A stretch of 64,000 nucleotides of DNA from Zygotorulaspora mrakii. Its lineage: Eukaryota; Ascomycota; Saccharomycetes; Saccharomycetales; Saccharomycetaceae. The stretch is taken from positions 1,347,210-1,411,209 of the forward strand of contig NC_050720.1 in assembly GCF_013402915.1 (NCBI RefSeq), read 5' to 3'. How positions within the stretch are numbered: position 1 is the first letter of the stretch; each line of letters starts with the position of its first letter. The position numbers and the translations under genes are program-made. The notes under the pieces are model-generated. The model saw nothing but the letters and a program-made list of their open reading frames with translations. It was not told where the DNA came from and ran no database searches. Positions 1 through 64,000 of this stretch are shown in pieces.

Positions 1-1
1 A

Positions 2-364
2 TCAATGCGAATAGGAACGGGTCTCATCTCACCCGAAGAAATGAAGGAAGCTTGTGAAAGGTTTGAACAATTAAATCTTTTCGAGTTGAAACTAACTCGA
101 ATCAACAAGAGAATTTTATGCATTGCATCCAAAGATTCCTTCGAATTTTTAAAGAGCAGAATAATTGATTTGGCACAGACTTTCAACGGTTGTGATTTAC
201 TGTTGCTAACTAAGAAGCTAAACGAAGAGACATCAAGTTCGTGGACTATCGGAATTCTGATGGAAATTCTGAAAAACTGTGTTGATGAGGGATATTTAGT
301 TATTGACGAACAGATAAGTGGTATCTATTACTACAAAAATAGCTTTTGGAGTATTCCAGAATGA
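2..364 (+). CDS. VPS36: Vps36, ESCRT-II subunit (C-terminal part only)
   Basis: Partial gene cut by the left window edge; about 120 codons remain and the reading frame is open to the edge, so the methionine at position 5 is probably internal. The residues (GTGLISPEEM, then a winged-helix-like stretch ending YYYKNSFWSIPE) match the C-terminal winged-helix domain of Vps36, which with Snf8 and Vps25 forms ESCRT-II and sorts ubiquitinated membrane proteins at endosomes. The GLUE domain and the first winged helix would lie outside the window. Position supports the call: the same neighbour order (VPS36, CDC73, YLR419W) is found in S. cerevisiae as YLR417W-YLR419W. Identification is from family resemblance plus synteny, without an alignment. 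Confidence 0.8.
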   Translation, partial: SMRIGTGLISPEEMKEACERFEQLNLFELKLTRINKRILCIASKDSFEFLKSRIIDLAQTFNGCDLLLLTKKLNEETSSSWTIGILMEILKNCVDEGYLVIDEQISGIYYYKNSFWSIPE

Positions 365-532
365 CTACTTTCTGATCTCATAAGAGTTTTGTATATACTA
401 GTCACGTAATAGTGGTTATCATTCGATTTAAACTTCGAACACTTCAAACTGCAACAACAACAACGACAAAAAATGTGTTTCCAAAGCAAAAAAAATACGC
501 ATATTGCACTTAATTTGAACTTATATTGCGCC

Positions 533-1729
533 TTAGGTTGCATTATTATTTGAAGGACTACTAGTAGTAGTATTCTTTGGTGGTGAACCGGCAAGGTTGC
601 AGCTTGAATCTGCATTTGAAGAAACAATTCTTGGCAAAGATTCAATTTCCTGTATGATGAAGTCTCTCTCATCAAGGAATGTTTGATCAAGAGAATCCAA
701 TCCAAATGTCTCAAAATACATCAGCAGTTTCTCTCTGTTTTTGATCAATATATCTGAAACGGGTTTTGATTTTCGAGGATTCGCTATCATCACCTTAAAA
801 ACATTAAACGCTTCATTTTGCAAGTTTTTTGATTTATCTGTCATGACTGTCATTATAAGTTTTAAATTCTCGGGAGAGTTGATGTACTGATTCATTAATT
901 GATTATTAGATCTCAATACAATTAAGGTCCCTAATAACTTGGTGCTTTGCCTCTTTGTCACATAGGTACCATGTGCAATAAGCTTGTTGATATTTTGAAT
1001 GAAATCGACTATATTACTATCTTGACTGAAAAACTCCTTTGAGACCAGCTTTGAATGAGTGGTGAGTGCAGCACTCAAAATCTGTAATGATTCAGTACTA
1101 ATTTCGAAGTAACCTAATTTCACAAATTCAAAAAATTTCCAAATCTGCTGATCTTTCAGTATAATGCGACATAGTTGTTCATATTTGATACATTCCAAAA
1201 TCATGTTACCCACCGGTAAGAAAATGTCATGTGCATTTTTCCCTTGAAGGGCCAGCTCAATGGTGCGCAACATTTGATTTATAGTGCGTGGTTCAGAGAC
1301 CAAATAATCAACTGTCACATGCTTGTTATCTTTAGAATGTCTTAAACAAATTGAAAATATGAGTATTACTTCCTTCCTCGCCTCAAATTCTAAATCTGAG
1401 AAATGTAAAAGTAGCTCGTAGAAAAAATCATGGCGATACATGGCAGCATAGAGTTCATCAAGGGCATCTGTCGTTATATTTGTCTCAGCATCACCCAACA
1501 TAAAATGCTTCGTGCCCATTAGATATCGTGTGCACTCCTCCTGCGCTTTACGTCTGCTATCTGGGTTCCACGACGAGTCGATCTTTGACAATTGCTCAAT
1601 GATAAACTTCACATGATCTACTGGTAATTTTGGGTTTTTTTTCCACCAGAAAGTCATGTCTAACTCTGGATTCTTGTTCTTATATTTTTTGAACATTTTC
1701 AATAAATCTATAGAATTGTCCCGTTCCAA
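533..1729 (-). CDS. HYM1: Hym1, Mo25-family scaffold of the RAM network
   Basis: A 398-residue protein of the Mo25/CAB39 family (S. cerevisiae Hym1, YKL189W). It starts MERDNSIDLLKMFKKYKNKN and is helical throughout, with the family pattern NPKLPVDHVKFIIEQLSKID and, near the end, FDVF-like LQNEAFNVFKVMIANPRK and LMYFETFGLD. Mo25 proteins are armadillo-like scaffolds that bind the STE20-type kinase (Kic1 in yeast) and support Cbk1 signalling in polarised growth and cell separation. The tail after about residue 375 is rich in Ser, Thr and Asn. It is convergent with VPS36 (168 bp apart) and lies tandem to CDC73. In S. cerevisiae HYM1 sits next to CNB1 and DPH2 on chromosome XI, whose orthologues follow downstream here. 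Confidence 0.93.
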   Translation of the reverse strand: MERDNSIDLLKMFKKYKNKNPELDMTFWWKKNPKLPVDHVKFIIEQLSKIDSSWNPDSRRKAQEECTRYLMGTKHFMLGDAETNITTDALDELYAAMYRHDFFYELLLHFSDLEFEARKEVILIFSICLRHSKDNKHVTVDYLVSEPRTINQMLRTIELALQGKNAHDIFLPVGNMILECIKYEQLCRIILKDQQIWKFFEFVKLGYFEISTESLQILSAALTTHSKLVSKEFFSQDSNIVDFIQNINKLIAHGTYVTKRQSTKLLGTLIVLRSNNQLMNQYINSPENLKLIMTVMTDKSKNLQNEAFNVFKVMIANPRKSKPVSDILIKNREKLLMYFETFGLDSLDQTFLDERDFIIQEIESLPRIVSSNADSSCNLAGSPPKNTTTSSPSNNNAT

Positions 1730-2106
1730 GATTGCACGGACTGGACTTGATTGTGCCTGAAAACTGCGATGCTTTTTAGGATTAATATCAAGCTCTCTTA
1801 GTCAATCAAACTGTGATCAAGGGTTATTTTTTTGATCAATATTCGCAGTTTCATATATTTTTACACAAAGATCCAAATCTCGCGAAGTCCGCAAAGAAAC
1901 AAAGGTGACCCTGCTTAACCCGTTTTAATTATGTAGATCTACGGAAGTTTAGATAGTTGACAATATTACTGGTCAACGTCTCTTTGGTAGCATTGAACTT
2001 AGCTTTAATATCTTATAATTACATATTATTTGCATCCAAAAATACAAATATGATTTTCTTTGTTATTTTCTTCCAAAATCTGTCCTTGCCTCTGGTTTGA
2101 TGATAC
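1730..2106. other. Intergenic, HYM1 promoter / CDC73 3' end
   Basis: AT-rich spacer between the HYM1 start and the CDC73 stop, both on the minus strand. It must hold the HYM1 promoter and the CDC73 terminator; I see no repeat, RNA gene or clear motif. Confidence 0.5.
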
Positions 2107-3285
2107 TCATTTGTATCCTCTTGCAATCAACTCTCTTTCAAGACTATTCCAGAAAAAGCGAACGACCTCGATGTCTTTAAACCGTATGTTTTTATCTAAC
2201 TGCACTTGTTGCACATTCCATTGTTGCACATGTTGGGGTACAACGTCACCGGCGTAATGAAAATAGTAACCCTTGCAATGCTGGAATAGTTCCTGTGGAG
2301 TATTCCACTGATAGTTATTGAATTGCCACTTGTGACCCATTGTGAATACTGCAACAACTCTATCCCAGTACTCTGGTTTGGTAAACATCCTCGTATTGTT
2401 TACCACGATAAATCTGATTGGTCTTGATATCCGATCGAATTTCTTCTCAACCCTAACCAAGTCTACTTGAGATGCTGGTATGTCCCGTGGATTTACATAG
2501 TGGGCATCCTGTAAAAATTTCTTTATGTTCGACATCGTAAACACCGAAGAGGCAGCTGAAGGTATTAAAATGATGGGGTCCTTTCTTGGGACTTGACGAG
2601 AGGAGTCAGCAGATTTTGAAACACGACCATTGGAAGAATCATTGTGGCTTCCTTTCTTCGAATGCAATGAAGACTTCAATGACTGAACTAGTTTTAGCTC
2701 GGCATCCTTAATTAGATAGCTAAAGTTGATTGGTTTATTACCTCTCAAGGAAGAGTTATGGTCCAGCAGTACTCTTTCACGAGATAGGGCCTCCCTGAGT
2801 ACCGGATCGTCATTAACATCATTGTTTTCTCCATTGGAAGGAATGGTAGAGTAACCATTTCCTGTCTTCTCTCCCTCTTTACCGTTGGTGGCAGCAGCAG
2901 CAGCCGGGGACTTCTTACCAAACCGCTCATCTTCTTTGGGCTTGGATATTTGTAAGGATCCAGAGCTTCCTGAGAGCCAATTGAGAAGACCCGTTCTTTG
3001 TAAAAATGATACGTTGAATATTTGCTTCTTCTGGCAATCAGCCAAATACTCTGCCGCATTCGAGCCTCTATGAAGCCAACACTGAATAACCACTCTCAAA
3101 GGAACCTTCTCTCCTTCAATTTCAAAATCAGTCACCTCATCTAGAGAAAAGACTGTGGTTTTGGAGCCAAAAGATATATTTTTTGCCGCTACAATGTCTT
3201 CAACCGGCTCTCCATCTTTATTTGTCAATTTGAAATCCTTCTTGGTTCTTAACAAATCTCTGACAATCGCTAGTACGGACGACAT
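2107..3285 (-). CDS. CDC73: Cdc73, Paf1 complex subunit
   Basis: 392 residues, essentially the length of S. cerevisiae Cdc73 (393). N-terminus MSSVLAIVRDLLRTKKDFKL is typical. The C-terminal third (PIILIPSAASSVFTMSNIKK, DPRDIPASQ-like and WQFNNYQW segments) is the Ras-like Cdc73 C-terminal domain that binds the phosphorylated CTD of RNA polymerase II and Spt5. The middle (about residues 120-215) is charged and low in complexity. Cdc73 works in the Paf1 complex in transcription elongation and histone modification in the nucleus. It is divergent from the YLR419W-like helicase gene, as in S. cerevisiae (YLR418C/YLR419W). Confidence 0.96.
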   Translation of the reverse strand: MSSVLAIVRDLLRTKKDFKLTNKDGEPVEDIVAAKNISFGSKTTVFSLDEVTDFEIEGEKVPLRVVIQCWLHRGSNAAEYLADCQKKQIFNVSFLQRTGLLNWLSGSSGSLQISKPKEDERFGKKSPAAAAATNGKEGEKTGNGYSTIPSNGENNDVNDDPVLREALSRERVLLDHNSSLRGNKPINFSYLIKDAELKLVQSLKSSLHSKKGSHNDSSNGRVSKSADSSRQVPRKDPIILIPSAASSVFTMSNIKKFLQDAHYVNPRDIPASQVDLVRVEKKFDRISRPIRFIVVNNTRMFTKPEYWDRVVAVFTMGHKWQFNNYQWNTPQELFQHCKGYYFHYAGDVVPQHVQQWNVQQVQLDKNIRFKDIEVVRFFWNSLERELIARGYK

Positions 3286-3627
3286 CTCTGGAAAACAGAA
3301 AGAAAAGTAATTCTGGACTTATGCTACCGCCGTAGAAGTTGAAGTAACAACACCCTGATTTGTATGTCGTCCTGCCAGACCAGCAAGATACACTCTCATT
3401 AGTCTTGTTAACCATTGCAACTATTTCATGTTCGAAATTGAAAAACTTCTGCATAGGGTAACTTTTAAGTTTTCCATATTGAGCTCATCATCTATCCTTC
3501 GAGATGAATTAGTTTTAATGCTAAGAGTGTTGTATTGGGAAACGGTCAACACAATGTTCATCTTTGCTAGCCCTCATTGCCGCAACATCGTTTTCATATA
3601 TACATAAGCGTCTTTGCAACTGCTGGT
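3286..3627. other. Divergent promoter region CDC73 / YLR419W-like
   Basis: About 340 bp between two divergent starts. Short open frames here (for example 3218-3454 on the minus strand) have no family resemblance and look like chance frames. No clear TATA box. Confidence 0.45.
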
Positions 3628-6600
3628 ATGGCTAAAAAGGGCAAGAGCAGCTCAAGCACGCAAGCTGTTCAGAAAACTAATAATTCGAAAAAACAAGCCA
3701 GGAGTAAAGTAGATGAGATCAACGAAACCGATTGCAATCCGAAATTAAAGCAGCAAGCTAACAGGGCCAAGGTGACTTCATCCACGAGCTGGACGGGTAA
3801 GTTGCCTCATACACTATTGCATGAAGCGTGTCAGAAAAGAAAATGGAACAAAGTCGAATATGACATGAAGAAAATAGGTGACAAAGGTATGCTTGCCATT
3901 GCTGTTATATCATGGACCAATCCTAAAACCAAGGAGGTGATAATGATCAAGTTGAATGATCCTACTTATGATAAGTTGAGCGACAAAGGCATTTTAGTAC
4001 CGCAAGAGACCCCGATGGAGGCAAGACATTTTGCTGCCACTGTAGCCTTGTATCGGATTTCTTATCATAACAACTTGCATATGATGCTACCACCAAATCA
4101 TAAAAAGCTTTGGTATGAATTAAGTGCTTATCGAACGGAGTTGATGAAGCACAATCCAAAGCGTGCTCAAAAATTATTTGATGTAGATCCATTCAAAGCA
4201 GTATTAGAAGACCGCAAGGAGAAAGAAAAGAATCGGAAGGAACAAGATGCGAGATTCAATCAGGCAAAAAAAGAGATAAAAGCCCCTGTTCTTGTTTCTC
4301 ATACTAAGAAAGCCTTTAGCGAAAATGCAAGCAAGGAGGTCAATTTACTGGATAGAAATAAAAAAATAACATCCGTGAGTTTTCCGAAAAAGGTTTGGGA
4401 GAATGCACCATTCATTGATCTCGATGAATCCTCAAGGCAGGCAATTGAATCCTCTTTGAAAGTGTACATTAATTGGTCACAAAAGAAATTAAATTCAGAT
4501 CACATTCATTCTTCGGATCGCGAAAACTTGAGGCATAAATTATTATCGCTTAGCTTCAGAGTACCACATGTGGAAGAGGCAATGCATTATAAAGATCCAA
4601 TATCGTTTCTGCTTTTCAATTTACCAGAAGACGATTTACCTGCATTTTTCCACAAAAGGAGAGAAGATTCAAAAGTCGTTGTTCAGATCTCTTCTTTGCC
4701 ATTATCTGTGAAAAATAGTATTGAAAGGCTGGTTGAGAGTGGTGTTTCCCGAGATGAGGCTTGGTTTGCGTTAGAAAATTCGAATATGAACGAAGGCGAG
4801 GCCGCTGGGAAATTATTGAACATTGTTTTACCTGGGATGCAATTTAGCCAGGAAATATTGATCTCGGAGGAAGAGTCTATTGAAATATGGAATGAGGAGC
4901 TAGAAAGTTTGAAATCGATTTATGAAAATCAAGTTGAGATCATCAACCCTGATGCCTGCTATATCATTCAACTTATTCCAAAATTAAAACTTAAATTAAA
5001 AGTTTATAGAACAAAGAGCTATCCTTCAACTTTGCCCGGAATAATAGTATCGACTTTTGATAGGAATTATAAGTTGCCGGATTATATCAAACACCAAATT
5101 CTAATAAAACTACTCCAATTCATCACAGAAAACCAACTACTGGGTGAAATGCTTGTGTACCAGATATATGAATGGCTGGTATCCAACTTGGAAGAAATTA
5201 TCGAAAACCCAGGACCATTGCTTTCTGAAGAAGAAGTGCAGATTTCACTTGAAAATAATGGCAGAAAGCATCAGGAAAGAAATACGGATTCTAGGATTAG
5301 ACAAAATCGTAGATTTGGAACCGCTAAAACTCTGAATGACAATGAAACGGCTAGACTTCAAGAGGAATATTTACGAAGAATAAAATCTGCAGAATTTCTC
5401 CAAATGCAGAACTTTAGATCAAAGTTACCTGCATGGCAAAAGCAAGGTTTCATAATAAATTTGGTAGAGCAAAATGAAGTTATTCTTATAACTGGTGAAA
5501 CTGGATCAGGTAAGTCAACTCAAGTGGTTCAATTCATACTGGACTCTCTTCAAGGAAAGAAGAACGACTTTGGTCAGATTAAGATTATTTGCACGCAGCC
5601 TAGGAGAATTTCAGCTATCGGGTTGGCAGAGCGTGTATCTGATGAGCGTTGTACAGAGTGTGGTGATGAGGTTGGATACATAATTAGGGGTGTGAATAAC
5701 ACGAAGAATACCACACGAATAAAGTTCATGACAACAGGTGTTCTTGTAAGGATGTTACAAGGTGATAAAAATATGCTGAAGAATACTATTGTTGTCATTG
5801 ATGAAGTTCATGAGAGATCTATTGGCACGGATTTAGTCGTCATTTTGCTGAAAAATTTACTGGGTAAGATACCGGGTTTGAAAATTGTACTAATGAGTGC
5901 AACAGTTGATGTGAAGGCTTTTGAGGAATTTTTTCCCAGGCTAGGTAGATGCCACATTGAAGGTCGAACTTTCCCTATCAAAGATTATTTTTTGGATGAT
6001 GTCTTAGAGAAATTGAATTTCAAAATAAAGATTGATAAGTTTCAAGAAAACTCGGATGAAGATTCTTACGAAATAGAGCGTAAACCAAATGCAGATTCAA
6101 GGTTTTTCAGAACAGGTCAGATCAATTATGATTTGATTCGGCAATTAGTCCAGCACATTGACGCACAATTGCAAAATGAAAATGATGATGGTTCAATTAT
6201 TGTTTTTCTACCTGGTGTGGCAGAAATCAATAGATGCTGTAAGATGATATCAAGCGGCAATAATTCGAATAATTTTGTAGTTTTACCTTTACATTCAGCA
6301 CTTACACCAGAGGACCAGAGAAAAGTGTTCAAGAAGTTTAGCGGTAGGAGAAAAGTAATTGTTTCAACAAATATTGCGGAAACTTCCATTACAATTGACG
6401 ACTGTGTTGCTATAATAGATTCTGGCAGATCCAAAACCATGTTTTACAATCCTCGTGATAATACAACACGATTAGTGGAAAACTTTATTTCGAAAGCAGA
6501 AGCAAAGCAACGTAGAGGTCGTGCTGGTAGAGTTCGAGAAGGTCTGTGTTATAAGCTATTCTCTAGGAAACTCTATGACGAAGAAATGATACCAATGCCT

Positions 6601-7878
6601 CCTCCAGAAATCAAAAGAGTATCACTTGAATCACTTTTTATATCCGTTAAAGCAATGGGTATCAAAGACGTAAAAAAATTTTTAGCACATGGATTAGATC
6701 CGCCACCTTTAAAATCGCTAGAAAAAGCGAGTGGTATGTTAACTACTATTGGTTTGCTCAACGAATATGATTCATCTTTGACAGAGTTGGGTAAATTTAT
6801 TAGTCTGATGCCCGTGATGGATAGCAAACACGGAAAATTACTGATATACAGCAATATTTTTGGTGTATCAGATTTAGGAATTTTGATAGCATCCATATTA
6901 AGTCTTGGAACATCGCCTTTCATTGGTGGTTTTGAAAACAGGGATGATATTAAAAAGATTTTATCCAAATATGAAAACCGTGGTGACTTACTAGCAATGA
7001 CTGAAATTTTGAATCAATATTTTAGGTCGAAAGACAAGGTAAAACAAAAAAAATTCATGAAAGATAATTTATTATCATATAATAAGATAAGGGAAATTGC
7101 CTCAACGCGTGCTCAATTCTATTCGATATTAAAAGATGTTGGGTTTTTGCCAGTGCGCGATAACTCTGAATCATCATCTTATTTGAACAGAAATCAAGAC
7201 AATGTCGATATCTTGAAAGCCGTGATTACTGGAGCTTTTTATCCCAATGTTGCAAGGGTTCAATTACCGGATACAAAGTATTTAGCAACAAGAGTTGGTG
7301 CAATCGAAAAAGATGCTGACGCCAAGGCAATAAAATACTGGATACGAAATGAAGAATATATCGATGAATTACAAAGCAAGTCTAGTAATGAACAATCTGT
7401 GGATCATTTACCAGCGAACAGAGCATTTATTCATCCGTCTTCCGTTTTGTTTTCGCCCAATGAGAAGAATTTGCAGGAAATGAAAATCCTTTCTGAAGAT
7501 GATCTCCAGCATAAGACAGGACAAACAGTTAGTACACTGCTTAAATCTCCATTCATTGTATTCAACGGGTCTCAGGTTACAACTAAGCGATACCTGAGAG
7601 ACATAACCCCAACATCAACCCTTTCTTTACTATTGTTGGGTGGGCCTATAGGCTATGACGTCAGTGGAGACAAGCATTCTCCTGGTATTGTGCTTGATAG
7701 TTGGTTAGCTATTAGAACATGGTGCAAGAACGGTGTTTTAATAAAAGAGCTAAGGTCTTTGTTGGATGAAGCAATCAAAGAACGCCTGGAAAGTCCGCAG
7801 TATGCATCAAATACACATTCAACATCCAAAGCCAACCAAATCCTCAAAATTGTAGAAAATTTAGTCTGTATAGAATGA
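3628..7878 (+). CDS. DExH-box RNA helicase, YLR419W/DHX29-DHX57 type
   Basis: 1,416 residues from the ATG at 3628. An upstream in-frame ATG at 3577 would add 17 residues, but MAKKGKSSSS gives the basic start expected for the family, so I chose 3628. Order of domains: basic N-terminus; UBA-like segment (SVKNSIERLVESGVSRDEAW); RWD-like domain (IWNEELESLKSIYENQVEII); helicase motif I GETGSGKST near residue 623; motif II DEVHER near 725; motif III SAT; motif VI QRRGRAGR near 960; then HA2 and OB-fold parts. This matches YLR419W of S. cerevisiae (1,435 aa), a cytoplasmic DEAH-like helicase related to human DHX57 and DHX29, which acts in translation. The exact yeast role is poorly defined. Synteny with CDC73 and URA4 is preserved. 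Confidence 0.95.
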   Translation: MAKKGKSSSSTQAVQKTNNSKKQARSKVDEINETDCNPKLKQQANRAKVTSSTSWTGKLPHTLLHEACQKRKWNKVEYDMKKIGDKGMLAIAVISWTNPKTKEVIMIKLNDPTYDKLSDKGILVPQETPMEARHFAATVALYRISYHNNLHMMLPPNHKKLWYELSAYRTELMKHNPKRAQKLFDVDPFKAVLEDRKEKEKNRKEQDARFNQAKKEIKAPVLVSHTKKAFSENASKEVNLLDRNKKITSVSFPKKVWENAPFIDLDESSRQAIESSLKVYINWSQKKLNSDHIHSSDRENLRHKLLSLSFRVPHVEEAMHYKDPISFLLFNLPEDDLPAFFHKRREDSKVVVQISSLPLSVKNSIERLVESGVSRDEAWFALENSNMNEGEAAGKLLNIVLPGMQFSQEILISEEESIEIWNEELESLKSIYENQVEIINPDACYIIQLIPKLKLKLKVYRTKSYPSTLPGIIVSTFDRNYKLPDYIKHQILIKLLQFITENQLLGEMLVYQIYEWLVSNLEEIIENPGPLLSEEEVQISLENNGRKHQERNTDSRIRQNRRFGTAKTLNDNETARLQEEYLRRIKSAEFLQMQNFRSKLPAWQKQGFIINLVEQNEVILITGETGSGKSTQVVQFILDSLQGKKNDFGQIKIICTQPRRISAIGLAERVSDERCTECGDEVGYIIRGVNNTKNTTRIKFMTTGVLVRMLQGDKNMLKNTIVVIDEVHERSIGTDLVVILLKNLLGKIPGLKIVLMSATVDVKAFEEFFPRLGRCHIEGRTFPIKDYFLDDVLEKLNFKIKIDKFQENSDEDSYEIERKPNADSRFFRTGQINYDLIRQLVQHIDAQLQNENDDGSIIVFLPGVAEINRCCKMISSGNNSNNFVVLPLHSALTPEDQRKVFKKFSGRRKVIVSTNIAETSITIDDCVAIIDSGRSKTMFYNPRDNTTRLVENFISKAEAKQRRGRAGRVREGLCYKLFSRKLYDEEMIPMPPPEIKRVSLESLFISVKAMGIKDVKKFLAHGLDPPPLKSLEKASGMLTTIGLLNEYDSSLTELGKFISLMPVMDSKHGKLLIYSNIFGVSDLGILIASILSLGTSPFIGGFENRDDIKKILSKYENRGDLLAMTEILNQYFRSKDKVKQKKFMKDNLLSYNKIREIASTRAQFYSILKDVGFLPVRDNSESSSYLNRNQDNVDILKAVITGAFYPNVARVQLPDTKYLATRVGAIEKDADAKAIKYWIRNEEYIDELQSKSSNEQSVDHLPANRAFIHPSSVLFSPNEKNLQEMKILSEDDLQHKTGQTVSTLLKSPFIVFNGSQVTTKRYLRDITPTSTLSLLLLGGPIGYDVSGDKHSPGIVLDSWLAIRTWCKNGVLIKELRSLLDEAIKERLESPQYASNTHSTSKANQILKIVENLVCIE

Positions 7879-8080
7879 AATAGTCCGAAATATGATAGAG
7901 TAAATAAACACTAATTCATGTATTAAAGTTAGGCGAGCAAATGAATGAATGTTCATATATTCTAGTTCGAGTGTTACTAATTCTAGAAATTCTTTATTTC
8001 TAAACATAAATTTGTTAAATGAAATGCAAAACATTAACAGAGATGAAAAGAAAATTCAAAAGTGAAAAACGAAAAAGTAA

Positions 8081-8164
8081 TGAAGGATGCGAGGTTCGAA
8101 CTCGCGCGGACAACCGTCCAACAGATCTTAAGTCTGCCGCCTTAGACCACTCGGCCAACCCTCC
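8081..8164 (-). tRNA. tRNA-Leu(UAA)
   Basis: Read on the minus strand the 84 nt begin GGAGGGTTGGCCGAGTGGTC and end GCATCCTTCA. Acceptor GGAGGGT pairs with ATCCTTC (two G-T pairs). A long variable arm and D-arm of class II type are present. The anticodon stem CAGA/TCTG encloses loop CTTAAGA, so the anticodon is TAA. The B box reads GAGTTCGAACC-like. No intron: the anticodon loop is continuous. It looks identical or nearly so to the S. cerevisiae tRNA-Leu(UAA). LTR remnants lie on its 5' side, the usual landing zone of Ty elements. Confidence 0.97.
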
Positions 8165-8289
8165 ATATAATTTTTGTTGTACTTTGAAAAGGTCTAGTTA
8201 CATAATATAGCAGCCACAAAGAATAGATGTATCCGTGACTTTTTCGGGAACAGTATTGAAATTTCCATCTAAATCGAGATAGTGTTAAA

Positions 8290-8407
8290 CTACAAATTGA
8301 TGATAGAACTAAAAGCTCCGAAGTTGACTTATTCTCTCAGTATCAGTAACGTAATCTATGAAGCTAAGTCAGACTCCAGACTTGTAAATGTCTCGTGATA
8401 GGGTATC
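8290..8407 (+). mobile_element. Fragment of an older LTR, interrupted by the next LTR
   Basis: The stretch around 8357-8407 (AAGTCAGACTCC..., GTCTCGTGATAGGG) resembles the + strand sequence of the 34.4-34.9 kb LTR at about 34675-34715 (TAGTCAGATTCC..., GTCTCGCGATAGG), i.e. the opposite orientation to the LTR that begins at 8408. It looks like a decayed LTR broken by a later insertion. The left limit is a guess. Confidence 0.4.
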
Positions 8408-8885
8408 TGTTGAAATATGAATCGATATTGTAAGATATATTAAAGAGATGACTTATAAGCATCAGAAATAAGACAATTGGTCTGTAAAACAAAATAAACG
8501 AAGTCAGATGAAGCCCTAACAGAATGTCAATCGATACTGGAAAGATATCGGATGATAATCTATCGCGAGGCGTTTACAACTCAGGAGTCTGACTACGAAG
8601 GAGTCTATGGAATGAACACGAAATAGCAGTTGTACTGTGGATTGTATGGGACTAGAAATGGTGTGATGACGATGAAAATTCTTCCCTCGTCCTCTCTTAT
8701 GGTTCAATAGGTGCAAAATGTTAGGTATAAATACAGACGTATTTCCCAGATATTAATCCAAGTTCAATTAGTTTTATCTCAGTTCATGATATAGAAAACC
8801 AAGGACTTATATATCTCTACAATTGAATATCGTAATATCATCATCCTGTCAAACCAAGTTACTATCGACAACGTCGAAGAAAACA
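8408..8885 (+). mobile_element. Solo Ty-like LTR upstream of tRNA-Leu
   Basis: Starts TGTTGAAATATGAATCGATA, the TGTTG start of Ty1/copia-type LTRs. The whole stretch matches, in reverse, the LTR at 34382-34874 over nearly its full length (shared blocks such as TTAAAGAGATGACTTA, CTTATGGTTCAATAGGTGC and GAAGAAAACATTCTTTC). I end it at AACA (8885). A GTATC pentamer lies immediately before the start (8403-8407) and again at 8899-8903, which could be a target-site duplication and would put the end at 8898. No coding region of an element is attached, so it is a solo LTR, about 240 bp upstream of the tRNA 5' end. Confidence 0.8.
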
Positions 8886-9886
8886 TTCTTTCCAATTAGT
8901 ATCTGCTTATTTGCTCTGCTGAGATTTTATCTTAGCAGAATCGTTTGAGCGTATCAGTGGACTGTTCCTGTTCCATCTTTGAGATCAAAACTATTCGTCA
9001 ATTGTCCTTGACTCTTTCATTATGAAATGATGGAAAGACTAATTGAAACGAGCTTGCGTATCTGGAAAGCATGCATGTATTGACACCGGGCGAATCACGA
9101 CTACGAATCCCTGGACCCGGACGATAGGAGCTCGCCGATGACTTAAGGTTTCGGTAGCGACACCCACTTCTTGCAATTCCCCAACATCGCGCACAGTTTC
9201 AGTGCTCATCTTACACCACAGATTTCTTTGCAGTCTCACAACCGCAGAAGAAAATATTGCACTCAAGCCAGAGACGATCAATGCTTCCTTTCTTGTGACA
9301 TTTGTCGAGACCTGATCTGACACTCCTGACGACTCCCTCTCGCCTCGCCCCGCCCCACGTCATCGGCAAAAACGTCTTTTCAACGTTTCTCGCCTAAACT
9401 TTGACAGCCCCACATCACTATCTGCTGCAACCTCATCAAACTCAGTACAGGCAAGGCAATTTTGATGTATAGACCAGCCACTCCGATTCAATAGCGTGCT
9501 ATCATCAGAGGTATCATGCTTCATCATAATCCACTAACGAGGTCGACAGCAAGGTCACAGCGCAAAATGCGGATATCCGATAAGAGGAACGGGTTCAAAG
9601 CTGAAACCTAAAATGCAAGCTTGCAGGTTGCATTTAAAATCTCTGGCACCTCTGGATCACGAAGCCCAGTCAAGTCCATCGCGGGCTATGCCGGCGCAGA
9701 ATAAGCGCCAAGCGGCACTCGCATTACGAGGGCCAATGAACATGGTAACCATGTTAAAAATCGCATCAGGCAAGGCGTTAAAAGCCACGCCAAATGGCAT
9801 TCGCCGAGATTTATCGACGCGGGCGGCGAAGACCGAAAATCTGGCAATATATATCTTTTATAGAATATACTTTTTTTGGCTAGTGA

Positions 9887-10014
9887 TTATCAAAGCGGAA
9901 GTTTCGCGCCTTTTTGGGCGAATATAGGCGAGCAAGGCTGACTAATAAAGATAAGAAAGCTGGTCGGGTGGGTACTCACAACAAGCAGAAGGGAAGCTGG
10001 ATAGTCGAGATAAC
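9887..10014. promoter_or_regulatory. Cluster of GATAA sites upstream of DAL5
   Basis: Three GATA-type sites lie within 130 bp: TTATC at 9887-9891 (GATAA on the minus strand), GATAAG at 9950-9955 and GATAAC at 10009-10014; a further GATAAG is at 9579-9584. In S. cerevisiae DAL5 is a model target of nitrogen catabolite repression through paired GATAAG sites bound by Gln3/Gat1 and Dal80. The same control is inferred here. Confidence 0.65.
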
Positions 10015-10156
10015 GACAGGCGGGGGTGCAATCACCTAATGTACGTCCAGGAATGGCATCTTATGAGTAATTGAAAATTTTGGACGGCTAATGGGAGGGC
10101 GATGGGGAAGTGCGGCCGTATTTTTACAGGAGGATCTGTGAATCGGGATGGCTATG

Positions 10157-10164
10157 TATATAAG
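10157..10164 (+). promoter_or_regulatory. TATA box of DAL5
   Basis: TATATAAG, 85 bp before the DAL5 start codon and to the right of the GATAA cluster. Confidence 0.65.
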
Positions 10165-10248
10165 CAGCAGTGTATTCCATTACGTTTAAGTTCAGCAAGA
10201 GAAGACAGCTGAGAAAAACGCTAGAGCTATATTTCACATTGTATCATA

Positions 10249-11904
10249 ATGAGTGGTTCAGCTGGGTCGACCGGCTCAAGTGAAGTCTCGCTGGCTAAGG
10301 AAGCCCTTGATGAGAAGAAACACATCAATGGCGTGACAGCGGATGTGCAAAGTGGTGGCGTCGACGTGGAGAATATTCTAAGTACAGTGATTTCTCCTAG
10401 CGGCAAGGAAGTTGTTATTCGGGAGAAGGACGTGGACGATGCCATGAGATTGGCGGATGAGGCCAAGAATTTGATTGTCACGCCGGAGGAAGATCGTAGA
10501 CTTTGCTGGAAGATTGATTTGTGTATGTTTCCGCTGATGTGCTTGCTGTACGCCGTGCAATTCATGGATAAAATTTCCACCAGTTCTGCTGCTATCATGG
10601 GTCTAAGAGAAGATTTACACATGCATGGTAATCAATACTCGTGGGTCGGATCTGCGTTTTATTTCGGTTACCTGTTCTTCAATCTCGGGCCTGGTCAGTA
10701 TATTTTCCAAAAGACGAAAAAAATGTCAAAACTGCTTGCCGTTTTCATTATTATTTGGGGGTTGATTTTAGCACTACATGCTGCACCAACAGTTAACTAT
10801 GCTTCTTTCATCTTCTTAAGGGTGCTGTTGGGATGTGCCGAAAGTATGGTTACTCCATGTTTCACAATTATCACTTCTCAATACTGGAAACAGGAGGAAC
10901 AATTCACGAGAATTTCCATTTGGTTCGGTATGAACGGTTTGGGTTCCATTATGCTTAGTGCAATCGCTTACGGCCTGTACATCAGGAATGGTACTTATTC
11001 GATTGAATCATGGAAAATTCTTTTCATCATTACGGGTGTTATTACTATAGTCCTTGGATTCTTGATTGGATTCTGGATCCCTGATGATCCAACTAACGCT
11101 CGTTTCCTGACCGAAAGAGAAAAACTAATGGTTATAGCAAGAATCAGATCAAATCAACAAGGTTATGGTAATCATAAAATCAAAAAGCATCAGATTCTTG
11201 AAGCCGTGAAAGATATCAGAACTTGGTTATACTTCTTATTTACGGTCAGTTCAAACATTCCAAATGGTGGTATCACAAATTTCATGTCTATCCTTTTGCA
11301 CTCGGATTTCGATTATTCTTCTAGAGATAGTTTACTAATGACGTTACCAACAGGTGCTGTAGAACTTGTTGGTTGCCCTCTATTTGGCATCCTTGCAATG
11401 TACTCGGTTAACAGGCGTTACCCAATTTTGAAACATAAGCTAACATGGGCCTTATTTTCTGCGGTATTAGCTTTGATTGCTAGTTGTATGTTAGGCTTTG
11501 CCAATAGTAGTAAGAGTGCAAGACTAGCTGGTGCCTATTTATGGTACATTTCCCCAGTCTCATTCATTTGTGTTTTAGCTAATATAAGTGCAAATTCCTC
11601 TGGTTACACCAAAAAATGGACAGTCTCCTCCATTAACTTGGTTGCTTATGCAGCAGCAAATTTGGCTGGTCCACAAACATTTGTCTCTACTCAGGCTCCT
11701 GGTTATCAAGGTGCAAAAATCGCTATGGTGGTTTGTTACGCTTGTATGATAGTTATCCTCGGTGTTCTTTTCTTTGTTAACTGGAGGGAAAACAAAAGGC
11801 GTGATAAGCTTGCTGCTGAGAGGGGCAAAGATGAATCTTTTGAGAATACAGAATTCGCCGATCTAACCGACTTTGAAAATCCTAATTTCAGATACACTCT
11901 ATAA
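10249..11904 (+). CDS. DAL5: Dal5, allantoate/ureidosuccinate permease
   Basis: 551 residues, a major facilitator of the anion:cation symporter family with about 12 membrane spans. It resembles S. cerevisiae Dal5 (543 aa) along its whole length: TPEEDRRLCWKID before the first span, MCLLYAVQFMDKISTSSAAI, RVLLGCAESMVTPCFTIIT, IPNGGITNFMSILL, and the cytoplasmic tail ending FADLTDFENPNFRYTL. Dal5 brings allantoate, ureidosuccinate and some dipeptides through the plasma membrane. Its position is odd: S. cerevisiae DAL5 (YJR152W) is subtelomeric on chromosome X and not beside CNB1 or YLR419W, so the gene has moved in one of the two lineages. A tRNA and LTR remnants sit at the left junction. It is convergent with CNB1. 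Confidence 0.95.
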   Translation: MSGSAGSTGSSEVSLAKEALDEKKHINGVTADVQSGGVDVENILSTVISPSGKEVVIREKDVDDAMRLADEAKNLIVTPEEDRRLCWKIDLCMFPLMCLLYAVQFMDKISTSSAAIMGLREDLHMHGNQYSWVGSAFYFGYLFFNLGPGQYIFQKTKKMSKLLAVFIIIWGLILALHAAPTVNYASFIFLRVLLGCAESMVTPCFTIITSQYWKQEEQFTRISIWFGMNGLGSIMLSAIAYGLYIRNGTYSIESWKILFIITGVITIVLGFLIGFWIPDDPTNARFLTEREKLMVIARIRSNQQGYGNHKIKKHQILEAVKDIRTWLYFLFTVSSNIPNGGITNFMSILLHSDFDYSSRDSLLMTLPTGAVELVGCPLFGILAMYSVNRRYPILKHKLTWALFSAVLALIASCMLGFANSSKSARLAGAYLWYISPVSFICVLANISANSSGYTKKWTVSSINLVAYAAANLAGPQTFVSTQAPGYQGAKIAMVVCYACMIVILGVLFFVNWRENKRRDKLAAERGKDESFENTEFADLTDFENPNFRYTL

Positions 11905-12023
11905 GGCATACATTTTTATTTTTTCCTGCTTTTGTTATGGTACTCTCCTTTAAAGGAGCCTTTACGTTATTTTACATATCACTCGCTTTAATTTTGTTCT
12001 TCATACTTTCAATCATTTATTAC

Positions 12024-12630
12024 CTATACATCATACTGTAAAGTTAAACTCTTGGCAACTTCTGTTGTTTCAATCGCGCTCATGAATTCTTCAAAACTCA
12101 AATGCCCGTCACCGTCAAGATCATTCTCTACAATTGTTCTATCAACAATTTGCTGCAGTTGTTCATCATCAAGATTGCTGCCCACCATGATTTTAAGTAC
12201 AGCATATAATTCCCCATTAGATATCAATCCATCCTTATCAATATCGTATATTTTGAATGCAAATTTTAATTTCTCCTCCTTGCTGCCTCTACCACTGAAA
12301 ATAGAAAGACCTGTGATAAACTCTTGAAAATCAACACCGCCACTATTATCTGCATCGAATACTTCCATTATACGCCCAGCGAGAGGGTTTGAGGATACTC
12401 CTGGTATTGTCATAAATTCATTTTTATCGATTGATCCTGAATTATCCCTATCTAGTTTCATAAACCTTTTTCTCAACCTTTCAATCTCATCCCTTTCGAC
12501 TATTATTGATCGTAAAAGAAAATATGTTAGCAATATGCCAAATCATCTAACTGCAAAAACAAAAAATTATAAACATACAGTTGGTATCCTCCAACAAATT
12601 GTCAATTACCTTGGAAGAAGCAGCACCCAT
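12024..12630 (-). CDS. CNB1: Calcineurin regulatory subunit B (two exons)
   Basis: Spliced gene: exon 1 is 12579-12630 (52 nt), exon 2 is 12024-12499 (476 nt). Joined they give 175 codons, the S. cerevisiae length. Exon 1 encodes [17 protein letters not shown], with Gly2 available for N-myristoylation; the split codon restores Phe before [12 protein letters not shown]. Four EF hands are visible (for example [52 protein letters not shown]). Cnb1 binds the catalytic calcineurin subunit and confers calcium dependence. An unspliced reading would start inside the intron with [12 protein letters not shown], which is not the real N-terminus. It corresponds to YKL190W, which also has a 5' intron. Confidence 0.97.
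12500..12578 (-). other. CNB1: CNB1 intron (79 nt)
   Basis: On the minus strand it starts with the yeast consensus GTATGT. It has a branch-site match TGCTAAC (consensus TACTAAC with one change) followed 29 nt later by the terminal TAG. It interrupts the Phe codon after Asn17. Splicing restores a calcineurin B reading frame without a gap. Confidence 0.95.
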
Positions 12631-12810
12631 TTTCACACGATGGACTCAATACTTGCTTCGTTTGAAGGGTTCGGTTTTTTTCAAGTGCTTTAGCGATTTA
12701 CTTGTAGAGAGCTACATGCATTCTTTGAACTAAAATACTGAACAAAGCGAGGTCACATGATATGAATAGAATTAATTATAATTAAATTTATATAACTGTT
12801 GACCCACAAT

Positions 12811-14517
12811 CTATCTAGATTTCGGTTTGTTAGTTCTATCAAATTCATAACCGGAAGCTACCCCTGATATTCCCTCTTCGACGGCTGCACCAGATTCATC
12901 ATACCCATCTTGAGATGAATAGTCGCTGCCTAGACCTGTCCATTCACGACTTTGCAAATGGGCCGCGGATGTCGAAACCGTTCCCTTAATGATGACACCA
13001 CCAGCCACATTTTTAGTAAGCTCTCTAGAGCCCATAGCAGGATAGTCTAGCTCCAAGTGCTTAAGTTTTCTAAGCGGTCTGGATGTGCTAATATATTTAC
13101 CAGTTACCGCATCGAAATCTGGAGCTCCTTCGTTTTGGAGGTCCCCAGATAAATCTTTTGCTTCTGCTTTACTGAGATTGGTGCTATCTTCAAAGGCCAC
13201 ATTCATTTGAGTGTTTTCTTGTTCAATTTCGTCGAGAACGGCATCGAAATCGACCACCCATTGTCCAGTCCAGGTTACTTCAGGTTTCAATGCCAAAGTA
13301 AGCTCGTAAGGTGTTATGATTGGCTTGTAAAATTCATTGTGCTGATCTAGAATGATTCCTCCTTGCCCGCAACCCAAAATACACCAAATGTCTACCGGCT
13401 CGAAATTTGCCAACTTTGCAACATTCGGTTTACCAACGACAAATAAATAATGTTTTTTACCACTATCTCGTATATGCTTGACTAAAGTGTTTATTGTTTC
13501 TTTTGTATTCTTTAGAGATAGTGTATTGACCAAAATCCCAATACAACCTGCAGTTCTTGCAACATGCATAAATTTATATCGTTTCATTAAAGATGGATAT
13601 GGCCCCTGCTTTACGCTTGAGGTTTCCGTATCATACAGACTCACTGTCTTGAACTTTGTAGTTAAAAAAAGAAGATGAGGATCTGCAGGAACCGTAATGT
13701 GAAACAAGTCATAATTCTCCTGCAAATTTGCCTCGTCAATTGTTTTCAGCTCCTTATTGGAAGAATAAATAGCTCTGTTTTGGAGCGAAATTAGCTTATT
13801 TGAATGAGATGCTTGATGTTGATCTGATTGTAATATTGTGCAGTTAGAACTAGATGATTTTTCATCAACAACAGCATACAGCAAGTTTTCATATCCATCA
13901 TTCCTCAATATTTCATAAAGCTTTCCAATACATTCACTATGAGGCGCATCTGCCATGAGACAGACCTTTGCCATTTCATCACTATAAGTCTTTTTGAAGC
14001 CCTGTGAAAGTTCGTCAAAATCCAAGTATGGCCGTCCAAAGCAATACAATACTGGCTGACTTTTAATCGCATTCAGACATGCATCACCAAAATGAATAAC
14101 TATGTCTGCGTTTACATGCTCCGAGGCCACCTCATCCACACAGCACGGACTATATGCAGTATCTGCTAGTACCCAGATATTTCTCTTTGCACTTTTTGTG
14201 TCCTTGTCCTGTATCACTAACTTATCTTGCAAAAGTTGTGTCACTGTACTTGAATCTTGAATCAGTTTATCAGGAAATTGTAAAGTAATATTGCGAAAAC
14301 TTTTATTGTGTGTGAAATACTCGGCAATATGTTCGATGTCGTAGTACCTCGCGATGGCTTCTCTCAAGTTTTCATTAGAATCTGGGCCCAAATACGATGA
14401 TCTGTCTGTAACAGTCGACTCGTACTTCGCTAACGTGAACGTGTCTTCAGTTTGGGCAGTAGAGAGTGCCACCGGTACACCAGCATGAACAGTCTCTGAA
14501 TCTAACATTAAATACAC
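12811..14517 (-). CDS. DPH2: Dph2, diphthamide biosynthesis protein
   Basis: 568 residues, similar in layout to S. cerevisiae Dph2 (534 aa, YKL191W). Conserved stretches include ITLQFPDKLIQDSS, WVLADTAYSPCCVDEVASEH, IVIHFGDACLN and ARTAGCIGILVNTLSL, then KKHYLFVVGKPNVAKLANFE and WCILGCGQGG. Dph2 pairs with Dph1 in the radical-SAM-like Fe-S complex that transfers the 3-amino-3-carboxypropyl group to the target histidine of elongation factor 2. The cysteines in AYSPCCVDE, RTAGCIG and ILGCGQ are the expected cluster positions. The C-terminus is acidic and ends SGVASGYEFDRTNKPKSR. The start could be Met1 or Met4. It is divergent from URA4 (183 bp). Confidence 0.95.
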   Translation of the reverse strand: MYLMLDSETVHAGVPVALSTAQTEDTFTLAKYESTVTDRSSYLGPDSNENLREAIARYYDIEHIAEYFTHNKSFRNITLQFPDKLIQDSSTVTQLLQDKLVIQDKDTKSAKRNIWVLADTAYSPCCVDEVASEHVNADIVIHFGDACLNAIKSQPVLYCFGRPYLDFDELSQGFKKTYSDEMAKVCLMADAPHSECIGKLYEILRNDGYENLLYAVVDEKSSSSNCTILQSDQHQASHSNKLISLQNRAIYSSNKELKTIDEANLQENYDLFHITVPADPHLLFLTTKFKTVSLYDTETSSVKQGPYPSLMKRYKFMHVARTAGCIGILVNTLSLKNTKETINTLVKHIRDSGKKHYLFVVGKPNVAKLANFEPVDIWCILGCGQGGIILDQHNEFYKPIITPYELTLALKPEVTWTGQWVVDFDAVLDEIEQENTQMNVAFEDSTNLSKAEAKDLSGDLQNEGAPDFDAVTGKYISTSRPLRKLKHLELDYPAMGSRELTKNVAGGVIIKGTVSTSAAHLQSREWTGLGSDYSSQDGYDESGAAVEEGISGVASGYEFDRTNKPKSR

Positions 14518-14700
14518 AAAGCCAAATGAAGGTTATATCCTTTATTTGCAACAATTATTTAATGTGATGCTTGCGATGAGCTTACGGTTTTTTTCACTGT
14601 TAGAAAACTATTAAAATTTTTTTGATATGTTAAACTTGTAGAGATGAGTAAGATAAAAGAGACAAAAAATACTATCGATATCGAATCTCATTGAAGTGAA

Positions 14701-15804
14701 ATGACTGACGAAATCAACCTAGGTGTGACATGTGATATGCATGTCCACGTAAGAGATGGATCCATGTGCGAATTTGTAACTCCAACTATAAGAGAAGGTG
14801 GTGTTTCGGTAGCATACATTATGCCAAATCTACAACCACCTGTAACAACACTAGAGAGAGTGATCAGATACAAGGAGACTTTGGAAAATATAGCTCCACA
14901 GTCAACATTTTTAATGAGCTTTTATTTATGTGGGGATTTAACACCAGAATTGGTTCACGAAGCGGCCTCAAAAGGCGCAATTCAAGGTGTTAAATGCTAC
15001 CCAGCTGGTGTAACTACCAATTCCGCAGCAGGTGTTGATCCAAACGATTTCAGTGATTTTTATCCTATATTGAAAGCAATGGAGGAAGAGAATCTTATCT
15101 TAAATTTACACGGTGAAAAACCATCAATTAATAATGGGTTAGAAGATGGAAGCGAGGATATTCATGTGTTGAATGCAGAAGAATCATTTCTGCCTGCTTT
15201 AAAAAAGCTTCACCATGATTTCCCAAATCTGAAAATCATCTTGGAACACTGTACATCAGAAGCCGCTATAAATACAATTCATGATATCAACAAAGACATT
15301 AAAAAAGTCGAAGACGTCAAAGTAGCAGCAACAATAACCGCGCATCACCTATACTTGACAATAGATGATTGGGCCGGTAACCCGATCAATTTTTGTAAAC
15401 CTGTTGCTAAATTTCCGAAAGATAAAAGAGCGTTGGTGAAAGCAGCGGTATCGGGGAAGCCATATTTTTTCTTTGGCACAGACTCAGCACCACATCCGTT
15501 AGGTAGCAAAGCTAGACATGTTGGTGTTTGCGCCGGAGTCTTTTCCCAGTCACTGGCAATTCCATACATTGCACAAATATTTGAACACGAGAATGCTTTA
15601 GATAAACTGAGGGGATTTGCATCAGAATTTGGGCTCCGATTTTATAATGTTCAAGAGGCACAGTTGAGGTCGAAAGATGAGGCTATTCTGTATAGAAAGG
15701 ACCAAGTAGTACCGCTGATTATCACTAGTAGGGATGGCATTGAAATCGCACCTTTCAAAGCAGGTGATAAATTAAACTGGTCGGTCAAGTGGAGGAGCAA
15801 GTAG
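14701..15804 (+). CDS. URA4: Dihydroorotase
   Basis: 367 residues; type II dihydroorotase of pyrimidine synthesis (S. cerevisiae Ura4, 364 aa, YLR420W). It converts carbamoyl-aspartate to dihydroorotate in the cytosol. Metal-binding and catalytic features are visible: CDMHVHVRD near residues 11-19 (two zinc histidines), the GVKCYPAG segment with the lysine that becomes carboxylated, NLHGE, LEHCTS, and FFGTDSAPHPLGSK with the catalytic aspartate. It is convergent with RPN13, as in S. cerevisiae. Confidence 0.97.
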   Translation: MTDEINLGVTCDMHVHVRDGSMCEFVTPTIREGGVSVAYIMPNLQPPVTTLERVIRYKETLENIAPQSTFLMSFYLCGDLTPELVHEAASKGAIQGVKCYPAGVTTNSAAGVDPNDFSDFYPILKAMEEENLILNLHGEKPSINNGLEDGSEDIHVLNAEESFLPALKKLHHDFPNLKIILEHCTSEAAINTIHDINKDIKKVEDVKVAATITAHHLYLTIDDWAGNPINFCKPVAKFPKDKRALVKAAVSGKPYFFFGTDSAPHPLGSKARHVGVCAGVFSQSLAIPYIAQIFEHENALDKLRGFASEFGLRFYNVQEAQLRSKDEAILYRKDQVVPLIITSRDGIEIAPFKAGDKLNWSVKWRSK

Positions 15805-15883
15805 TCTGTATACAAATTTATTTCAAATTAAATCATTAAAGAACGTAAGTACCTTTGACGCTTTTGCCGTTTTTAAAAGATAT

Positions 15884-16348
15884 TTAGCTGTCTTTCATCT
15901 CTACGTCATTGTCCGCTTCCTCAACCGCGTTTGCATCCCCATCAGCATCCTCGTCCTCATTTCTGTTCAGTATCTTGGCCATCTTATCGAAAATCTTCTC
16001 GTCCTTCTCACTCAATTCATTCAATGCAAGACTTCTACCATTTTTTTCCTGCAACCAGAACAGATATCTCTGATTTGAAGAGAACACCAGGGCAAATACT
16101 CTACCGTTCTTACTTGACTTTATAGGGGCCCATACCGTTTCTCCGGGAATCAGAATTAATGATATGACACTCAAGTCTTTAGCCACGGGTTTCTCTATAG
16201 GACGCCATTCAAGTTCCCAAAATCCCAGTTCTTCCTCTTCATGTGGCTTGATTTCGATTTCACCTTGACATGCTATCGGCGTACACAGGCGCGATTCTTC
16301 GTTATACTCACACACTCCAGCCCTAAAAGTAAATGCCTGAGAACTCAT
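15884..16348 (-). CDS. RPN13: Rpn13, proteasome ubiquitin receptor
   Basis: 154 residues (S. cerevisiae 156, YLR421C). The Pru (PH-like) domain covers roughly residues 1-115: TFRAGVCEYNE, GFWELEWRPIE, LSVISLILIPGETVWAPIKS, RYLFWLQEKN. The C-terminal 35 residues are acidic, and the C-terminal DEUBAD domain of animal Rpn13 is absent, as in budding yeast. Rpn13 sits on Rpn2 in the 19S particle and binds ubiquitin chains. A PACE element lies 79 bp upstream of the start. Confidence 0.96.
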   Translation of the reverse strand: MSSQAFTFRAGVCEYNEESRLCTPIACQGEIEIKPHEEEELGFWELEWRPIEKPVAKDLSVISLILIPGETVWAPIKSSKNGRVFALVFSSNQRYLFWLQEKNGRSLALNELSEKDEKIFDKMAKILNRNEDEDADGDANAVEEADNDVEMKDS

Positions 16349-16426
16349 AACACAGAGATATACAATGTAACTCTATAAGCGGCTAGTTTTATCATTGTAG
16401 TAAATGCCGATGTTCATAAACTGCTG

Positions 16427-16435
16427 TTTGCCACC
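16427..16435 (-). promoter_or_regulatory. PACE (Rpn4-binding) element upstream of RPN13
   Basis: The minus strand reads GGTGGCAAA, the exact core of the proteasome-associated control element bound by Rpn4 in S. cerevisiae, located 79 bp before the RPN13 start. It implies that RPN13 is co-regulated with other proteasome genes. The divergent CinA-domain gene shares this intergenic region. Confidence 0.8.
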
Positions 16436-16617
16436 TTTTACGTATGACCATACAAAATGTACGCGCCGGGTAACAGCTATGAGCGCTCCTGAAGTTCACA
16501 CTAGAAGTATATACGGTTATGCAAGGGCATTTCAATAATGCTCTCAATTATTCGTTGGCCAGTACAATAAAAATATCAATAACAAGGACCAGTTTCTTCT
16601 ATCAGTACCAATTAGCG

Positions 16618-17202
16618 ATGGAATTTCCTCCTCCAAGAGCTGTTGAGCTTGTCACAGCGATTTCTGAGATCTTGAAAGAACGCAAGGAAACTGTAGCCGT
16701 AAGCGAGGCGGCATGCGGTGGTCTCATATCGAGCTATCTGGTATCTGTCCCGGGTGCCTCTGTGTGGTTTTACGGTGGCACAATGGTGTACAGTCTGAAA
16801 TCGAGACTGAAACTCAGCGGCTGGGAATCAGAAGATATCGATAATTACACTGGACCCAGCCAAAACGTAGCCCTGAGACTGGCACGGAACCTTCGTCTAG
16901 AGCTCGGAGCTACTTATACACTGAGCGAGACCGGGTACGCTTCTACACCTCTTGCAACGTCAGATAAGGACCCGGATGCCGCAAGTAAGACTGGTGATGT
17001 ATATTTTGGTATTTCTGCTCCAAACAGAGATACCTCCCACGTATTTAACACTGGCGAGACCGATCGTTGTCGAAACATGCAACTGTTCGCCACAAAGGGA
17101 CTTGAGCTATTGCTCCAAGAGCTCCAGCATCGTGTCGAAGAGGAACAGGCCAGTTTGCCAGTCGGAAAGAAACAAAAACAAACCCAGCGAATCAATGAAT
17201 GA
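16618..17202 (+). CDS. CinA C-terminal domain protein (NMN deamidase-like)
   Basis: 194 residues from the ATG at 16618. An upstream in-frame ATG at 16519 would add 33 residues of non-conserved sequence, so I prefer the internal start MEFPPPRAVE. The protein is a single CinA C-terminal (PncC-like) domain: VAVSEAACGGLISSYLVSVPGAS (family pattern ESCTGG...PGAS, with Ala-Ala-Cys here), FYGGTMVYSLKSR, LSETGYAS and GDVYFGIS. Bacterial PncC deamidates nicotinamide mononucleotide; in fungi the role is not established. The gene lies between RPN13 and DCK1, which are adjacent in S. cerevisiae (YLR421C, YLR422W), where it is missing. It was therefore lost there or gained here. The tail (about 30 residues, KKQKQTQR) is basic. 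Confidence 0.8.
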   Translation: MEFPPPRAVELVTAISEILKERKETVAVSEAACGGLISSYLVSVPGASVWFYGGTMVYSLKSRLKLSGWESEDIDNYTGPSQNVALRLARNLRLELGATYTLSETGYASTPLATSDKDPDAASKTGDVYFGISAPNRDTSHVFNTGETDRCRNMQLFATKGLELLLQELQHRVEEEQASLPVGKKQKQTQRINE

Positions 17203-17557
17203 ACTGGAATGAGCAGATCTAAGCAATGTTCCATGCAAGAGTTTTTTCTATTCATGTAGAGAACAGCAGACGTATTCAACGATGGTGGTAAAAAAACTCT
17301 TCTAAGGCCTTTCGGACGTTATGTGACAATGGAAGATTTATCTTGAAAAAGTAATAGACCTAAAATAAAAGCTGCCCGTATAGCCTTGTGTCTGCAAAAT
17401 TTATCATATATACATATAAATAAATAGTTAGTGCCCAAATCACGATTGAGGTGGCTGGTTCGAGCTTCGAAGTTCTTGCTTTTTCGTTTTTTGTCTAATA
17501 AGCAATCACAGGGCATAAGCCATTGATAAAGGCAGTTCAGAGAAGAGATCGGAAATT
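17203..17557. other. Intergenic, DCK1 promoter
   Basis: 355 bp between two tandem genes. AT-rich with a short TATATACATATAAATAAA tract near 17406; no other feature seen. Confidence 0.45.
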
Positions 17558-20500
17558 ATGGAGTCAGAGGATAAGGTTGTTTGGCAACCTACAAAGAGCT
17601 TCTTTCGAGGCATCGTTAAGAAGCCTTTTTTGCCATTGAAACGGCATCCGGAATTGGCGAATCATAATGATCATTTTTTTGACCTGTACTGTGGTGACGA
17701 GGTATATCTTTTCGAAGAGACGACGGATAATAAATGGTTTAGGGGTTATTTCCGATGGAATCCTTTACCTGAGGCTTATATTTCAGGTATGAAGGCTGCA
17801 GATGATAAGTTTCCGCACTTGAGAAGTAAGTTGGTGATTGTACCTCGTAAATACGTGGAGATAAATGATAGAAGTCCAGTCAAAGAAGTGTCTTTTTTAA
17901 AGCTCCCCAATCGTAAAGACTTCGAACAAGATGTTAGTGAGCAGTGCAAGTCGACGTGTCTTTATCAAAGTATAGAATCAAGCAAAAACGATCTCAACGG
18001 AGAAATACGTTCAAGGAAACCTGCCAGGCCTTCCTTTCCATACTTTCGTTACCAGAATACGCCACTAGTAAAAGATTTGGGCCCAACTTTAGCTTTGTTA
18101 GCATCTCACATTTATTCAATGTATGCAGCAGGGGAGTTTGTTATATATAAAAAATTGGCAAAGGTATTTTACGAACTGGAATCGATACGAATGAGATTAC
18201 TTTTCGATCTGTTGACAGCGACAGAAGCTGTTGATATTATTAGATCAATCAGTTGCCTCCTGGCGAATATAAGCAAGTTGATGAGCTCAAGGTCTCAAGC
18301 AGATGCCCTAGATGGTTCATCGAATAAGGTGACGTCAGATCCGGCAGGTTCAGAAGCTATATTTGGTCGTGATCTTACGACAGGTAAACTTTTGTCTTAC
18401 GACCATGAAACTTTATCTTCGCTCACATACAATTCTATGCTTCATGGACTGCACAAGGATTTTCCTCAATCGGGAGCAAAGCTATTGCAAACTGAATTTT
18501 GCAAGAATAAGATTTTTGATGAAAGTCATTCGCATGTTTTAGTGGATGTATTTAATGTCACGAGTGATTCAAGTATTGGCAATCCCAAACTGAATAATGT
18601 GAGTGCTTCAATGTATATATGTTCAAGTACTGAGAGGCTCACAGAACCATTTACCGTTGATATGGACTCAAAGAAGCACTCTTCTCTAAATTCAGTCTCA
18701 GCTGCTCTATTTAGAAACATTTGCTCCTCTCAGCTGGAAAGGAAAAATATTTTCTTGGTTGTTTTGTTAACAGAAAAAATTCCAATTACTATTTCTAGCG
18801 GTAATAATTTTGAAGCACCCTTCATCCCTTTTACTCCGGGAGAAGGAGGTTCACTAACGCATATAAGAAAAGGTATAGCTGCAGGAGCTGTCGATATCAC
18901 AAGAATTTTCAGCAAATTCAATGAATCCAATGCAGATCTATCAGTCGCTTTTAAATTCAAAATCAATTTGTATACATCATTTTCAAGTAGGGCACCTGAA
19001 CATCAGAATAATCAAAATAATCAAAATAGTATTTGGACTGAAGGAAATAAAGGCTGGGGAGCGTTAGTGGATCGAATTATTTCAGATTCCAGCAAGGGGA
19101 TCGCGGTAAATCCAAGAGCAACTTCTATTTTAGCCACCATAAAGGAGATTCGCGCCAATACAAATAATTCAGCCGCAGACTCAACATCGGCGATCAAGTC
19201 AGTTCCGACTTTCTTCTATGATACCTTCTCTGAACCTATGGAAAGAATATACCTTTCCTTAGGAAGAGTTGCATTCTCCGGTAATTTATCAACGAATGTT
19301 CAGACATTAACAATCCGATTATCTTCTAGAAATGAGAAAATCAGGTTCAGTAGAACAGCGGGTGAGAATCTTCAGAACTCATGGGAATTTGTGTCAGTAC
19401 GACCCGGTGAAAGCATAGGAGGAGTTATTAGAGTTGAAGGATTAGAATATATGCAAGATAGCGAGTCTCTTCAATTTTTAGCTTATATGAACGGAATACT
19501 GATGGCAAAATCATATATTCACATAAAAAAAGATGGCAAATTTTTGAGTTATAAAAAGTATACGGGTCTTCAGTTGGCAAATTCTATGAGAGAACCTATT
19601 TTAGTTTTAGAGTTTGCATCTGAATACAAAGGTAAAAAATACAATATGGATGAATCGCTAGAAGCATTTCTAGAAATCCCAAAGCTTTACAAGAGTGGCA
19701 GTTTAAAATTCGTTTCGACCACTTTACAAGTTCTCTCGAACTTAGGATCATTAACTTTTGATCAACAGCACACACATTTTGAAGAGCTTCTAGAAACATA
19801 TCTAGAAATATTTCGCTTCTTTGAGGTTAGAGACAGCGAAGACTTTCCAGAGGAATTGCAGGAAAAAACTTTCACTTCTTTTGTCGAGTTTGTTGATAAG
19901 CTTTTGATAAAAAATCATAGGTTTAAAGCCGCATTCCATAAATATTACAGAGATGCATTACAAGGCAGAATGGATATTCCAGATAGCGGAAAGATCATTT
20001 TAAAACACATGACGAAGCAATTCAGTAATGGTTATAGAGGGTGGGACGCATCCGGAACGCGTGTAGCAAGATCATCGCTTTATCTCTTGATGCTTTCAGT
20101 CATTTCCTCACAGAGATCGAAAAATGATTGGAGGACTTCATTTCAGCTGTTTTTTAGTCAAGTCTGCCAATTCCTTGCTAGTACTAGTAATGTCATCACA
20201 AAAGATCAAATAACGATACTGCAAAATTTTGAACATTGGCTCGAAATTATTAAAGTATATTACGAGCCCGAAAGTCTGGTTCAGTTCTCCTTAGGTTTAC
20301 TGCAGGGATGTCATAGTAGAGAGAAAAATATGGATATTGGCTCAAGAAAGTTATCACAGGTGGAAGAGCGCTATTCTACAGCAAAGTTAGGCTTGATCCG
20401 TCAAATTCTTGTAAATACTTCTTTGTGTGACTATCTTTTTACATTGGGAACAGATAAAATGATGAGGTCAGCTTTTATTTCTAAATGTATCGATTGGGCA

Positions 20501-23320
20501 TTGCTGCCCTATAAATCTGAATGTCTCAATATTTCGTTATTGAGAATGGGCAATGGTATACTAATTACCATCTTAGAAAAAGCGACCGACAAAAAACTAC
20601 GGAGAAATTTGATAAGGCTTCAACCTACTCTTTGCCGAGCGTTCATTCTAACGAGAAAATACTGCAAAGAGAATAACTATTTCAAACCAAAAATAACTTT
20701 TACCACGTTATTCCCTTTTTCGTTGCCATCTCCCGTAATCCCAATGGACTCAATATGCCGTGCTGAGGTTGTTGTGGAAGTCTTGCTGGAGATTGCAACT
20801 ATAATATGTGGGATTGCAAAAACCGTTGAAAATGAATATGGAAAAGAAGCGTGCTTCAAAAATATTCTTCTGGAATGTCGCAAGGATATAGAATTTCAAA
20901 CTGAATTCTGTTCACGCCAAATATCTAATAGCAACATTTCAACACTCTATCATACTGTTAAAATACTTGCAAGAGGTGATTTCTTCCCATCTAAGAAATG
21001 GCTTGGAGTCTCGGCCGTTTACATAAGGAGCTCTCTCGCTTTACTGACTATGTATAAAAAATTTGTCTTTGAGGATAGCATTCCAAAGACTGAAGGAAAA
21101 GGGAGTATTTCCTTATGGTCGATGTTCATGAAAGGGATCTTCACAATTGCAAATCACAAAGTATCTTTCCTGATAAAACTTGGAATTATCCCCAGAAAAG
21201 CTGTTTTTAGAATTACTGGTGACTTGAAAACACCTGCCGCCAATATACTTAGCGAGAGCTGGAATGCATTGGCCTGTTCAACTTCTGACAATGTACTGAG
21301 TGAAAAGTATGGAATCAAGAAAATGGGTCAAAATCAACTTTTGGTTTTGGAGGAAAACACCAGTTTGGTTCAAGAAATGTTCATATTTGCGCTTCATAAA
21401 CATATTGGTGCCCAAAGGACTAGCTGCGAAATGATATGGTCTGCAGTTGTTAACCATTGGAGAACTTACGGAACACTTCAAAATTTTTTGGACGCGGCAA
21501 TTTTGGAGCTATATAATGCATATCAATCTGGTCGGATATACGTCATGGATTATGAAATTGAAAGGTTGAGATTGTGCATTTTGTTTACTTTCCACGCCGC
21601 ACCCGAAGATGAGATTTACGCACCGGTAGTGGCCATGCTAGAAGAAATATTCGGAATATTAAGGACGATTTCAAATGCTTTTAAGGTATCAGACGACGAG
21701 GAATTTGATAATGATAGAACGGCTATTCATGTGGAAATGTTTGGATACTTGTTAGATGCTAATAGACCTGAATTGTTCCACAAAATGATATATGATTTAT
21801 TCCTTCATTTCATAAAGAAAAGAGACCATGTTCAAGCAGCCTTATGTCTCGAACTTCTTGCTAATACCTACAGATGGAATCCAAATGATATGTTACCGCC
21901 AATTCCGTATCCACCGTTACCTGAGCAATCTTCTTTTGAGAGAAAAGAATATCTTTATAAAGAGTCAGCAGCAAATTTTGCTCGTGGTTTGAAATTGGAA
22001 AAAGCGTTGTCCATATACAAAGATTTAGTCTCAGCGTATGATCATATAAACTACGATTTAAGTGGACTTGCATATGTTCATGGTGAGATATCTCAATTGT
22101 ACACAAACTTACAGACGTTGGATCGGTTAGTTCCAACATATTTCAAAGTATCATTTGCCGGGTTTGGTTTTCCAAAAACTTTGAGAAATAAAAAATTTAT
22201 CTTCGAAGGCCTTCCATTTGAACATATAACGTCAATGCACAATAGATTATTGAAAGTCTATCATGGAACCACAATAATTCAAAGTCAACAACGTATTGAT
22301 GAACTTTTCATGAAGGCCACAATGGGAAGATTCATTTACGTTACAACTGTTGAACCAAGGTTTGAAATATCCGACGAATACAAACAGAATGGAGATAAGA
22401 ATAATAAACTGGATAATAAAATTCGAATGTATATCGAGAATAGAGATTTAAAAACTTTCTGCAAATCAAGCAGGCTACCTGGAACCACTACTGTTACTGA
22501 TCTTTGGGTAGATGAATATACCTATCAAACAGCGTCGACGTTCCCAACTTTAATGAACAGGTCAGAAATTGTTGAAGTGTCAAAAAAGAAATTGTCACCT
22601 ATAGAAAATGCCCTGAGGTCATTACAGCTTAAGATCCAAGAATTAAATGGCCTTGAAAATATGTGTTGGAAGGTTATCAAGGAGCGTTTACATCCTTCAG
22701 AGATCTTTAACGAATTGTCAAGGAACTTGACAGGGACTATTGATGCGCCTGTCAACGGTGGTATGGCTCAATATAGAGATTTTTTAAAGGATTCCATATC
22801 GTCCTCTCTACAAAAAAACGATATAACTATGTTGCAGGCTGCATTTAATAGTTTGGCAATGATGGTTTCACGTTGTTTAGTGCTACATCGTGAGATATTA
22901 CCATCTGAAAGCTTAATCGAATCGCATGAGATGCTCGTTAAATTGTTCGAAAAAAATTTCGCACCAGAAATACAGGCCAATGAGATCAAACTCAAATCAT
23001 TGACGGTCTCCAGCATCGCTAAGACCTCAAGCTCTCAACAGAGCATTTCAATGCATACAAGTCGGAGTAAATTCCAAAGGTCCATTCACAGTCCCACAAC
23101 CAAATTGGATCGTACAGCTGCAACTTCTTCTGTTCACTCAAGAGATTCAACTCCGTCCAAGTCAGACTCTTTCGTCGTCGTTAACCCTCCTCCGCCCGGC
23201 ACAATGAACAGGCAGATTTCGATGAACAGAGCTCTTTCGGTGCACACAAGCAATTCCGTTTCATCCTCAAATATCTCTAGTGCACGTCCCTCTAAAGGGA
23301 ATGTTGTCGATGACAGGTGA
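17558..23320 (+). CDS. DCK1: Dck1, DOCK-family guanine nucleotide exchange factor
   Basis: 1,920 residues (S. cerevisiae Dck1/YLR422W is 1,932). N-terminal SH3-like segment (about residues 20-110, with LYCGDEVYLFEETTDNKWFRGY), a C2-like DHR1 region around residues 550-670 (FSEPMERIYLSLGRVAFSGN), a long helical middle, and the DHR2 exchange domain at about 1,390-1,780 (AALCLELLANTYRW, KALSIYKDLVSAYDHINYD, FIYVTTVEPRFEISDE). The last 130 residues are Ser/Thr-rich, with a proline patch PPPPG. In S. cerevisiae Dck1 with Lmo1 acts on the Rho5 GTPase in oxidative-stress signalling, mitophagy and cell-wall signalling. Confidence 0.95.
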   Translation: MESEDKVVWQPTKSFFRGIVKKPFLPLKRHPELANHNDHFFDLYCGDEVYLFEETTDNKWFRGYFRWNPLPEAYISGMKAADDKFPHLRSKLVIVPRKYVEINDRSPVKEVSFLKLPNRKDFEQDVSEQCKSTCLYQSIESSKNDLNGEIRSRKPARPSFPYFRYQNTPLVKDLGPTLALLASHIYSMYAAGEFVIYKKLAKVFYELESIRMRLLFDLLTATEAVDIIRSISCLLANISKLMSSRSQADALDGSSNKVTSDPAGSEAIFGRDLTTGKLLSYDHETLSSLTYNSMLHGLHKDFPQSGAKLLQTEFCKNKIFDESHSHVLVDVFNVTSDSSIGNPKLNNVSASMYICSSTERLTEPFTVDMDSKKHSSLNSVSAALFRNICSSQLERKNIFLVVLLTEKIPITISSGNNFEAPFIPFTPGEGGSLTHIRKGIAAGAVDITRIFSKFNESNADLSVAFKFKINLYTSFSSRAPEHQNNQNNQNSIWTEGNKGWGALVDRIISDSSKGIAVNPRATSILATIKEIRANTNNSAADSTSAIKSVPTFFYDTFSEPMERIYLSLGRVAFSGNLSTNVQTLTIRLSSRNEKIRFSRTAGENLQNSWEFVSVRPGESIGGVIRVEGLEYMQDSESLQFLAYMNGILMAKSYIHIKKDGKFLSYKKYTGLQLANSMREPILVLEFASEYKGKKYNMDESLEAFLEIPKLYKSGSLKFVSTTLQVLSNLGSLTFDQQHTHFEELLETYLEIFRFFEVRDSEDFPEELQEKTFTSFVEFVDKLLIKNHRFKAAFHKYYRDALQGRMDIPDSGKIILKHMTKQFSNGYRGWDASGTRVARSSLYLLMLSVISSQRSKNDWRTSFQLFFSQVCQFLASTSNVITKDQITILQNFEHWLEIIKVYYEPESLVQFSLGLLQGCHSREKNMDIGSRKLSQVEERYSTAKLGLIRQILVNTSLCDYLFTLGTDKMMRSAFISKCIDWALLPYKSECLNISLLRMGNGILITILEKATDKKLRRNLIRLQPTLCRAFILTRKYCKENNYFKPKITFTTLFPFSLPSPVIPMDSICRAEVVVEVLLEIATIICGIAKTVENEYGKEACFKNILLECRKDIEFQTEFCSRQISNSNISTLYHTVKILARGDFFPSKKWLGVSAVYIRSSLALLTMYKKFVFEDSIPKTEGKGSISLWSMFMKGIFTIANHKVSFLIKLGIIPRKAVFRITGDLKTPAANILSESWNALACSTSDNVLSEKYGIKKMGQNQLLVLEENTSLVQEMFIFALHKHIGAQRTSCEMIWSAVVNHWRTYGTLQNFLDAAILELYNAYQSGRIYVMDYEIERLRLCILFTFHAAPEDEIYAPVVAMLEEIFGILRTISNAFKVSDDEEFDNDRTAIHVEMFGYLLDANRPELFHKMIYDLFLHFIKKRDHVQAALCLELLANTYRWNPNDMLPPIPYPPLPEQSSFERKEYLYKESAANFARGLKLEKALSIYKDLVSAYDHINYDLSGLAYVHGEISQLYTNLQTLDRLVPTYFKVSFAGFGFPKTLRNKKFIFEGLPFEHITSMHNRLLKVYHGTTIIQSQQRIDELFMKATMGRFIYVTTVEPRFEISDEYKQNGDKNNKLDNKIRMYIENRDLKTFCKSSRLPGTTTVTDLWVDEYTYQTASTFPTLMNRSEIVEVSKKKLSPIENALRSLQLKIQELNGLENMCWKVIKERLHPSEIFNELSRNLTGTIDAPVNGGMAQYRDFLKDSISSSLQKNDITMLQAAFNSLAMMVSRCLVLHREILPSESLIESHEMLVKLFEKNFAPEIQANEIKLKSLTVSSIAKTSSSQQSISMHTSRSKFQRSIHSPTTKLDRTAATSSVHSRDSTPSKSDSFVVVNPPPPGTMNRQISMNRALSVHTSNSVSSSNISSARPSKGNVVDDR

Positions 23321-23536
23321 GGCACGACAAGATACCTCACATCAATATTTATGTATATCTAAACTGTCCTAACTCTCTTCTAAAGCCCTGAGCAACTATT
23401 TATCGCTATATACGAAGTTAAAATTTCTATTACTCGCATCTCGATCCATGAAACAAATATTAGATAGAATTCTTGTGGATGAGGCAGTTAGAGTTAAGCA
23501 GAGCTGAACTGCCAATTTCAACAAATAACAACAGCC

Positions 23537-23917
23537 ATGCTAAGATCTATTTTCCGTACTGTAACGCCCGTAGTCTCCACTTTTAGAACTGCTTCTTCCT
23601 CGTTGGCCGGTAGACGTATTTGCACCAGATTTGTCACCCCTGTTCGTTTATACTCCAGCGAATCTGTGGACAAGAACGAGATCACTACCAGGGTGATTGA
23701 TGTCATCAAAGCGTTTGACAAGACTGCTGCTTCAAAGGAGGTTTCCCCTCAAACGGCCTTCCACAAAGATTTGGGATTGGACTCGTTAGATACAGTTGAA
23801 TTGTTGGTCGCCATTGAAGAAGAATTCGATATTGAGATCCCAGATAAGGTCGCTGATGAACTAAAGAGTGTTGGAGAGACCGTCGAATACATTGCTTCCA
23901 ATCCAGAAGCTCACTAG
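23537..23917 (+). CDS. ACP1: Mitochondrial acyl carrier protein
   Basis: 126 residues (S. cerevisiae Acp1, 125, YKL192C). Residues 1-40 form an arginine- and serine-rich mitochondrial presequence (MLRSIFRTVTPVVSTFRTAS). The carrier domain follows, with the phosphopantetheine serine in DLGLDSLDTVELL (Ser83). It serves mitochondrial fatty-acid synthesis and lipoate formation, and supports LYR-protein assembly factors and the Fe-S machinery. Confidence 0.97.
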   Translation: MLRSIFRTVTPVVSTFRTASSSLAGRRICTRFVTPVRLYSSESVDKNEITTRVIDVIKAFDKTAASKEVSPQTAFHKDLGLDSLDTVELLVAIEEEFDIEIPDKVADELKSVGETVEYIASNPEAH

Positions 23918-24206
23918 GGGATGCTGGAGAGCACCGCTATTAATCGAATTATCCTGTAAATTTATTGTTGTCTTACAATTCTCTTTAATTATTGCGTGTT
24001 TAGAAATTATGGAACGTATATCACTTATGTAATATTCATAACGATTGCTATATGAATTCCGAAACGTTTTCTTCTTGATATGCTTAAATTTTTCAGCATT
24101 GCATTGTATGAGTTTATTATAAAAATTAGCTCCAACACTACCCCTTGGGCTACATCACAAATTAATTGAATAAATGCAGTGAAGCAACTAAGAAAAAAGC
24201 CCAGAT

Positions 24207-25274
24207 ATGGCAGGAATAGATAGTAGGAAAAGCACTTCAGAAGATAACGACAGTGATAACATGCCATCTATTGAAGGCTTGAGTATAGACTCTGATAGAG
24301 ATGCCTCTATAGGTATAGTACCCGACCCAAATGTTGTTTTGTTAACTGCAGATTCTGAACTGACAGAAGATTTGCCTGATGATACAGAAGTCATCGATTT
24401 ACTACATTTGAAAATTCGATCGTTAGAGGATTTGGGGCTATACAGATTTTCTAAGTTAACAAGCTTATGCCTAAGACAGAATCTCATTGAAAGTATTAGC
24501 GAAGTTGAGGTTTTGCCAGTCGATACTATGAAAGACTTGGATCTTTATGATAATAGAATAAAACATATCTCAAGTAATGTGAATATACTGGTTAATTTGG
24601 AAAGTTTGGATTTGTCATTTAACAAGATAAAGCATATAAAGAATATTGACAAATTGAGTCAATTGGAGAATCTATACTTTGTTCAAAACAAAATATCAAT
24701 TATTGAAAATTTGTCCAGTTTGAAAAGGCTAAAAAATCTTGAATTAGGCGGCAACAGAATCAGTGAAATTGGGCCTGAGGCATTGAGAGGACTCGAAAAC
24801 CTTGAAGAGATATGGCTTGGTAAAAATTCGATATCAAGACTGATGAATCTCCACTGGTTGAAAAATTTGAAGATCCTATCAATTCAAGCAAATCGGTTGA
24901 AGAAACTCGAAGGTCTCGAAGAATTGGAAAATTTAGAGGAGTTATATGTCTCTAACAATTTCATTCGAAAGATCGAAGGTTTAGATAAAAACTTAAAATT
25001 AAGAACGTTGGATGTTACATCTAATAAAATCACCAAGGTGGAAAATGCCAAACATTTGAAATCATTAACCGACTTGTGGGCTTCTTTTAATCAGATTGAC
25101 CAGTCGTTTGAATCAATTGGTGAAGAACTTGGAGAAATTAAGACGCTAGAAACTATTTATTTGGAGGGAAATCCAATTCAAGCTAAAAATATGACATCTT
25201 ATAGAAGAAAACTCGTCATGAACTTGAGTCCAACGCTAAACAAAATCGATGCCACTTTTGTACGTCAAGACTGA
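24207..25274 (+). CDS. SDS22: Sds22, leucine-rich-repeat regulator of protein phosphatase 1
   Basis: 355 residues (S. cerevisiae 338, YKL193C). An acidic N-terminal segment (about 80 residues) is followed by some 11 SDS22-type leucine-rich repeats (for example LENLYFVQNKISIIENLSSL) and the LRR cap ending LNKIDATFVRQD. It binds Glc7 in the nucleus, acting as a chaperone-like regulator in mitosis. It is tandem between ACP1 and MST1, the same order as in S. cerevisiae. Confidence 0.96.
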   Translation: MAGIDSRKSTSEDNDSDNMPSIEGLSIDSDRDASIGIVPDPNVVLLTADSELTEDLPDDTEVIDLLHLKIRSLEDLGLYRFSKLTSLCLRQNLIESISEVEVLPVDTMKDLDLYDNRIKHISSNVNILVNLESLDLSFNKIKHIKNIDKLSQLENLYFVQNKISIIENLSSLKRLKNLELGGNRISEIGPEALRGLENLEEIWLGKNSISRLMNLHWLKNLKILSIQANRLKKLEGLEELENLEELYVSNNFIRKIEGLDKNLKLRTLDVTSNKITKVENAKHLKSLTDLWASFNQIDQSFESIGEELGEIKTLETIYLEGNPIQAKNMTSYRRKLVMNLSPTLNKIDATFVRQD

Positions 25275-25640
25275 ACAATTGAGAAAATGATTCGACTGCT
25301 TTGAAATAAGAGGTTGGTATTGCGTAATAATGATCAATCGCCATTTTAGATCACTTCATAAAAACTACCATTATGAAAAGTGTTATGCCGCTCCCATTTC
25401 TTAATCCCATAATACAGGGCATAGCAAAATAAGTGGAAGTACGTACACCCTATCTGGATTAACTGCTATATATACATAACGACTAATTTTGTAGCATTCG
25501 CTTTCAATATCTGCTGTTTGCATTCAGACACTATTGTATATTGACTTTTTCTAGGTAATCTAAATGATGAAAAAGGTGGAAAAATGTATAGATGATATAT
25601 CATGAAAGGCGTCTAGCCGACAGGAAGCTTCAAATAAGCG
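25275..25640. other. Intergenic, MST1 promoter
   Basis: 366 bp between SDS22 and MST1, both on the plus strand. It contains TACACCCTATCT near 25444, loosely like a Rap1/Reb1-type promoter site, and TATATATACATAA near 25470; neither is assigned. Confidence 0.35.
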
Positions 25641-26999
25641 ATGTTGCATCCAAGGACTCTTTTCTCACTGAGGCCGATTGAGTGTGGTTTTCACTGGTAC
25701 TCCACAAAATCTACAAAATTAGCAGCAGGCACTATTAGTGTTTCACAAGAAGTTTCCAATAAGCAAAGGTTATTTTTTACAGATCCCATATCTCCAGGAT
25801 CCATTTTCTTCCTACCTAATGGAGCAAAAATATTCAACAGATTGATTCAATTCATGAAATTGCAGCAGCAGTTCAAGTATGGATTTCAAGAAGTTGTAAC
25901 CCCTTTAATTTATCGAAAATCTTTATGGGAGCAATCAGGTCATTGGCAGAACTACAAAGAAGATATGTTTCGTGTCGAAGGCCATGATAATATGAAAGAG
26001 GAGTACGGTTTAAAGCCTATGAACTGTCCTGGTCATTGCCTGATTTACAAAAAGTTTGATAGATCATATAGTGAACTCCCTTTACGTTTTGCCGACTTTT
26101 CACCACTGCATAGAAACGAAGCATCAGGAGCGCTTTCTGGGTTAACACGGGTCCGAAAATTTCATCAGGATGATGGCCATATATTTTGCACTCCAGAACA
26201 GGTCGAGAATGAAATAAACAGTTGTTTGAAACTGGTAGAAATGTGTTACACTAAAATTTTTCCATTTAGTGAAGACGAAGGATATTTTTTGGAGTTGTCC
26301 ACTAGACCTGACAGTTATATTGGTAATTTGGAGATTTGGAACCATGCTGAGGATGTTCTAACAGGAATTTTGAAAAAATGTGGCAGATCTTGGAGATTGA
26401 ACGAAGGTGATGGTGCATTTTACGGTCCCAAGATTGATATCAAGGTCAGAGATCATAGTGGAAAATCTCATCAAGTTGCTACAATACAATTAGACTTTCA
26501 GTTACCCGAAAGGTTTGATCTCAGATACAAAGATAGAGATAACACGTATAAGAAACCAATAGTCATTCACAGGGCTGTCTTCGGATCTGTCGAAAGGTTT
26601 ATGGCGATGCTGATGGACTCCAATAGAGGCAGATGGCCCTTCTGGCTGAACCCTCGCCAAGCAATGATTATACCTGTCAATACGAAAACAACCGAGCAAG
26701 TAAAAAAATCACATGCCTTACTTCTCAAACTACGCGGTATGAATACAAACGATGATTTGACTCCCATTGCTCTCAATAGTTTTCATTTCAATGCAGAGGT
26801 TGATGATAGAGCGGAACCTGTTGGCTACAGAATAAAGGATGCTTTGATGAAAAACTACTCATATTTAATTATAATTGGGGACAAGGAAGTTGAAACTGGT
26901 AGGTATGCTGTTAGAACAAAGGAGAGCCGCGAATTGGAACATCTGAGTACCGATGAAATTTTTTCAAAATTCTGCGAACTAGAGAAGAATTATGCATGA
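25641..26999 (+). CDS. MST1: Mitochondrial threonyl-tRNA synthetase
   Basis: 452 residues (S. cerevisiae Mst1, 462, YKL194C). Short N-terminal mitochondrial targeting segment, then a class II synthetase core without the TGS and editing domains of the cytosolic enzyme. Visible: MKPMNCPGHCLIY with the zinc cysteine, motif 2 RNEASGALSGLTRVRKFHQDD, GDGAFYGPKIDI, motif 3 HRAVFGSVERFMAML, and the C-terminal anticodon-binding domain (AMIIPVNTKTTEQV onward). It charges mitochondrial tRNA-Thr. The organism's possible CUN reassignment in mitochondria cannot be judged from here. Confidence 0.95.
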   Translation: MLHPRTLFSLRPIECGFHWYSTKSTKLAAGTISVSQEVSNKQRLFFTDPISPGSIFFLPNGAKIFNRLIQFMKLQQQFKYGFQEVVTPLIYRKSLWEQSGHWQNYKEDMFRVEGHDNMKEEYGLKPMNCPGHCLIYKKFDRSYSELPLRFADFSPLHRNEASGALSGLTRVRKFHQDDGHIFCTPEQVENEINSCLKLVEMCYTKIFPFSEDEGYFLELSTRPDSYIGNLEIWNHAEDVLTGILKKCGRSWRLNEGDGAFYGPKIDIKVRDHSGKSHQVATIQLDFQLPERFDLRYKDRDNTYKKPIVIHRAVFGSVERFMAMLMDSNRGRWPFWLNPRQAMIIPVNTKTTEQVKKSHALLLKLRGMNTNDDLTPIALNSFHFNAEVDDRAEPVGYRIKDALMKNYSYLIIIGDKEVETGRYAVRTKESRELEHLSTDEIFSKFCELEKNYA

Positions 27000-27054
27000 T
27001 ATATTTATTCTTTTCTTTATAAGCTGATGAAACCTGTAAATATGCATCTGATTT

Positions 27055-28317
27055 TTATACGTCCTTAATGCTGTACTGCAAGGAATATAATGGACTAAAA
27101 TCATCAATTTGACCAGGCCAAATAGTTTCTGGAAGGTAATTTCCATTTTTCTCCAGAAAGATTTCTCGCATTTTGTGGTCCGTAGTGTCCAAGTTTCTTA
27201 GTTTTTCTTCACATTCTGACACAATTTTGGACATTTCAATTGCAACTGAGCGTCTACGTTCCGCTTCTGCAACAAGGTTGTAGTAACTGGATTCGAAGTT
27301 TTCGTAGAATTCGCAAAGCTCCTTTGTAACTTGAATTTCTTCCAGGCAAGTTTCTTTGAAGGTCGAAATAAGTTCAGAAATGTCCTTAAATATTGCTAGG
27401 TACTCTTGATGTTTACAGAGCTCATTAATGATTTTGTTTATAGTACCGTGAATTGACATTATATCCATCGTTTTCTTTTCTAAAGTATTGGTCAACTTAA
27501 GAATTATTTGATCAACATCTTTCACTGTATCGCGTAAAGTGTCAAGAACTGAACTTAGTTCGGCATTGTCTTTGGTGACGATCTCAAGTAAATCCTTGTT
27601 GATTTGTTTCTCAGAATTTATATTTCTTAAGTTTTGGCATTTATCAAAATGATCCGTCAATGAGTTTAAATACTCGACCAGCTCATGTTCCAAGTTCGTC
27701 ATTTCCTCTAAGTACTCTTCACCAAATTCACGAGATCCAGTAACTTCTAAACTAAAAGATTTTCTAAAAGAAGACTCAAGGTTCACTAATTTTGTCAACA
27801 TCAGTTGCTCCGATACCTTCTTGACCATATTTGCATATTGTGATTTTATGTTATCAATTTGACGTCGAATAATTGGTATTTCCTTCAATCTTTCATCTAG
27901 AATATGTACATTCTCTCTTGGAATGAAATCCCCAAGGTTTCTAGGTGAATCGTCTTCCTTATGTTCCGAATGAGATATAAGCCCATTGTTAATTCCATCA
28001 AGGCGTGTAATTCGCGTAGATAACTCATTTTGCCAATACTTCATGCTTCTAATCAAATCCACAAGAACAATTTGGGACCATTCAGTCTTAATCAAGTTTT
28101 CCCCAATTCCAATTTTCAAAACATTTTTATAGAGAAAGTCACTTTGTCTTTGGATACATGAAATCATAAATTTTAGCTTGGAAACATCTTGCTGCCATCG
28201 TGATAGTTTTTGTTTAACATCAAATATTCTCATACTGGCCTCTTGACATAAAACCTGTGCCTCTGTCAAAGTCTTTCTGGCGTTTACAACGAAAGAATCC
28301 AATTCAAAGTCTTTCAT
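27055..28317 (-). CDS. ATG17: Atg17, autophagy scaffold
   Basis: 420 residues (S. cerevisiae 417, YLR423C). Almost entirely helical, with long coiled-coil stretches, and starting MKDFELDSFVVNARKTLTEAQ. Atg17 dimers form the crescent scaffold of the Atg1 kinase complex with Atg29 and Atg31 at the phagophore assembly site during bulk autophagy. Family recognition rests on the N-terminus, length, coiled-coil character and the conserved neighbour SPP382. It is convergent with MST1 and divergent from SPP382. Confidence 0.92.
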   Translation of the reverse strand: MKDFELDSFVVNARKTLTEAQVLCQEASMRIFDVKQKLSRWQQDVSKLKFMISCIQRQSDFLYKNVLKIGIGENLIKTEWSQIVLVDLIRSMKYWQNELSTRITRLDGINNGLISHSEHKEDDSPRNLGDFIPRENVHILDERLKEIPIIRRQIDNIKSQYANMVKKVSEQLMLTKLVNLESSFRKSFSLEVTGSREFGEEYLEEMTNLEHELVEYLNSLTDHFDKCQNLRNINSEKQINKDLLEIVTKDNAELSSVLDTLRDTVKDVDQIILKLTNTLEKKTMDIMSIHGTINKIINELCKHQEYLAIFKDISELISTFKETCLEEIQVTKELCEFYENFESSYYNLVAEAERRRSVAIEMSKIVSECEEKLRNLDTTDHKMREIFLEKNGNYLPETIWPGQIDDFSPLYSLQYSIKDV

Positions 28318-28481
28318 AGCTGTTGGTTACTTTAAGGAGTTCTCCAAAAGTGTTTCCGAGACTCTGTTCCCTTTTAGAGATGGAGTTGAAATTAATGCTC
28401 ATCGCTCTGATTTGTTGACATGAAAAGAACGAAAACGCAAAAGAGAATAACTGAGTCAAGTTACATTCTGAGTAATATCTT

Positions 28482-30518
28482 ATGGTGAGTAGTACCTTTG
28501 ATAGACACTTTATCAAGAAGAGGAAGCTTCGTCCTTACGGGAATATCGAAGATGAGGAAGAAACAATAGTTGATGACGTGGGAGGAACCGTTGAAGGCAT
28601 GCAAGATGCATCTTACCAGAATGAAGCTAGTAAAAGAATGACGAAGAAATATGGGATCGGTGCTAGATTGTTATCTAAGATGGGGTACGTGGAAGGCAAA
28701 GGCCTGGGCTGGAATGGTTCCGGTATTGCGGAACCTATACAAGCAGAACAACGTCCACTGCCGAACGCAGGTCTGGGAATGCTATCTTCATTGGAAATTG
28801 ATTCGCAAGAAGATGAGGAAGTTGAGAGTAGCTCTGATGAAGAAAAGGGGCATAAAATTATACAGAATAGTGTACTTTTCAATAAGACAACAACAGAGCA
28901 TTTAAGTCGCAATGCAGCCGATAGTAAGACTAGGGAGATACAAAAGTTAATAAGAGATTTCCAGTTCAAATTTGGCTTAGATTTCAAGCAGGATAGAATA
29001 GAACAACTTGAAGCTAGTGGTCCAGAAGCAGGACAGAAATTGAAAGTCATTATGGAAGAAGCGCTGGATGTACAACAAAACTTAAACGCCCTTGATCATC
29101 GCATTGAGTATCTGGAACCGAAGTTAACAGATATAGAAGAGGAAGAACAATTACTAGGAGATATCAGCGTCGAATGGAACGAGGCTTCAATAATAGATGC
29201 AGCTGGATTGATTTTGAAGCTTGCTGACACCGAACTGGTTGATAGAATGATATGCTCTTTACTACAAAGAAGATGCGCAGATCTTCCATGGGACCCTTTG
29301 GATGCCTCCAATATCATATTAACCCAGCTAGTGCCGCTGGTTGAAATTTTGAAATATCAAATGGATAGTAATCCAGATCTTTTAAACAGGACACAAACAG
29401 TACTCTTTACTATCGTATTCAATAAGCTACTGGGACATTGGCAAAATTGTTTTCTCAATAGGGAAAAAATAAATACTGTCATAAGACTTTTGATGGATTA
29501 TGAGCCAATCTTGAGATTTATCGGTTGCTTTACGTACATAAAAACAAAATTCATTTATCCCCAATTGATAGAGGCCTTGAGATCGTGGGATATTTCAAAT
29601 TCAGATAATTCTCCTCCAAGAATATGGATGTTTGATTTCATTGTCATTATCGATGAAGATTTCCTAAAAGAATTAAAGCAGCTAGTGGAGCGTAAAATCT
29701 CCGGTTATTGCCAAGATTGGCATCATAGCAAATCGCGCCCTATTTCTAAGTTAGACATCCTCTTCTCAAGAGAAATTTTAGGCGAAAGGTATTCGAAAAT
29801 TATTCAAACTTTTTTTTTACCTAAATTTATCGATCAACTCTGGGAAAAGCATTTTGATCCGACCATCGATTTAGAAAATTGGAGATCTATCTCTTTTGAA
29901 GAAGGAACCTACTATTATTTAATGAAATTACAGGAATATAAACAGTTTTTTGATGAAGAAGAGTATAAGTTACTGCTTCATGGTGTCTTTAATGAACTCA
30001 ACAAAATTTTATACCAATGGATACTTTATTCTCCAATGCGTGACAGAAAAAAAGCACAATCATGGTTCAACTCCATTATTAACGCAATGTTCAACCATAA
30101 TGTACCCATCGAAATGGAACTAGTGGAAATCAGAAGAACTTTGAATTTCTTAGATGATACGAATCTCACACCAATTCATGACGAATTGTTTGATTTATCA
30201 GAGCACTTGAATTTGAAGGAAAATGAAGCTGATCAATATAGTAATGTCTATTGTTTTGATAACATCCCTTTGAGAAAAATCAGTAATACCTTTAAAGACG
30301 TATTATTAGATTATTGTGAAGAAAATGGGTATAAGTTCGAAAAATTGCATGACCAATATGCCGTAATACCATATGGAAGTCGAAGGGAGTCGTTGGTACC
30401 AATCTTTGTGGTTAAATCTCAAGAGAAGAAGTATCATCTTGCAATCAAAGATGATATTCTTTGGGTAAGAAAGCGTAATGGGAATTTTGTACCGATATTT
30501 TTATATAGAATTGGGTAA
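28482..30518 (+). CDS. SPP382: Spp382/Ntr1, G-patch spliceosome disassembly factor
   Basis: 678 residues (S. cerevisiae 708, YLR424W). A G-patch at about residues 51-95 (KYGIGARLLSKMGYVEGKGLGWNGSGI) is the Prp43-activating motif. It is followed by an acidic Ser-rich patch and a long GCFC/TFP11-type helical domain. It recruits and stimulates the DEAH helicase Prp43 to take apart intron-lariat spliceosomes in the nucleus. The divergent promoter with ATG17 is only 164 bp. Confidence 0.95.
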   Translation: MVSSTFDRHFIKKRKLRPYGNIEDEEETIVDDVGGTVEGMQDASYQNEASKRMTKKYGIGARLLSKMGYVEGKGLGWNGSGIAEPIQAEQRPLPNAGLGMLSSLEIDSQEDEEVESSSDEEKGHKIIQNSVLFNKTTTEHLSRNAADSKTREIQKLIRDFQFKFGLDFKQDRIEQLEASGPEAGQKLKVIMEEALDVQQNLNALDHRIEYLEPKLTDIEEEEQLLGDISVEWNEASIIDAAGLILKLADTELVDRMICSLLQRRCADLPWDPLDASNIILTQLVPLVEILKYQMDSNPDLLNRTQTVLFTIVFNKLLGHWQNCFLNREKINTVIRLLMDYEPILRFIGCFTYIKTKFIYPQLIEALRSWDISNSDNSPPRIWMFDFIVIIDEDFLKELKQLVERKISGYCQDWHHSKSRPISKLDILFSREILGERYSKIIQTFFLPKFIDQLWEKHFDPTIDLENWRSISFEEGTYYYLMKLQEYKQFFDEEEYKLLLHGVFNELNKILYQWILYSPMRDRKKAQSWFNSIINAMFNHNVPIEMELVEIRRTLNFLDDTNLTPIHDELFDLSEHLNLKENEADQYSNVYCFDNIPLRKISNTFKDVLLDYCEENGYKFEKLHDQYAVIPYGSRRESLVPIFVVKSQEKKYHLAIKDDILWVRKRNGNFVPIFLYRIG

Positions 30519-30659
30519 CGAACGACATATTTCTTATTTGTTTCTTCTCGGTACTAAAGTATGAACATGCTATGTACAAGACTATACGTTTATACTGTTA
30601 TTTCATTTGGAATGTATTTAATGATATCTACTGTATCGTTAAGCTGAATCTGAAAATTC

Positions 30660-31751
30660 TCAAGTAGCATCATTTTCGCTTTCGACTTTTGAACTTTTCT
30701 CATCTAATTGTATTTCCTCGCCTTTTTTTTTATCATTGTTAGAGCTTAAATCAGAGGGGTCCGCAATCTCGGATTTTGCACTTTCTGAGTTAGCATTAGT
30801 CGCTGACGTTGCTTCTTCCTCATCCTTGATCTGCTCAGCATAGTGCTCGGGATGTTTTCTAAAACAATCTTGCATATTCTGAAACTTCTCCACACAGTCA
30901 ATGCCTTTTGGTTCCGCTTCTGAATACACGAAACAAGAAAATGCATCCTTAAACTCTTCACCACATGGGCCATGAGCCATGCCACCTAAACACGGACAAT
31001 CCCAATTGATCTCACCAGTATCTGGATTATAGGCGCCTTCTTGGGAGGCTTCCTTATCTTTTTCGCCCAGCTGCTCCTCTGCAAAGGACTGTAACTCCGC
31101 ATCTGACTTAAGATTCTTCCCTGGCTGATGACCGTCAGTCGACGTTACAGTATTTTCTTTCGTAGGCTCCTCTCTGGTTTGATCGGTATTCCCAGTGTCT
31201 TGCTCATGTTTCTCCGATTCAGAATATTCAATCTCATTTTCTTTATTTTCAGATCTAGATTGAGACTTGGGCTCTTGAGATTGATCCTGAGTCTCATTTT
31301 GGTTGGTTTCACGATCTGAATCTTCCTGTTGCTCCTGCTGCTGCTGAACATGCTCATGTTTTTGTACCTCAACACCTTCCTGTTTCTTTTGCAACTCTTG
31401 TTTGTGAACAGGCTCCTGCTCTGTTTCCTGTTGGCCTTCCAGTTTTCCAGGAGCTGCTTCCGTCTCTTCCTCCGGTTGCGGCTGTGGCTCTGGTTCAGCC
31501 TGCGGTTCGGATTTAGGTTCCTCTTGTTTAGGGGGGTTCTTCTTGAAAGGGAAAACTAGGTAGAGTGCAGATGCAATACCTGCACCGGTCAACGTCCATT
31601 TCAATAGTGGACTAATGGTATAGGCAGCACCCGTAAAGTTAGAGGAGGTATATCCACGCCATTGTAGCCTCTTTATGTTCCCACGACACAAAGTTCCTAC
31701 CCTCTTTGAGGTCGCAGACAAAGAATTTCTTGCCACCCTTGAACAAAGCAT
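30660..31751 (-). CDS. MIA40: Mia40, intermembrane-space oxidoreductase
   Basis: 363 residues (S. cerevisiae 403, YKL195W). N-terminal mitochondrial presequence rich in Arg and Ser, a membrane anchor near residues 50-68 ([18 protein letters not shown]), a long Glu/Gln-rich linker (about 75-240), then the folded domain. That domain has the redox CPC motif (residues about 251-253) and twin CX9C pairs ([11 protein letters not shown] and [11 protein letters not shown]). Mia40 oxidises small cysteine-rich proteins during import, with Erv1 as partner. The linker repeats Glu-Gln-Lys codons, so length variation there is expected. Confidence 0.97.
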
Positions 31752-32051
31752 TTTTATATTAATTTTACCGAAACTAATTAAATTAACCAGTCTAACACAA
31801 ATGATGTCGTTTGCTCGAAAACTGACTTTTACTCAATCGATATTATTAAGTGCAAATTTAGCAGGGTTTAATTGTCATACGCTGAAATGAAGAGAGCTAA
31901 TTCCGTTCGTGATGATCCGCTCCAGGAAACAGGTTGAGGATCAGTACCATATAGCAAAAACGATCACGAACAGGCGATATGCATTACAAAGAAAGGACGA
32001 CGGACTGCTTGTACTTTTACGCTGGGCGGTGCTTGTTCTCATCTTTTCAAA

Positions 32052-32654
32052 ATGAAGTTGTATTACATTGGCGTGTTTCGTAATGGGGATGGTAAAGCTC
32101 TAGAGCTCACGGAAACCAAAGACCTATCGCAATTTGGGTTCTTTGAAAGGAATAGTGTGGGTCAATTCATGACTTTTTTTGCAGAAACTGTTGCCAGTAG
32201 AACAAATGCTGGTCAAAGGCAGAGTATTGAAGAGGGCAATTATATTGGACACGTATATGCCCGCTCAGAGGGTCTTTGTGGTGTGTTGATCACAGATAAG
32301 GAATACCCTGTAAGGCCAGCTTACACATTATTGAATAAAATTTTAGACGAGTATCTTGTCGCTCATCCCGCCAAGGACTGGAGTTCGATTTCCGAGACGA
32401 ACGGTTCTTTAAACATGAAGGAGTTGGAGTTGTATATACGCAAGTACCAGGATCCCTCTCAGGCGGATGCCATCATGAAGGTTCAACAGGAACTAGACGA
32501 GACGAAGATCGTATTGCACAAGACTATCGAAAATGTTCTCGAAAGAGGTGAAAAATTGGACAATTTGGTGGATAAGTCTGAATCGCTAACGGCAAGCTCA
32601 AAAATGTTTTACAAACAAGCTAAAAAGACCAATTCATGTTGCAGCATTATGTAA
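32052..32654 (+). CDS. YKT6: Ykt6, R-SNARE
   Basis: 200 residues, the same length as S. cerevisiae Ykt6 (YKL196C). Longin domain at about residues 1-125, R-SNARE motif at about 138-195 ([20 protein letters not shown] with the central arginine in [17 protein letters not shown]), and a C-terminal CCSIM: the first cysteine for palmitoylation and CSIM as a CAAX farnesylation box. It acts in ER-Golgi, endosomal and vacuolar fusion and in autophagosome fusion. It is the last gene of the conserved block; synteny with S. cerevisiae stops after it. Confidence 0.97.
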
Positions 32655-34063
32655 TAGATACATATTGTACTTAGTGTCTCAAAGTACCCATAGGAATGCT
32701 CTAAAGCCCGTACAGCGATGTTTGTTTGTTTGTATCCACTGCATATACAAGAAAAGTCATGTATAGTATCGTTTAAGCAGTCTCTATGCATATTAACAGT
32801 CAATTCAATCCATCAATCCACTCTCAAGATAGCAGCAGTTCACTTAATAGTTTACATCATCAATTCACCTAAAACAAAAGCTCTGTTGTCTCTTTGAAAT
32901 TTAGCAAGAGAGTACTACGTCTAAGACCCGTTGAGATATTTCTCTTGCACATTTGGTTGGGCCTGCGGCTGGTCAGATTCGTTTCTCATAGATGGCGGCC
33001 CTCAACAATTCTTGGATTCAAAGTTAAATTTCACATACAAGCATTGAACAAAGTAAAAAAGACTTGCTCTATTTTTTTATTTTTGAAATTCTTACGTGCA
33101 TTGTTTGTCTCTGCGAACCGTCTGTCTTATATGGGAATTTGTAAAAGAAGCTTATCCAAGAAGACATTCTTTTAAGTGCACTATAGCTGGCCATATTTAT
33201 TACATACTCAATGAAACACATAAATTATAGTACTTTTGGCGGCAGTGTGGCTAAGAAATAGTTTTGGGATACCCTGCATAAGCAGAGCTCATTCTCTGAG
33301 TAGAGCTTGTGCTGCACCAAAAAAACAACTACTGAAGACAATACAGAAATTGCTGATGATTAGATAGAAGCGAGAATCTTGATCGGTGAGGTAGATAAGA
33401 TTGATGCGTGGCCAATAGAAGGAAACTGCAGACGCTTGTTTCTTTTTAGCCGCCGAGTTATCAAGTCACAAGGAAGCCGAAAATATATGTCTAATTTGAT
33501 ATATTTTGCCCAAAACCAAAATTTTTTCATTTTTTAGGCTATACTGGAGAGTTTTAAGAGCAGGTTTATATGCTGCCAACTTCTAGGCTGGTTGGCACTA
33601 CGATTATTTCTTGAGAGCTGGGTTATGGCAATCAACAAAGATCTTTCCCCGGGCTGCGTTATCGAAGAGCGTGCTCAATACCTAGACGCATCGAAAAGCA
33701 CTATTGAGAATTCTGGAAATCTGAAATTTTTGTGCGTATGACGGTTATGTGAATCTCTAGAGTCTCTCAAGTCTCTTGCTTGAGTCTCTGGAGTCTCTTG
33801 ATCTTGAATGGAGCTTTTCTTTGTGGATCAAATGTGCTTATACGAGTGAACGTTGTGAATTTCGTACATTCTGATTTCTTGAAGAGCAGGTGACACATTA
33901 ACAAATACTTAAAATGCAGTATTTTTCTACTTGGTGCCATTACACTATTAAGAAGTTATTCCTGAAATCCACGAGATTCCTGACATTCATAAAATAAGTT
34001 TAAGGAATAATATGTTAATGTGCTTCGAGTGTTTGCAAAGCAAAAAAAATATAAAATGAAGAA
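32655..34063. other. Gene-less spacer between YKT6 and tRNA-Asn
   Basis: 1.4 kb without a supported gene; the 93-codon frame at 32894-33175 shows no family features. Around 33752-33800 there is an imperfect short repeat of GAGTCTCT (five or more copies). This is the boundary where the conserved block gives way to accessory DNA. Confidence 0.5.
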
Positions 34064-34137
34064 CGACCCCAGTGAGGATTGAACTCACGATCTTGCGATT
34101 AACAGTCGCACGCCTTAACCAGCTTGGCCATGGAGTC
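34064..34137 (-). tRNA. tRNA-Asn(GUU)
   Basis: 74 nt on the minus strand, starting GACTCCATGGCCAAGCTGG and ending ATCCTCACTGGGGTCG. The acceptor GACTCCA pairs with TGGGGTC (one G-T pair). The anticodon loop CTGTTAA within stem TGCGA/TCGCA gives anticodon GTT. Intronless. A Ty-like LTR lies 245 bp upstream of its 5' end. Confidence 0.97.
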
Positions 34138-34381
34138 CCAGATCTTATTATAATTCTTTGGAAAAAAACTCAATATGATCATATAACTTTGTTGGACTCT
34201 TCACCTGATTCGAAGCGTCTGTATTTATCGTAATTATCGTCGCGCATGATAAATGTTAGGCGAGAACTACAAACGAGATCCGCGGCTATTAGCTATTATT
34301 ACTAGCTATTACTATTACTTTTAGCAGAAAGAAGAATGGACGGATTTAATAAGATTACATTATATATTTATTTAGAAAGAA

Positions 34382-34874
34382 TGTTTTCTTCGGCGTTGTC
34401 GATAGTAACTTGGTTTGACATTGATGATAATGCTATGATATTCAATTATAGAGATATATAATTCCTTGGTTTTCTATATCATGAATTGAGATAAGACTAA
34501 TTGAACTTGGATTAATATCTGGAAAATACGTCAGTATTTATACCCAGCATTTCGCACCTATTGAACCATAAGAGAGGACGACGAGTGAAGAATTCCATCG
34601 TCATCACACCATTTCCGATCCCATAGAATCCATAGTACAACTGCTATTTCTTGTTCCATTCCATATACTTCGTCGTAGTCAGATTCCTGAATCGTTAACG
34701 TCTCGCGATAGGTTATCATCCGATTTCTTTCCAGGATCGATTTATATTATGTCAGGGCTTCATCTAGCTTCATTTATTTTGCCGTATCGTTATCAATTGT
34801 CTTGCTTCTGATTCTTCTAAGTCATCTCTTTAATATATCTTATTTCTCTCACAATATCGATTTATATTTCAACA
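34382..34874 (-). mobile_element. Solo Ty-like LTR upstream of tRNA-Asn
   Basis: On the minus strand it runs from TGTTGAAATATAAATCGATA (34874) to GAAGAAAACA (34382), 493 bp, and matches the LTR at 8408-8885. The flanking pentamers (AAGAA left, GAGGG right) do not match, so no target-site duplication is evident. No internal element sequence is attached. It lies on the 5' side of tRNA-Asn, the usual target of Ty integration. Confidence 0.8.
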
Positions 34875-36263
34875 GAGGGGTTCAGGAATAATAAAAATTA
34901 AAAGTGAATTAAACTGTCAGAGTATATTTAGAAAGCTGTAAAGCTCTTTTAAATATGTAATCAAGTGGTACATTGGTAACTGTATAGCAAACTCAAGAGT
35001 AACATGATACGCTTCGAATTGTGGTCCTGAGAAAGTTGAAAGTCATTTGAGTCTGCTTAATTCACGGAGACAAAGTGAAAGCATCCTTTTTTGCGTTGTA
35101 TCCACCATTTTTAATATGTTGCATTAGGAGTAATTCTCCACTTTTATGTTCTGAATAGTGTTAGGCTTCAAGTCAAAGTCAGCACACGAACTCGTAGCTC
35201 TTGATTATATGTAACGCCTTTCACTATAGATTGATTCGAAGGCACGCCTTTGGCTCACTTCATCTTATTTCTCACATGCTTCTTCCATGGCGCTGCTCTT
35301 TGAACCTATTCATTAGAAGGTGCCCTGCCTCCACATTTTTGCCTTCAACCTCCATACAGGTTCTCATATTTTCCTTAACAAAACCTCACAAAGATTGCAT
35401 TCTCCGTATTTACGTAGCTTCATTAATAAGTCGATCGTTTGTAATTTATACTCATTTCCTGTATAGCACCAGAAATAAAGAAAATAAATGGGGTACGCGG
35501 AATCCACGGAGTCTGAATTGCACGATATTGCTTGTAAGTGTAGTTTTTCTTCGTTGGAATTTTTCATCCTACTCTCTTGGAGGTTGAACTCCGATAATTC
35601 GAGTTTCTTGGGAAAGCTGGAGGATGGAGTGTTCTTTTTAGTCATTTTTCAAAACAGTACAACCTATCGTCCTCTACTACCTATCAGCTTGACTCAATGG
35701 GTGCCTACTCGTATATGCGCCATCAGCTTGTACCAGAAGATACTTTCAATAAAAGTGTTTTACTTTCAGGGCTAGTGTTCGGTGTTGTGCTTGACTCACT
35801 CGGACTTTCAGGAAGAACGTCAAACTCTACAAGTCTTTGCCTCTTTTCAGCGGCCTCTTTTATATTGCGAGGGGCACAAAATTCTATGGGATGGCCTGAA
35901 AACATCAGAAAAGAAGCAACTGATAACGATGCGTTCATTAGATCTTGGATACCCCCGCACCAAAATCGCTTTCGTGGTGATCACGTCATCTGTAACCCAA
36001 GCATTCAACTGTTCTGCGTTTTAAGTAACCCGGTGAATTTCGATCAACTTTGCGTCTGGCAGATGATACATTTTTCTTCAATACTTGCGAATTCTTTGCG
36101 TCATATTCTCAGCTTATTCACCAGTGGATGCTTAGGAAAAAATGAGAGACGTCATTGTCAGTTTATATATTGTCGAAATGTTGACAAAGGAGTACAAATC
36201 ACAGACAATTTAAAGCTACCTAATCCCTTAAATTCATTTTTTGCACACATAGTAGATTTTCAT
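34875..36263. other. Accessory spacer with overlapping uncharacterised frames
   Basis: Contains open frames of 128 (35201-35587, +), 95 (35488-35775, +) and 190 codons (35697-36269, +), and shorter ones on the minus strand. None has a recognisable domain, and they overlap in different frames. They could be remnants of a decayed gene or chance frames; I cannot tell which. Confidence 0.3.
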
Positions 36264-36566
36264 TCATGATCCGTAATTTTTATGATGCGCTTGACTTCGA
36301 TCCCCATTAAGCTGCATTATTTGAGGGAACATGCAAAGAAAGTGAAGATAACCAATGACTTCATATTGTGACACCAAGCAATATCTGTTGCTAGCTAGAG
36401 AGACATAGTACATCTTGAACTTATTGAGCATGTCAGTGTTGGCAAACATCTTTTTGCAATCACGGAGGATCTGAATTCCGTTTTCGAGCATACGTTTAAC
36501 GAGGAAATATTTGGGGCAGATAAGGAATGAAACTAAAACAATCAAAACTTCGACGCAGGAATTCAA
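36264..36566 (-). pseudogene. Possible C-terminal relic of a gene (100 codons)
   Basis: The frame encodes a helical segment (LICPKYFLVKRMLENGIQIL, RDCKKMFANTDMLNKFKMYY) with no full gene around it. The style loosely recalls the C-terminal part of fungal Zn2Cys6 transcription factors, but this is only an impression. No zinc cluster was found on either side. Confidence 0.2.
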
Positions 36567-37086
36567 GAAAGGAATGGTATTTCATTTCTTTTTTCTTATT
36601 GAGTGGTGTTGACATTCCAATCTTCTTGTTGCCTCGGTGATAGTGAGATTAGTGCAAATAAATTTGAACCTTTGTTTTTTTTAGCTAAAAAAAAACTTCG
36701 CTGTGACATACCTTTCCGTGCAGTTGCCTTTTTTTTTCAACAAATACGATAATAGCTGGTGGAAAGACTAAGCGTTCTGTTTAACGCAAAGTATAGCTAA
36801 TAGCGAGATAGTTATGTAGATCTTCATGCACACAAGAAAAAGCGGTCCCTGAATGCTTATCACGTTCTTTGTAGGCCCGAAATGAAGTAGATACCTGAGC
36901 GACATCTCACATTTCCTGTGTTATATAAACCATGACTAGCATAGCGAATCTAATTACAAATATTCGTCTTATTTGAGGATATCACTTATGCTTTTGTAGA
37001 CAGATATCTTTCGACAGCACTTTGAAGATCTCTGGTAAGAAGTTTTACAGATCAAAAGCAACTTATTGATTCAAGAATCTAAATAA
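36567..37086. promoter_or_regulatory. Promoter region of the AGP2-like permease
   Basis: 520 bp upstream of the permease start, with a TATA box TATATAAA at 36922-36929, 158 bp before the ATG. No other site is claimed. Confidence 0.5.
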
Positions 37087-38757
37087 ATGGAGCACGAAAA
37101 AAAAAGCAATATCCTCATTACACCTATTCAGGAGTCTGAAGTTGGCTCGTTTTGTGATGAATCACTTTCGTTTCAGACTACCTCGAAAGAGCCTTCCTCT
37201 TTAGAGAATAGAATCGCGCACAGAAAACTGCTACCTCGTCAAGTTTCAATGATAGGAATTGGCGGTGCCATCGGTACCGCTCTTTTCGTGTCTATTGGGA
37301 CGAAGATAATTCAAGGTGGTCCTGCATCCCTTCTGATAGCTTTTTGTTTATGGTCTGTTGTGTTTATTGGCCTGTCACAGTCAATGTGTGTAATGGTAAC
37401 ATACTTACCAGTCACAGGTTCCTTCGTACATTTCACGGAACGATTCGTGGATCGCTCCTGTGGTTTCGCTGTCGGTTGGACCTACTTTGTATGCCAGGCG
37501 GCAAATGTATGCTTTGAAATAACTGCCGTATGTTTGGTTGTTGAATTTTGGACGGATAAAATACCGAAAGCCGCTTTGATATCAATCATGATTATCGTTT
37601 TCGGTATCTTAAATCTATATTCCGTCTTTTTCTTTGGTGAAGGAGAGTTTTATCTGTCTATTGGGAAGGTAATTCTCGCTATAGGACTCATTTTGTTTAC
37701 TGTAGTGGTAATGTCGGGTGGAAACCCTGAGCATAGGGTTTTGGGCTTCAAAAATTGGAACAATCCGGGGGCTTTCGCGGAATATATTTCAACAGGAGCC
37801 TCAGGAAGGTTCAATGGGTTTATGTCGTGTCTGGTTTTTGCTCTGTACGTTTTTTGGGGAGTTGACTACCTTGGAAATGCCGCCAGTGAAGCCATGAACC
37901 CTAGGAAGGTAATTCCATCTTCTTTTAAAAAGGTCTTTGGCAGACTTATCATTTTTTATATCGGGGGCGCTATTTGTGTCGGAATTTTAATTCCTTACAA
38001 TGATCCTGATATGATAAGAGCAATCAGCGAAGGGGCCGTGGGTGCTGGAGCTTCGCCTTACGTATCTGCCATGAAAACTATGGGAATTAGAGTACTGCCC
38101 CATATCGTGAATGTACTAATATTGACTTCGATTATATCGGCAGGGAACTCCTCATTATACTCTGCGTCTAGAGTATTACACCGTTTGGCACTTGAAGGCC
38201 AAGCTCCCAAATGTTTCAAAAAGCTAACCAAACGTGGTGTGCCAATCTATTGTTGCATTGCTGTTCTGGTAATCTGCGGTTTGGCTTATCTATCTGTTTC
38301 CAATAATACAAATGTTGTCCTGACATGGTTTTTGAATGTTGAAACCGCAGCAATGGCAATCGTGTACATCTTCATATGTGTTTCGTACTTGCAATTTCGT
38401 CGTGGATGTATAGCGCAAGGAGTAGATCTCAAGACATTGCCCTACTATAGCAGGTGGTTACCTTATTTGACGTGGCATTCATTGTTCTGGCTGACTCTCA
38501 TGCTATTGGTGAGCGGGTATACAGTCTTTTTGAAGGGAGGATGGGATACTCAAAGCTTTGTCTTTTCCTATTTCATGATACCGTTTTTCATTGTTTTCTT
38601 CATCGCACACAAACTTTATCTCAGAACTAGTTTTATTAAACCCTCACAAATGGATTTAGTTTCAGGCTTAAAAGAACTTGCCGAGGAAGATGAGTACTGG
38701 CGCGAAAACCCTCCGAAGTCAAATTGGTTTGATAAGGCTTTTGCTTTCATAATGTAA
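37087..38757 (+). CDS. AGP2-like amino-acid/polyamine permease (YAT family)
   Basis: 556 residues with about 12 membrane spans. Belongs to the yeast amino-acid transporter family: RQVSMIGIGGAIGTALFVSI in the first span, GGPASLLIAFCLW, FGEGEFYLSIGKVILAIGL and ASEAMNPRKVIP. Closest in style to S. cerevisiae Agp2 (shared GGNPEH, GAGASPYV, IRVLPHIVN and HGVPIY-like patterns) rather than to Gap1 or Can1. Agp2 takes up carnitine at low affinity and controls polyamine uptake at the plasma membrane; the substrate here is unknown. S. cerevisiae AGP2 is on another chromosome with different neighbours, so this may be a paralogue, and I give no symbol. Confidence 0.85.
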   Translation: MEHEKKSNILITPIQESEVGSFCDESLSFQTTSKEPSSLENRIAHRKLLPRQVSMIGIGGAIGTALFVSIGTKIIQGGPASLLIAFCLWSVVFIGLSQSMCVMVTYLPVTGSFVHFTERFVDRSCGFAVGWTYFVCQAANVCFEITAVCLVVEFWTDKIPKAALISIMIIVFGILNLYSVFFFGEGEFYLSIGKVILAIGLILFTVVVMSGGNPEHRVLGFKNWNNPGAFAEYISTGASGRFNGFMSCLVFALYVFWGVDYLGNAASEAMNPRKVIPSSFKKVFGRLIIFYIGGAICVGILIPYNDPDMIRAISEGAVGAGASPYVSAMKTMGIRVLPHIVNVLILTSIISAGNSSLYSASRVLHRLALEGQAPKCFKKLTKRGVPIYCCIAVLVICGLAYLSVSNNTNVVLTWFLNVETAAMAIVYIFICVSYLQFRRGCIAQGVDLKTLPYYSRWLPYLTWHSLFWLTLMLLVSGYTVFLKGGWDTQSFVFSYFMIPFFIVFFIAHKLYLRTSFIKPSQMDLVSGLKELAEEDEYWRENPPKSNWFDKAFAFIM

Positions 38758-38819
38758 TTTATACAAATTTATATCTGTCCTTTCTTACTAAAGTGTTTGG
38801 CCAATAAAAAAAAATACTA
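38758..38819. other. Short spacer after the AGP2-like gene
   Basis: AT-rich 3' region containing an A-rich run (CAATAAAAAAAAATACTA near 38802), compatible with a transcript end. Nothing else is seen. Confidence 0.3.
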
Positions 38820-39322
38820 TTCCAATATCACGGACGGACATTGAATTCGTGACAGATATATATATAATTCCTTCATTTTTTGACTAATGGAATGGAATAA
38901 AAACAAACTGAATAGGGACTGGCTCTTCGAAAAAGATGTCGATATTTATACTTGACAAATTACTATATTGAACCATAAGACAGGATGACGAATGACGAAT
39001 TTTGCGTGTCGGTATCTCATTTTCCTGCTGTCATCACACGACTCTTACAGTTAAATAGAATATGTGATACAGCTGTTAGTTCTTATCCCATACCATAATT
39101 CCTCAATAGTTAGGATTCCTCAATTGTAAACTTCTCACGTTAGAGTAACATCTACAACTCTTTAAAATCGATTCATATTGTGTTGCGGCTTCATCGGATT
39201 CTTTTTCTCTTGCCATATTACCGAAATCTTTCATCTCTGATTCTCTCAGGTTGTCTCTTTCACGCGCCTCAGTCGTACAATTCAACCACTCTGTTTTGAC
39301 ATACAATTTCTTTTGCAACAGA
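38820..39322 (-). mobile_element. Degenerate Ty-like LTR
   Basis: Diverged relative of the LTR at 34382-34874 in the same orientation. Corresponding blocks are GATATATATATAATTCC, ATTGAACCATAAGACAGGATGACGA (compare ATTGAACCATAAGAGAGGACGACGA), TTCCTCAA...CTTCTCACGTTAGAG and the end TTGCAACAGAG (39316-39326). Many substitutions and indels make it much older than the other two. The left limit is approximate. Confidence 0.65.
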
Positions 39323-39833
39323 GCGGACTCAAAAGAGAACAAAACTTTCTTCAAAAGCGGAATAAGAGGAGTAGTAAACAGCTTCTAGTTTGGTTGCGCA
39401 CTGGTGTCTAAATACAGAGCGAAGATCATACCTCACTTGAATTTAGTTAGGGTTACTAAAGAGGTTATGGCCCACTACTTAGACATATGACCAACCCACA
39501 TATATTGTCAAAGGAGATGGACCTGCTGTTGGCAAGCAGATAGAGCATTTATTAAGTTAATTTAGAATTGTGATCTAATATTAATCGGGTGAGGGTTAAA
39601 ATTCAGCGTGGGATCACACATGTTGTTACAAATGCTCAAGTATTTTCTATTATTAATATTCTTTTAATAGTATTGGCAAACAGGAGCAGGTCTCTAACCA
39701 GACCCTGATTTTCCTTTACATTTGTAGTCTCAAAAAAAATGCCTTCATCAATAGCTCCCGTTGGTTTATTTTCTGAACGACGATCTTCTCCTCAATCGGT
39801 ATTCAAACCATAAACATACATTTTTAATGAATA

Positions 39834-41520
39834 GATTCAAAGTCGAGCCCTTTGTTGTCCTCATTAGTCATCTCTCGGCTCTACACGTTTTGTTCTTCCA
39901 AATTCGTTGACCTTCATTTGATATCTTTTCGCTTGTTTTTAAAGCGATAATAAACCTTCGCAAAAAAAACGCATGCGCCAATAGTTCCTAAGGCACACCA
40001 GATAAAAACAACATTGCCGCAATAATACAATGGCATGTCATTCGCCCTAGACATATCTGCAACTATAGTATTGGAACCTTGTGCAAGCATGTTTACAAGT
40101 GCAGCTGAAACTGCGCACGAGCGTACAGAATTGGAGCTCGCTGTGAATCAACTAATAGTTAAAGACCGAGAAGGTGCGTGTCCTAAAAGAACAATTAGTA
40201 AACCAAAATTTCCACAAACATTGACTTGTATTTCCTTCCAATAGTGAAGAACGAACAAACAGGCCAGATTCCATACTGAAGAAGTAATGCTCATAAAACT
40301 CCGATCACTCACGATTTCCGAAATGATTCACTGAAAAGCATAGTTACAATGGGCACATTGTATGGAATTGTTAGTGCGTTCGTTCTATACTAGGAGAATC
40401 AAAGCTTGTCCAGGGCGTGTGTAATGTGATTACTCGATTGGAGGGGTTCATATTGCTTAGCAATCGTGTGACATAAATTGGCAAATATCATGATCCAACA
40501 AGCTTCTCAAAAGCTCTCTCGGAGAAACATTGCCCATTATTTATATCGTCCTTATGAAAGTGAAATCTCAGCACCATATTCAAGCATATCTTTTTCTCTG
40601 TCAGTATACCAACCTCTTTAGAGATGCCAGGTCTTGGTCCACGGCAAAGAAGAGGGTGTTTTAAAGAACGAGATAACCGTATTAAAAGCGTGAACATTCC
40701 GTCCACAAGAAACAACCATCTAAATTATTGGTTCATAAATCTTTTGGTTTTATTGTTGAGAAGACCCAAAGAAAGTAGACCTGACCAGATTGATTTCAAC
40801 GGATTAGCTACGTATAAAACTGGAAGACCACGGAAGCTCTTTGGAGGTGAGAAATAAGTCATCCAAATAAAATGCTTCAAATAGATTCTTCTTGTACTGC
40901 ACGTATGATACATTTGGTGGATAACATACCAGCTCTGCCTGTCATGCTCGATAGGCACATAAAAACAATTATCTAAAGGCACCATTACGTAAAAACCCAG
41001 ATGTACGCTCTCATCTTTTTGAAGATTAATCGGGAGGTAACTCAGCCACCTGAAAACATACGAAAATGAACGTTGTCCCCATATTGTAATCATTAGTGGT
41101 GAGATTCAAACATCAGGCATATTCGGTGATAGGGCTTGTGCTCTGTTTTATAAATCAAAATTTAAAGCAGTAAACATAATAAATGCTCGGAATATAATAT
41201 ACCAATAATTTTCCTCACGAATTTTCGTTCCTCCTCCTCAGTCCATATGAGATTCGGATCGAACTAATGACGGCATTCCTGCTGACTTCTCTCACATAGA
41301 GCTTTATAGTACTCGTGTTGATGTGGATCCTTTAAGATGTTATATTTACTATTGGGCTCAGAAGAGAAATACTCTTCATCGCAAGCTAGCACTTCCTCTA
41401 CTCCACAATATTTCTCCTTCTCTTCCAAATTTCCTTCTGAAGTATCGTTTGGGCAAATTTATTGAAACTTGTAGAGCTTTGGATAGGACATTTAGTGAAC
41501 AATTTGAAGATCATTGAGGT
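39834..41520 (-). pseudogene. Decayed SOA1/YIL166C-like transporter (MFS, ACS family)
   Basis: Translating the minus strand in shifting frames recovers, in the right order, the landmarks of this transporter family. An N-terminal cytoplasmic stretch comes first (about 41320-41400), then FDPNLIWTEEEERKFVRKI (about 41215-41262), FVCFQVAELP (about 41040-41070), ILTEKKICLNMVLR (about 40560-40605) and NSVRSCAVSAALVNMLAQ (about 40070-40130). The family-like end ..GLDFESIH is followed by a stop at 39834. In-frame stops (for example at 40148-40150 and 41264-41266) and several frameshifts break it. S. cerevisiae YIL166C (Soa1) is a sulfonate and sulfur-compound transporter. The copy is inactive and lies in the subtelomere-proximal zone. 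Confidence 0.75.
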
Positions 41521-42422
41521 TGGCTCTTTTAGTATTTCATTTTATTATCAAAGCCTTGAATAGGGAAGAATGCTCTGAAGAATATAATTCTAATCAGGTA
41601 TTATATACAGCGAATAACTTTATCCTGGGGGAGGCGCTGTTCACAACTAGCTCAATCAAATCGACCTTGGCGTAAATAAAATCCATCAAGCACACTCTAA
41701 TCTTCTCACCATTTTCTCGCTTACTTTGCAGGCCTTTTTAGCCGAAAGGGGAAGAAGATTACAAGTATATTAAATTTCAGAACTTGCATATTCAGTCTTT
41801 TCACGCGTGTGTTACAAAATTTTTCAACAATACTAAGATTATTAATATTTAATTTTAATGTTATCAATTTCTATAGTAATTTAATTTGCGCTTATATGTA
41901 GTTGTTGCCATAGTAACAGCTCCTGTTACCAAGGAAATATCCTAAAGATTTAAGATCGTCTATGGGAACAGAGTATGCAGCATTGACACATTGGCTCTAG
42001 ACGGGCGCAGAGAAAACGAAGTCACATTAATGCCAAGAAAGTATTTGAAAGAATACGGAGAATGCTTCGCCTGGAATATTCTAGGATGGTTCGAAGCTCT
42101 TGCGTTTTTGAAGTCTTCACGGCGTAGAACATGAAAGATAAAGAGAGGGCGGCAGTTAATAGAGGGGAAAACTGTTCGGGAGTTTAATTGTTTTCATTTA
42201 TATAGGTATAGAAATCATCCTTTTCAAAATAAACCACTTGGATGGAAAGATTCTGCCTTCTCCTTGTATGTGAAATGCAATAATAGAAAAACAAATCCTA
42301 AAAAAGGCAGCATCTGGCTATTCTTAAAAGTTTCAAGACGCGACAAGGCCCATCGTTTGACTTGGGCCCATAATAATTACAAAAAAGCAAATCTTTCACT
42401 AAGACACTTGATGCCAGTAAAA
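41521..42422. other. Spacer between the pseudogene and the NCS1 transporter
   Basis: 900 bp, AT-rich, with no supported gene. The 72-codon frame at 42264-42482 overlaps the 3' end of the transporter and is a chance frame. Confidence 0.45.
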
Positions 42423-44216
42423 TCAAGCAGTTTTTTTTCCAGGTACCTCAAAGGAAGATCGATCTTGAATTTCGGCATCTAAGATATCCACATCATCGGA
42501 ATTAGGATCCATTCCCATGTTTTCCAACTCTTTTTCATTGAAACAGTTGAAATAATCTAAAGGATCCTCCTGCCTCAGTTTTTCGTGACGTAAAGGAGCT
42601 ACCAGGTTCAGTGCGTAGTACAATCCACCACTAACAATTGGGATGAAAAACATATAGCCATAATAAAAGTTCATCATGCCAATGTTTTCCTTCAAGCTAT
42701 CGTTTGCAGAGTATACCAAACCCGGCAATCCTAGACCCAAGCCGGTGAAGAAAGCAAGCGTCGACCGCCAGTTTATGCCGTAATCGTACCAGAAAAGCCC
42801 CGACTTTGAAAGGGTAAAAAAGTCTATAAGTGGGATTTTAGATTTACGTATAGCGTAAAAATCGACAATGTTTATCGCTATAATGGGTGTCGTAAAAACT
42901 CCAAAAGCACTCATGGCGTCCAAAAAGGAAGAAGATGTGTTGAAAAAGGTCCATGGCTGAACAACCCAAGAGATCAATTGGACAAAAATCGTTCCTCTCT
43001 TGATATTGATATATTTGGGAAGTATTCCTGCCAAGTCCATGCCGCATGAGTAGCCATTTTGTGTCATATTCAGGAATAGCTGAGAATCAACAAAACTAAT
43101 TCCGATGAAAAATGCAGCAGCCCGTGCTTTGGAAGAGTAGTCATCCCTCAACCATTGTGCAACCATTTCATCTGGAGTCCAGTAAGCCACCCCATATAGT
43201 TCCTTACAGGCGGAAGCACAAAGCATTCCGCTTAGTGAGACAAAGGTACCTGGCAAAACAGTTCCTAGAAACAGACCCCAATAGCACGATGTTTTGCTGT
43301 GTGCAAAACGTGAGTAGTCTGATTGGTTCGCGACAGCTGGCGAGACTCCGCTGTACCAGATCGTGATAGCAAAAATCCACATCCAAGAGCGCTCACTCGC
43401 ATTAAGGGTTACTCTATTGTAGTATAGAGGTCCAGGTCCCCCATTTGTGCTCACAAGGTATGCTAAAATACCGACAATGGCAAAAAGTGTCATGAAGCAA
43501 GTCACAATGGAAGGTATATTGACACGTCTTGGTTTTACAAAGGCAAAAGGCATCTGGATCAATTGAAAGCACAGAAAGCTAATGAGGTCTCTCCTTGTCA
43601 TTGGAACAGATTCAGGGAATGTATTTTTCATGTTTAAAAAGTTCAGGGAAAAGGAGCTAAAAACCATGTTGAAACAGAGACCCCCTAGCCAAGAGAGATA
43701 ACCATAAAATACAGCAGCTAGACCCACCCGAAATATAATCCCAATGAAGGAGCCATATATGCCGAAAATCATTCGCTGATCTAAAGTATAGCCAATATGA
43801 TACTTTATTCCTGGATTCGAGTTTGCTATTGTCATCAACCCTATGAGAATATTAGCAATCACTAGAGCTCCAATTGACTGTTGAATGTTCAAATTCAAAC
43901 TTAAGAGTGCTGAACCCGTTGAAAAAGTAGCAACAGAAAAATTTGGGAGTCCCCAATAAGCGAAAAAAGACCAGAACCCCCAAGTGCGCTCTTTATCAGG
44001 TATTGGTTGTAAATCAGGATTTCTCAAGACGGATATAGGCTCATCTCCGTGAGGTACTTCGATTGCTCTCAAAAATCTCTGAAATTTAGTTTTCGGCTTT
44101 TTTGGAGCCTCGATCTCTTGTTGCGATAGAATGATATCCAATTCAACAGGACTTAGCACAGTTCTGAGTGTTTTGGGTGAAGTAACAGGTATAATTTTCT
44201 CCATCTTAGTTTGCAA
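42423..44216 (-). CDS. NCS1-family permease, THI7/NRT1 subgroup
   Basis: 597 residues with about 12 membrane spans, nucleobase:cation symporter-1 family. It contains the subgroup signature WGFWSFFAYWGLPNFSVATF, STGSALLSLNLNIQQSIG, NSNPGIKYHIGYTLDQRM, WLGGLCFNMVFSS and NQSDYSRFA. These match S. cerevisiae Thi7 (thiamine), Thi72 and Nrt1 (nicotinamide riboside) better than Fur4, Fui1 or Dal4. Substrate: thiamine, nicotinamide riboside or a related cation. The N-terminal cytosolic extension is longer than in Thi7. It shares a 1.1-kb divergent promoter with the ureohydrolase gene; a TATA-like TATAAAAA on the minus strand (44272-44279) lies about 60 bp upstream of the start. Confidence 0.88.
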   Translation of the reverse strand: MQTKMEKIIPVTSPKTLRTVLSPVELDIILSQQEIEAPKKPKTKFQRFLRAIEVPHGDEPISVLRNPDLQPIPDKERTWGFWSFFAYWGLPNFSVATFSTGSALLSLNLNIQQSIGALVIANILIGLMTIANSNPGIKYHIGYTLDQRMIFGIYGSFIGIIFRVGLAAVFYGYLSWLGGLCFNMVFSSFSLNFLNMKNTFPESVPMTRRDLISFLCFQLIQMPFAFVKPRRVNIPSIVTCFMTLFAIVGILAYLVSTNGGPGPLYYNRVTLNASERSWMWIFAITIWYSGVSPAVANQSDYSRFAHSKTSCYWGLFLGTVLPGTFVSLSGMLCASACKELYGVAYWTPDEMVAQWLRDDYSSKARAAAFFIGISFVDSQLFLNMTQNGYSCGMDLAGILPKYINIKRGTIFVQLISWVVQPWTFFNTSSSFLDAMSAFGVFTTPIIAINIVDFYAIRKSKIPLIDFFTLSKSGLFWYDYGINWRSTLAFFTGLGLGLPGLVYSANDSLKENIGMMNFYYGYMFFIPIVSGGLYYALNLVAPLRHEKLRQEDPLDYFNCFNEKELENMGMDPNSDDVDILDAEIQDRSSFEVPGKKTA

Positions 44217-45325
44217 CTTGCCCTGTTTCGAACTGGCAAAAAAGGAAGCAGTTACAAGAATATCTATTCAATTTTTATAAGTATCCTTTCGGTTTAATTT
44301 GAATCAGCATAAATTTTTGGAAACTATTTCCGAATGTTTCGGTGCGTCGAGAACACGAGTCCGATTTTTTTCTTATCTACATGCATGACATGAAATATGT
44401 CACGATACCTATGATTTTGGGATAGTTTTTATCTTATCAATTTTGTCACTTCAGCGTGTATGTGTGCTATATAATCTCGCGCTCTTGGAAGTGGGAAAGT
44501 AATTTTGATGGAAATTGTGACCGAGGAAAATATAAAAAATCTTAAGGAGATGCTAACAGCGAGACCTGAAACACATATTTCCCCTCTAGGGATGAAAAAT
44601 CTGTGATATTAATGATCACCTAAAAAATAAGGAAGAGCTAGCAAGTTGAATTGAGTGAGCCATAATAATAATCTCTTGGTTACGTGCACAAACATTTAAA
44701 GCCTGCCACAGGTTTGTGTGGATAGCGCGGTGGTACGGTAAATGCTTCTTTCACTTGAAGCAGAAGAAACAATAAGCCCCATCTGCTGTTCAATGCAGAT
44801 AACAATCAGACTGCTAAGCTGAGAAGGGATTTTTTAAGATTCAGATTATGCTGATGTCGAGTAATCAAAAAAATGCCACGGCAACATCGTTACTCTCCAA
44901 TACGTATATAATGATAAACAGTAAACAGAGGTAATTTTTACTTTTAGAAGGTAGCCTTTTCAACTTTTCACATGGGTTTTGTGCACTCCTGAACTAAGTG
45001 AGTACAGCTTCTAAGCTCTCCTCTCAAGTATTTCTATTTAGAGAAAATAGGCCAGCTCCTCTATTGCCGTCAGCAGTGACTAATAGCAAGCCGACTCCTG
45101 ATATGACTATGACGAAACCTCAAGCTTCAATGGAGGGGGGAATCGAAGTTTAGCTCAAAACCTTTATTGCGCTCTATGAAAAGTCTATGGAAAAGGTTTT
45201 GTAAAAGGAAGGCTATAGCGAGGGACGATACTTGGCTATTATATAAATGTGTTTAACGAAGTTTTTTGGAGAATTAACTATAATAGGTCTATCCAATCAA
45301 CAGTAGAACTTGTTTCAATTGATTT
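44217..45325. promoter_or_regulatory. Divergent promoter of NCS1 permease and ureohydrolase
   Basis: 1.1 kb without genes. TATA-like boxes face both ways: TATAAAAA (minus) at 44272-44279 for the permease and TATATAAA (plus) at 45240-45247, 79 bp before the ureohydrolase start. A shared control region would allow joint regulation; this is inference. Confidence 0.55.
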
Positions 45326-46510
45326 ATGATCCTAATGTTGAAGTTGGTTTCGATCCTCTGCCTTGTGGCTAAGTGCGCATTATGCTTTGAGCAACCCGAT
45401 AGTGATGATTTAAATACCATATGGGGCCAGGATTGGCCTTTTAGCGGCATAAACACTTATGCACATCTACCTCATACAAAGTGTTTGTTGGATAAAAATC
45501 TGACTTTCGATATAGGTGTAATCGGCGTTCCATTTGATAGTGCAGTCTCTTATCGTCCTGGGGCCCGATTTGGACCTCAAGCAATTAGAGCTGCTTCTCA
45601 GCGACAATTTTCCTTCCGTGGCTTCAACTTTCGTGCAGGAATCAACCCATATAAAAGTTGGGCAAAAATCTTGGACTGTGGAGATGTTCCAGTTACTCCA
45701 ATGGATAGCAATTTGGCACTCAACATGATGACTTCCGCATACAAAAATCTTCTAGATAGGAAAAGTGCGTATGAAGACTCTTCAAGCCCACCAAGATTGG
45801 TGACATTAGGTGGTGATCACAGCATCATACTGCCTATTTTGAGGAACCTGTATGATATTTACGGGCCTATTACTGTTATTCATTTTGATTCCCATCTCGA
45901 TACTTGGTCACCAATAGATTATCCTTCATATTGGACCTCCACTGCTTCAGAGTTCAATCATGGCACAATGCTATGGAAAGCCAAACAGGAAGGTCTTTTA
46001 TCCAAGAATAATATTCATGCTGGTTTGAGAACGCGCTTAAGCGGTAATGATTGGGGAGATTATGAAGCTGATGACAGAACAGGTTTTCATCGAATCGAGA
46101 GTGACAGAATTCTCAAAGTTGGTGTGGATGGAATTGTTGAAGAGATAAAAAATATGTTACCTGAAGGAACTCCAATATATGTCAGTGTTGATATTGATGT
46201 CCTGGATCCCAGCGCAGCTCCCGGAACAGGAACTGCGGAAGTTGGTGGCTGGTTGACAAGAGAATTAATTAGTATGTTGCGTTCTCTTGACACCTTTCCT
46301 CTGATAGGTGCCGATATTGTCGAAGTTTCTCCCCCATATGATCAGAGTGACATAACAAGCTTCGCTGCTTCTCACATTGCGTATGAGCTTATCAGTACTA
46401 TGGTAAAGCAGGGCCCCATTGATTTGGAAAGTCACAACTCCAATTTTCACTCTTTTGAAAACAATCAAAGTAAAGAAAAAACCGGATTCTTTGCCAAGGA
46501 GTGGTTTTAG
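45326..46510 (+). CDS. Agmatinase-like ureohydrolase with signal peptide
   Basis: 394 residues of the arginase/agmatinase/ureohydrolase family, which splits guanidino compounds to urea plus an amine using two manganese ions. Metal-binding motifs are complete: GGDHS (residues 162-166), DSHLD (188-192, the DxHxD motif) and [17 protein letters not shown] (from 287). [21 protein letters not shown] is the agmatinase-type loop. Residues 1-20 ([20 protein letters not shown]) form a convincing secretory signal, so the enzyme is probably secreted or vacuolar; fungal agmatinases of this type (for example in S. pombe) share this. S. cerevisiae has only the arginase Car1, which lacks a signal peptide. 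The exact substrate (agmatine, guanidinobutyrate or similar) cannot be told from the sequence. Confidence 0.9.
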
Positions 46511-47675
46511 ATTTTTTTGAACTACATTTGGATGAAAATGAACCTTTAGATATTTTACATTTGTACAAGACCATGGTTCCGGAAAACTACAGTCTCGTTT
46601 CTTTAATAAGTTTGCTGCTCTTGTAGCTAGCAATGATTGTGCCCTTTGAGCTTTAGGGTTTCAAATATTTTTAGAAATTGTATGCACTCATGATATCAAT
46701 ACGTACACTTTTGAGTTTTAACTGCTCCTGCTCCTGTCGAAGCAAAGCTAGAAGATATATTTAGATGATCTACTGTGAGAACTAAAGCATTGATATGTCA
46801 TGAAATACCTATCATTTACTCTTACGAACACATTCTATAGAATATCCTGACCCAAAGTTACCGAAGTTTTGTATAGGTGGATGGGTGTGTGGTAAAATTT
46901 CGAGAATGAGGCATTTGGGAGTACAGTTTTTACAGGCCGCTACAGAATCTATATTCAACAGCCTGCCATGCCTGAAGAATGAGAACTGACAGAAATGATT
47001 TGCTTCCGAATGAACAGTTCAAGTCTCAAAGTCCAGCCAACCATTGTGGTTGCTCTATGATAGCAATACATGAGAACTTCTTGTTCTAACTGCTACAACT
47101 AAGTGACCCCCGCCGCCTCTTTGGCCACTGCTACACAGTTGAGAAACAGAAGAAGGAGGCAGTCAACATTATTGAGCTTGAGCTTACTTTTGTTGGATGC
47201 TTATATATATAAAAAAAGTCAAGTCTAAAGTCGTTAGATACGAAAGCACCAAAAGGTGCACAAAAAGAAACAGAATAAGCTTCCTTGAAGTTTCCTTTGA
47301 CAATATATCCGAGGGATCTGCAAAATGAATGCACAGCAACGGAAATTACTTGGAATATGAGTCTCCTCTCAAGGTCGGTGTTGAATGTAGGAATATCACG
47401 GTAACATACTCATTCAAAAATATAAGGCACTCCTTTAAGAACTCGCAAAAGCACATGCAGATATAACTTATAATTAGTTGTTTCTGTGTCTTCATAAAAC
47501 TGATAATATGTCTCTCGATGGATCCTAAATGCGGTATTTTAATCACCGGAGCGGTGTTAAAATATCAGTTCACGTCGAAATAGACCGAGTTCGAGTAAAC
47601 TTTTAAAGCAAATTTGAACATGTTGTGAAAAGAGTAAAACCCAAGACCTATAAATAAATAAAGATACATTTCCAG
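46511..47675. other. Convergent intergenic spacer with an orphan promoter-like stretch
   Basis: 1.17 kb between the ureohydrolase and the GRE2-like gene, which are convergent. At 47104-47125 there is a CCGCCGCC-like GC-rich patch, then TATATATATAAAA at 47202-47214 and an ATG at 47325, but the frame from that ATG stops after 11 codons. It looks like a promoter without a gene. The minus-strand frames here are not supported. Confidence 0.4.
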
Positions 47676-48695
47676 TTAGTATTCCTTTTTGAGAATCTGC
47701 GCTGCTGTATCGCACAAACTCTTCTCTAGAGTAATGAATTCGAAACCTAGTATCTCCTTTGTCTTAGAGTTATCGAATTTCGCGTATGGCTGGATCTTAT
47801 AAGCGCCCTCACTGGTGCACGGCGGGATTACACCCCGTAATTGCTGAAATCTCCTATTTAGAATTTCAGCCAAATCTTGGCCATTAAACTGTCCTGCCGA
47901 TAGCCCAAGTCTTTTTCCAATAGCCTCTTCATTTTGGAATGCTAGCAAATGTGCTTTAGATACGTCGCGAACGTCAACGAAGTCACCTCTGATGTTCGTG
48001 ATATCGCGGTCGGGCATAGACTGAAGGAACGAATTGATTACTTCCGCTGAAGTATTCAGTGTACCCGTAATATTTTCGGCAAACAGTTGAGGGCCAAAAA
48101 TGAGTGCTGGGTTTATCGTGGTCAGATTTAACTTAATCAGCCCCTTATTGTGCTGCAGGAAATCCCATGCCGCCTTTTCAGCGAAATTCTTTGAACCACG
48201 GTATGCATCCTGTGGGTTGAGTTGACTTTCGGACCAAGAAATAGGGTTCCAGTTATCCTCTGTGTATACAAGGTCCTTTTCTAAGAACCTGTAAGTGTCC
48301 TTGATTGCGGCAATGGAAGAGGTGATGACTACATGCTCGACAGTTTGTGAACCGAATTCCATGATCGACTGTAACAAACCTTTGGTACCTTGGATTGCGG
48401 GAATTAAGAGCTCCTTCTCATAGTCAGTGGCTCTGAAATGAAAGGGAGAGGCAGTGTGAAGTACCACTTTGATTTCGCTGCTGTACTTTTTGAATATATC
48501 ATCAAATGCCCTGGGTTGTGCAATATCTGGCACTACTTCCATCTCCAGCAAATCATTATTTCCAAATTGGCTCTTGAGCTTTTTACCTTTATCTTCTGAT
48601 CTTACGGTTCCTATTACCTTGTAGCCTTGCTTCAGAAGATCATTGACTATATGTTGGGCAATGAATCCAGTAGCCCCTGTAACTAGAACTGACAT
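47676..48695 (-). CDS. GRE2-like NADPH-dependent reductase (short-chain dehydrogenase)
   Basis: 339 residues from the ATG at 48695 (MSVLVTGATGFIAQHIV). An in-frame ATG seven codons upstream (48716) is possible, but the shorter form matches S. cerevisiae Gre2 (342 aa, MSVFVSGANGFIAQH). Extended short-chain dehydrogenase/DFR family: the TGATGFI nucleotide loop, ITSS and the catalytic YRGSK (Tyr and Lys four apart) are visible. Gre2 reduces methylglyoxal, isovaleraldehyde and other carbonyls with NADPH in the cytosol and is stress-induced. The family is expanded in many yeasts and this may be a paralogue (Gre2, YGL039W, YDR541C, YGL157W group), so no symbol is given. Confidence 0.9.
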   Translation of the reverse strand: MSVLVTGATGFIAQHIVNDLLKQGYKVIGTVRSEDKGKKLKSQFGNNDLLEMEVVPDIAQPRAFDDIFKKYSSEIKVVLHTASPFHFRATDYEKELLIPAIQGTKGLLQSIMEFGSQTVEHVVITSSIAAIKDTYRFLEKDLVYTEDNWNPISWSESQLNPQDAYRGSKNFAEKAAWDFLQHNKGLIKLNLTTINPALIFGPQLFAENITGTLNTSAEVINSFLQSMPDRDITNIRGDFVDVRDVSKAHLLAFQNEEAIGKRLGLSAGQFNGQDLAEILNRRFQQLRGVIPPCTSEGAYKIQPYAKFDNSKTKEILGFEFITLEKSLCDTAAQILKKEY

Positions 48696-48716
48696 GTTCT
48701 TTTGCTGGTAGTCCAT

Positions 48717-50376
48717 GGAGTTAAGGTATAGTATCTGTGTATGTGAAACTTAACACTTTAGGCTGCATTCACGGGTAACCTAAAATTGGTCTATTTTTCT
48801 CATTTTTATATGTGTCTTTGCTCAATAAACAGAAAAGCCTGAAGCCCGCTTAGTAAACAAAAAGCACCCATAAAGGGAAGCGCAAGCGACGCATTCTTTT
48901 TATTTCCAAATGAGCTTAAATATTTCTAATCGAATACTGTGAAAAGAGTAATAAGTTTCTTCAACATTTCTGGTTTCTGACGAACGTTTAACAATCCATA
49001 TATGAATGCTGAGTTTATACATACAATTTACTCAAAGGTATAGTTAGGAACCTGCGTTGGTTAGAATCGCATTTTCTAACCTTCAGTTGGGATTTTTTTC
49101 TCTGGCCGCTCAATTTGGGAACTGAAAACTAAAAAAATTCAATCGAGTATGATTTCTCAAACCTGAAAAGTAAAGCAAAACGCGTTTCGTTAATATCACT
49201 CTGAATTAGTCTTTGTTTTTCTAACATCTTCTTGGACTTAAAAGTTAAAATGCCCTGTGTCATCGCTTATTGTTCGCTCACGATTTTATAGATTGCATTG
49301 CTTTAATTAAAATGCAATAATATCAAAGTTTTTACTTTTTTTTGGAATTTTTTTACAACAAATTCTGATTGAATTGGTAACCTGACTTTTCCTGATTCAT
49401 AGACTTATCAAAATCGTGCGACCAGCGCCAAATGTCTTTACAACAATGTTGTCGTGCTAATATAGATGAAGAGTATCGAGATTCATAAAAGAACATACAT
49501 AAGGTGAAGTTTGAATAAAGCATGTCTGAAATATAATTCACTCATGTAACGCACAATACGACCAACAGTCAACCTTCACGCCTTTACTTATGTTTGTTTT
49601 ACTTTTTTTATTTCATGTCATTCTTGCTTCAAGTAACGCATTACCTGGGATGGTAAAAAAACCGTGAAAATAATTCTCCTCGCTCCCAGCGAAGTGTAGG
49701 TACGGTTGATTGACTCTGAAATCTCTTCTTAAACATTGTTTTACATTTTTTTTGTTTGAAAAACTTTTAAGTCTCTTTGACTTCATCATATTCTAGTTGA
49801 CGTCTCACTAGCAATGAGCAATGTAGAAAACTTATAATAACTTATAAATCTTTGACATTCATCTGAACCGCCAAAGCAATTCTTGCCCCGAATTTTGTAC
49901 TTACTTATCGTGTTTATATTTTCAAATCTATTGTCATAGAAGTAAAATTCTGGTTTGTTATAGAGGGTTGTTTTCAAAGACGTTTGTGTCTTTTTGGTTA
50001 CAATTCGGCATAACATTTTGTACTTCATATATATATATCCAAAGTTCAAAAGCAGGTAACATTTTGAAATATTTATTTCAGGCATACGGCTAAAAATTTT
50101 TTCTTTCAAATGCTTCTGTAACGGCTAACTGGTTTTCAACAGCTATTCATTTTGATAAAATAGCACAAATCACGTGGTAAAATTTAAATATGGCTATTAT
50201 AAAGGATTTCAGCGGCAAAACCTTTGACTACAGAGGGCGGTCACAATTTACAAGGAAAGGAATCAATTTACGGCAGCTCTAAGATCTTAAAGACTTCTAT
50301 TTCTGCCTTTCATCGCAAGCGTTTGTACCAATTTTATCCTAGGGACTTCTGTTTTATCAATTGAATCATGAGGCCG
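48717..50376. other. Gene-less spacer upstream of the GRE2-like gene
   Basis: 1.66 kb, strongly AT-rich, between tandem minus-strand genes. The 107-codon frame at 49786-50109 on the minus strand has no recognisable features. It must include the GRE2-like promoter; no specific site is claimed. Confidence 0.45.
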
Positions 50377-51792
50377 TTACCACACACCCTCAGATCTGAG
50401 ATTCTCACTGAACTTTTTGATAGAATGTACTAGTATGGTTACAATCTCTTCAACCTCAGATTTGGTGATTATATAGGCAGGGGCCAATAATACACGATCA
50501 CTACAGCTACCGTCTGGATTACCTGGCATGCCCATAACACTTAGACCATTATCAAAGCAATAATCTTGGAAACGAGGACCAATATTCAAGGCAGGGTCTA
50601 AAGCTTTTTTAGTCTTTCTATCTTTAACAAACTCTATAGACCAGAACCCTCCGAGCCCCCTGACATCACCAGCAATGTTATCAGTTGTAAATAGCCTTTC
50701 CTTTAGCATATTACCCATAATATTTCCCATCTCGAATATGTTGGAAGTCAAACATTCTCTTTCGATTTTACGCTGAATGCCTAAAGCTACTTCACAGTTG
50801 AAAGAGTTAGATGCATAGGTGTGACCTCCTGAGATGATACCAGTTCCTTTTAAATACGCGTCCCTAATTTTAGGTCCAACTAACACCCCAGCAATAGTAA
50901 CATAACCAGACCCAAGCGTCTTACCCACTGTTTGTATATCGGGAGCTTCATCTGCTCCCAAGTAGTTTTCCCAACAGTTCAATTTACCATTAGGGTTACA
51001 TCTACCAGTACCACACATAACTTCATCCAGGTAGAATATTATGTCATATTTGTTACAAATCTGTCTGAGACCTTTCAAATATCCCTTTGGAGGAGGTGTT
51101 GTACCCAAAGAAGATCCAGGCAGGGTCTCCACAATAATCACAGCAACAGTGTCTGGATCAGCGGTGACGATTTGCTCCTCTAAATTTTCAACCAGGCGCT
51201 GTGCATATTCTTCTTCGGTTTCATCACTTTTTTTGAAACGATAGGTGTAGGCGCATGGAATTTTGAAGCATACTTTCTCTCTATCGATAAGGTAAGGTTG
51301 GTAAGGCTCAACACGTGCATTCCAAGAAATAGACTGCGCACCGAGACTGAAGCCATGGTAAGAGCTTTCCCTTGAAAATATTTTGATCTTATTTGGTAAA
51401 CCGCGCTCAAGCCAATATTGCCTAACAATTTTCAATGCATTTTCGTTACTTTCAGAACCAGATGTTGTCCACAGGGCGGCGGCAAATGCTCCTTTTGGAG
51501 ATCGATCAATATAATATTTAGCTAAAGCTTCAGAACTCTTGTTTGAAATCTTAGGAGGATACGAATATGTGGCTGTACGAGCAGCTTCCTCGATAACTTG
51601 AAACGCCTCAGAATCTCCCCATCCTAAAGCACCTACAGCAGCACCTGTAATAGCATCAATTATTCCTCTATGAACCTTACCATTTTTCTCAACATCAATA
51701 CGAATTCCTTCACCTCGAATAACTTGAAGACCTGGTTTATCGATTGAGCCCTGGAAAACATAGGAGTTTTGTTTCTGCTCACTCACTGACAT
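50377..51792 (-). CDS. Class III (omega-amino) aminotransferase, PLP-dependent
   Basis: 471 residues from the ATG at 51792. An in-frame ATG 17 codons earlier (51843) lies only 17 bp from a TATA-like TATATAA (minus, 51861-51867), which favours the later start. Fold-type I class III aminotransferase: AALWTTSGSESNENALKIVR (PLP phosphate loop), YHGFSLGAQS, YLDEVMCGTGR (Asp that contacts the PLP nitrogen) and GKTLGSGYVTIAGVLVG (the PLP lysine). The family includes 4-aminobutyrate, ornithine, putrescine and beta-alanine aminotransferases; the substrate is not assignable. The catalytic lysine and aspartate are present, so the enzyme should be active. It is the last recognisable gene before the telomere. 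Confidence 0.9.
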   Translation of the reverse strand: MSVSEQKQNSYVFQGSIDKPGLQVIRGEGIRIDVEKNGKVHRGIIDAITGAAVGALGWGDSEAFQVIEEAARTATYSYPPKISNKSSEALAKYYIDRSPKGAFAAALWTTSGSESNENALKIVRQYWLERGLPNKIKIFSRESSYHGFSLGAQSISWNARVEPYQPYLIDREKVCFKIPCAYTYRFKKSDETEEEYAQRLVENLEEQIVTADPDTVAVIIVETLPGSSLGTTPPPKGYLKGLRQICNKYDIIFYLDEVMCGTGRCNPNGKLNCWENYLGADEAPDIQTVGKTLGSGYVTIAGVLVGPKIRDAYLKGTGIISGGHTYASNSFNCEVALGIQRKIERECLTSNIFEMGNIMGNMLKERLFTTDNIAGDVRGLGGFWSIEFVKDRKTKKALDPALNIGPRFQDYCFDNGLSVMGMPGNPDGSCSDRVLLAPAYIITKSEVEEIVTILVHSIKKFSENLRSEGVW

Positions 51793-51860
51793 GAGTATCC
51801 TAAATGATGTTCGATTAGTTATTCCTTTATTCTGAAATTTCAATCGAACCTGTAAGCAAA

Positions 51861-51867
51861 TTATATA
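51861..51867 (-). promoter_or_regulatory. TATA-like box of the aminotransferase gene
   Basis: TATATAA on the minus strand, 68 bp upstream of the ATG at 51792. This spacing supports that start over the upstream ATG at 51843. Confidence 0.5.
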
Positions 51868-54800
51868 CCTTTATGTTTGAATGGAAAATACAACGGGAAT
51901 TGGAACGCGCATATTTAATTATCGGATATATGTATTAATCGGGTACTTTCATAAAGCAGAGTAGGTTTACATGGTCACTGTCTAGAATTGTAGCCTCGGT
52001 TAAACTTTCATTTAGCAGATAAACGCGACTGCAGCTTATAGCGATATTTCCGTAAAAGGTAACTTACAGCGATATTTCTTGGACCAAATAGGTATGTTTC
52101 GAGCTCGAAATTAATAAGTCTTGTAATAAGAATGATACACAAGGGGGGATATATTTCACACAAATGATTATTCAAACTAGTAATCTAGTATATCCCGAGG
52201 AAGTTTACTGTATTAAGAGCTCCCCATATGCTATATAATTGCAACTTTACTAAAATGGGGTTCCAGAGGGTGTATCTCGCAAAAACAACCGTGTTGTCGG
52301 CAGCTATTGACATTTTTACATAATAAAGCATAGTAATTAACAATTTGTTAACTTAACAGGAGCCGTCGGCTTTCATAGCACTTTCAAGGAGATAAATGGT
52401 GTAACGATATCCAAACGACTTCAATTTTGTTGCTCGATAAAGAAGTTAAATATAACAGGGATTGTGAATCCAGCTACGCCGTTTCCGTTTCTTACTTGAT
52501 GTAGTGAAAACATTCTCAAAATCTTTTCTAGCTACTATTTTCACAATTTGAACAGCTTAAAGAACACAACTCGACCAGAGCCATTTTCACAACCAATTTT
52601 CAACCTGTCATCAACGCCATCTTTCCATTCCTATTTTCTTTTAGTATACCCTTTGTTTTCTACTCCTGTCCGAAAGGTTGCACTGGCAGGGATGTATAGA
52701 ACCCTTTCTCCGCGCTTTCGTCGCAAACCATTGATTTTAGGAGAAGGCATAAAAACTTCGTTGTTATATTTCAGTGATATCAGCAGGACAGGTGCAAGTC
52801 AACGCCTCTAATTTCTCGTATACTGCTGGTGTACTCTATACTAGATATGGTATGTTGTGTGCTAAAAATCTTTAATGTTTTTAAAAGGAAAGTGAACTGG
52901 TGTGAAGTACTCATGGTTTAGTCGTAAAAAGTGACTACTTACTATTTGTTTCTGTTGACGCAGACATGCACTTATATTTGTGGATAAGATATGAAGTTAA
53001 TATTTATACTGGTTTGAAAAGTCGAAGTTGGCTTGCTTAGAGAGTGCTAACTGGAAATGGTGGTAAAAAGAAGATAGACATCCTGGAGGTATAGAAGGAA
53101 GGAGTGAATCGAAACAAGGAAAATAGAAAGAAGGATACAAATTAGTCTCTTGTAATCGAGGCTTAAGTGTTTAAGGACCATTTTGTTTAAACGCAAAATG
53201 TAGGGTATAGAGCGTTAAGTGTAAACAGAGGAGGCAGGAAAGAAGGTGCAAAGAATATATCTGCCGTAGCAGACACCAATCTGAAAGGGAGGTCAAATGA
53301 TATAAAATCTATATTTCTCATTGACTGTCAGAGACGACCAAATCGAGTACCATGCGTATTAAGCTTGGCACATATACAGAAAGAATAATTGTTTTATTTC
53401 GAGGTAAAAACAGCTCCAAAAAGTTTGTTTGACCGGTTTAGTGGATGGTACAATTGCATATGAAACATGACAAAACCTACAAGGTGTCTCTTGGGATGTT
53501 GCTTAAGAGAATTATAGGATACGAGAAACCATGAAGATATAAGAGCCATCAGAGGTCGGAACTGGCTTTTCATCGTCTGTGTTAGCAAATTGAACAGAGT
53601 AACTGTCGAGACGTGTCACTTCCGACGGCTGTGAGTTTTATCTTCAAGGTGAAATGCGGCACTGGGTCTAAAAAGTGCAAATTAAGTAAGAAAAGAACGA
53701 AATCTGCCAAAGCTGTAGAGAGCTACTGCAAGTGCCCTAGCTCCTTGTTTCAGATCTTCAGGCGCTAGCAATGGTATTTTTGTTGCGATTAAAATTAAAC
53801 CTTAGGACACTCAATACAAGGACACTGCTGCTTGATTAAAAATAAACACTATGATAAATAAAAGTGTTACAGAGCCATCTTTCAAATAGGGGATTAGCTG
53901 CCTATGTGTTGAAGCAATTATGTGAGATTAAAGAGTGATTTAATCATGCCATACGGCAGACGACTAATCTTTTCTCAAGTTCGAGCGCTGTCGGTGATAT
54001 ATAAAAGGGGGACAGACAAATCAAGAGGAAACTTACCCAAAAATGCCGATTTCATGGCCCCTCCGGCCGGTAACGAAAAGAGAAGGCGCTGTTAAATTTT
54101 TCTATTATAGATGAACAACAGCTGCACAGTAGTAAGCCGATGGTTGTTTCCCAAGAAAGAGAACAAAGCAGTCAAAACAATGTGGCGGAGTTTGAAAACT
54201 CTCGGGAAAAACAGCAATACATGACTTTAAGTCAGAACCAAGTGTTTGAGAGACGTATCTTACCGGAGACCTCGTTCTGCTCATTTCTGACCCACGTTTA
54301 TTTGGTATCTTGCAGGGGGGCATACAAATTTGCTGGATTACATCATGGAGCATTGGTGCTGCGATAAATGAACCTCTACAGAATGAATCCTTAAAGTGTC
54401 TTGCTACGTGCTGAACATTGGTGCAGGAAAGCGCAGGTACAAACGGCTTAAAAAAGTAAACATGCGTAGAAATGCATTATACACATGTGGACATATGCTT
54501 TGATAAGTAAAAAGTCAATTTGCTAGGTTGATAGAGGTTTGTGACATCTGTTTTTCAATGTAATGGTATTAGGTTCTAAGCGAGTAGCAAGTGACGAAGA
54601 CAGGATGCGTCATTTAGGTATAAATTATTTGCAATTTGATTATCACAAAATGGGAGCCGGCATCTGTAACATCCTATATATATAAAATCAAAAGACATTG
54701 TTTCAATTGTAACAGCGTTGACGCGGACACCATAGATCAATATATGGTGATATGAATTGATTACCTGTGTCATCTGTTCAACGCCTGGCGCCTGTGTAGT

Positions 54801-55600
54801 TTTGCGGAGCATGCTTTTCTTCCTCATAGGGCATTTTTTTGCCTGGTTGCGTTTTTGACGGTGATACCAGCATAAATGATTTTTTGGCAGCGGCGTGTTA
54901 ACTATGTGAAAAGATATAGGTGGTGGTGGGAGCGCGTTTTTGGTGAAATTGTTTTTTTTGCGAAAACGAAGAGCAACAAAGCTGGAACCTGACACATTAT
55001 TAAAGATCTTAGTGGTATATGTCAGGCTGTAATTTGGGCTCACGAAAGTACTCTTTGAGCAGTGCAGAGTCACCTAAACTTTAGGAGATATCAGGGCATA
55101 AAATACATTACTATGTATGGACGTGATAAAGGCGGTAGTTACAGCATTAACGTGACAAAGGCGGTGGTAGGGGTTTTTCGTGAATATGAAGCGCTGGACC
55201 ATCGAAACTTGGCGGGCATATACAAGTGAGTTGCAAGTGCTCTAGCCCACAAATTGAGGCCGGTGGCTTGCAGATTGCGCTCTGGAGAGGCAGCCAAACT
55301 TGAAACAAGATGTATGTATAAAACTGCAAGCAGACAAGCTTCAGCATATTTAGCAACCTAAAAATGTGGATGAGGAAAGGGGCAACTATGTTGAGAAATT
55401 TCAAGTGAACAAGAAGTGTATTCGATGAGCCATGGTGATTCTCGTAGCACATGAGGAAACTAGTGAAACGATCATCAGCAACGAGGAATATTTTTTTACC
55501 GCGAGCTGGCTGTAAGGCGAAGAGTGACGGAAATGAATGTGATGTGTGTTGTGTAAAACGCGAGAAGAAAAGAAGGAACGAGTGGGGATGAGTGATGCAA
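51868..55600. other. Subtelomeric gene-less region, ordinary composition
   Basis: 3.7 kb without a supported gene; the longest frames (for example 54576-55073 and 55147-55614, minus) have no family features. Base composition is still fairly ordinary at the left and turns purine-rich on the plus strand towards the right. CGGCCGG at 54063-54069 is a short palindromic GC patch. Confidence 0.5.
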
Positions 55601-57287
55601 AGGACTGGTAACATGAAGGTTAAGTTAGATAAAAAAGTAAAGAAAGGGTTGAGTTATGAAAAAATGGTGGGAAGAGAGGAGGAGGATTAGTGAAGTAGAT
55701 GCTTTGATATACAGGGATGATAGGAAAGACTGGTTATTTCTGATGGCAATGAACAGTTGCTGTTAGGTTAGCGAGACACCGTAGGGAAGATGTAATAGGG
55801 TAGTGGCTTCGAGTGAGAGGCTGGTAAAGCATGATGATAATATTACTTGTAAAGTGAAGAAGTATTTATGAGGGAATGGAATGATTGAAACAGGGTCTAT
55901 TATTTTAGTGAGTACGTTGGTAAGGAGGCCATGGATGATTTTGTATCGCAAGGCGGCATGTATGACTAGTCAACGATCTCCGGCTGTTGGTAGTCCTTGC
56001 TATACTGTGTGCATAAGCAGGGGATGTTCACGATATGATGGGGAGCATACTACCAGGGTACTACAAGTTTGAGGAGAATCTCAGAGGCTTAAGGACGGAT
56101 GTCGAGGATTTGATGAACTTGCGGAATAATGGGTGGTACCTGATGTTTTCGAAGCGAAAACGTGTGTAACGTAATGTGTGATCTGGAGATAAGAGAGTGT
56201 ACAAAGCATCATAAGATATGCTGTGGAGCTGGTGGTGAGATCCAAAGGGACAGTCATAGAGTAGAGATAAATGCGCATATAACGGTATATAATATGTAAC
56301 GAAAACGAGTGATCTGAGGGAGTTTGGTTTTGCCATTTTTTCGATATAGTCGTGTATTTCTGGCGAATGGTTTGCCTTTTGGTGATGGAATATTATGAAT
56401 CTACATGGAAAAACTCACGTTATTCTATGGTATTCGTGTCACACACTCAAAGTACATGGTCCTCGAGATAGCAAAAAAATCAAATTTCAAAAAAAAATTT
56501 GCTAACACGCGATTATTTTATGTTGGGTAGGGATTTCTCAAAATTTAAAAAGGTGAAAAGTGTCGAAAATGAAAAAGAAGTAGTAAAATAGAGAGAAATA
56601 GTTAAATAAAGAAGTATACCTTTGAGTTTTTTGATGTGAAGTTGATATTGGGGGATATATAGAGGGGCAAAGAGGGGAGATGTGTGGGTCTAACGTCTGT
56701 TTGTATGGGTTTGTGAGACGAATGTATGGGCGATGGTGTAGAGATGGCTGAATGGGGTACGGAGGTAGATGTAAGGATGGGAGTGGCCGCTTAAAATATT
56801 CTGTTGCGTCAGTGAGAGCTGGTGAGGATGAGTGTGCAGATGTAAATCAAGGAATGTTTTGAGAGTGTTTACATACAGGCAAAGTGGTAAGGATTGATGG
56901 AATGTGGAGGGAATGGTAAACGAGGAGGATGATGGAAGAAGCAGGGCAAGGGAAGTGAAGAGGCAGGGAGAGGGAAGGGAAATATTAAATAAGTGATGGC
57001 GATAGAGAAAGAAATAAGAAACGATTTTAAAGCTGGTCAAAATGCGAGTTTATTGAGAAGAAGCGATGCGTTAAGTGGTGGGATAGTGGGTGAAAAAAGA
57101 GGATAGAAAAAGGGAATGAAGGCTGATTTTGGGAAAGTAGAGGTGAAATGGGGTTATTGAGTGAGTTCGGAAGTGATATAGATTTTAAAAACGGAAAAAA
57201 GAGGAATTATTTGTCGAAATGCGACGGGGTGAAAGTGGTGAGGTAAGGAAGGTAGGGTAAGTGGATGGTAAAGGACGTGAATAAAGA

Positions 57288-57330
57288 AGTGTAAATAAAG
57301 GAATGTAAATAAAGGAATGTAAATAAGATA
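57288..57330 (+). repeat. Short tandem repeat, 14-bp unit
   Basis: About three copies of GTAAATAAAGGAAT in tandem with minor changes. Confidence 0.7.
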
Positions 57331-57499
57331 ATGTAGTTGAAAGTTTGTAATGATAAATTTTAGATACGATTAGGTATGTTTGTAAAGGAATGTGAGAAGT
57401 AAAAGGAAAAAGTTAGCAGGAGTGAGTAGATGAAAGAAGGGAGAATAAAATTGATGTGTCCAATATAAAGTAGTTTGAAAGAAATATGTGGCTGTTATC

Positions 57500-57652
57500 T
57501 TTATCGTTGTTGTTGTTTGTTTTCGTTTGTTTTCGATTGTTTGATGTCAGATGTTTATGTTTATGTTTGTTGTGTTGTTGTTATTGTTATTGTTATTGTT
57601 ATTGTTGTTGTTATTGTTGTTGTTGTAGTTGTTGTAGTTGTTGTTGTTTTTT
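57500..57652 (+). repeat. TTG/TTA microsatellite
   Basis: Tract of GTT, GTTATT and GTTGTAGTT repeats. It breaks the purine bias (pyrimidine T replaces A) while remaining almost free of C. Frames across it (poly-Cys/Tyr in one direction, poly-Thr in the other) are artefacts. Confidence 0.85.
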
Positions 57653-58485
57653 GATGGGAAAAGAAGAAGTTGTTTATGGATCTCGATGGTAAATTAAGGA
57701 AAAGAAAAGTAAGTTGGTAAATGAGGAGAAAAGATGGGGTAGCTGGGGTAATCGGGGAGATAATGTAAGTCAAATATTGGTTATACGTGAAAGAGTGGAG
57801 AAGAAAAGTGTAGTGTATAGTTTAGTAATTGGTTTAGAATAGATAGTTGGTTGAATAATAGAGAAAGAAGTTTGAAGTTGAAGAGAAGAGATAGTTGGTA
57901 AAAGAAGAAGTCAGTGTAGGGTAAAGAAGTAAAAGCGATATAGTGTTGAAAGGAAATGAAAATAATGGATGATTGAAATAAGTTGAGTGTGTGTTGAAAA
58001 GGTTAGAGATGGGAGAAGGAATGGTGAAGAAAGAAGATGTGAAGGTGTAGTGATTAGAGTAGATGTTGAGTTATTGTGGAGTAAAGGGAGGAGAAGGAGA
58101 AAAGTAGTAGAAAAAGATGAAAGAGAAGGGGAAGTAATTGTGAATGTCGAGAAAAGAAAAAAGTAAAATGTTTTTAACGAAAGAAGATGTATAGAAGAGT
58201 AGGGTAGAGGAAATAGATGTAAGGAGTAAGGTATAGTAGTAAAGTAGAAGAAAGAGTGGGGGTAGAAGAGGGAAGGAAGTAGAGTAGTAAGGTAGAAGAG
58301 TTAGAAAGAGAGGAATGAAGAAAGAAGTAAAAGTATGAATGAAAAGAAGTTGGGAGTGTGTTATGTAAAAGTTGAGAAGTAGAAGTGAAGAGGAAAAAAA
58401 AGAAGCGGAGTAGATGAAGAGTGTAGAGGGTGGTTGAAAGTTGAAATGAAGAAAAAGAATGAGTGAGAAGCGAGAAATATGAAAG

Positions 58486-58628
58486 ATGAGGGGAGAAGTG
58501 TAATAGATGAAGAAGGTAGGGGGTGAATGGAAGTTGAATGGAAGTTGAATGGCGAATGGAATTGAAATGAAATATGAGGGGAGAAGTAAAATAGATGAAG
58601 AAGGTAGGGGGTGAATGGAAGTTGAATG
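58486..58628 (+). repeat. Direct duplication of about 55 bp
   Basis: Copies at 58486-58540 and 58574-58628 share GATGAAGAAGGTAGGGGGTG followed by AATGGAAGTTGAATG, differing at only a few positions. A smaller GGAAGTTGAAT duplication lies between them. Confidence 0.85.
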
Positions 58629-58810
58629 CGGATGAAATTGGAATGAGAGCGGTGAGGGAGTGGTATGAAAGATGTGGAAAAGATGGATGGAAAGGAGGGT
58701 GGAAAGTAATGGGTAGCGTGGAAGGTAGGATGAATAGAGAAGGAAAGTGGAATCATAAAGGGTTATGGAGTAAAAGAGATGAAAAGAGTTGAGGGTAGAA
58801 TGAAAATAGG

Positions 58811-58835
58811 CGGTAGGGGAAAGGTGTAGGGGAAA
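58811..58835 (+). repeat. Interstitial telomere-like motif
   Basis: CGGTAGGGGAAAGGTGTAGGGG contains GGTGTAGGGG, the core of the terminal repeat, about 4.7 kb inside the telomere. Confidence 0.6.
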
Positions 58836-58952
58836 GGAAATATGGGATGTAAATGTGAAATGGATAAAAGAAAAAGGGAAATAAAGAGGAAGTGGGGTGG
58901 TAGAGCGTAGTGATGAGAAAGAAATGATGTAGAAAATGGAAGTAGAATGTGA

Positions 58953-59031
58953 AGTAGAACGGGAGTGAAAGGAAGGAGTGAAGTGTAGATGAAAGAGTGA
59001 GGAGTAGAACGGGAGTGAAAGGAAGGAGTGA
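58953..59031 (+). repeat. Direct duplication of about 29 bp, 50-bp period
   Basis: AGTAGAACGGGAGTGAAAGG plus GAGTGA-type continuation occurs at 58953-58981 and again at 59003-59031. Confidence 0.85.
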
Positions 59032-61397
59032 TGTGTAGTATGAAGGAAAAAAAAGAAGAGGGGGGTATGAAGAGAAGGGGTGGTGTAGAGTAGGAGAAAA
59101 GCGTCGGGAGTAGTATGAAGGAAGTATGAAGGAAAAAAGCGGTTAAGTGTAGGTGCGTAGAAGATGAGAGATGGGGAGTAATGTGAAGGAAGTAGAAAAG
59201 TGGAAGAAAGAGGAAAAGTGAAAGGAAGAGGAATGTGTGAAAAAAGGTAGGGTGTAGTTTGAAGAAGAGAGGAAGATGGAATGAAGTTGATGTTTGGGTA
59301 ATAGTGGAAGTGAAAGAGAAGGAAGTTAAATGAAAGTGTGGGGGGGGAGAGTAGTAGAGTAGAATAGAAAGGGAAGTAAGAGAAGAGGTGAGAATGAATG
59401 AAGTGAAAGAGTAATGGGTAGAGTGGGAAAAAATGGGGAAGAAATGGGAAGTTGAGAGTGTAAAAAATGGAAAAGTTGGATGTGAAAAAGAGAATGGGGA
59501 TGATGAAAAGGAGTGGGAAGTGTAGTGTATAAACGAAGTAGTTTGATGGATGGGAAATGGAAGTGTAAGAAAAGGAAAAGTGAAGGAGTAAGGAAGTGAG
59601 TAGGTGTGATGTAAAAGGGAAAAGAGATGAAAATGGAATGTTGGATAGAGTCGAAGAAGATGAAAATAGGAAAAAGAGTAGGAGGGAAAAAGATGGGTGA
59701 TGAAGTAGAATAGATGTAGAAGGGGAAAAGAAGGTGAGAGTAAATGATGAAGTGAGTGAGTAATGAAGAGGAAATGAAGAGAAGAAAGGGAGAAGGGAAA
59801 TGGTGAAGTTTAGAAAAAAGTAAATGTCGGGTATGGGAAAGAGAAAGTTGAAAGAAGTGATGGAGTAGAAAAGCGGAAAATGTGAAGAGATGGTTAGGAT
59901 GAGAGAGTTTTGGAGTTGTAAAAGAGAATGAAAGTAGAGAGAAATGGAAGAGTTAGTAGTGGAGTAGAGTAGAGAAAAGGAAAGGGAAAAGAAGTGAGGG
60001 AGTGAGGGAGTAGGAAGTGGGTAGTGGAGTAGGAAGTGGGTATTGGAGTAGGAGAAGAGGAATGGAAAAGGGAATGAGGATGAGTAGTTGAGTAGATCGA
60101 GGTGATGAAAAGATGGAGTAGAAAGAAGAAGTGATGAGAAGTGGTAGAAATGAGGAAAGTGAAGATGTAAAGTTGAAAAGATGAAAGAATGTGGAGTGGA
60201 TGGGAAAAAGAGAATGTGAAGGGAATGGTTGAGTGAAAAGATGAAAGAAGTATGAAATGTCTGGTAGAAAAGATGAAAAGAGTAGGAGAGAAAAAGGAGA
60301 AAGAAGTAGGAAAAGGGAGTGAGTGAAGAAGTAGAGTAGGGGTGAATGGAATGATGAAAAGAGTGAAGTGGAAAGAGATAGGTGAAAGATGTGATGAGTA
60401 GTTGAGTAGAAGGAAAGAAGTGTATAGAAAAAAGGAAGGTCGAAGTGAAGAGAAAAAGAAAATGGAGTGTGAATGAGAGGTAAAAAGGAATGAGAGTGAA
60501 GTAAAGGAGATGGAATGAATAGAAAGAGGTGAAAGTGAAGGATGAGGGGAGGTGAAAAGAGAATGTGTGTTCGAGTAGAGAAGAAGAGTTGAGGAGAAGA
60601 GGAGAAAGGAAAGAAAGAGAAGAGGAGAGAAGTGGGTAGAGTGTGATGTAGGTGTGAAATGAATGATGAGGGATGAGATGAGTAGTTGAGTGGAAAAAAA
60701 GAAGTGTAGGAGAGGAATAGGAAAGTTGAGGGATGAGATGATGAAAGAGTTAGGGAATGAAAGTGAGAAGGGAAAAGGAGTGGATGTGAAATGGAAAGGA
60801 ATCCAGTTGAGTTTGTGGTGAGGTAGGAGAAAAAAGTAGAAAAGAAATAGGAAAGGGAATGAGTAGTGGAGTAGAGTGGAAGAAAAGATGTAAAAGAGAA
60901 AAAGAAGTGTATGAGAAGATGAAAAGGGTTGGAAGTTGATGTGAAGAGTGAAATGGAGTGGATGGGAGTAGAAAGTAAGAAAGAGTAGTAGAAATAGAGA
61001 AAAAAGGAAAGAGATGGTAGGGGAGTAGAGTAGAGAAAAGAGAGAAGCGGGAGTAGAAATGAAAGTAGAGTTGAAAGTATGAAAAGTAGTTGAAAAGAGT
61101 GAATGTGAGAAAGAAGAAAAGAAGAGAGGGAGTGTGAGAGTAGAGTGAATGGTTGAGAAAAGAGTGGTGATGAAGAGGGAGATGAAATAGGGAGATGGAG
61201 TTGGAGTGAAAAGAAAAGAAAGTTGAGTATGTATGAATAGAGAAGAAAAGATGGAGAGTGAATGAGAGTTGAAGTGAATGGAAGGAGAAAGAAGTTGAAG
61301 TGAATGAAAGAGGAAAAGAGTTTGGTGGGGAGTGTTATGAAGATGCGAAGAGTAGTAGAAAGGGAAAGGAAAGAAATGGAAAAGAAGGAAAAAAATG

Positions 61398-61694
61398 AGA
61401 GTAGTATGGTAGAAAAGTGAAAATGAAAGTGTGTGATGAGGAGAGGAAAGAGCGGAGATGAAAAGAGTTTGGTAGGCGAAAGGTGTAGGGGAATGAATGA
61501 AGGGAAATGGGAGAGAGTAGTATGGTAGAAAAGTGAAGATGAAAAGAGTTTGGTAGGGGAAAGGTGTAGGGGAATGAAGTTGGTAGGAGAGGTGTAAGAG
61601 TAGAATGAGGAAAAAATAAAATAAAGAAAAAGAGAGTAGTATGATAGAAAAGTGAGGATGAAATGAGTTCGGTAGGGGAAAGGTGTAGGGGAGT
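61398..61694 (+). repeat. Threefold module carrying telomere-like GGTGTAGGGG
   Basis: Copies at about 61398-61498 (longer, with an insertion), 61512-61577 and 61631-61694. Each starts AGTAGTATGGTAGAAAAGTG or close to it and ends with GGTAGGGGAAAGGTGTAGGG (first copy GGTAGGCGAAAGGTGTAGGG). Each therefore ends in a piece of the telomeric unit. Confidence 0.8.
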
Positions 61695-62968
61695 GTAATG
61701 GAGTGGAGTGAAATGGATGGAAGTATGTAGTAGAGTAGGGTGTATGTAAAAAGAAAGAAAAAATGAAATGTAAAAGTGAAAATGTATGAAGGATGAGGAG
61801 TGTAGTGAAGTAGAGTAGAAAAGAAAGGATGATGGAATGAAAGAGAGTGAAGAAAAAAGATGTAGTTGAAAGTGAAAAGGGAGTGAGGAGAAAGAGTAAA
61901 TGTCGCGAGTTGAGTAGTAAAAAAGGAGTAGATGTGTAAAATGAGGTGATGAAAAGATGGAATAGAAATGATGAATGTATGAGAAGCGTGGTATGAATGG
62001 TGTATGTAGATGTGAAAACGAAATGTGAGAGTGAAAAGAGAGAGTAGAATGAATGAGTGTGTAGTGGAGCGTAAGGCGAAATGAAAAAGAGATGAAGAGA
62101 GTAAATAGAAAGAGTGTGTAGTGAAGTAGGGGAGAGAAGTTGAGTAGATGTGTGAAAGGAAATGGGTGGTTGGTAGCGTGGAAGAGATGAAAAGTTTGGA
62201 TGTTGGTGTGGGAATGAGGGAAGGTGGGAAGAGAGAGTGGTTGAGTGGAGTGAAGAATGAAGTGGGAGTAGAAATGAAAGAGAAAAGAGAAAAGATGAAA
62301 AAGATGTGTGGTAGTTGAAGAGTAGAGAAGATGAGAGTAGTGAAAGGAGGGAGTGAGGAGGTGTGAGTGATGAAAAGAATGAGATGAAGGTAGGATGAGT
62401 TGTGGAAGTGAAGAGTGAATGTGAGTGAAAAGTGGGGGAGAAAGAAGAAAAAGAAAAGAAGAATGAAGTGGTGAGTAGAGAGAAAGGAGTGGAGAGTTGA
62501 GTGAGTGGTTGAGAGAAAGGAGTGGTGAAGAGTAGGGGAAAAAGGAGAGTGTAAAGAGAGAAAGTGATGGAAAATGGAAATGTGGTTTGAGTGGAATGAG
62601 CGGATGGGAGGGAAGTGAAGTAGAAGAAAGGAAATGTATGAATGTATGAGTGTATGAATGGAGGTGGAGGTGGTGAGGAATGTTGAAGTAGAGGAGCGGA
62701 TGGAAGAAAGAGAAGGGAAAAGGGAAAAAGAAAAAGAAGCGTGGTGTATGGTAGAGGTAGAATGAGGTGAAGAGATGAAGAAGTGTTTGGGGGTGAATGT
62801 GAGATGAATGAAAAGGATGTGAAAGTGTATGAATGAGAGATGGAAGTGGGATGAAGAGGTGAAAGAAGTGATGTGTAAGTGGAGTGAGGGGAGAGGGATG
62901 GTGAAGTGGTGATGAAAGTAGGAGGGGAAGTAGAAAGAAGAAAGAAGAAAGGAAGAGAAAGTGAAATG

Positions 62969-63015
62969 TAGTTGTGTAGTTGTGTAGTAGTGTAGTAGTG
63001 TAGTAGTGTAGTAGT
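62969..63015 (+). repeat. Tandem TAGTAGTG repeats
   Basis: About six copies of an 8-bp unit (TAGTTGTG, then TAGTAGTG), 550 bp inside the telomeric array. Confidence 0.85.
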
Positions 63016-63565
63016 AAAAGGGTGAAGAAAAGGAGTGTGAGAGTGTGTTGTAGTTGGAGAATGGGGAAGTGAGAGTGGAAATGTGAAAAAGAGTGTTGAG
63101 GAAATGGGAAGTGGAGGAGAAAGTGGTAGGGGTGTGGAGTATGGGAGTAGTATGGTTGGAGAATGGTGTAGAGGAGTGAATGATGGAAAAAAAGAAAAGT
63201 GGAAAGGGAAGTCGAGAAAAAGAGTGAATGAAATGTGATGTATGGTTGAAGATGGTGAGGAAATGGGAAATGGGAATGAGTGATGTGATGAAAAAAGAAA
63301 AGAGAGGGGGAAAGGTGTGAAAGTGAGGTGGTAGTGGTGGTGGAGTGAAAGGAGAGAGTGAAGTGGAAATGAAGGAATGTGGAGTCGTGTGAAATGAGAA
63401 ATGGAAGTGAAGAAAAAATGGAAGGGTGGAGGAAGATGTGAGAGTAGGGTGTGTAAAGTAAAAAAAGAAAAGAGCGAAAAAAAGAATGTGAAATGAATGA
63501 GAGATGTGAGAGTGTAGGGGTGTATGAAATAGAAAAGAAATAGAAGGTGAAAAATGGAAGAGGGA

Positions 63566-64000
63566 GGGGAGCGGTGTAGGGGAGCGGTGTAGGGGAGCGG
63601 TGTAGGGGAGCGGTGTAGGGGAGCGGTGTAGGGGAGCGGTGTAGGGGAGCGGTGTAGGGGAGCGGTGTAGGGGAGCGGTGTAGGGGTGCGGTGTAGGGGT
63701 TGCGGTGTAGGGGTGCGGTGTAGGGGTTGCGGTGTAGGGGTGCGGTGTAGGGGTGCGGTGTAGGGGTGCGGTGTAGGGGTGCGGTGTAGGGGTGCGGTGT
63801 AGGGGTGCGGTGTAGGGGTGCGGTGTAGGGGTGCGGTGTAGGGGTGCGGTGTAGGGGTGCGGTGTAGGGGTGCGGTGTAGGGGTGCGGTGTAGGGGTGCG
63901 GTGTAGGGGGTGCGGTGTAGGGGTGCGGTGTAGGGGTGCGGTGTAGGGGTGCGGTGTAGGGGTGCGGTGTAGGGGTGCGGTGTAGGGGTGCGGTGTAGGG
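63566..64000 (+). repeat. Telomeric repeat array, 13-bp unit
   Basis: Homogeneous tandem array reaching the window edge, about 33 units. Nine units GGGGAGCGGTGTA (63566-63682) are followed by units GGGGTGCGGTGTA, with 14-nt variants GGGGTTGCGGTGTA at 63696 and 63723 and one with an extra G at 63906. The G-rich strand runs 5' to 3' towards the right edge, as expected for a right chromosome end. Each unit pair contains TGTAGGGGTG, one base off the core of the Rap1 site (TGTATGGGTG), so Rap1 binding is likely. Telomeres of this yeast family use long, species-specific repeats copied from the telomerase RNA template. Confidence 0.95.

What the first reader, a model, noticed from the sequence alone, without database searches (positions are those of the whole stretch)
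57961..63540. 5.6 kb of subtelomere almost free of C on one strand
By hand count about 45 C occur in 5,580 nt of the plus strand (about 0.8%), while G, A and some T make up the rest; stretches of several hundred bases lack C completely. It borders the telomeric array with the same G-rich strand polarity. The known parallel is the shorter purine-biased R element of K. lactis subtelomeres. The length and near-total exclusion of one base are unusual and suggest a strand-specific mutational or repair process, selection, or origin from telomere-like repeats.
Basis: partly seen in the sequence, partly recalled or inferred. Interest (0 to 1): 0.88.

Follow-up and report, generated by a model that had tools for sequence, protein, structure and literature searches.

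The report
C-free, unfoldable strand at yeast telomeres
Next to its telomeres this yeast carries about five thousand bases in which one DNA strand almost lacks the letter C and cannot pair with itself; a filter on new mutations still seems to keep it that way, perhaps to protect chromosome ends that become single-stranded.

Summary
The window is a contig end of an unidentified Saccharomycetaceae-like genome. 10 of 16 nuclear contig ends reach the 13-nt telomeric array; all 10 carry the element with the same polarity. A probe from its last 1 kb matches those ends only.

It is more than a base bias. 41 of 45 C are CpG, and T must touch G: ATT is at 0.02 of expectation, AAT at 0.91. The telomere-ward strand has almost no self-complementarity: pooled over ten ends' last 3 kb, 0 of 1,460 distinct 7-mers has its reverse complement present.

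Differences between copies show a filter on the product: CpG variants occur at the normal rate, CpA/CpT/CpC variants about five times less (p = 2e-8). That favours selection or biased copying over C-to-T erosion.

Best reading: a longer, stricter analogue of the K. lactis R element (recalled), spread by end-to-end recombination and kept unfoldable because this strand becomes single-stranded. Against it: a parallel-complement control is depleted equally, so pairing is not shown to be the direct target.

The parts
58070..63564 (+). Strict terminal element: telomere-ward strand with under 1% C, C almost only as CpG, T almost always touching G, no lasting self-complementarity. Inner edge approximate; it lies 3.5-5.5 kb from the array depending on the chromosome end
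   Evidence: C count, CpG context, forbidden-word profile, trinucleotide o/e, reverse-complement counts
55500..58070 (+). Inner transition zone: C falls from about 6% to 2%, no CpG preference and ordinary predicted folding further in; homologous between several ends
   Evidence: 250-nt counts, CpG fraction by distance, fold energy 6-9 kb from the array, alignments
57567..57648 (+). TTG repeat inside the transition zone: poor in C but rich in T, so C loss there is not purine enrichment
   Evidence: tandem repeat finder, sequence
63565..64000 (+). Terminal telomeric array, 13-nt unit AGGGGTGCGGTGT, about 33 copies; innermost units have A instead of T before GCGG. Its only C is also in GCG
58813..58832 (+). 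Example of the telomere-like core GTAGGGG (two copies); 15 copies lie between 59 and 5,057 nt from the array
   Evidence: 15 found, 2.7 expected from a second-order model
58411..58626 (+). Local tandem duplication (88-nt period, 2.4 copies): one mode of growth and turnover of the element
   Evidence: self-comparison

Best explanation
This is a terminal subtelomeric repeat, one copy next to each telomere, spread and homogenised between chromosome ends by recombination. Its telomere-ward strand is the one that ends 3' at the chromosome end: it stays behind when the end is resected, invades when one end copies another, and is the lagging-strand template for the fork that runs out to the end. I propose that copies whose strand can anneal to itself or to another end's like strand are lost (fold-back, dicentric, stalled fork) and replaced by copying from ends that cannot. 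This makes a steady, selection-like fixation bias against C (which would pair with the abundant G) and against AT-only words with a complement present, strongest at the tip. SHOWN: composition and rules, presence at 10 of 10 telomere-reaching ends, mosaic homology with a fresh junction on one end, near-absence of self-complementarity, and suppressed CpH variants. INFERRED: that strand annealing is the property selected, that the level is the end copy rather than the organism, and that single-stranded exposure is the occasion.
For: Same polarity at 10 of 10 ends and no other match of the last 1 kb. In the last 3 kb of each of ten ends, 4-mer reverse-complement pairs number 37-204 against about 2,590-2,820 in composition shuffles, and no 7-mer pair exists; pooled, 0 of 1,460 distinct 7-mers. 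Watson-Crick stems of 5 bp or more in the last 1.5 kb of the window's end: 0, against 76 in composition shuffles and 1,625 in ordinary DNA. Inverted self-hits by BLAST: none. AAT and ATT are the same duplex read on opposite strands, yet stand at 125 and 1, so the constraint is on a strand, not on the duplex. Variants: CpG-type 41 per 1,549 sites and CpH-type 9 per 2,472 in the element, against 29 per 1,412 and 61 per 3,410 in normal subtelomere (Fisher p = 2e-8); variants that change the count of avoided words are 47 of 243 against 36% expected from the neutral spectrum. Avoided words become rarer, and copies more alike, towards the tip. On the C8 right end ordinary DNA joins the middle of the element directly, as expected if a broken end copied another. 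Literature: uncapped yeast telomeres give up to 15 kb of single-stranded DNA of this strand (PMC2577886, passages), and inverted repeats in such DNA fold back and make dicentric chromosomes even when 30 kb apart (PMC10164571, abstract and passages).
Against: Parallel-complement pairs, which cannot form a normal duplex, are depleted as much as reverse-complement pairs (k4: 346 against 359 in 4.3 kb), so antiparallel pairing is not shown to be the direct target. A second-order local model explains most of the depletion: k4 observed 618 against 1,026 +/- 551 simulated, and dinucleotide shuffles already fold as poorly (-3.7 against -3.5 kcal/mol per 300 nt). The rule is directional (TAA 0.25 but AAT 0.91; CT 0.12 but TC 1.69), which pairing alone does not predict; TTT, whose partner AAA is the commonest triplet, is only halved. 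Two ends (C4R, C6R) keep the rules for only about 3.5-3.75 kb and have 26 and 22 ATT in 4.3 kb, against 0-3 at the other eight. No reads, transcripts or related species could be examined.
Confidence: 0.4

Rival explanations
1. Mutational erosion: the telomere-ward strand is repeatedly single-stranded, and damage to its pyrimidines, C above all, is fixed by translesion synthesis. The bias is a scar without function.
For: Right strand, and the right length scale: single-stranded tracts of more than 6.4 kb and up to 15 kb at uncapped telomeres, with 33 of 34 substitutions within UV-induced complex mutations at pyrimidines of the unresected strand (PMC2577886, passages). Oxidants and sulfites hit C in such DNA (PMC3799438, abstract; PMC6527239, abstract; PMC3521656, passages). 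C sites vary more than others between copies: CpG C 0.36, other bases 0.07-0.15.
Against: Those agents give mainly C to T, but T is 18% here against about 30% inside, and C/T is only 17 of 50 C variants. The rare CpH C are not less stable than CpG C (9 variant to 13 conserved, against 41 to 65; small numbers), whereas the gain of CpH is suppressed.
Confidence: 0.2
2. RNA-level selection: a TERRA-like transcript running towards the telomere must lack structure and the signals for cleavage, termination or internal starts (pyrimidine followed by A, T-rich and TATA-like words), while transcripts from the other strand are stopped.
For: The rule is directional and strand-specific: avoided words are CA, CT, TAA, ATA, ATT, TTA; predicted RNA folding is -3.5 kcal/mol per 300 nt against -62 in ordinary DNA. 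The link of these words to yeast processing signals is recalled.
Against: GTAG, which resembles the Nrd1 motif (recalled), is common; no expression data; folding is explained by dinucleotide composition.
Confidence: 0.15
3. Founder effect: a purine-rich, C-free seed grew by slippage and local duplication, was copied to every end, and has simply not had time to gain C.
For: Gap openings per mismatch are four times higher than in normal subtelomere (0.30 against 0.073) and internal direct repeats are common. In clean columns, minority-C sites (20) outnumber sites where a majority C was lost (4).
Against: A and G are well mixed and the order is complex (best cross-validated model 1.46 bits per base); a seed without constraint would not suppress CpH variants while admitting CpG variants.
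Confidence: 0.15
4. Degenerate telomeric repeats left behind by earlier chromosome ends.
For: GTAGGGG 15 against 2.7 expected, reversed control GGGGATG 1; the telomeric unit has its pyrimidines in the same contexts, GTG, GTAG and GCG.
Against: 42% A; 7-mers with the unit's C occur 0-1 times each; the telomeric unit is only 62% purine plus A-free G runs, against 81% purine here.
Confidence: 0.06
5. Assembly artefact or contaminant.
For: Six of 16 nuclear contig ends lack telomeres and one contig holds 2,500 N near its left end.
Against: Ten ends, with copies 83-99% alike in mosaic order, run on into chromosomal DNA.
Confidence: 0.03

Closest known systems
R element of Kluyveromyces lactis subtelomeres (Nickles and McEachern 2004; title and content recalled, text not seen)
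   Same: Next to the telomeric repeats, shared by most ends, strongly purine-rich on the G strand (recalled). PMC3486848 says that a subtelomeric sequence is shared by 11 of 12 K. lactis telomeres (passage).
   Different: Here 3.5-5.5 kb instead of about 1.5-2 kb (recalled); C nearly excluded and only as CpG; trinucleotide rules; measured near-absence of self-complementarity. Homology untested.
Telomere-ward G enrichment at Encephalitozoon cuniculi chromosome ends (PMC4704409, passages)
   Same: G excess on the strand read from core to telomere, which the authors relate to replication and transcription asymmetry.
   Different: There a skew over gene-bearing repeats and rDNA, with reversing A/T skew; here a gene-free stretch with near-total loss of one base.
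TelKO element of Naumovozyma castellii (PMC6778800, abstract and passages)
   Same: Telomere-proximal subtelomeric element that can be copied between ends.
   Different: About 220 bp with a short internal telomeric sequence; no strand bias was found by searching the text for it.
S. cerevisiae Y' and X elements (recalled)
   Same: Subtelomeric, homogenised by recombination.
   Different: Y' carries a helicase ORF; here no ORF of 200 aa or more ends beyond 51843.

Membership tests
K. lactis R element (features recalled) | Lies directly inside the telomeric repeats at most ends | tested here: met
   10 of 10 telomere-reaching ends; 6 of 16 ends not testable
K. lactis R element (features recalled) | Strong purine/pyrimidine strand bias, purines on the G strand | tested here: met
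   81% purine in the reported interval; last 4.3 kb of all ten ends 77-81%
K. lactis R element (features recalled) | Homologous between ends of one genome | tested here: met
   83-99% in mosaic blocks; mean pairwise identity 0.95-0.98 in the outer half of the alignment
K. lactis R element (features recalled) | Length about 1.5-2 kb | tested here: not met
   3.5-5.5 kb by the forbidden-word profile
K. lactis R element (features recalled) | Sequence homology to the K. lactis element | not testable with these tools
   no yeast nucleotide collection is held; other species could not be searched
Scar of single-strand DNA mutagenesis | Excess C to T on the unresected strand | tested here: not met
   C/T 17 of 50 C variants against 52 of 90 in normal DNA; T low. 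Variants are unpolarised
Degenerate telomeric array | Bulk built from diverged telomeric units | tested here: not met
   only the GTAGGGG core is enriched; C-bearing 7-mers 0-1 each
Self-complementarity avoidance | Reverse-complement words depleted beyond composition | tested here: met
   ratio 0.06 at k4, 0.01 at k5 against composition shuffles; ten ends
Self-complementarity avoidance | Antiparallel depleted more than parallel complement | tested here: not met
   both depleted equally
TERRA-producing subtelomere | Telomere-ward transcript | not testable with these tools
   no RNA data

The most novel reading that the evidence does not exclude
Chromosome-end DNA under copy-level selection for a strand that cannot anneal to itself or to any other end: a foldback-proof code, kept by continual replacement of self-complementary ends through recombination and visible as a CpG-only, G-touching syntax with a strictness gradient towards the tip.
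Probability: 0.27. Interest if true: 0.88.

Novelty: new variant of a known kind. Interest (0 to 1): 0.72.

Why it matters
If right, it would show that chromosome ends evolve under a rule set by their single-stranded life, and would turn the fold-back instability known from laboratory telomere mutants into a force that shapes natural genomes. Even without the mechanism, a sequence of several kilobases that excludes one base on one strand, with measurable context rules and ten diverged copies in one genome, makes the old question of why some yeast subtelomeres are purine-biased testable. I found no description of such context rules in the searches, which cover open-licence papers only.

Tried and rejected
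Coding: on the telomere-ward strand the longest stop-free frame is 65 codons; on the other strand all three frames are nearly stop-free (892-1,214 codons) with at most one ATG each, which follows from the lack of G and of TAA there. No frame-specific pattern was sought beyond a weak period-3 value of 3.6 times the mean power. I reject a gene.

Avoidance of pyrimidine dimers: TT is 0.53 but GTTG and TCG are tolerated, so it does not fit.

G-quadruplex avoidance: G runs of 3 or more are 85 against 157 in shuffles, but quadruplex motifs are 1 against 2.2 +/- 1.5: inconclusive.

Duplex stability: rejected, because AAT and ATT are the same duplex but 125 against 1.

Species identity: a homologue of Spp382 had a full match only in an unnamed source and its best named match was Torulaspora globosa at 42%; mitochondrial COX2 at best 92%. 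Not identified. The telomeric unit was not found in papers as a yeast telomere (two papers, unrelated by title) nor in viral contigs (0). The telomerase RNA template was sought by pattern; the listed matches (first 100 of 150) are all at contig ends.

A multiple alignment of the last 4.5 kb is unreliable inside about 2.9 kb, so polarised counts use the outer part only, and other counts use pairwise blocks with 4 matching nucleotides on both sides. Those are distinct 9-letter contexts, not independent events. Rows dropped there: blocks under 200 nt or under 80% identity, variants with mismatched or gapped flanks, and stretches of intermediate C content.

Full report
OBSERVATION. A is 42%, G 39%, T 18%. 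C falls gradually from about 55.5 kb. The next feature outward is a 13-nt telomeric array at 63565-64000.

WHERE IT IS. The window is G000:C2:1347210-1411209, the right end of contig 2 of a 10.45-Mb genome in 9 contigs. Contig 9 is mitochondrial. Proteins of the window are fungal: a homologue of Spp382 matches Torulaspora globosa at 42% among named records, and a mitochondrial threonyl-tRNA synthetase is present. I did not identify the species.

OTHER ENDS. Of 16 nuclear contig ends, 10 reach or touch the array and all 10 show under 1.5% C over most of the last 3.5-5.5 kb, with the same polarity; the other 6 do not reach a telomere, and one of them ends in 18S rDNA. A probe from the last 1 kb matches exactly those 10 ends; the search engine skips simple repeats, so other degenerate copies cannot be excluded. 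The ends are mosaics of blocks 83-99% alike, and mean pairwise identity rises from about 0.6-0.8 inside to 0.95-0.98 in the outer part of the alignment. On the C8 right end, ordinary DNA joins the element about 4.5 kb from the array, in its middle.

TWO ZONES. Over ten ends, in distinct sites, C is followed by G in 0.75-1.0 of cases in eight of nine 500-nt bins up to 4.5 kb (0.50 in the bin at 2.5 kb), and in 0.17-0.26 further in. Words that are avoided (C before A, C or T; ATA, ATT, TTA, TAA) number 0-9 per 250 nt in the outer 3 kb, rise to 14-17 at the edge and to 20-50 inside at most ends. In the window's last 4.3 kb there are 65 against 412 in shuffles. The strict zone is about 5.5 kb at five ends, 4.5-4.75 kb at three and 3.5-3.75 kb at two (C4R, C6R), which also hold 26 and 22 ATT in 4.3 kb against 0-3 at the other eight. 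The inner zone lacks C more mildly, without these rules, and its strand folds like ordinary DNA (-57 against -62 kcal/mol per 300 nt).

SYNTAX. In the last 4.3 kb of the window's element the observed-to-expected ratios are ATT 0.02, TTA 0.10, ATA 0.15, TAA 0.25, TTT 0.46, TAT 0.47, AAT 0.91, GTA 1.30, ATG 1.74, GTG 1.89, AGT 2.00 and TGT 2.05. Dinucleotides: TG 1.58, GT 1.49, CG 2.29, CA 0.10, CT 0.12, TC 1.69. A second-order chain describes the sequence best (1.458 bits per base, cross-validated, against 1.941 for normal DNA). AAT and ATT are the same duplex, so the constraint acts on one strand.

STRUCTURE. In 3 kb at each of ten ends, 4-mer reverse-complement pairs number 37-204 against about 2,590-2,820 in composition shuffles, 6-mer pairs at most 1 against 61-79, and 7-mer pairs 0. 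Pooled over the ten ends, 0 of 1,460 distinct 7-mers, 5 of 739 6-mers and 14 of 329 5-mers have their reverse complement present; in two ordinary 3-kb pieces 1,953 of 2,643 6-mers do. In the window's last 1.5 kb the only reverse-complement 4-mer is at most one palindromic word (the printed zero hides a half count). Predicted RNA folding is -3.5 kcal/mol per 300 nt. Controls against a pairing cause: parallel-complement words are depleted equally, local second-order statistics account for most of it, and dinucleotide shuffles fold as poorly.

CURRENT EVOLUTION. Between copies, with four matching nucleotides on both sides, C-containing variants number 41 before G (1,549 contexts) and 9 before A, C or T (2,472) in the element; in normal-composition subtelomere 29 (1,412) and 61 (3,410); Fisher p = 2e-8. 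In the clean part of the ten-way alignment 20 minority-C alleles arose from T (8), A (6) and G (6), 19 of them in CpG; 4 of 11 majority-C sites had lost C in some copies. Variants that alter the number of avoided words are 47 of 243, against 36% expected when the normal-zone spectrum is applied. CpG and CpH C that exist are equally variable (0.39 and 0.41, 22 CpH contexts in all). C/T makes up 17 of 50 C variants against 52 of 90 outside (p = 0.008). Suppressed gain plus moderately raised loss is the pattern of a fixation bias; hypermutable C would show normal gain and much faster loss. The counts are distinct contexts, not independent events, and the comparison zone is small. Gap openings per mismatch are 0.30 against 0.073: the element turns over by small insertions, deletions and local duplications.

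MECHANISM. By established knowledge this strand ends 3' at the tip, remains after resection and is the lagging template of the outward fork; forks at telomeres run one way from an inner origin (PMC5368702, passages). Uncapped yeast ends expose up to 15 kb of it (PMC2577886, passages). Inverted repeats in such DNA fold back, cause dicentric chromosomes and do so across 30-kb spacers and up to about 25% divergence (PMC10164571, abstract and passages). An end that cannot self-anneal escapes that fate and can serve as donor to broken ends; the C8 junction looks like such a repair. This accounts for strand, gradient, homogenisation and product filter. It does not account for the direction of the rules (pyrimidine then G), for the mild loss of TTT, or for the equal loss of parallel complements. 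I hold it at 0.4. Mutational erosion, RNA-level selection and a founder seed remain open.

COMPARISON AND VERDICT. The closest known kind is the K. lactis R element, recalled only; position, sharing and purine bias agree, length does not, and homology is untested. Telomere-ward G enrichment is also described at E. cuniculi ends (PMC4704409, passages). I file this as a new variant of a known kind: a real, genome-wide feature of this yeast's ends, with context rules and an ongoing filter for which I found no description.

Noticed in passing
58516-63520: The telomere-like core GTAGGGG is scattered 15 times through the element against 2.7 expected; possible telomeric remnants or protein-binding sites.
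   Followed up: partly
57469-57660: A TTG-rich block lies in the C-poor transition zone, poor in C but rich in T.
   Followed up: no
63565-64000: The innermost telomeric units carry A where the outer ones carry T (GGGGAGCGG against GGGGTGCGG); other ends show further variants.
   Followed up: no
L014 (contig 6, left end): The contig ends inside an 18S rRNA gene, with a 5S rRNA gene nearby.
   Followed up: partly
L017 and L027 (contig 9): The 37.6-kb mitochondrial contig repeats its start after 27,143 nt (one 50-nt probe found twice; same atp6-like ORF at both ends), so the circle may be about 27.1 kb; the ungapped overlap is only 67% identical, so an indel or divergence remains.
   Followed up: partly
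L026 about 4970-5070 (contig 8, right end): Ordinary DNA joins the middle of the C-poor element directly, as if a broken end had been repaired from another telomere.
   Followed up: partly
L016 (contig 8, left end): 2,500 N within the first 10 kb of the contig.
   Followed up: no
element: Before G, transversions between A and T are unusually common between copies (33 contexts against 12 before other bases); the telomeric units show the same A/T exchange.
   Followed up: no
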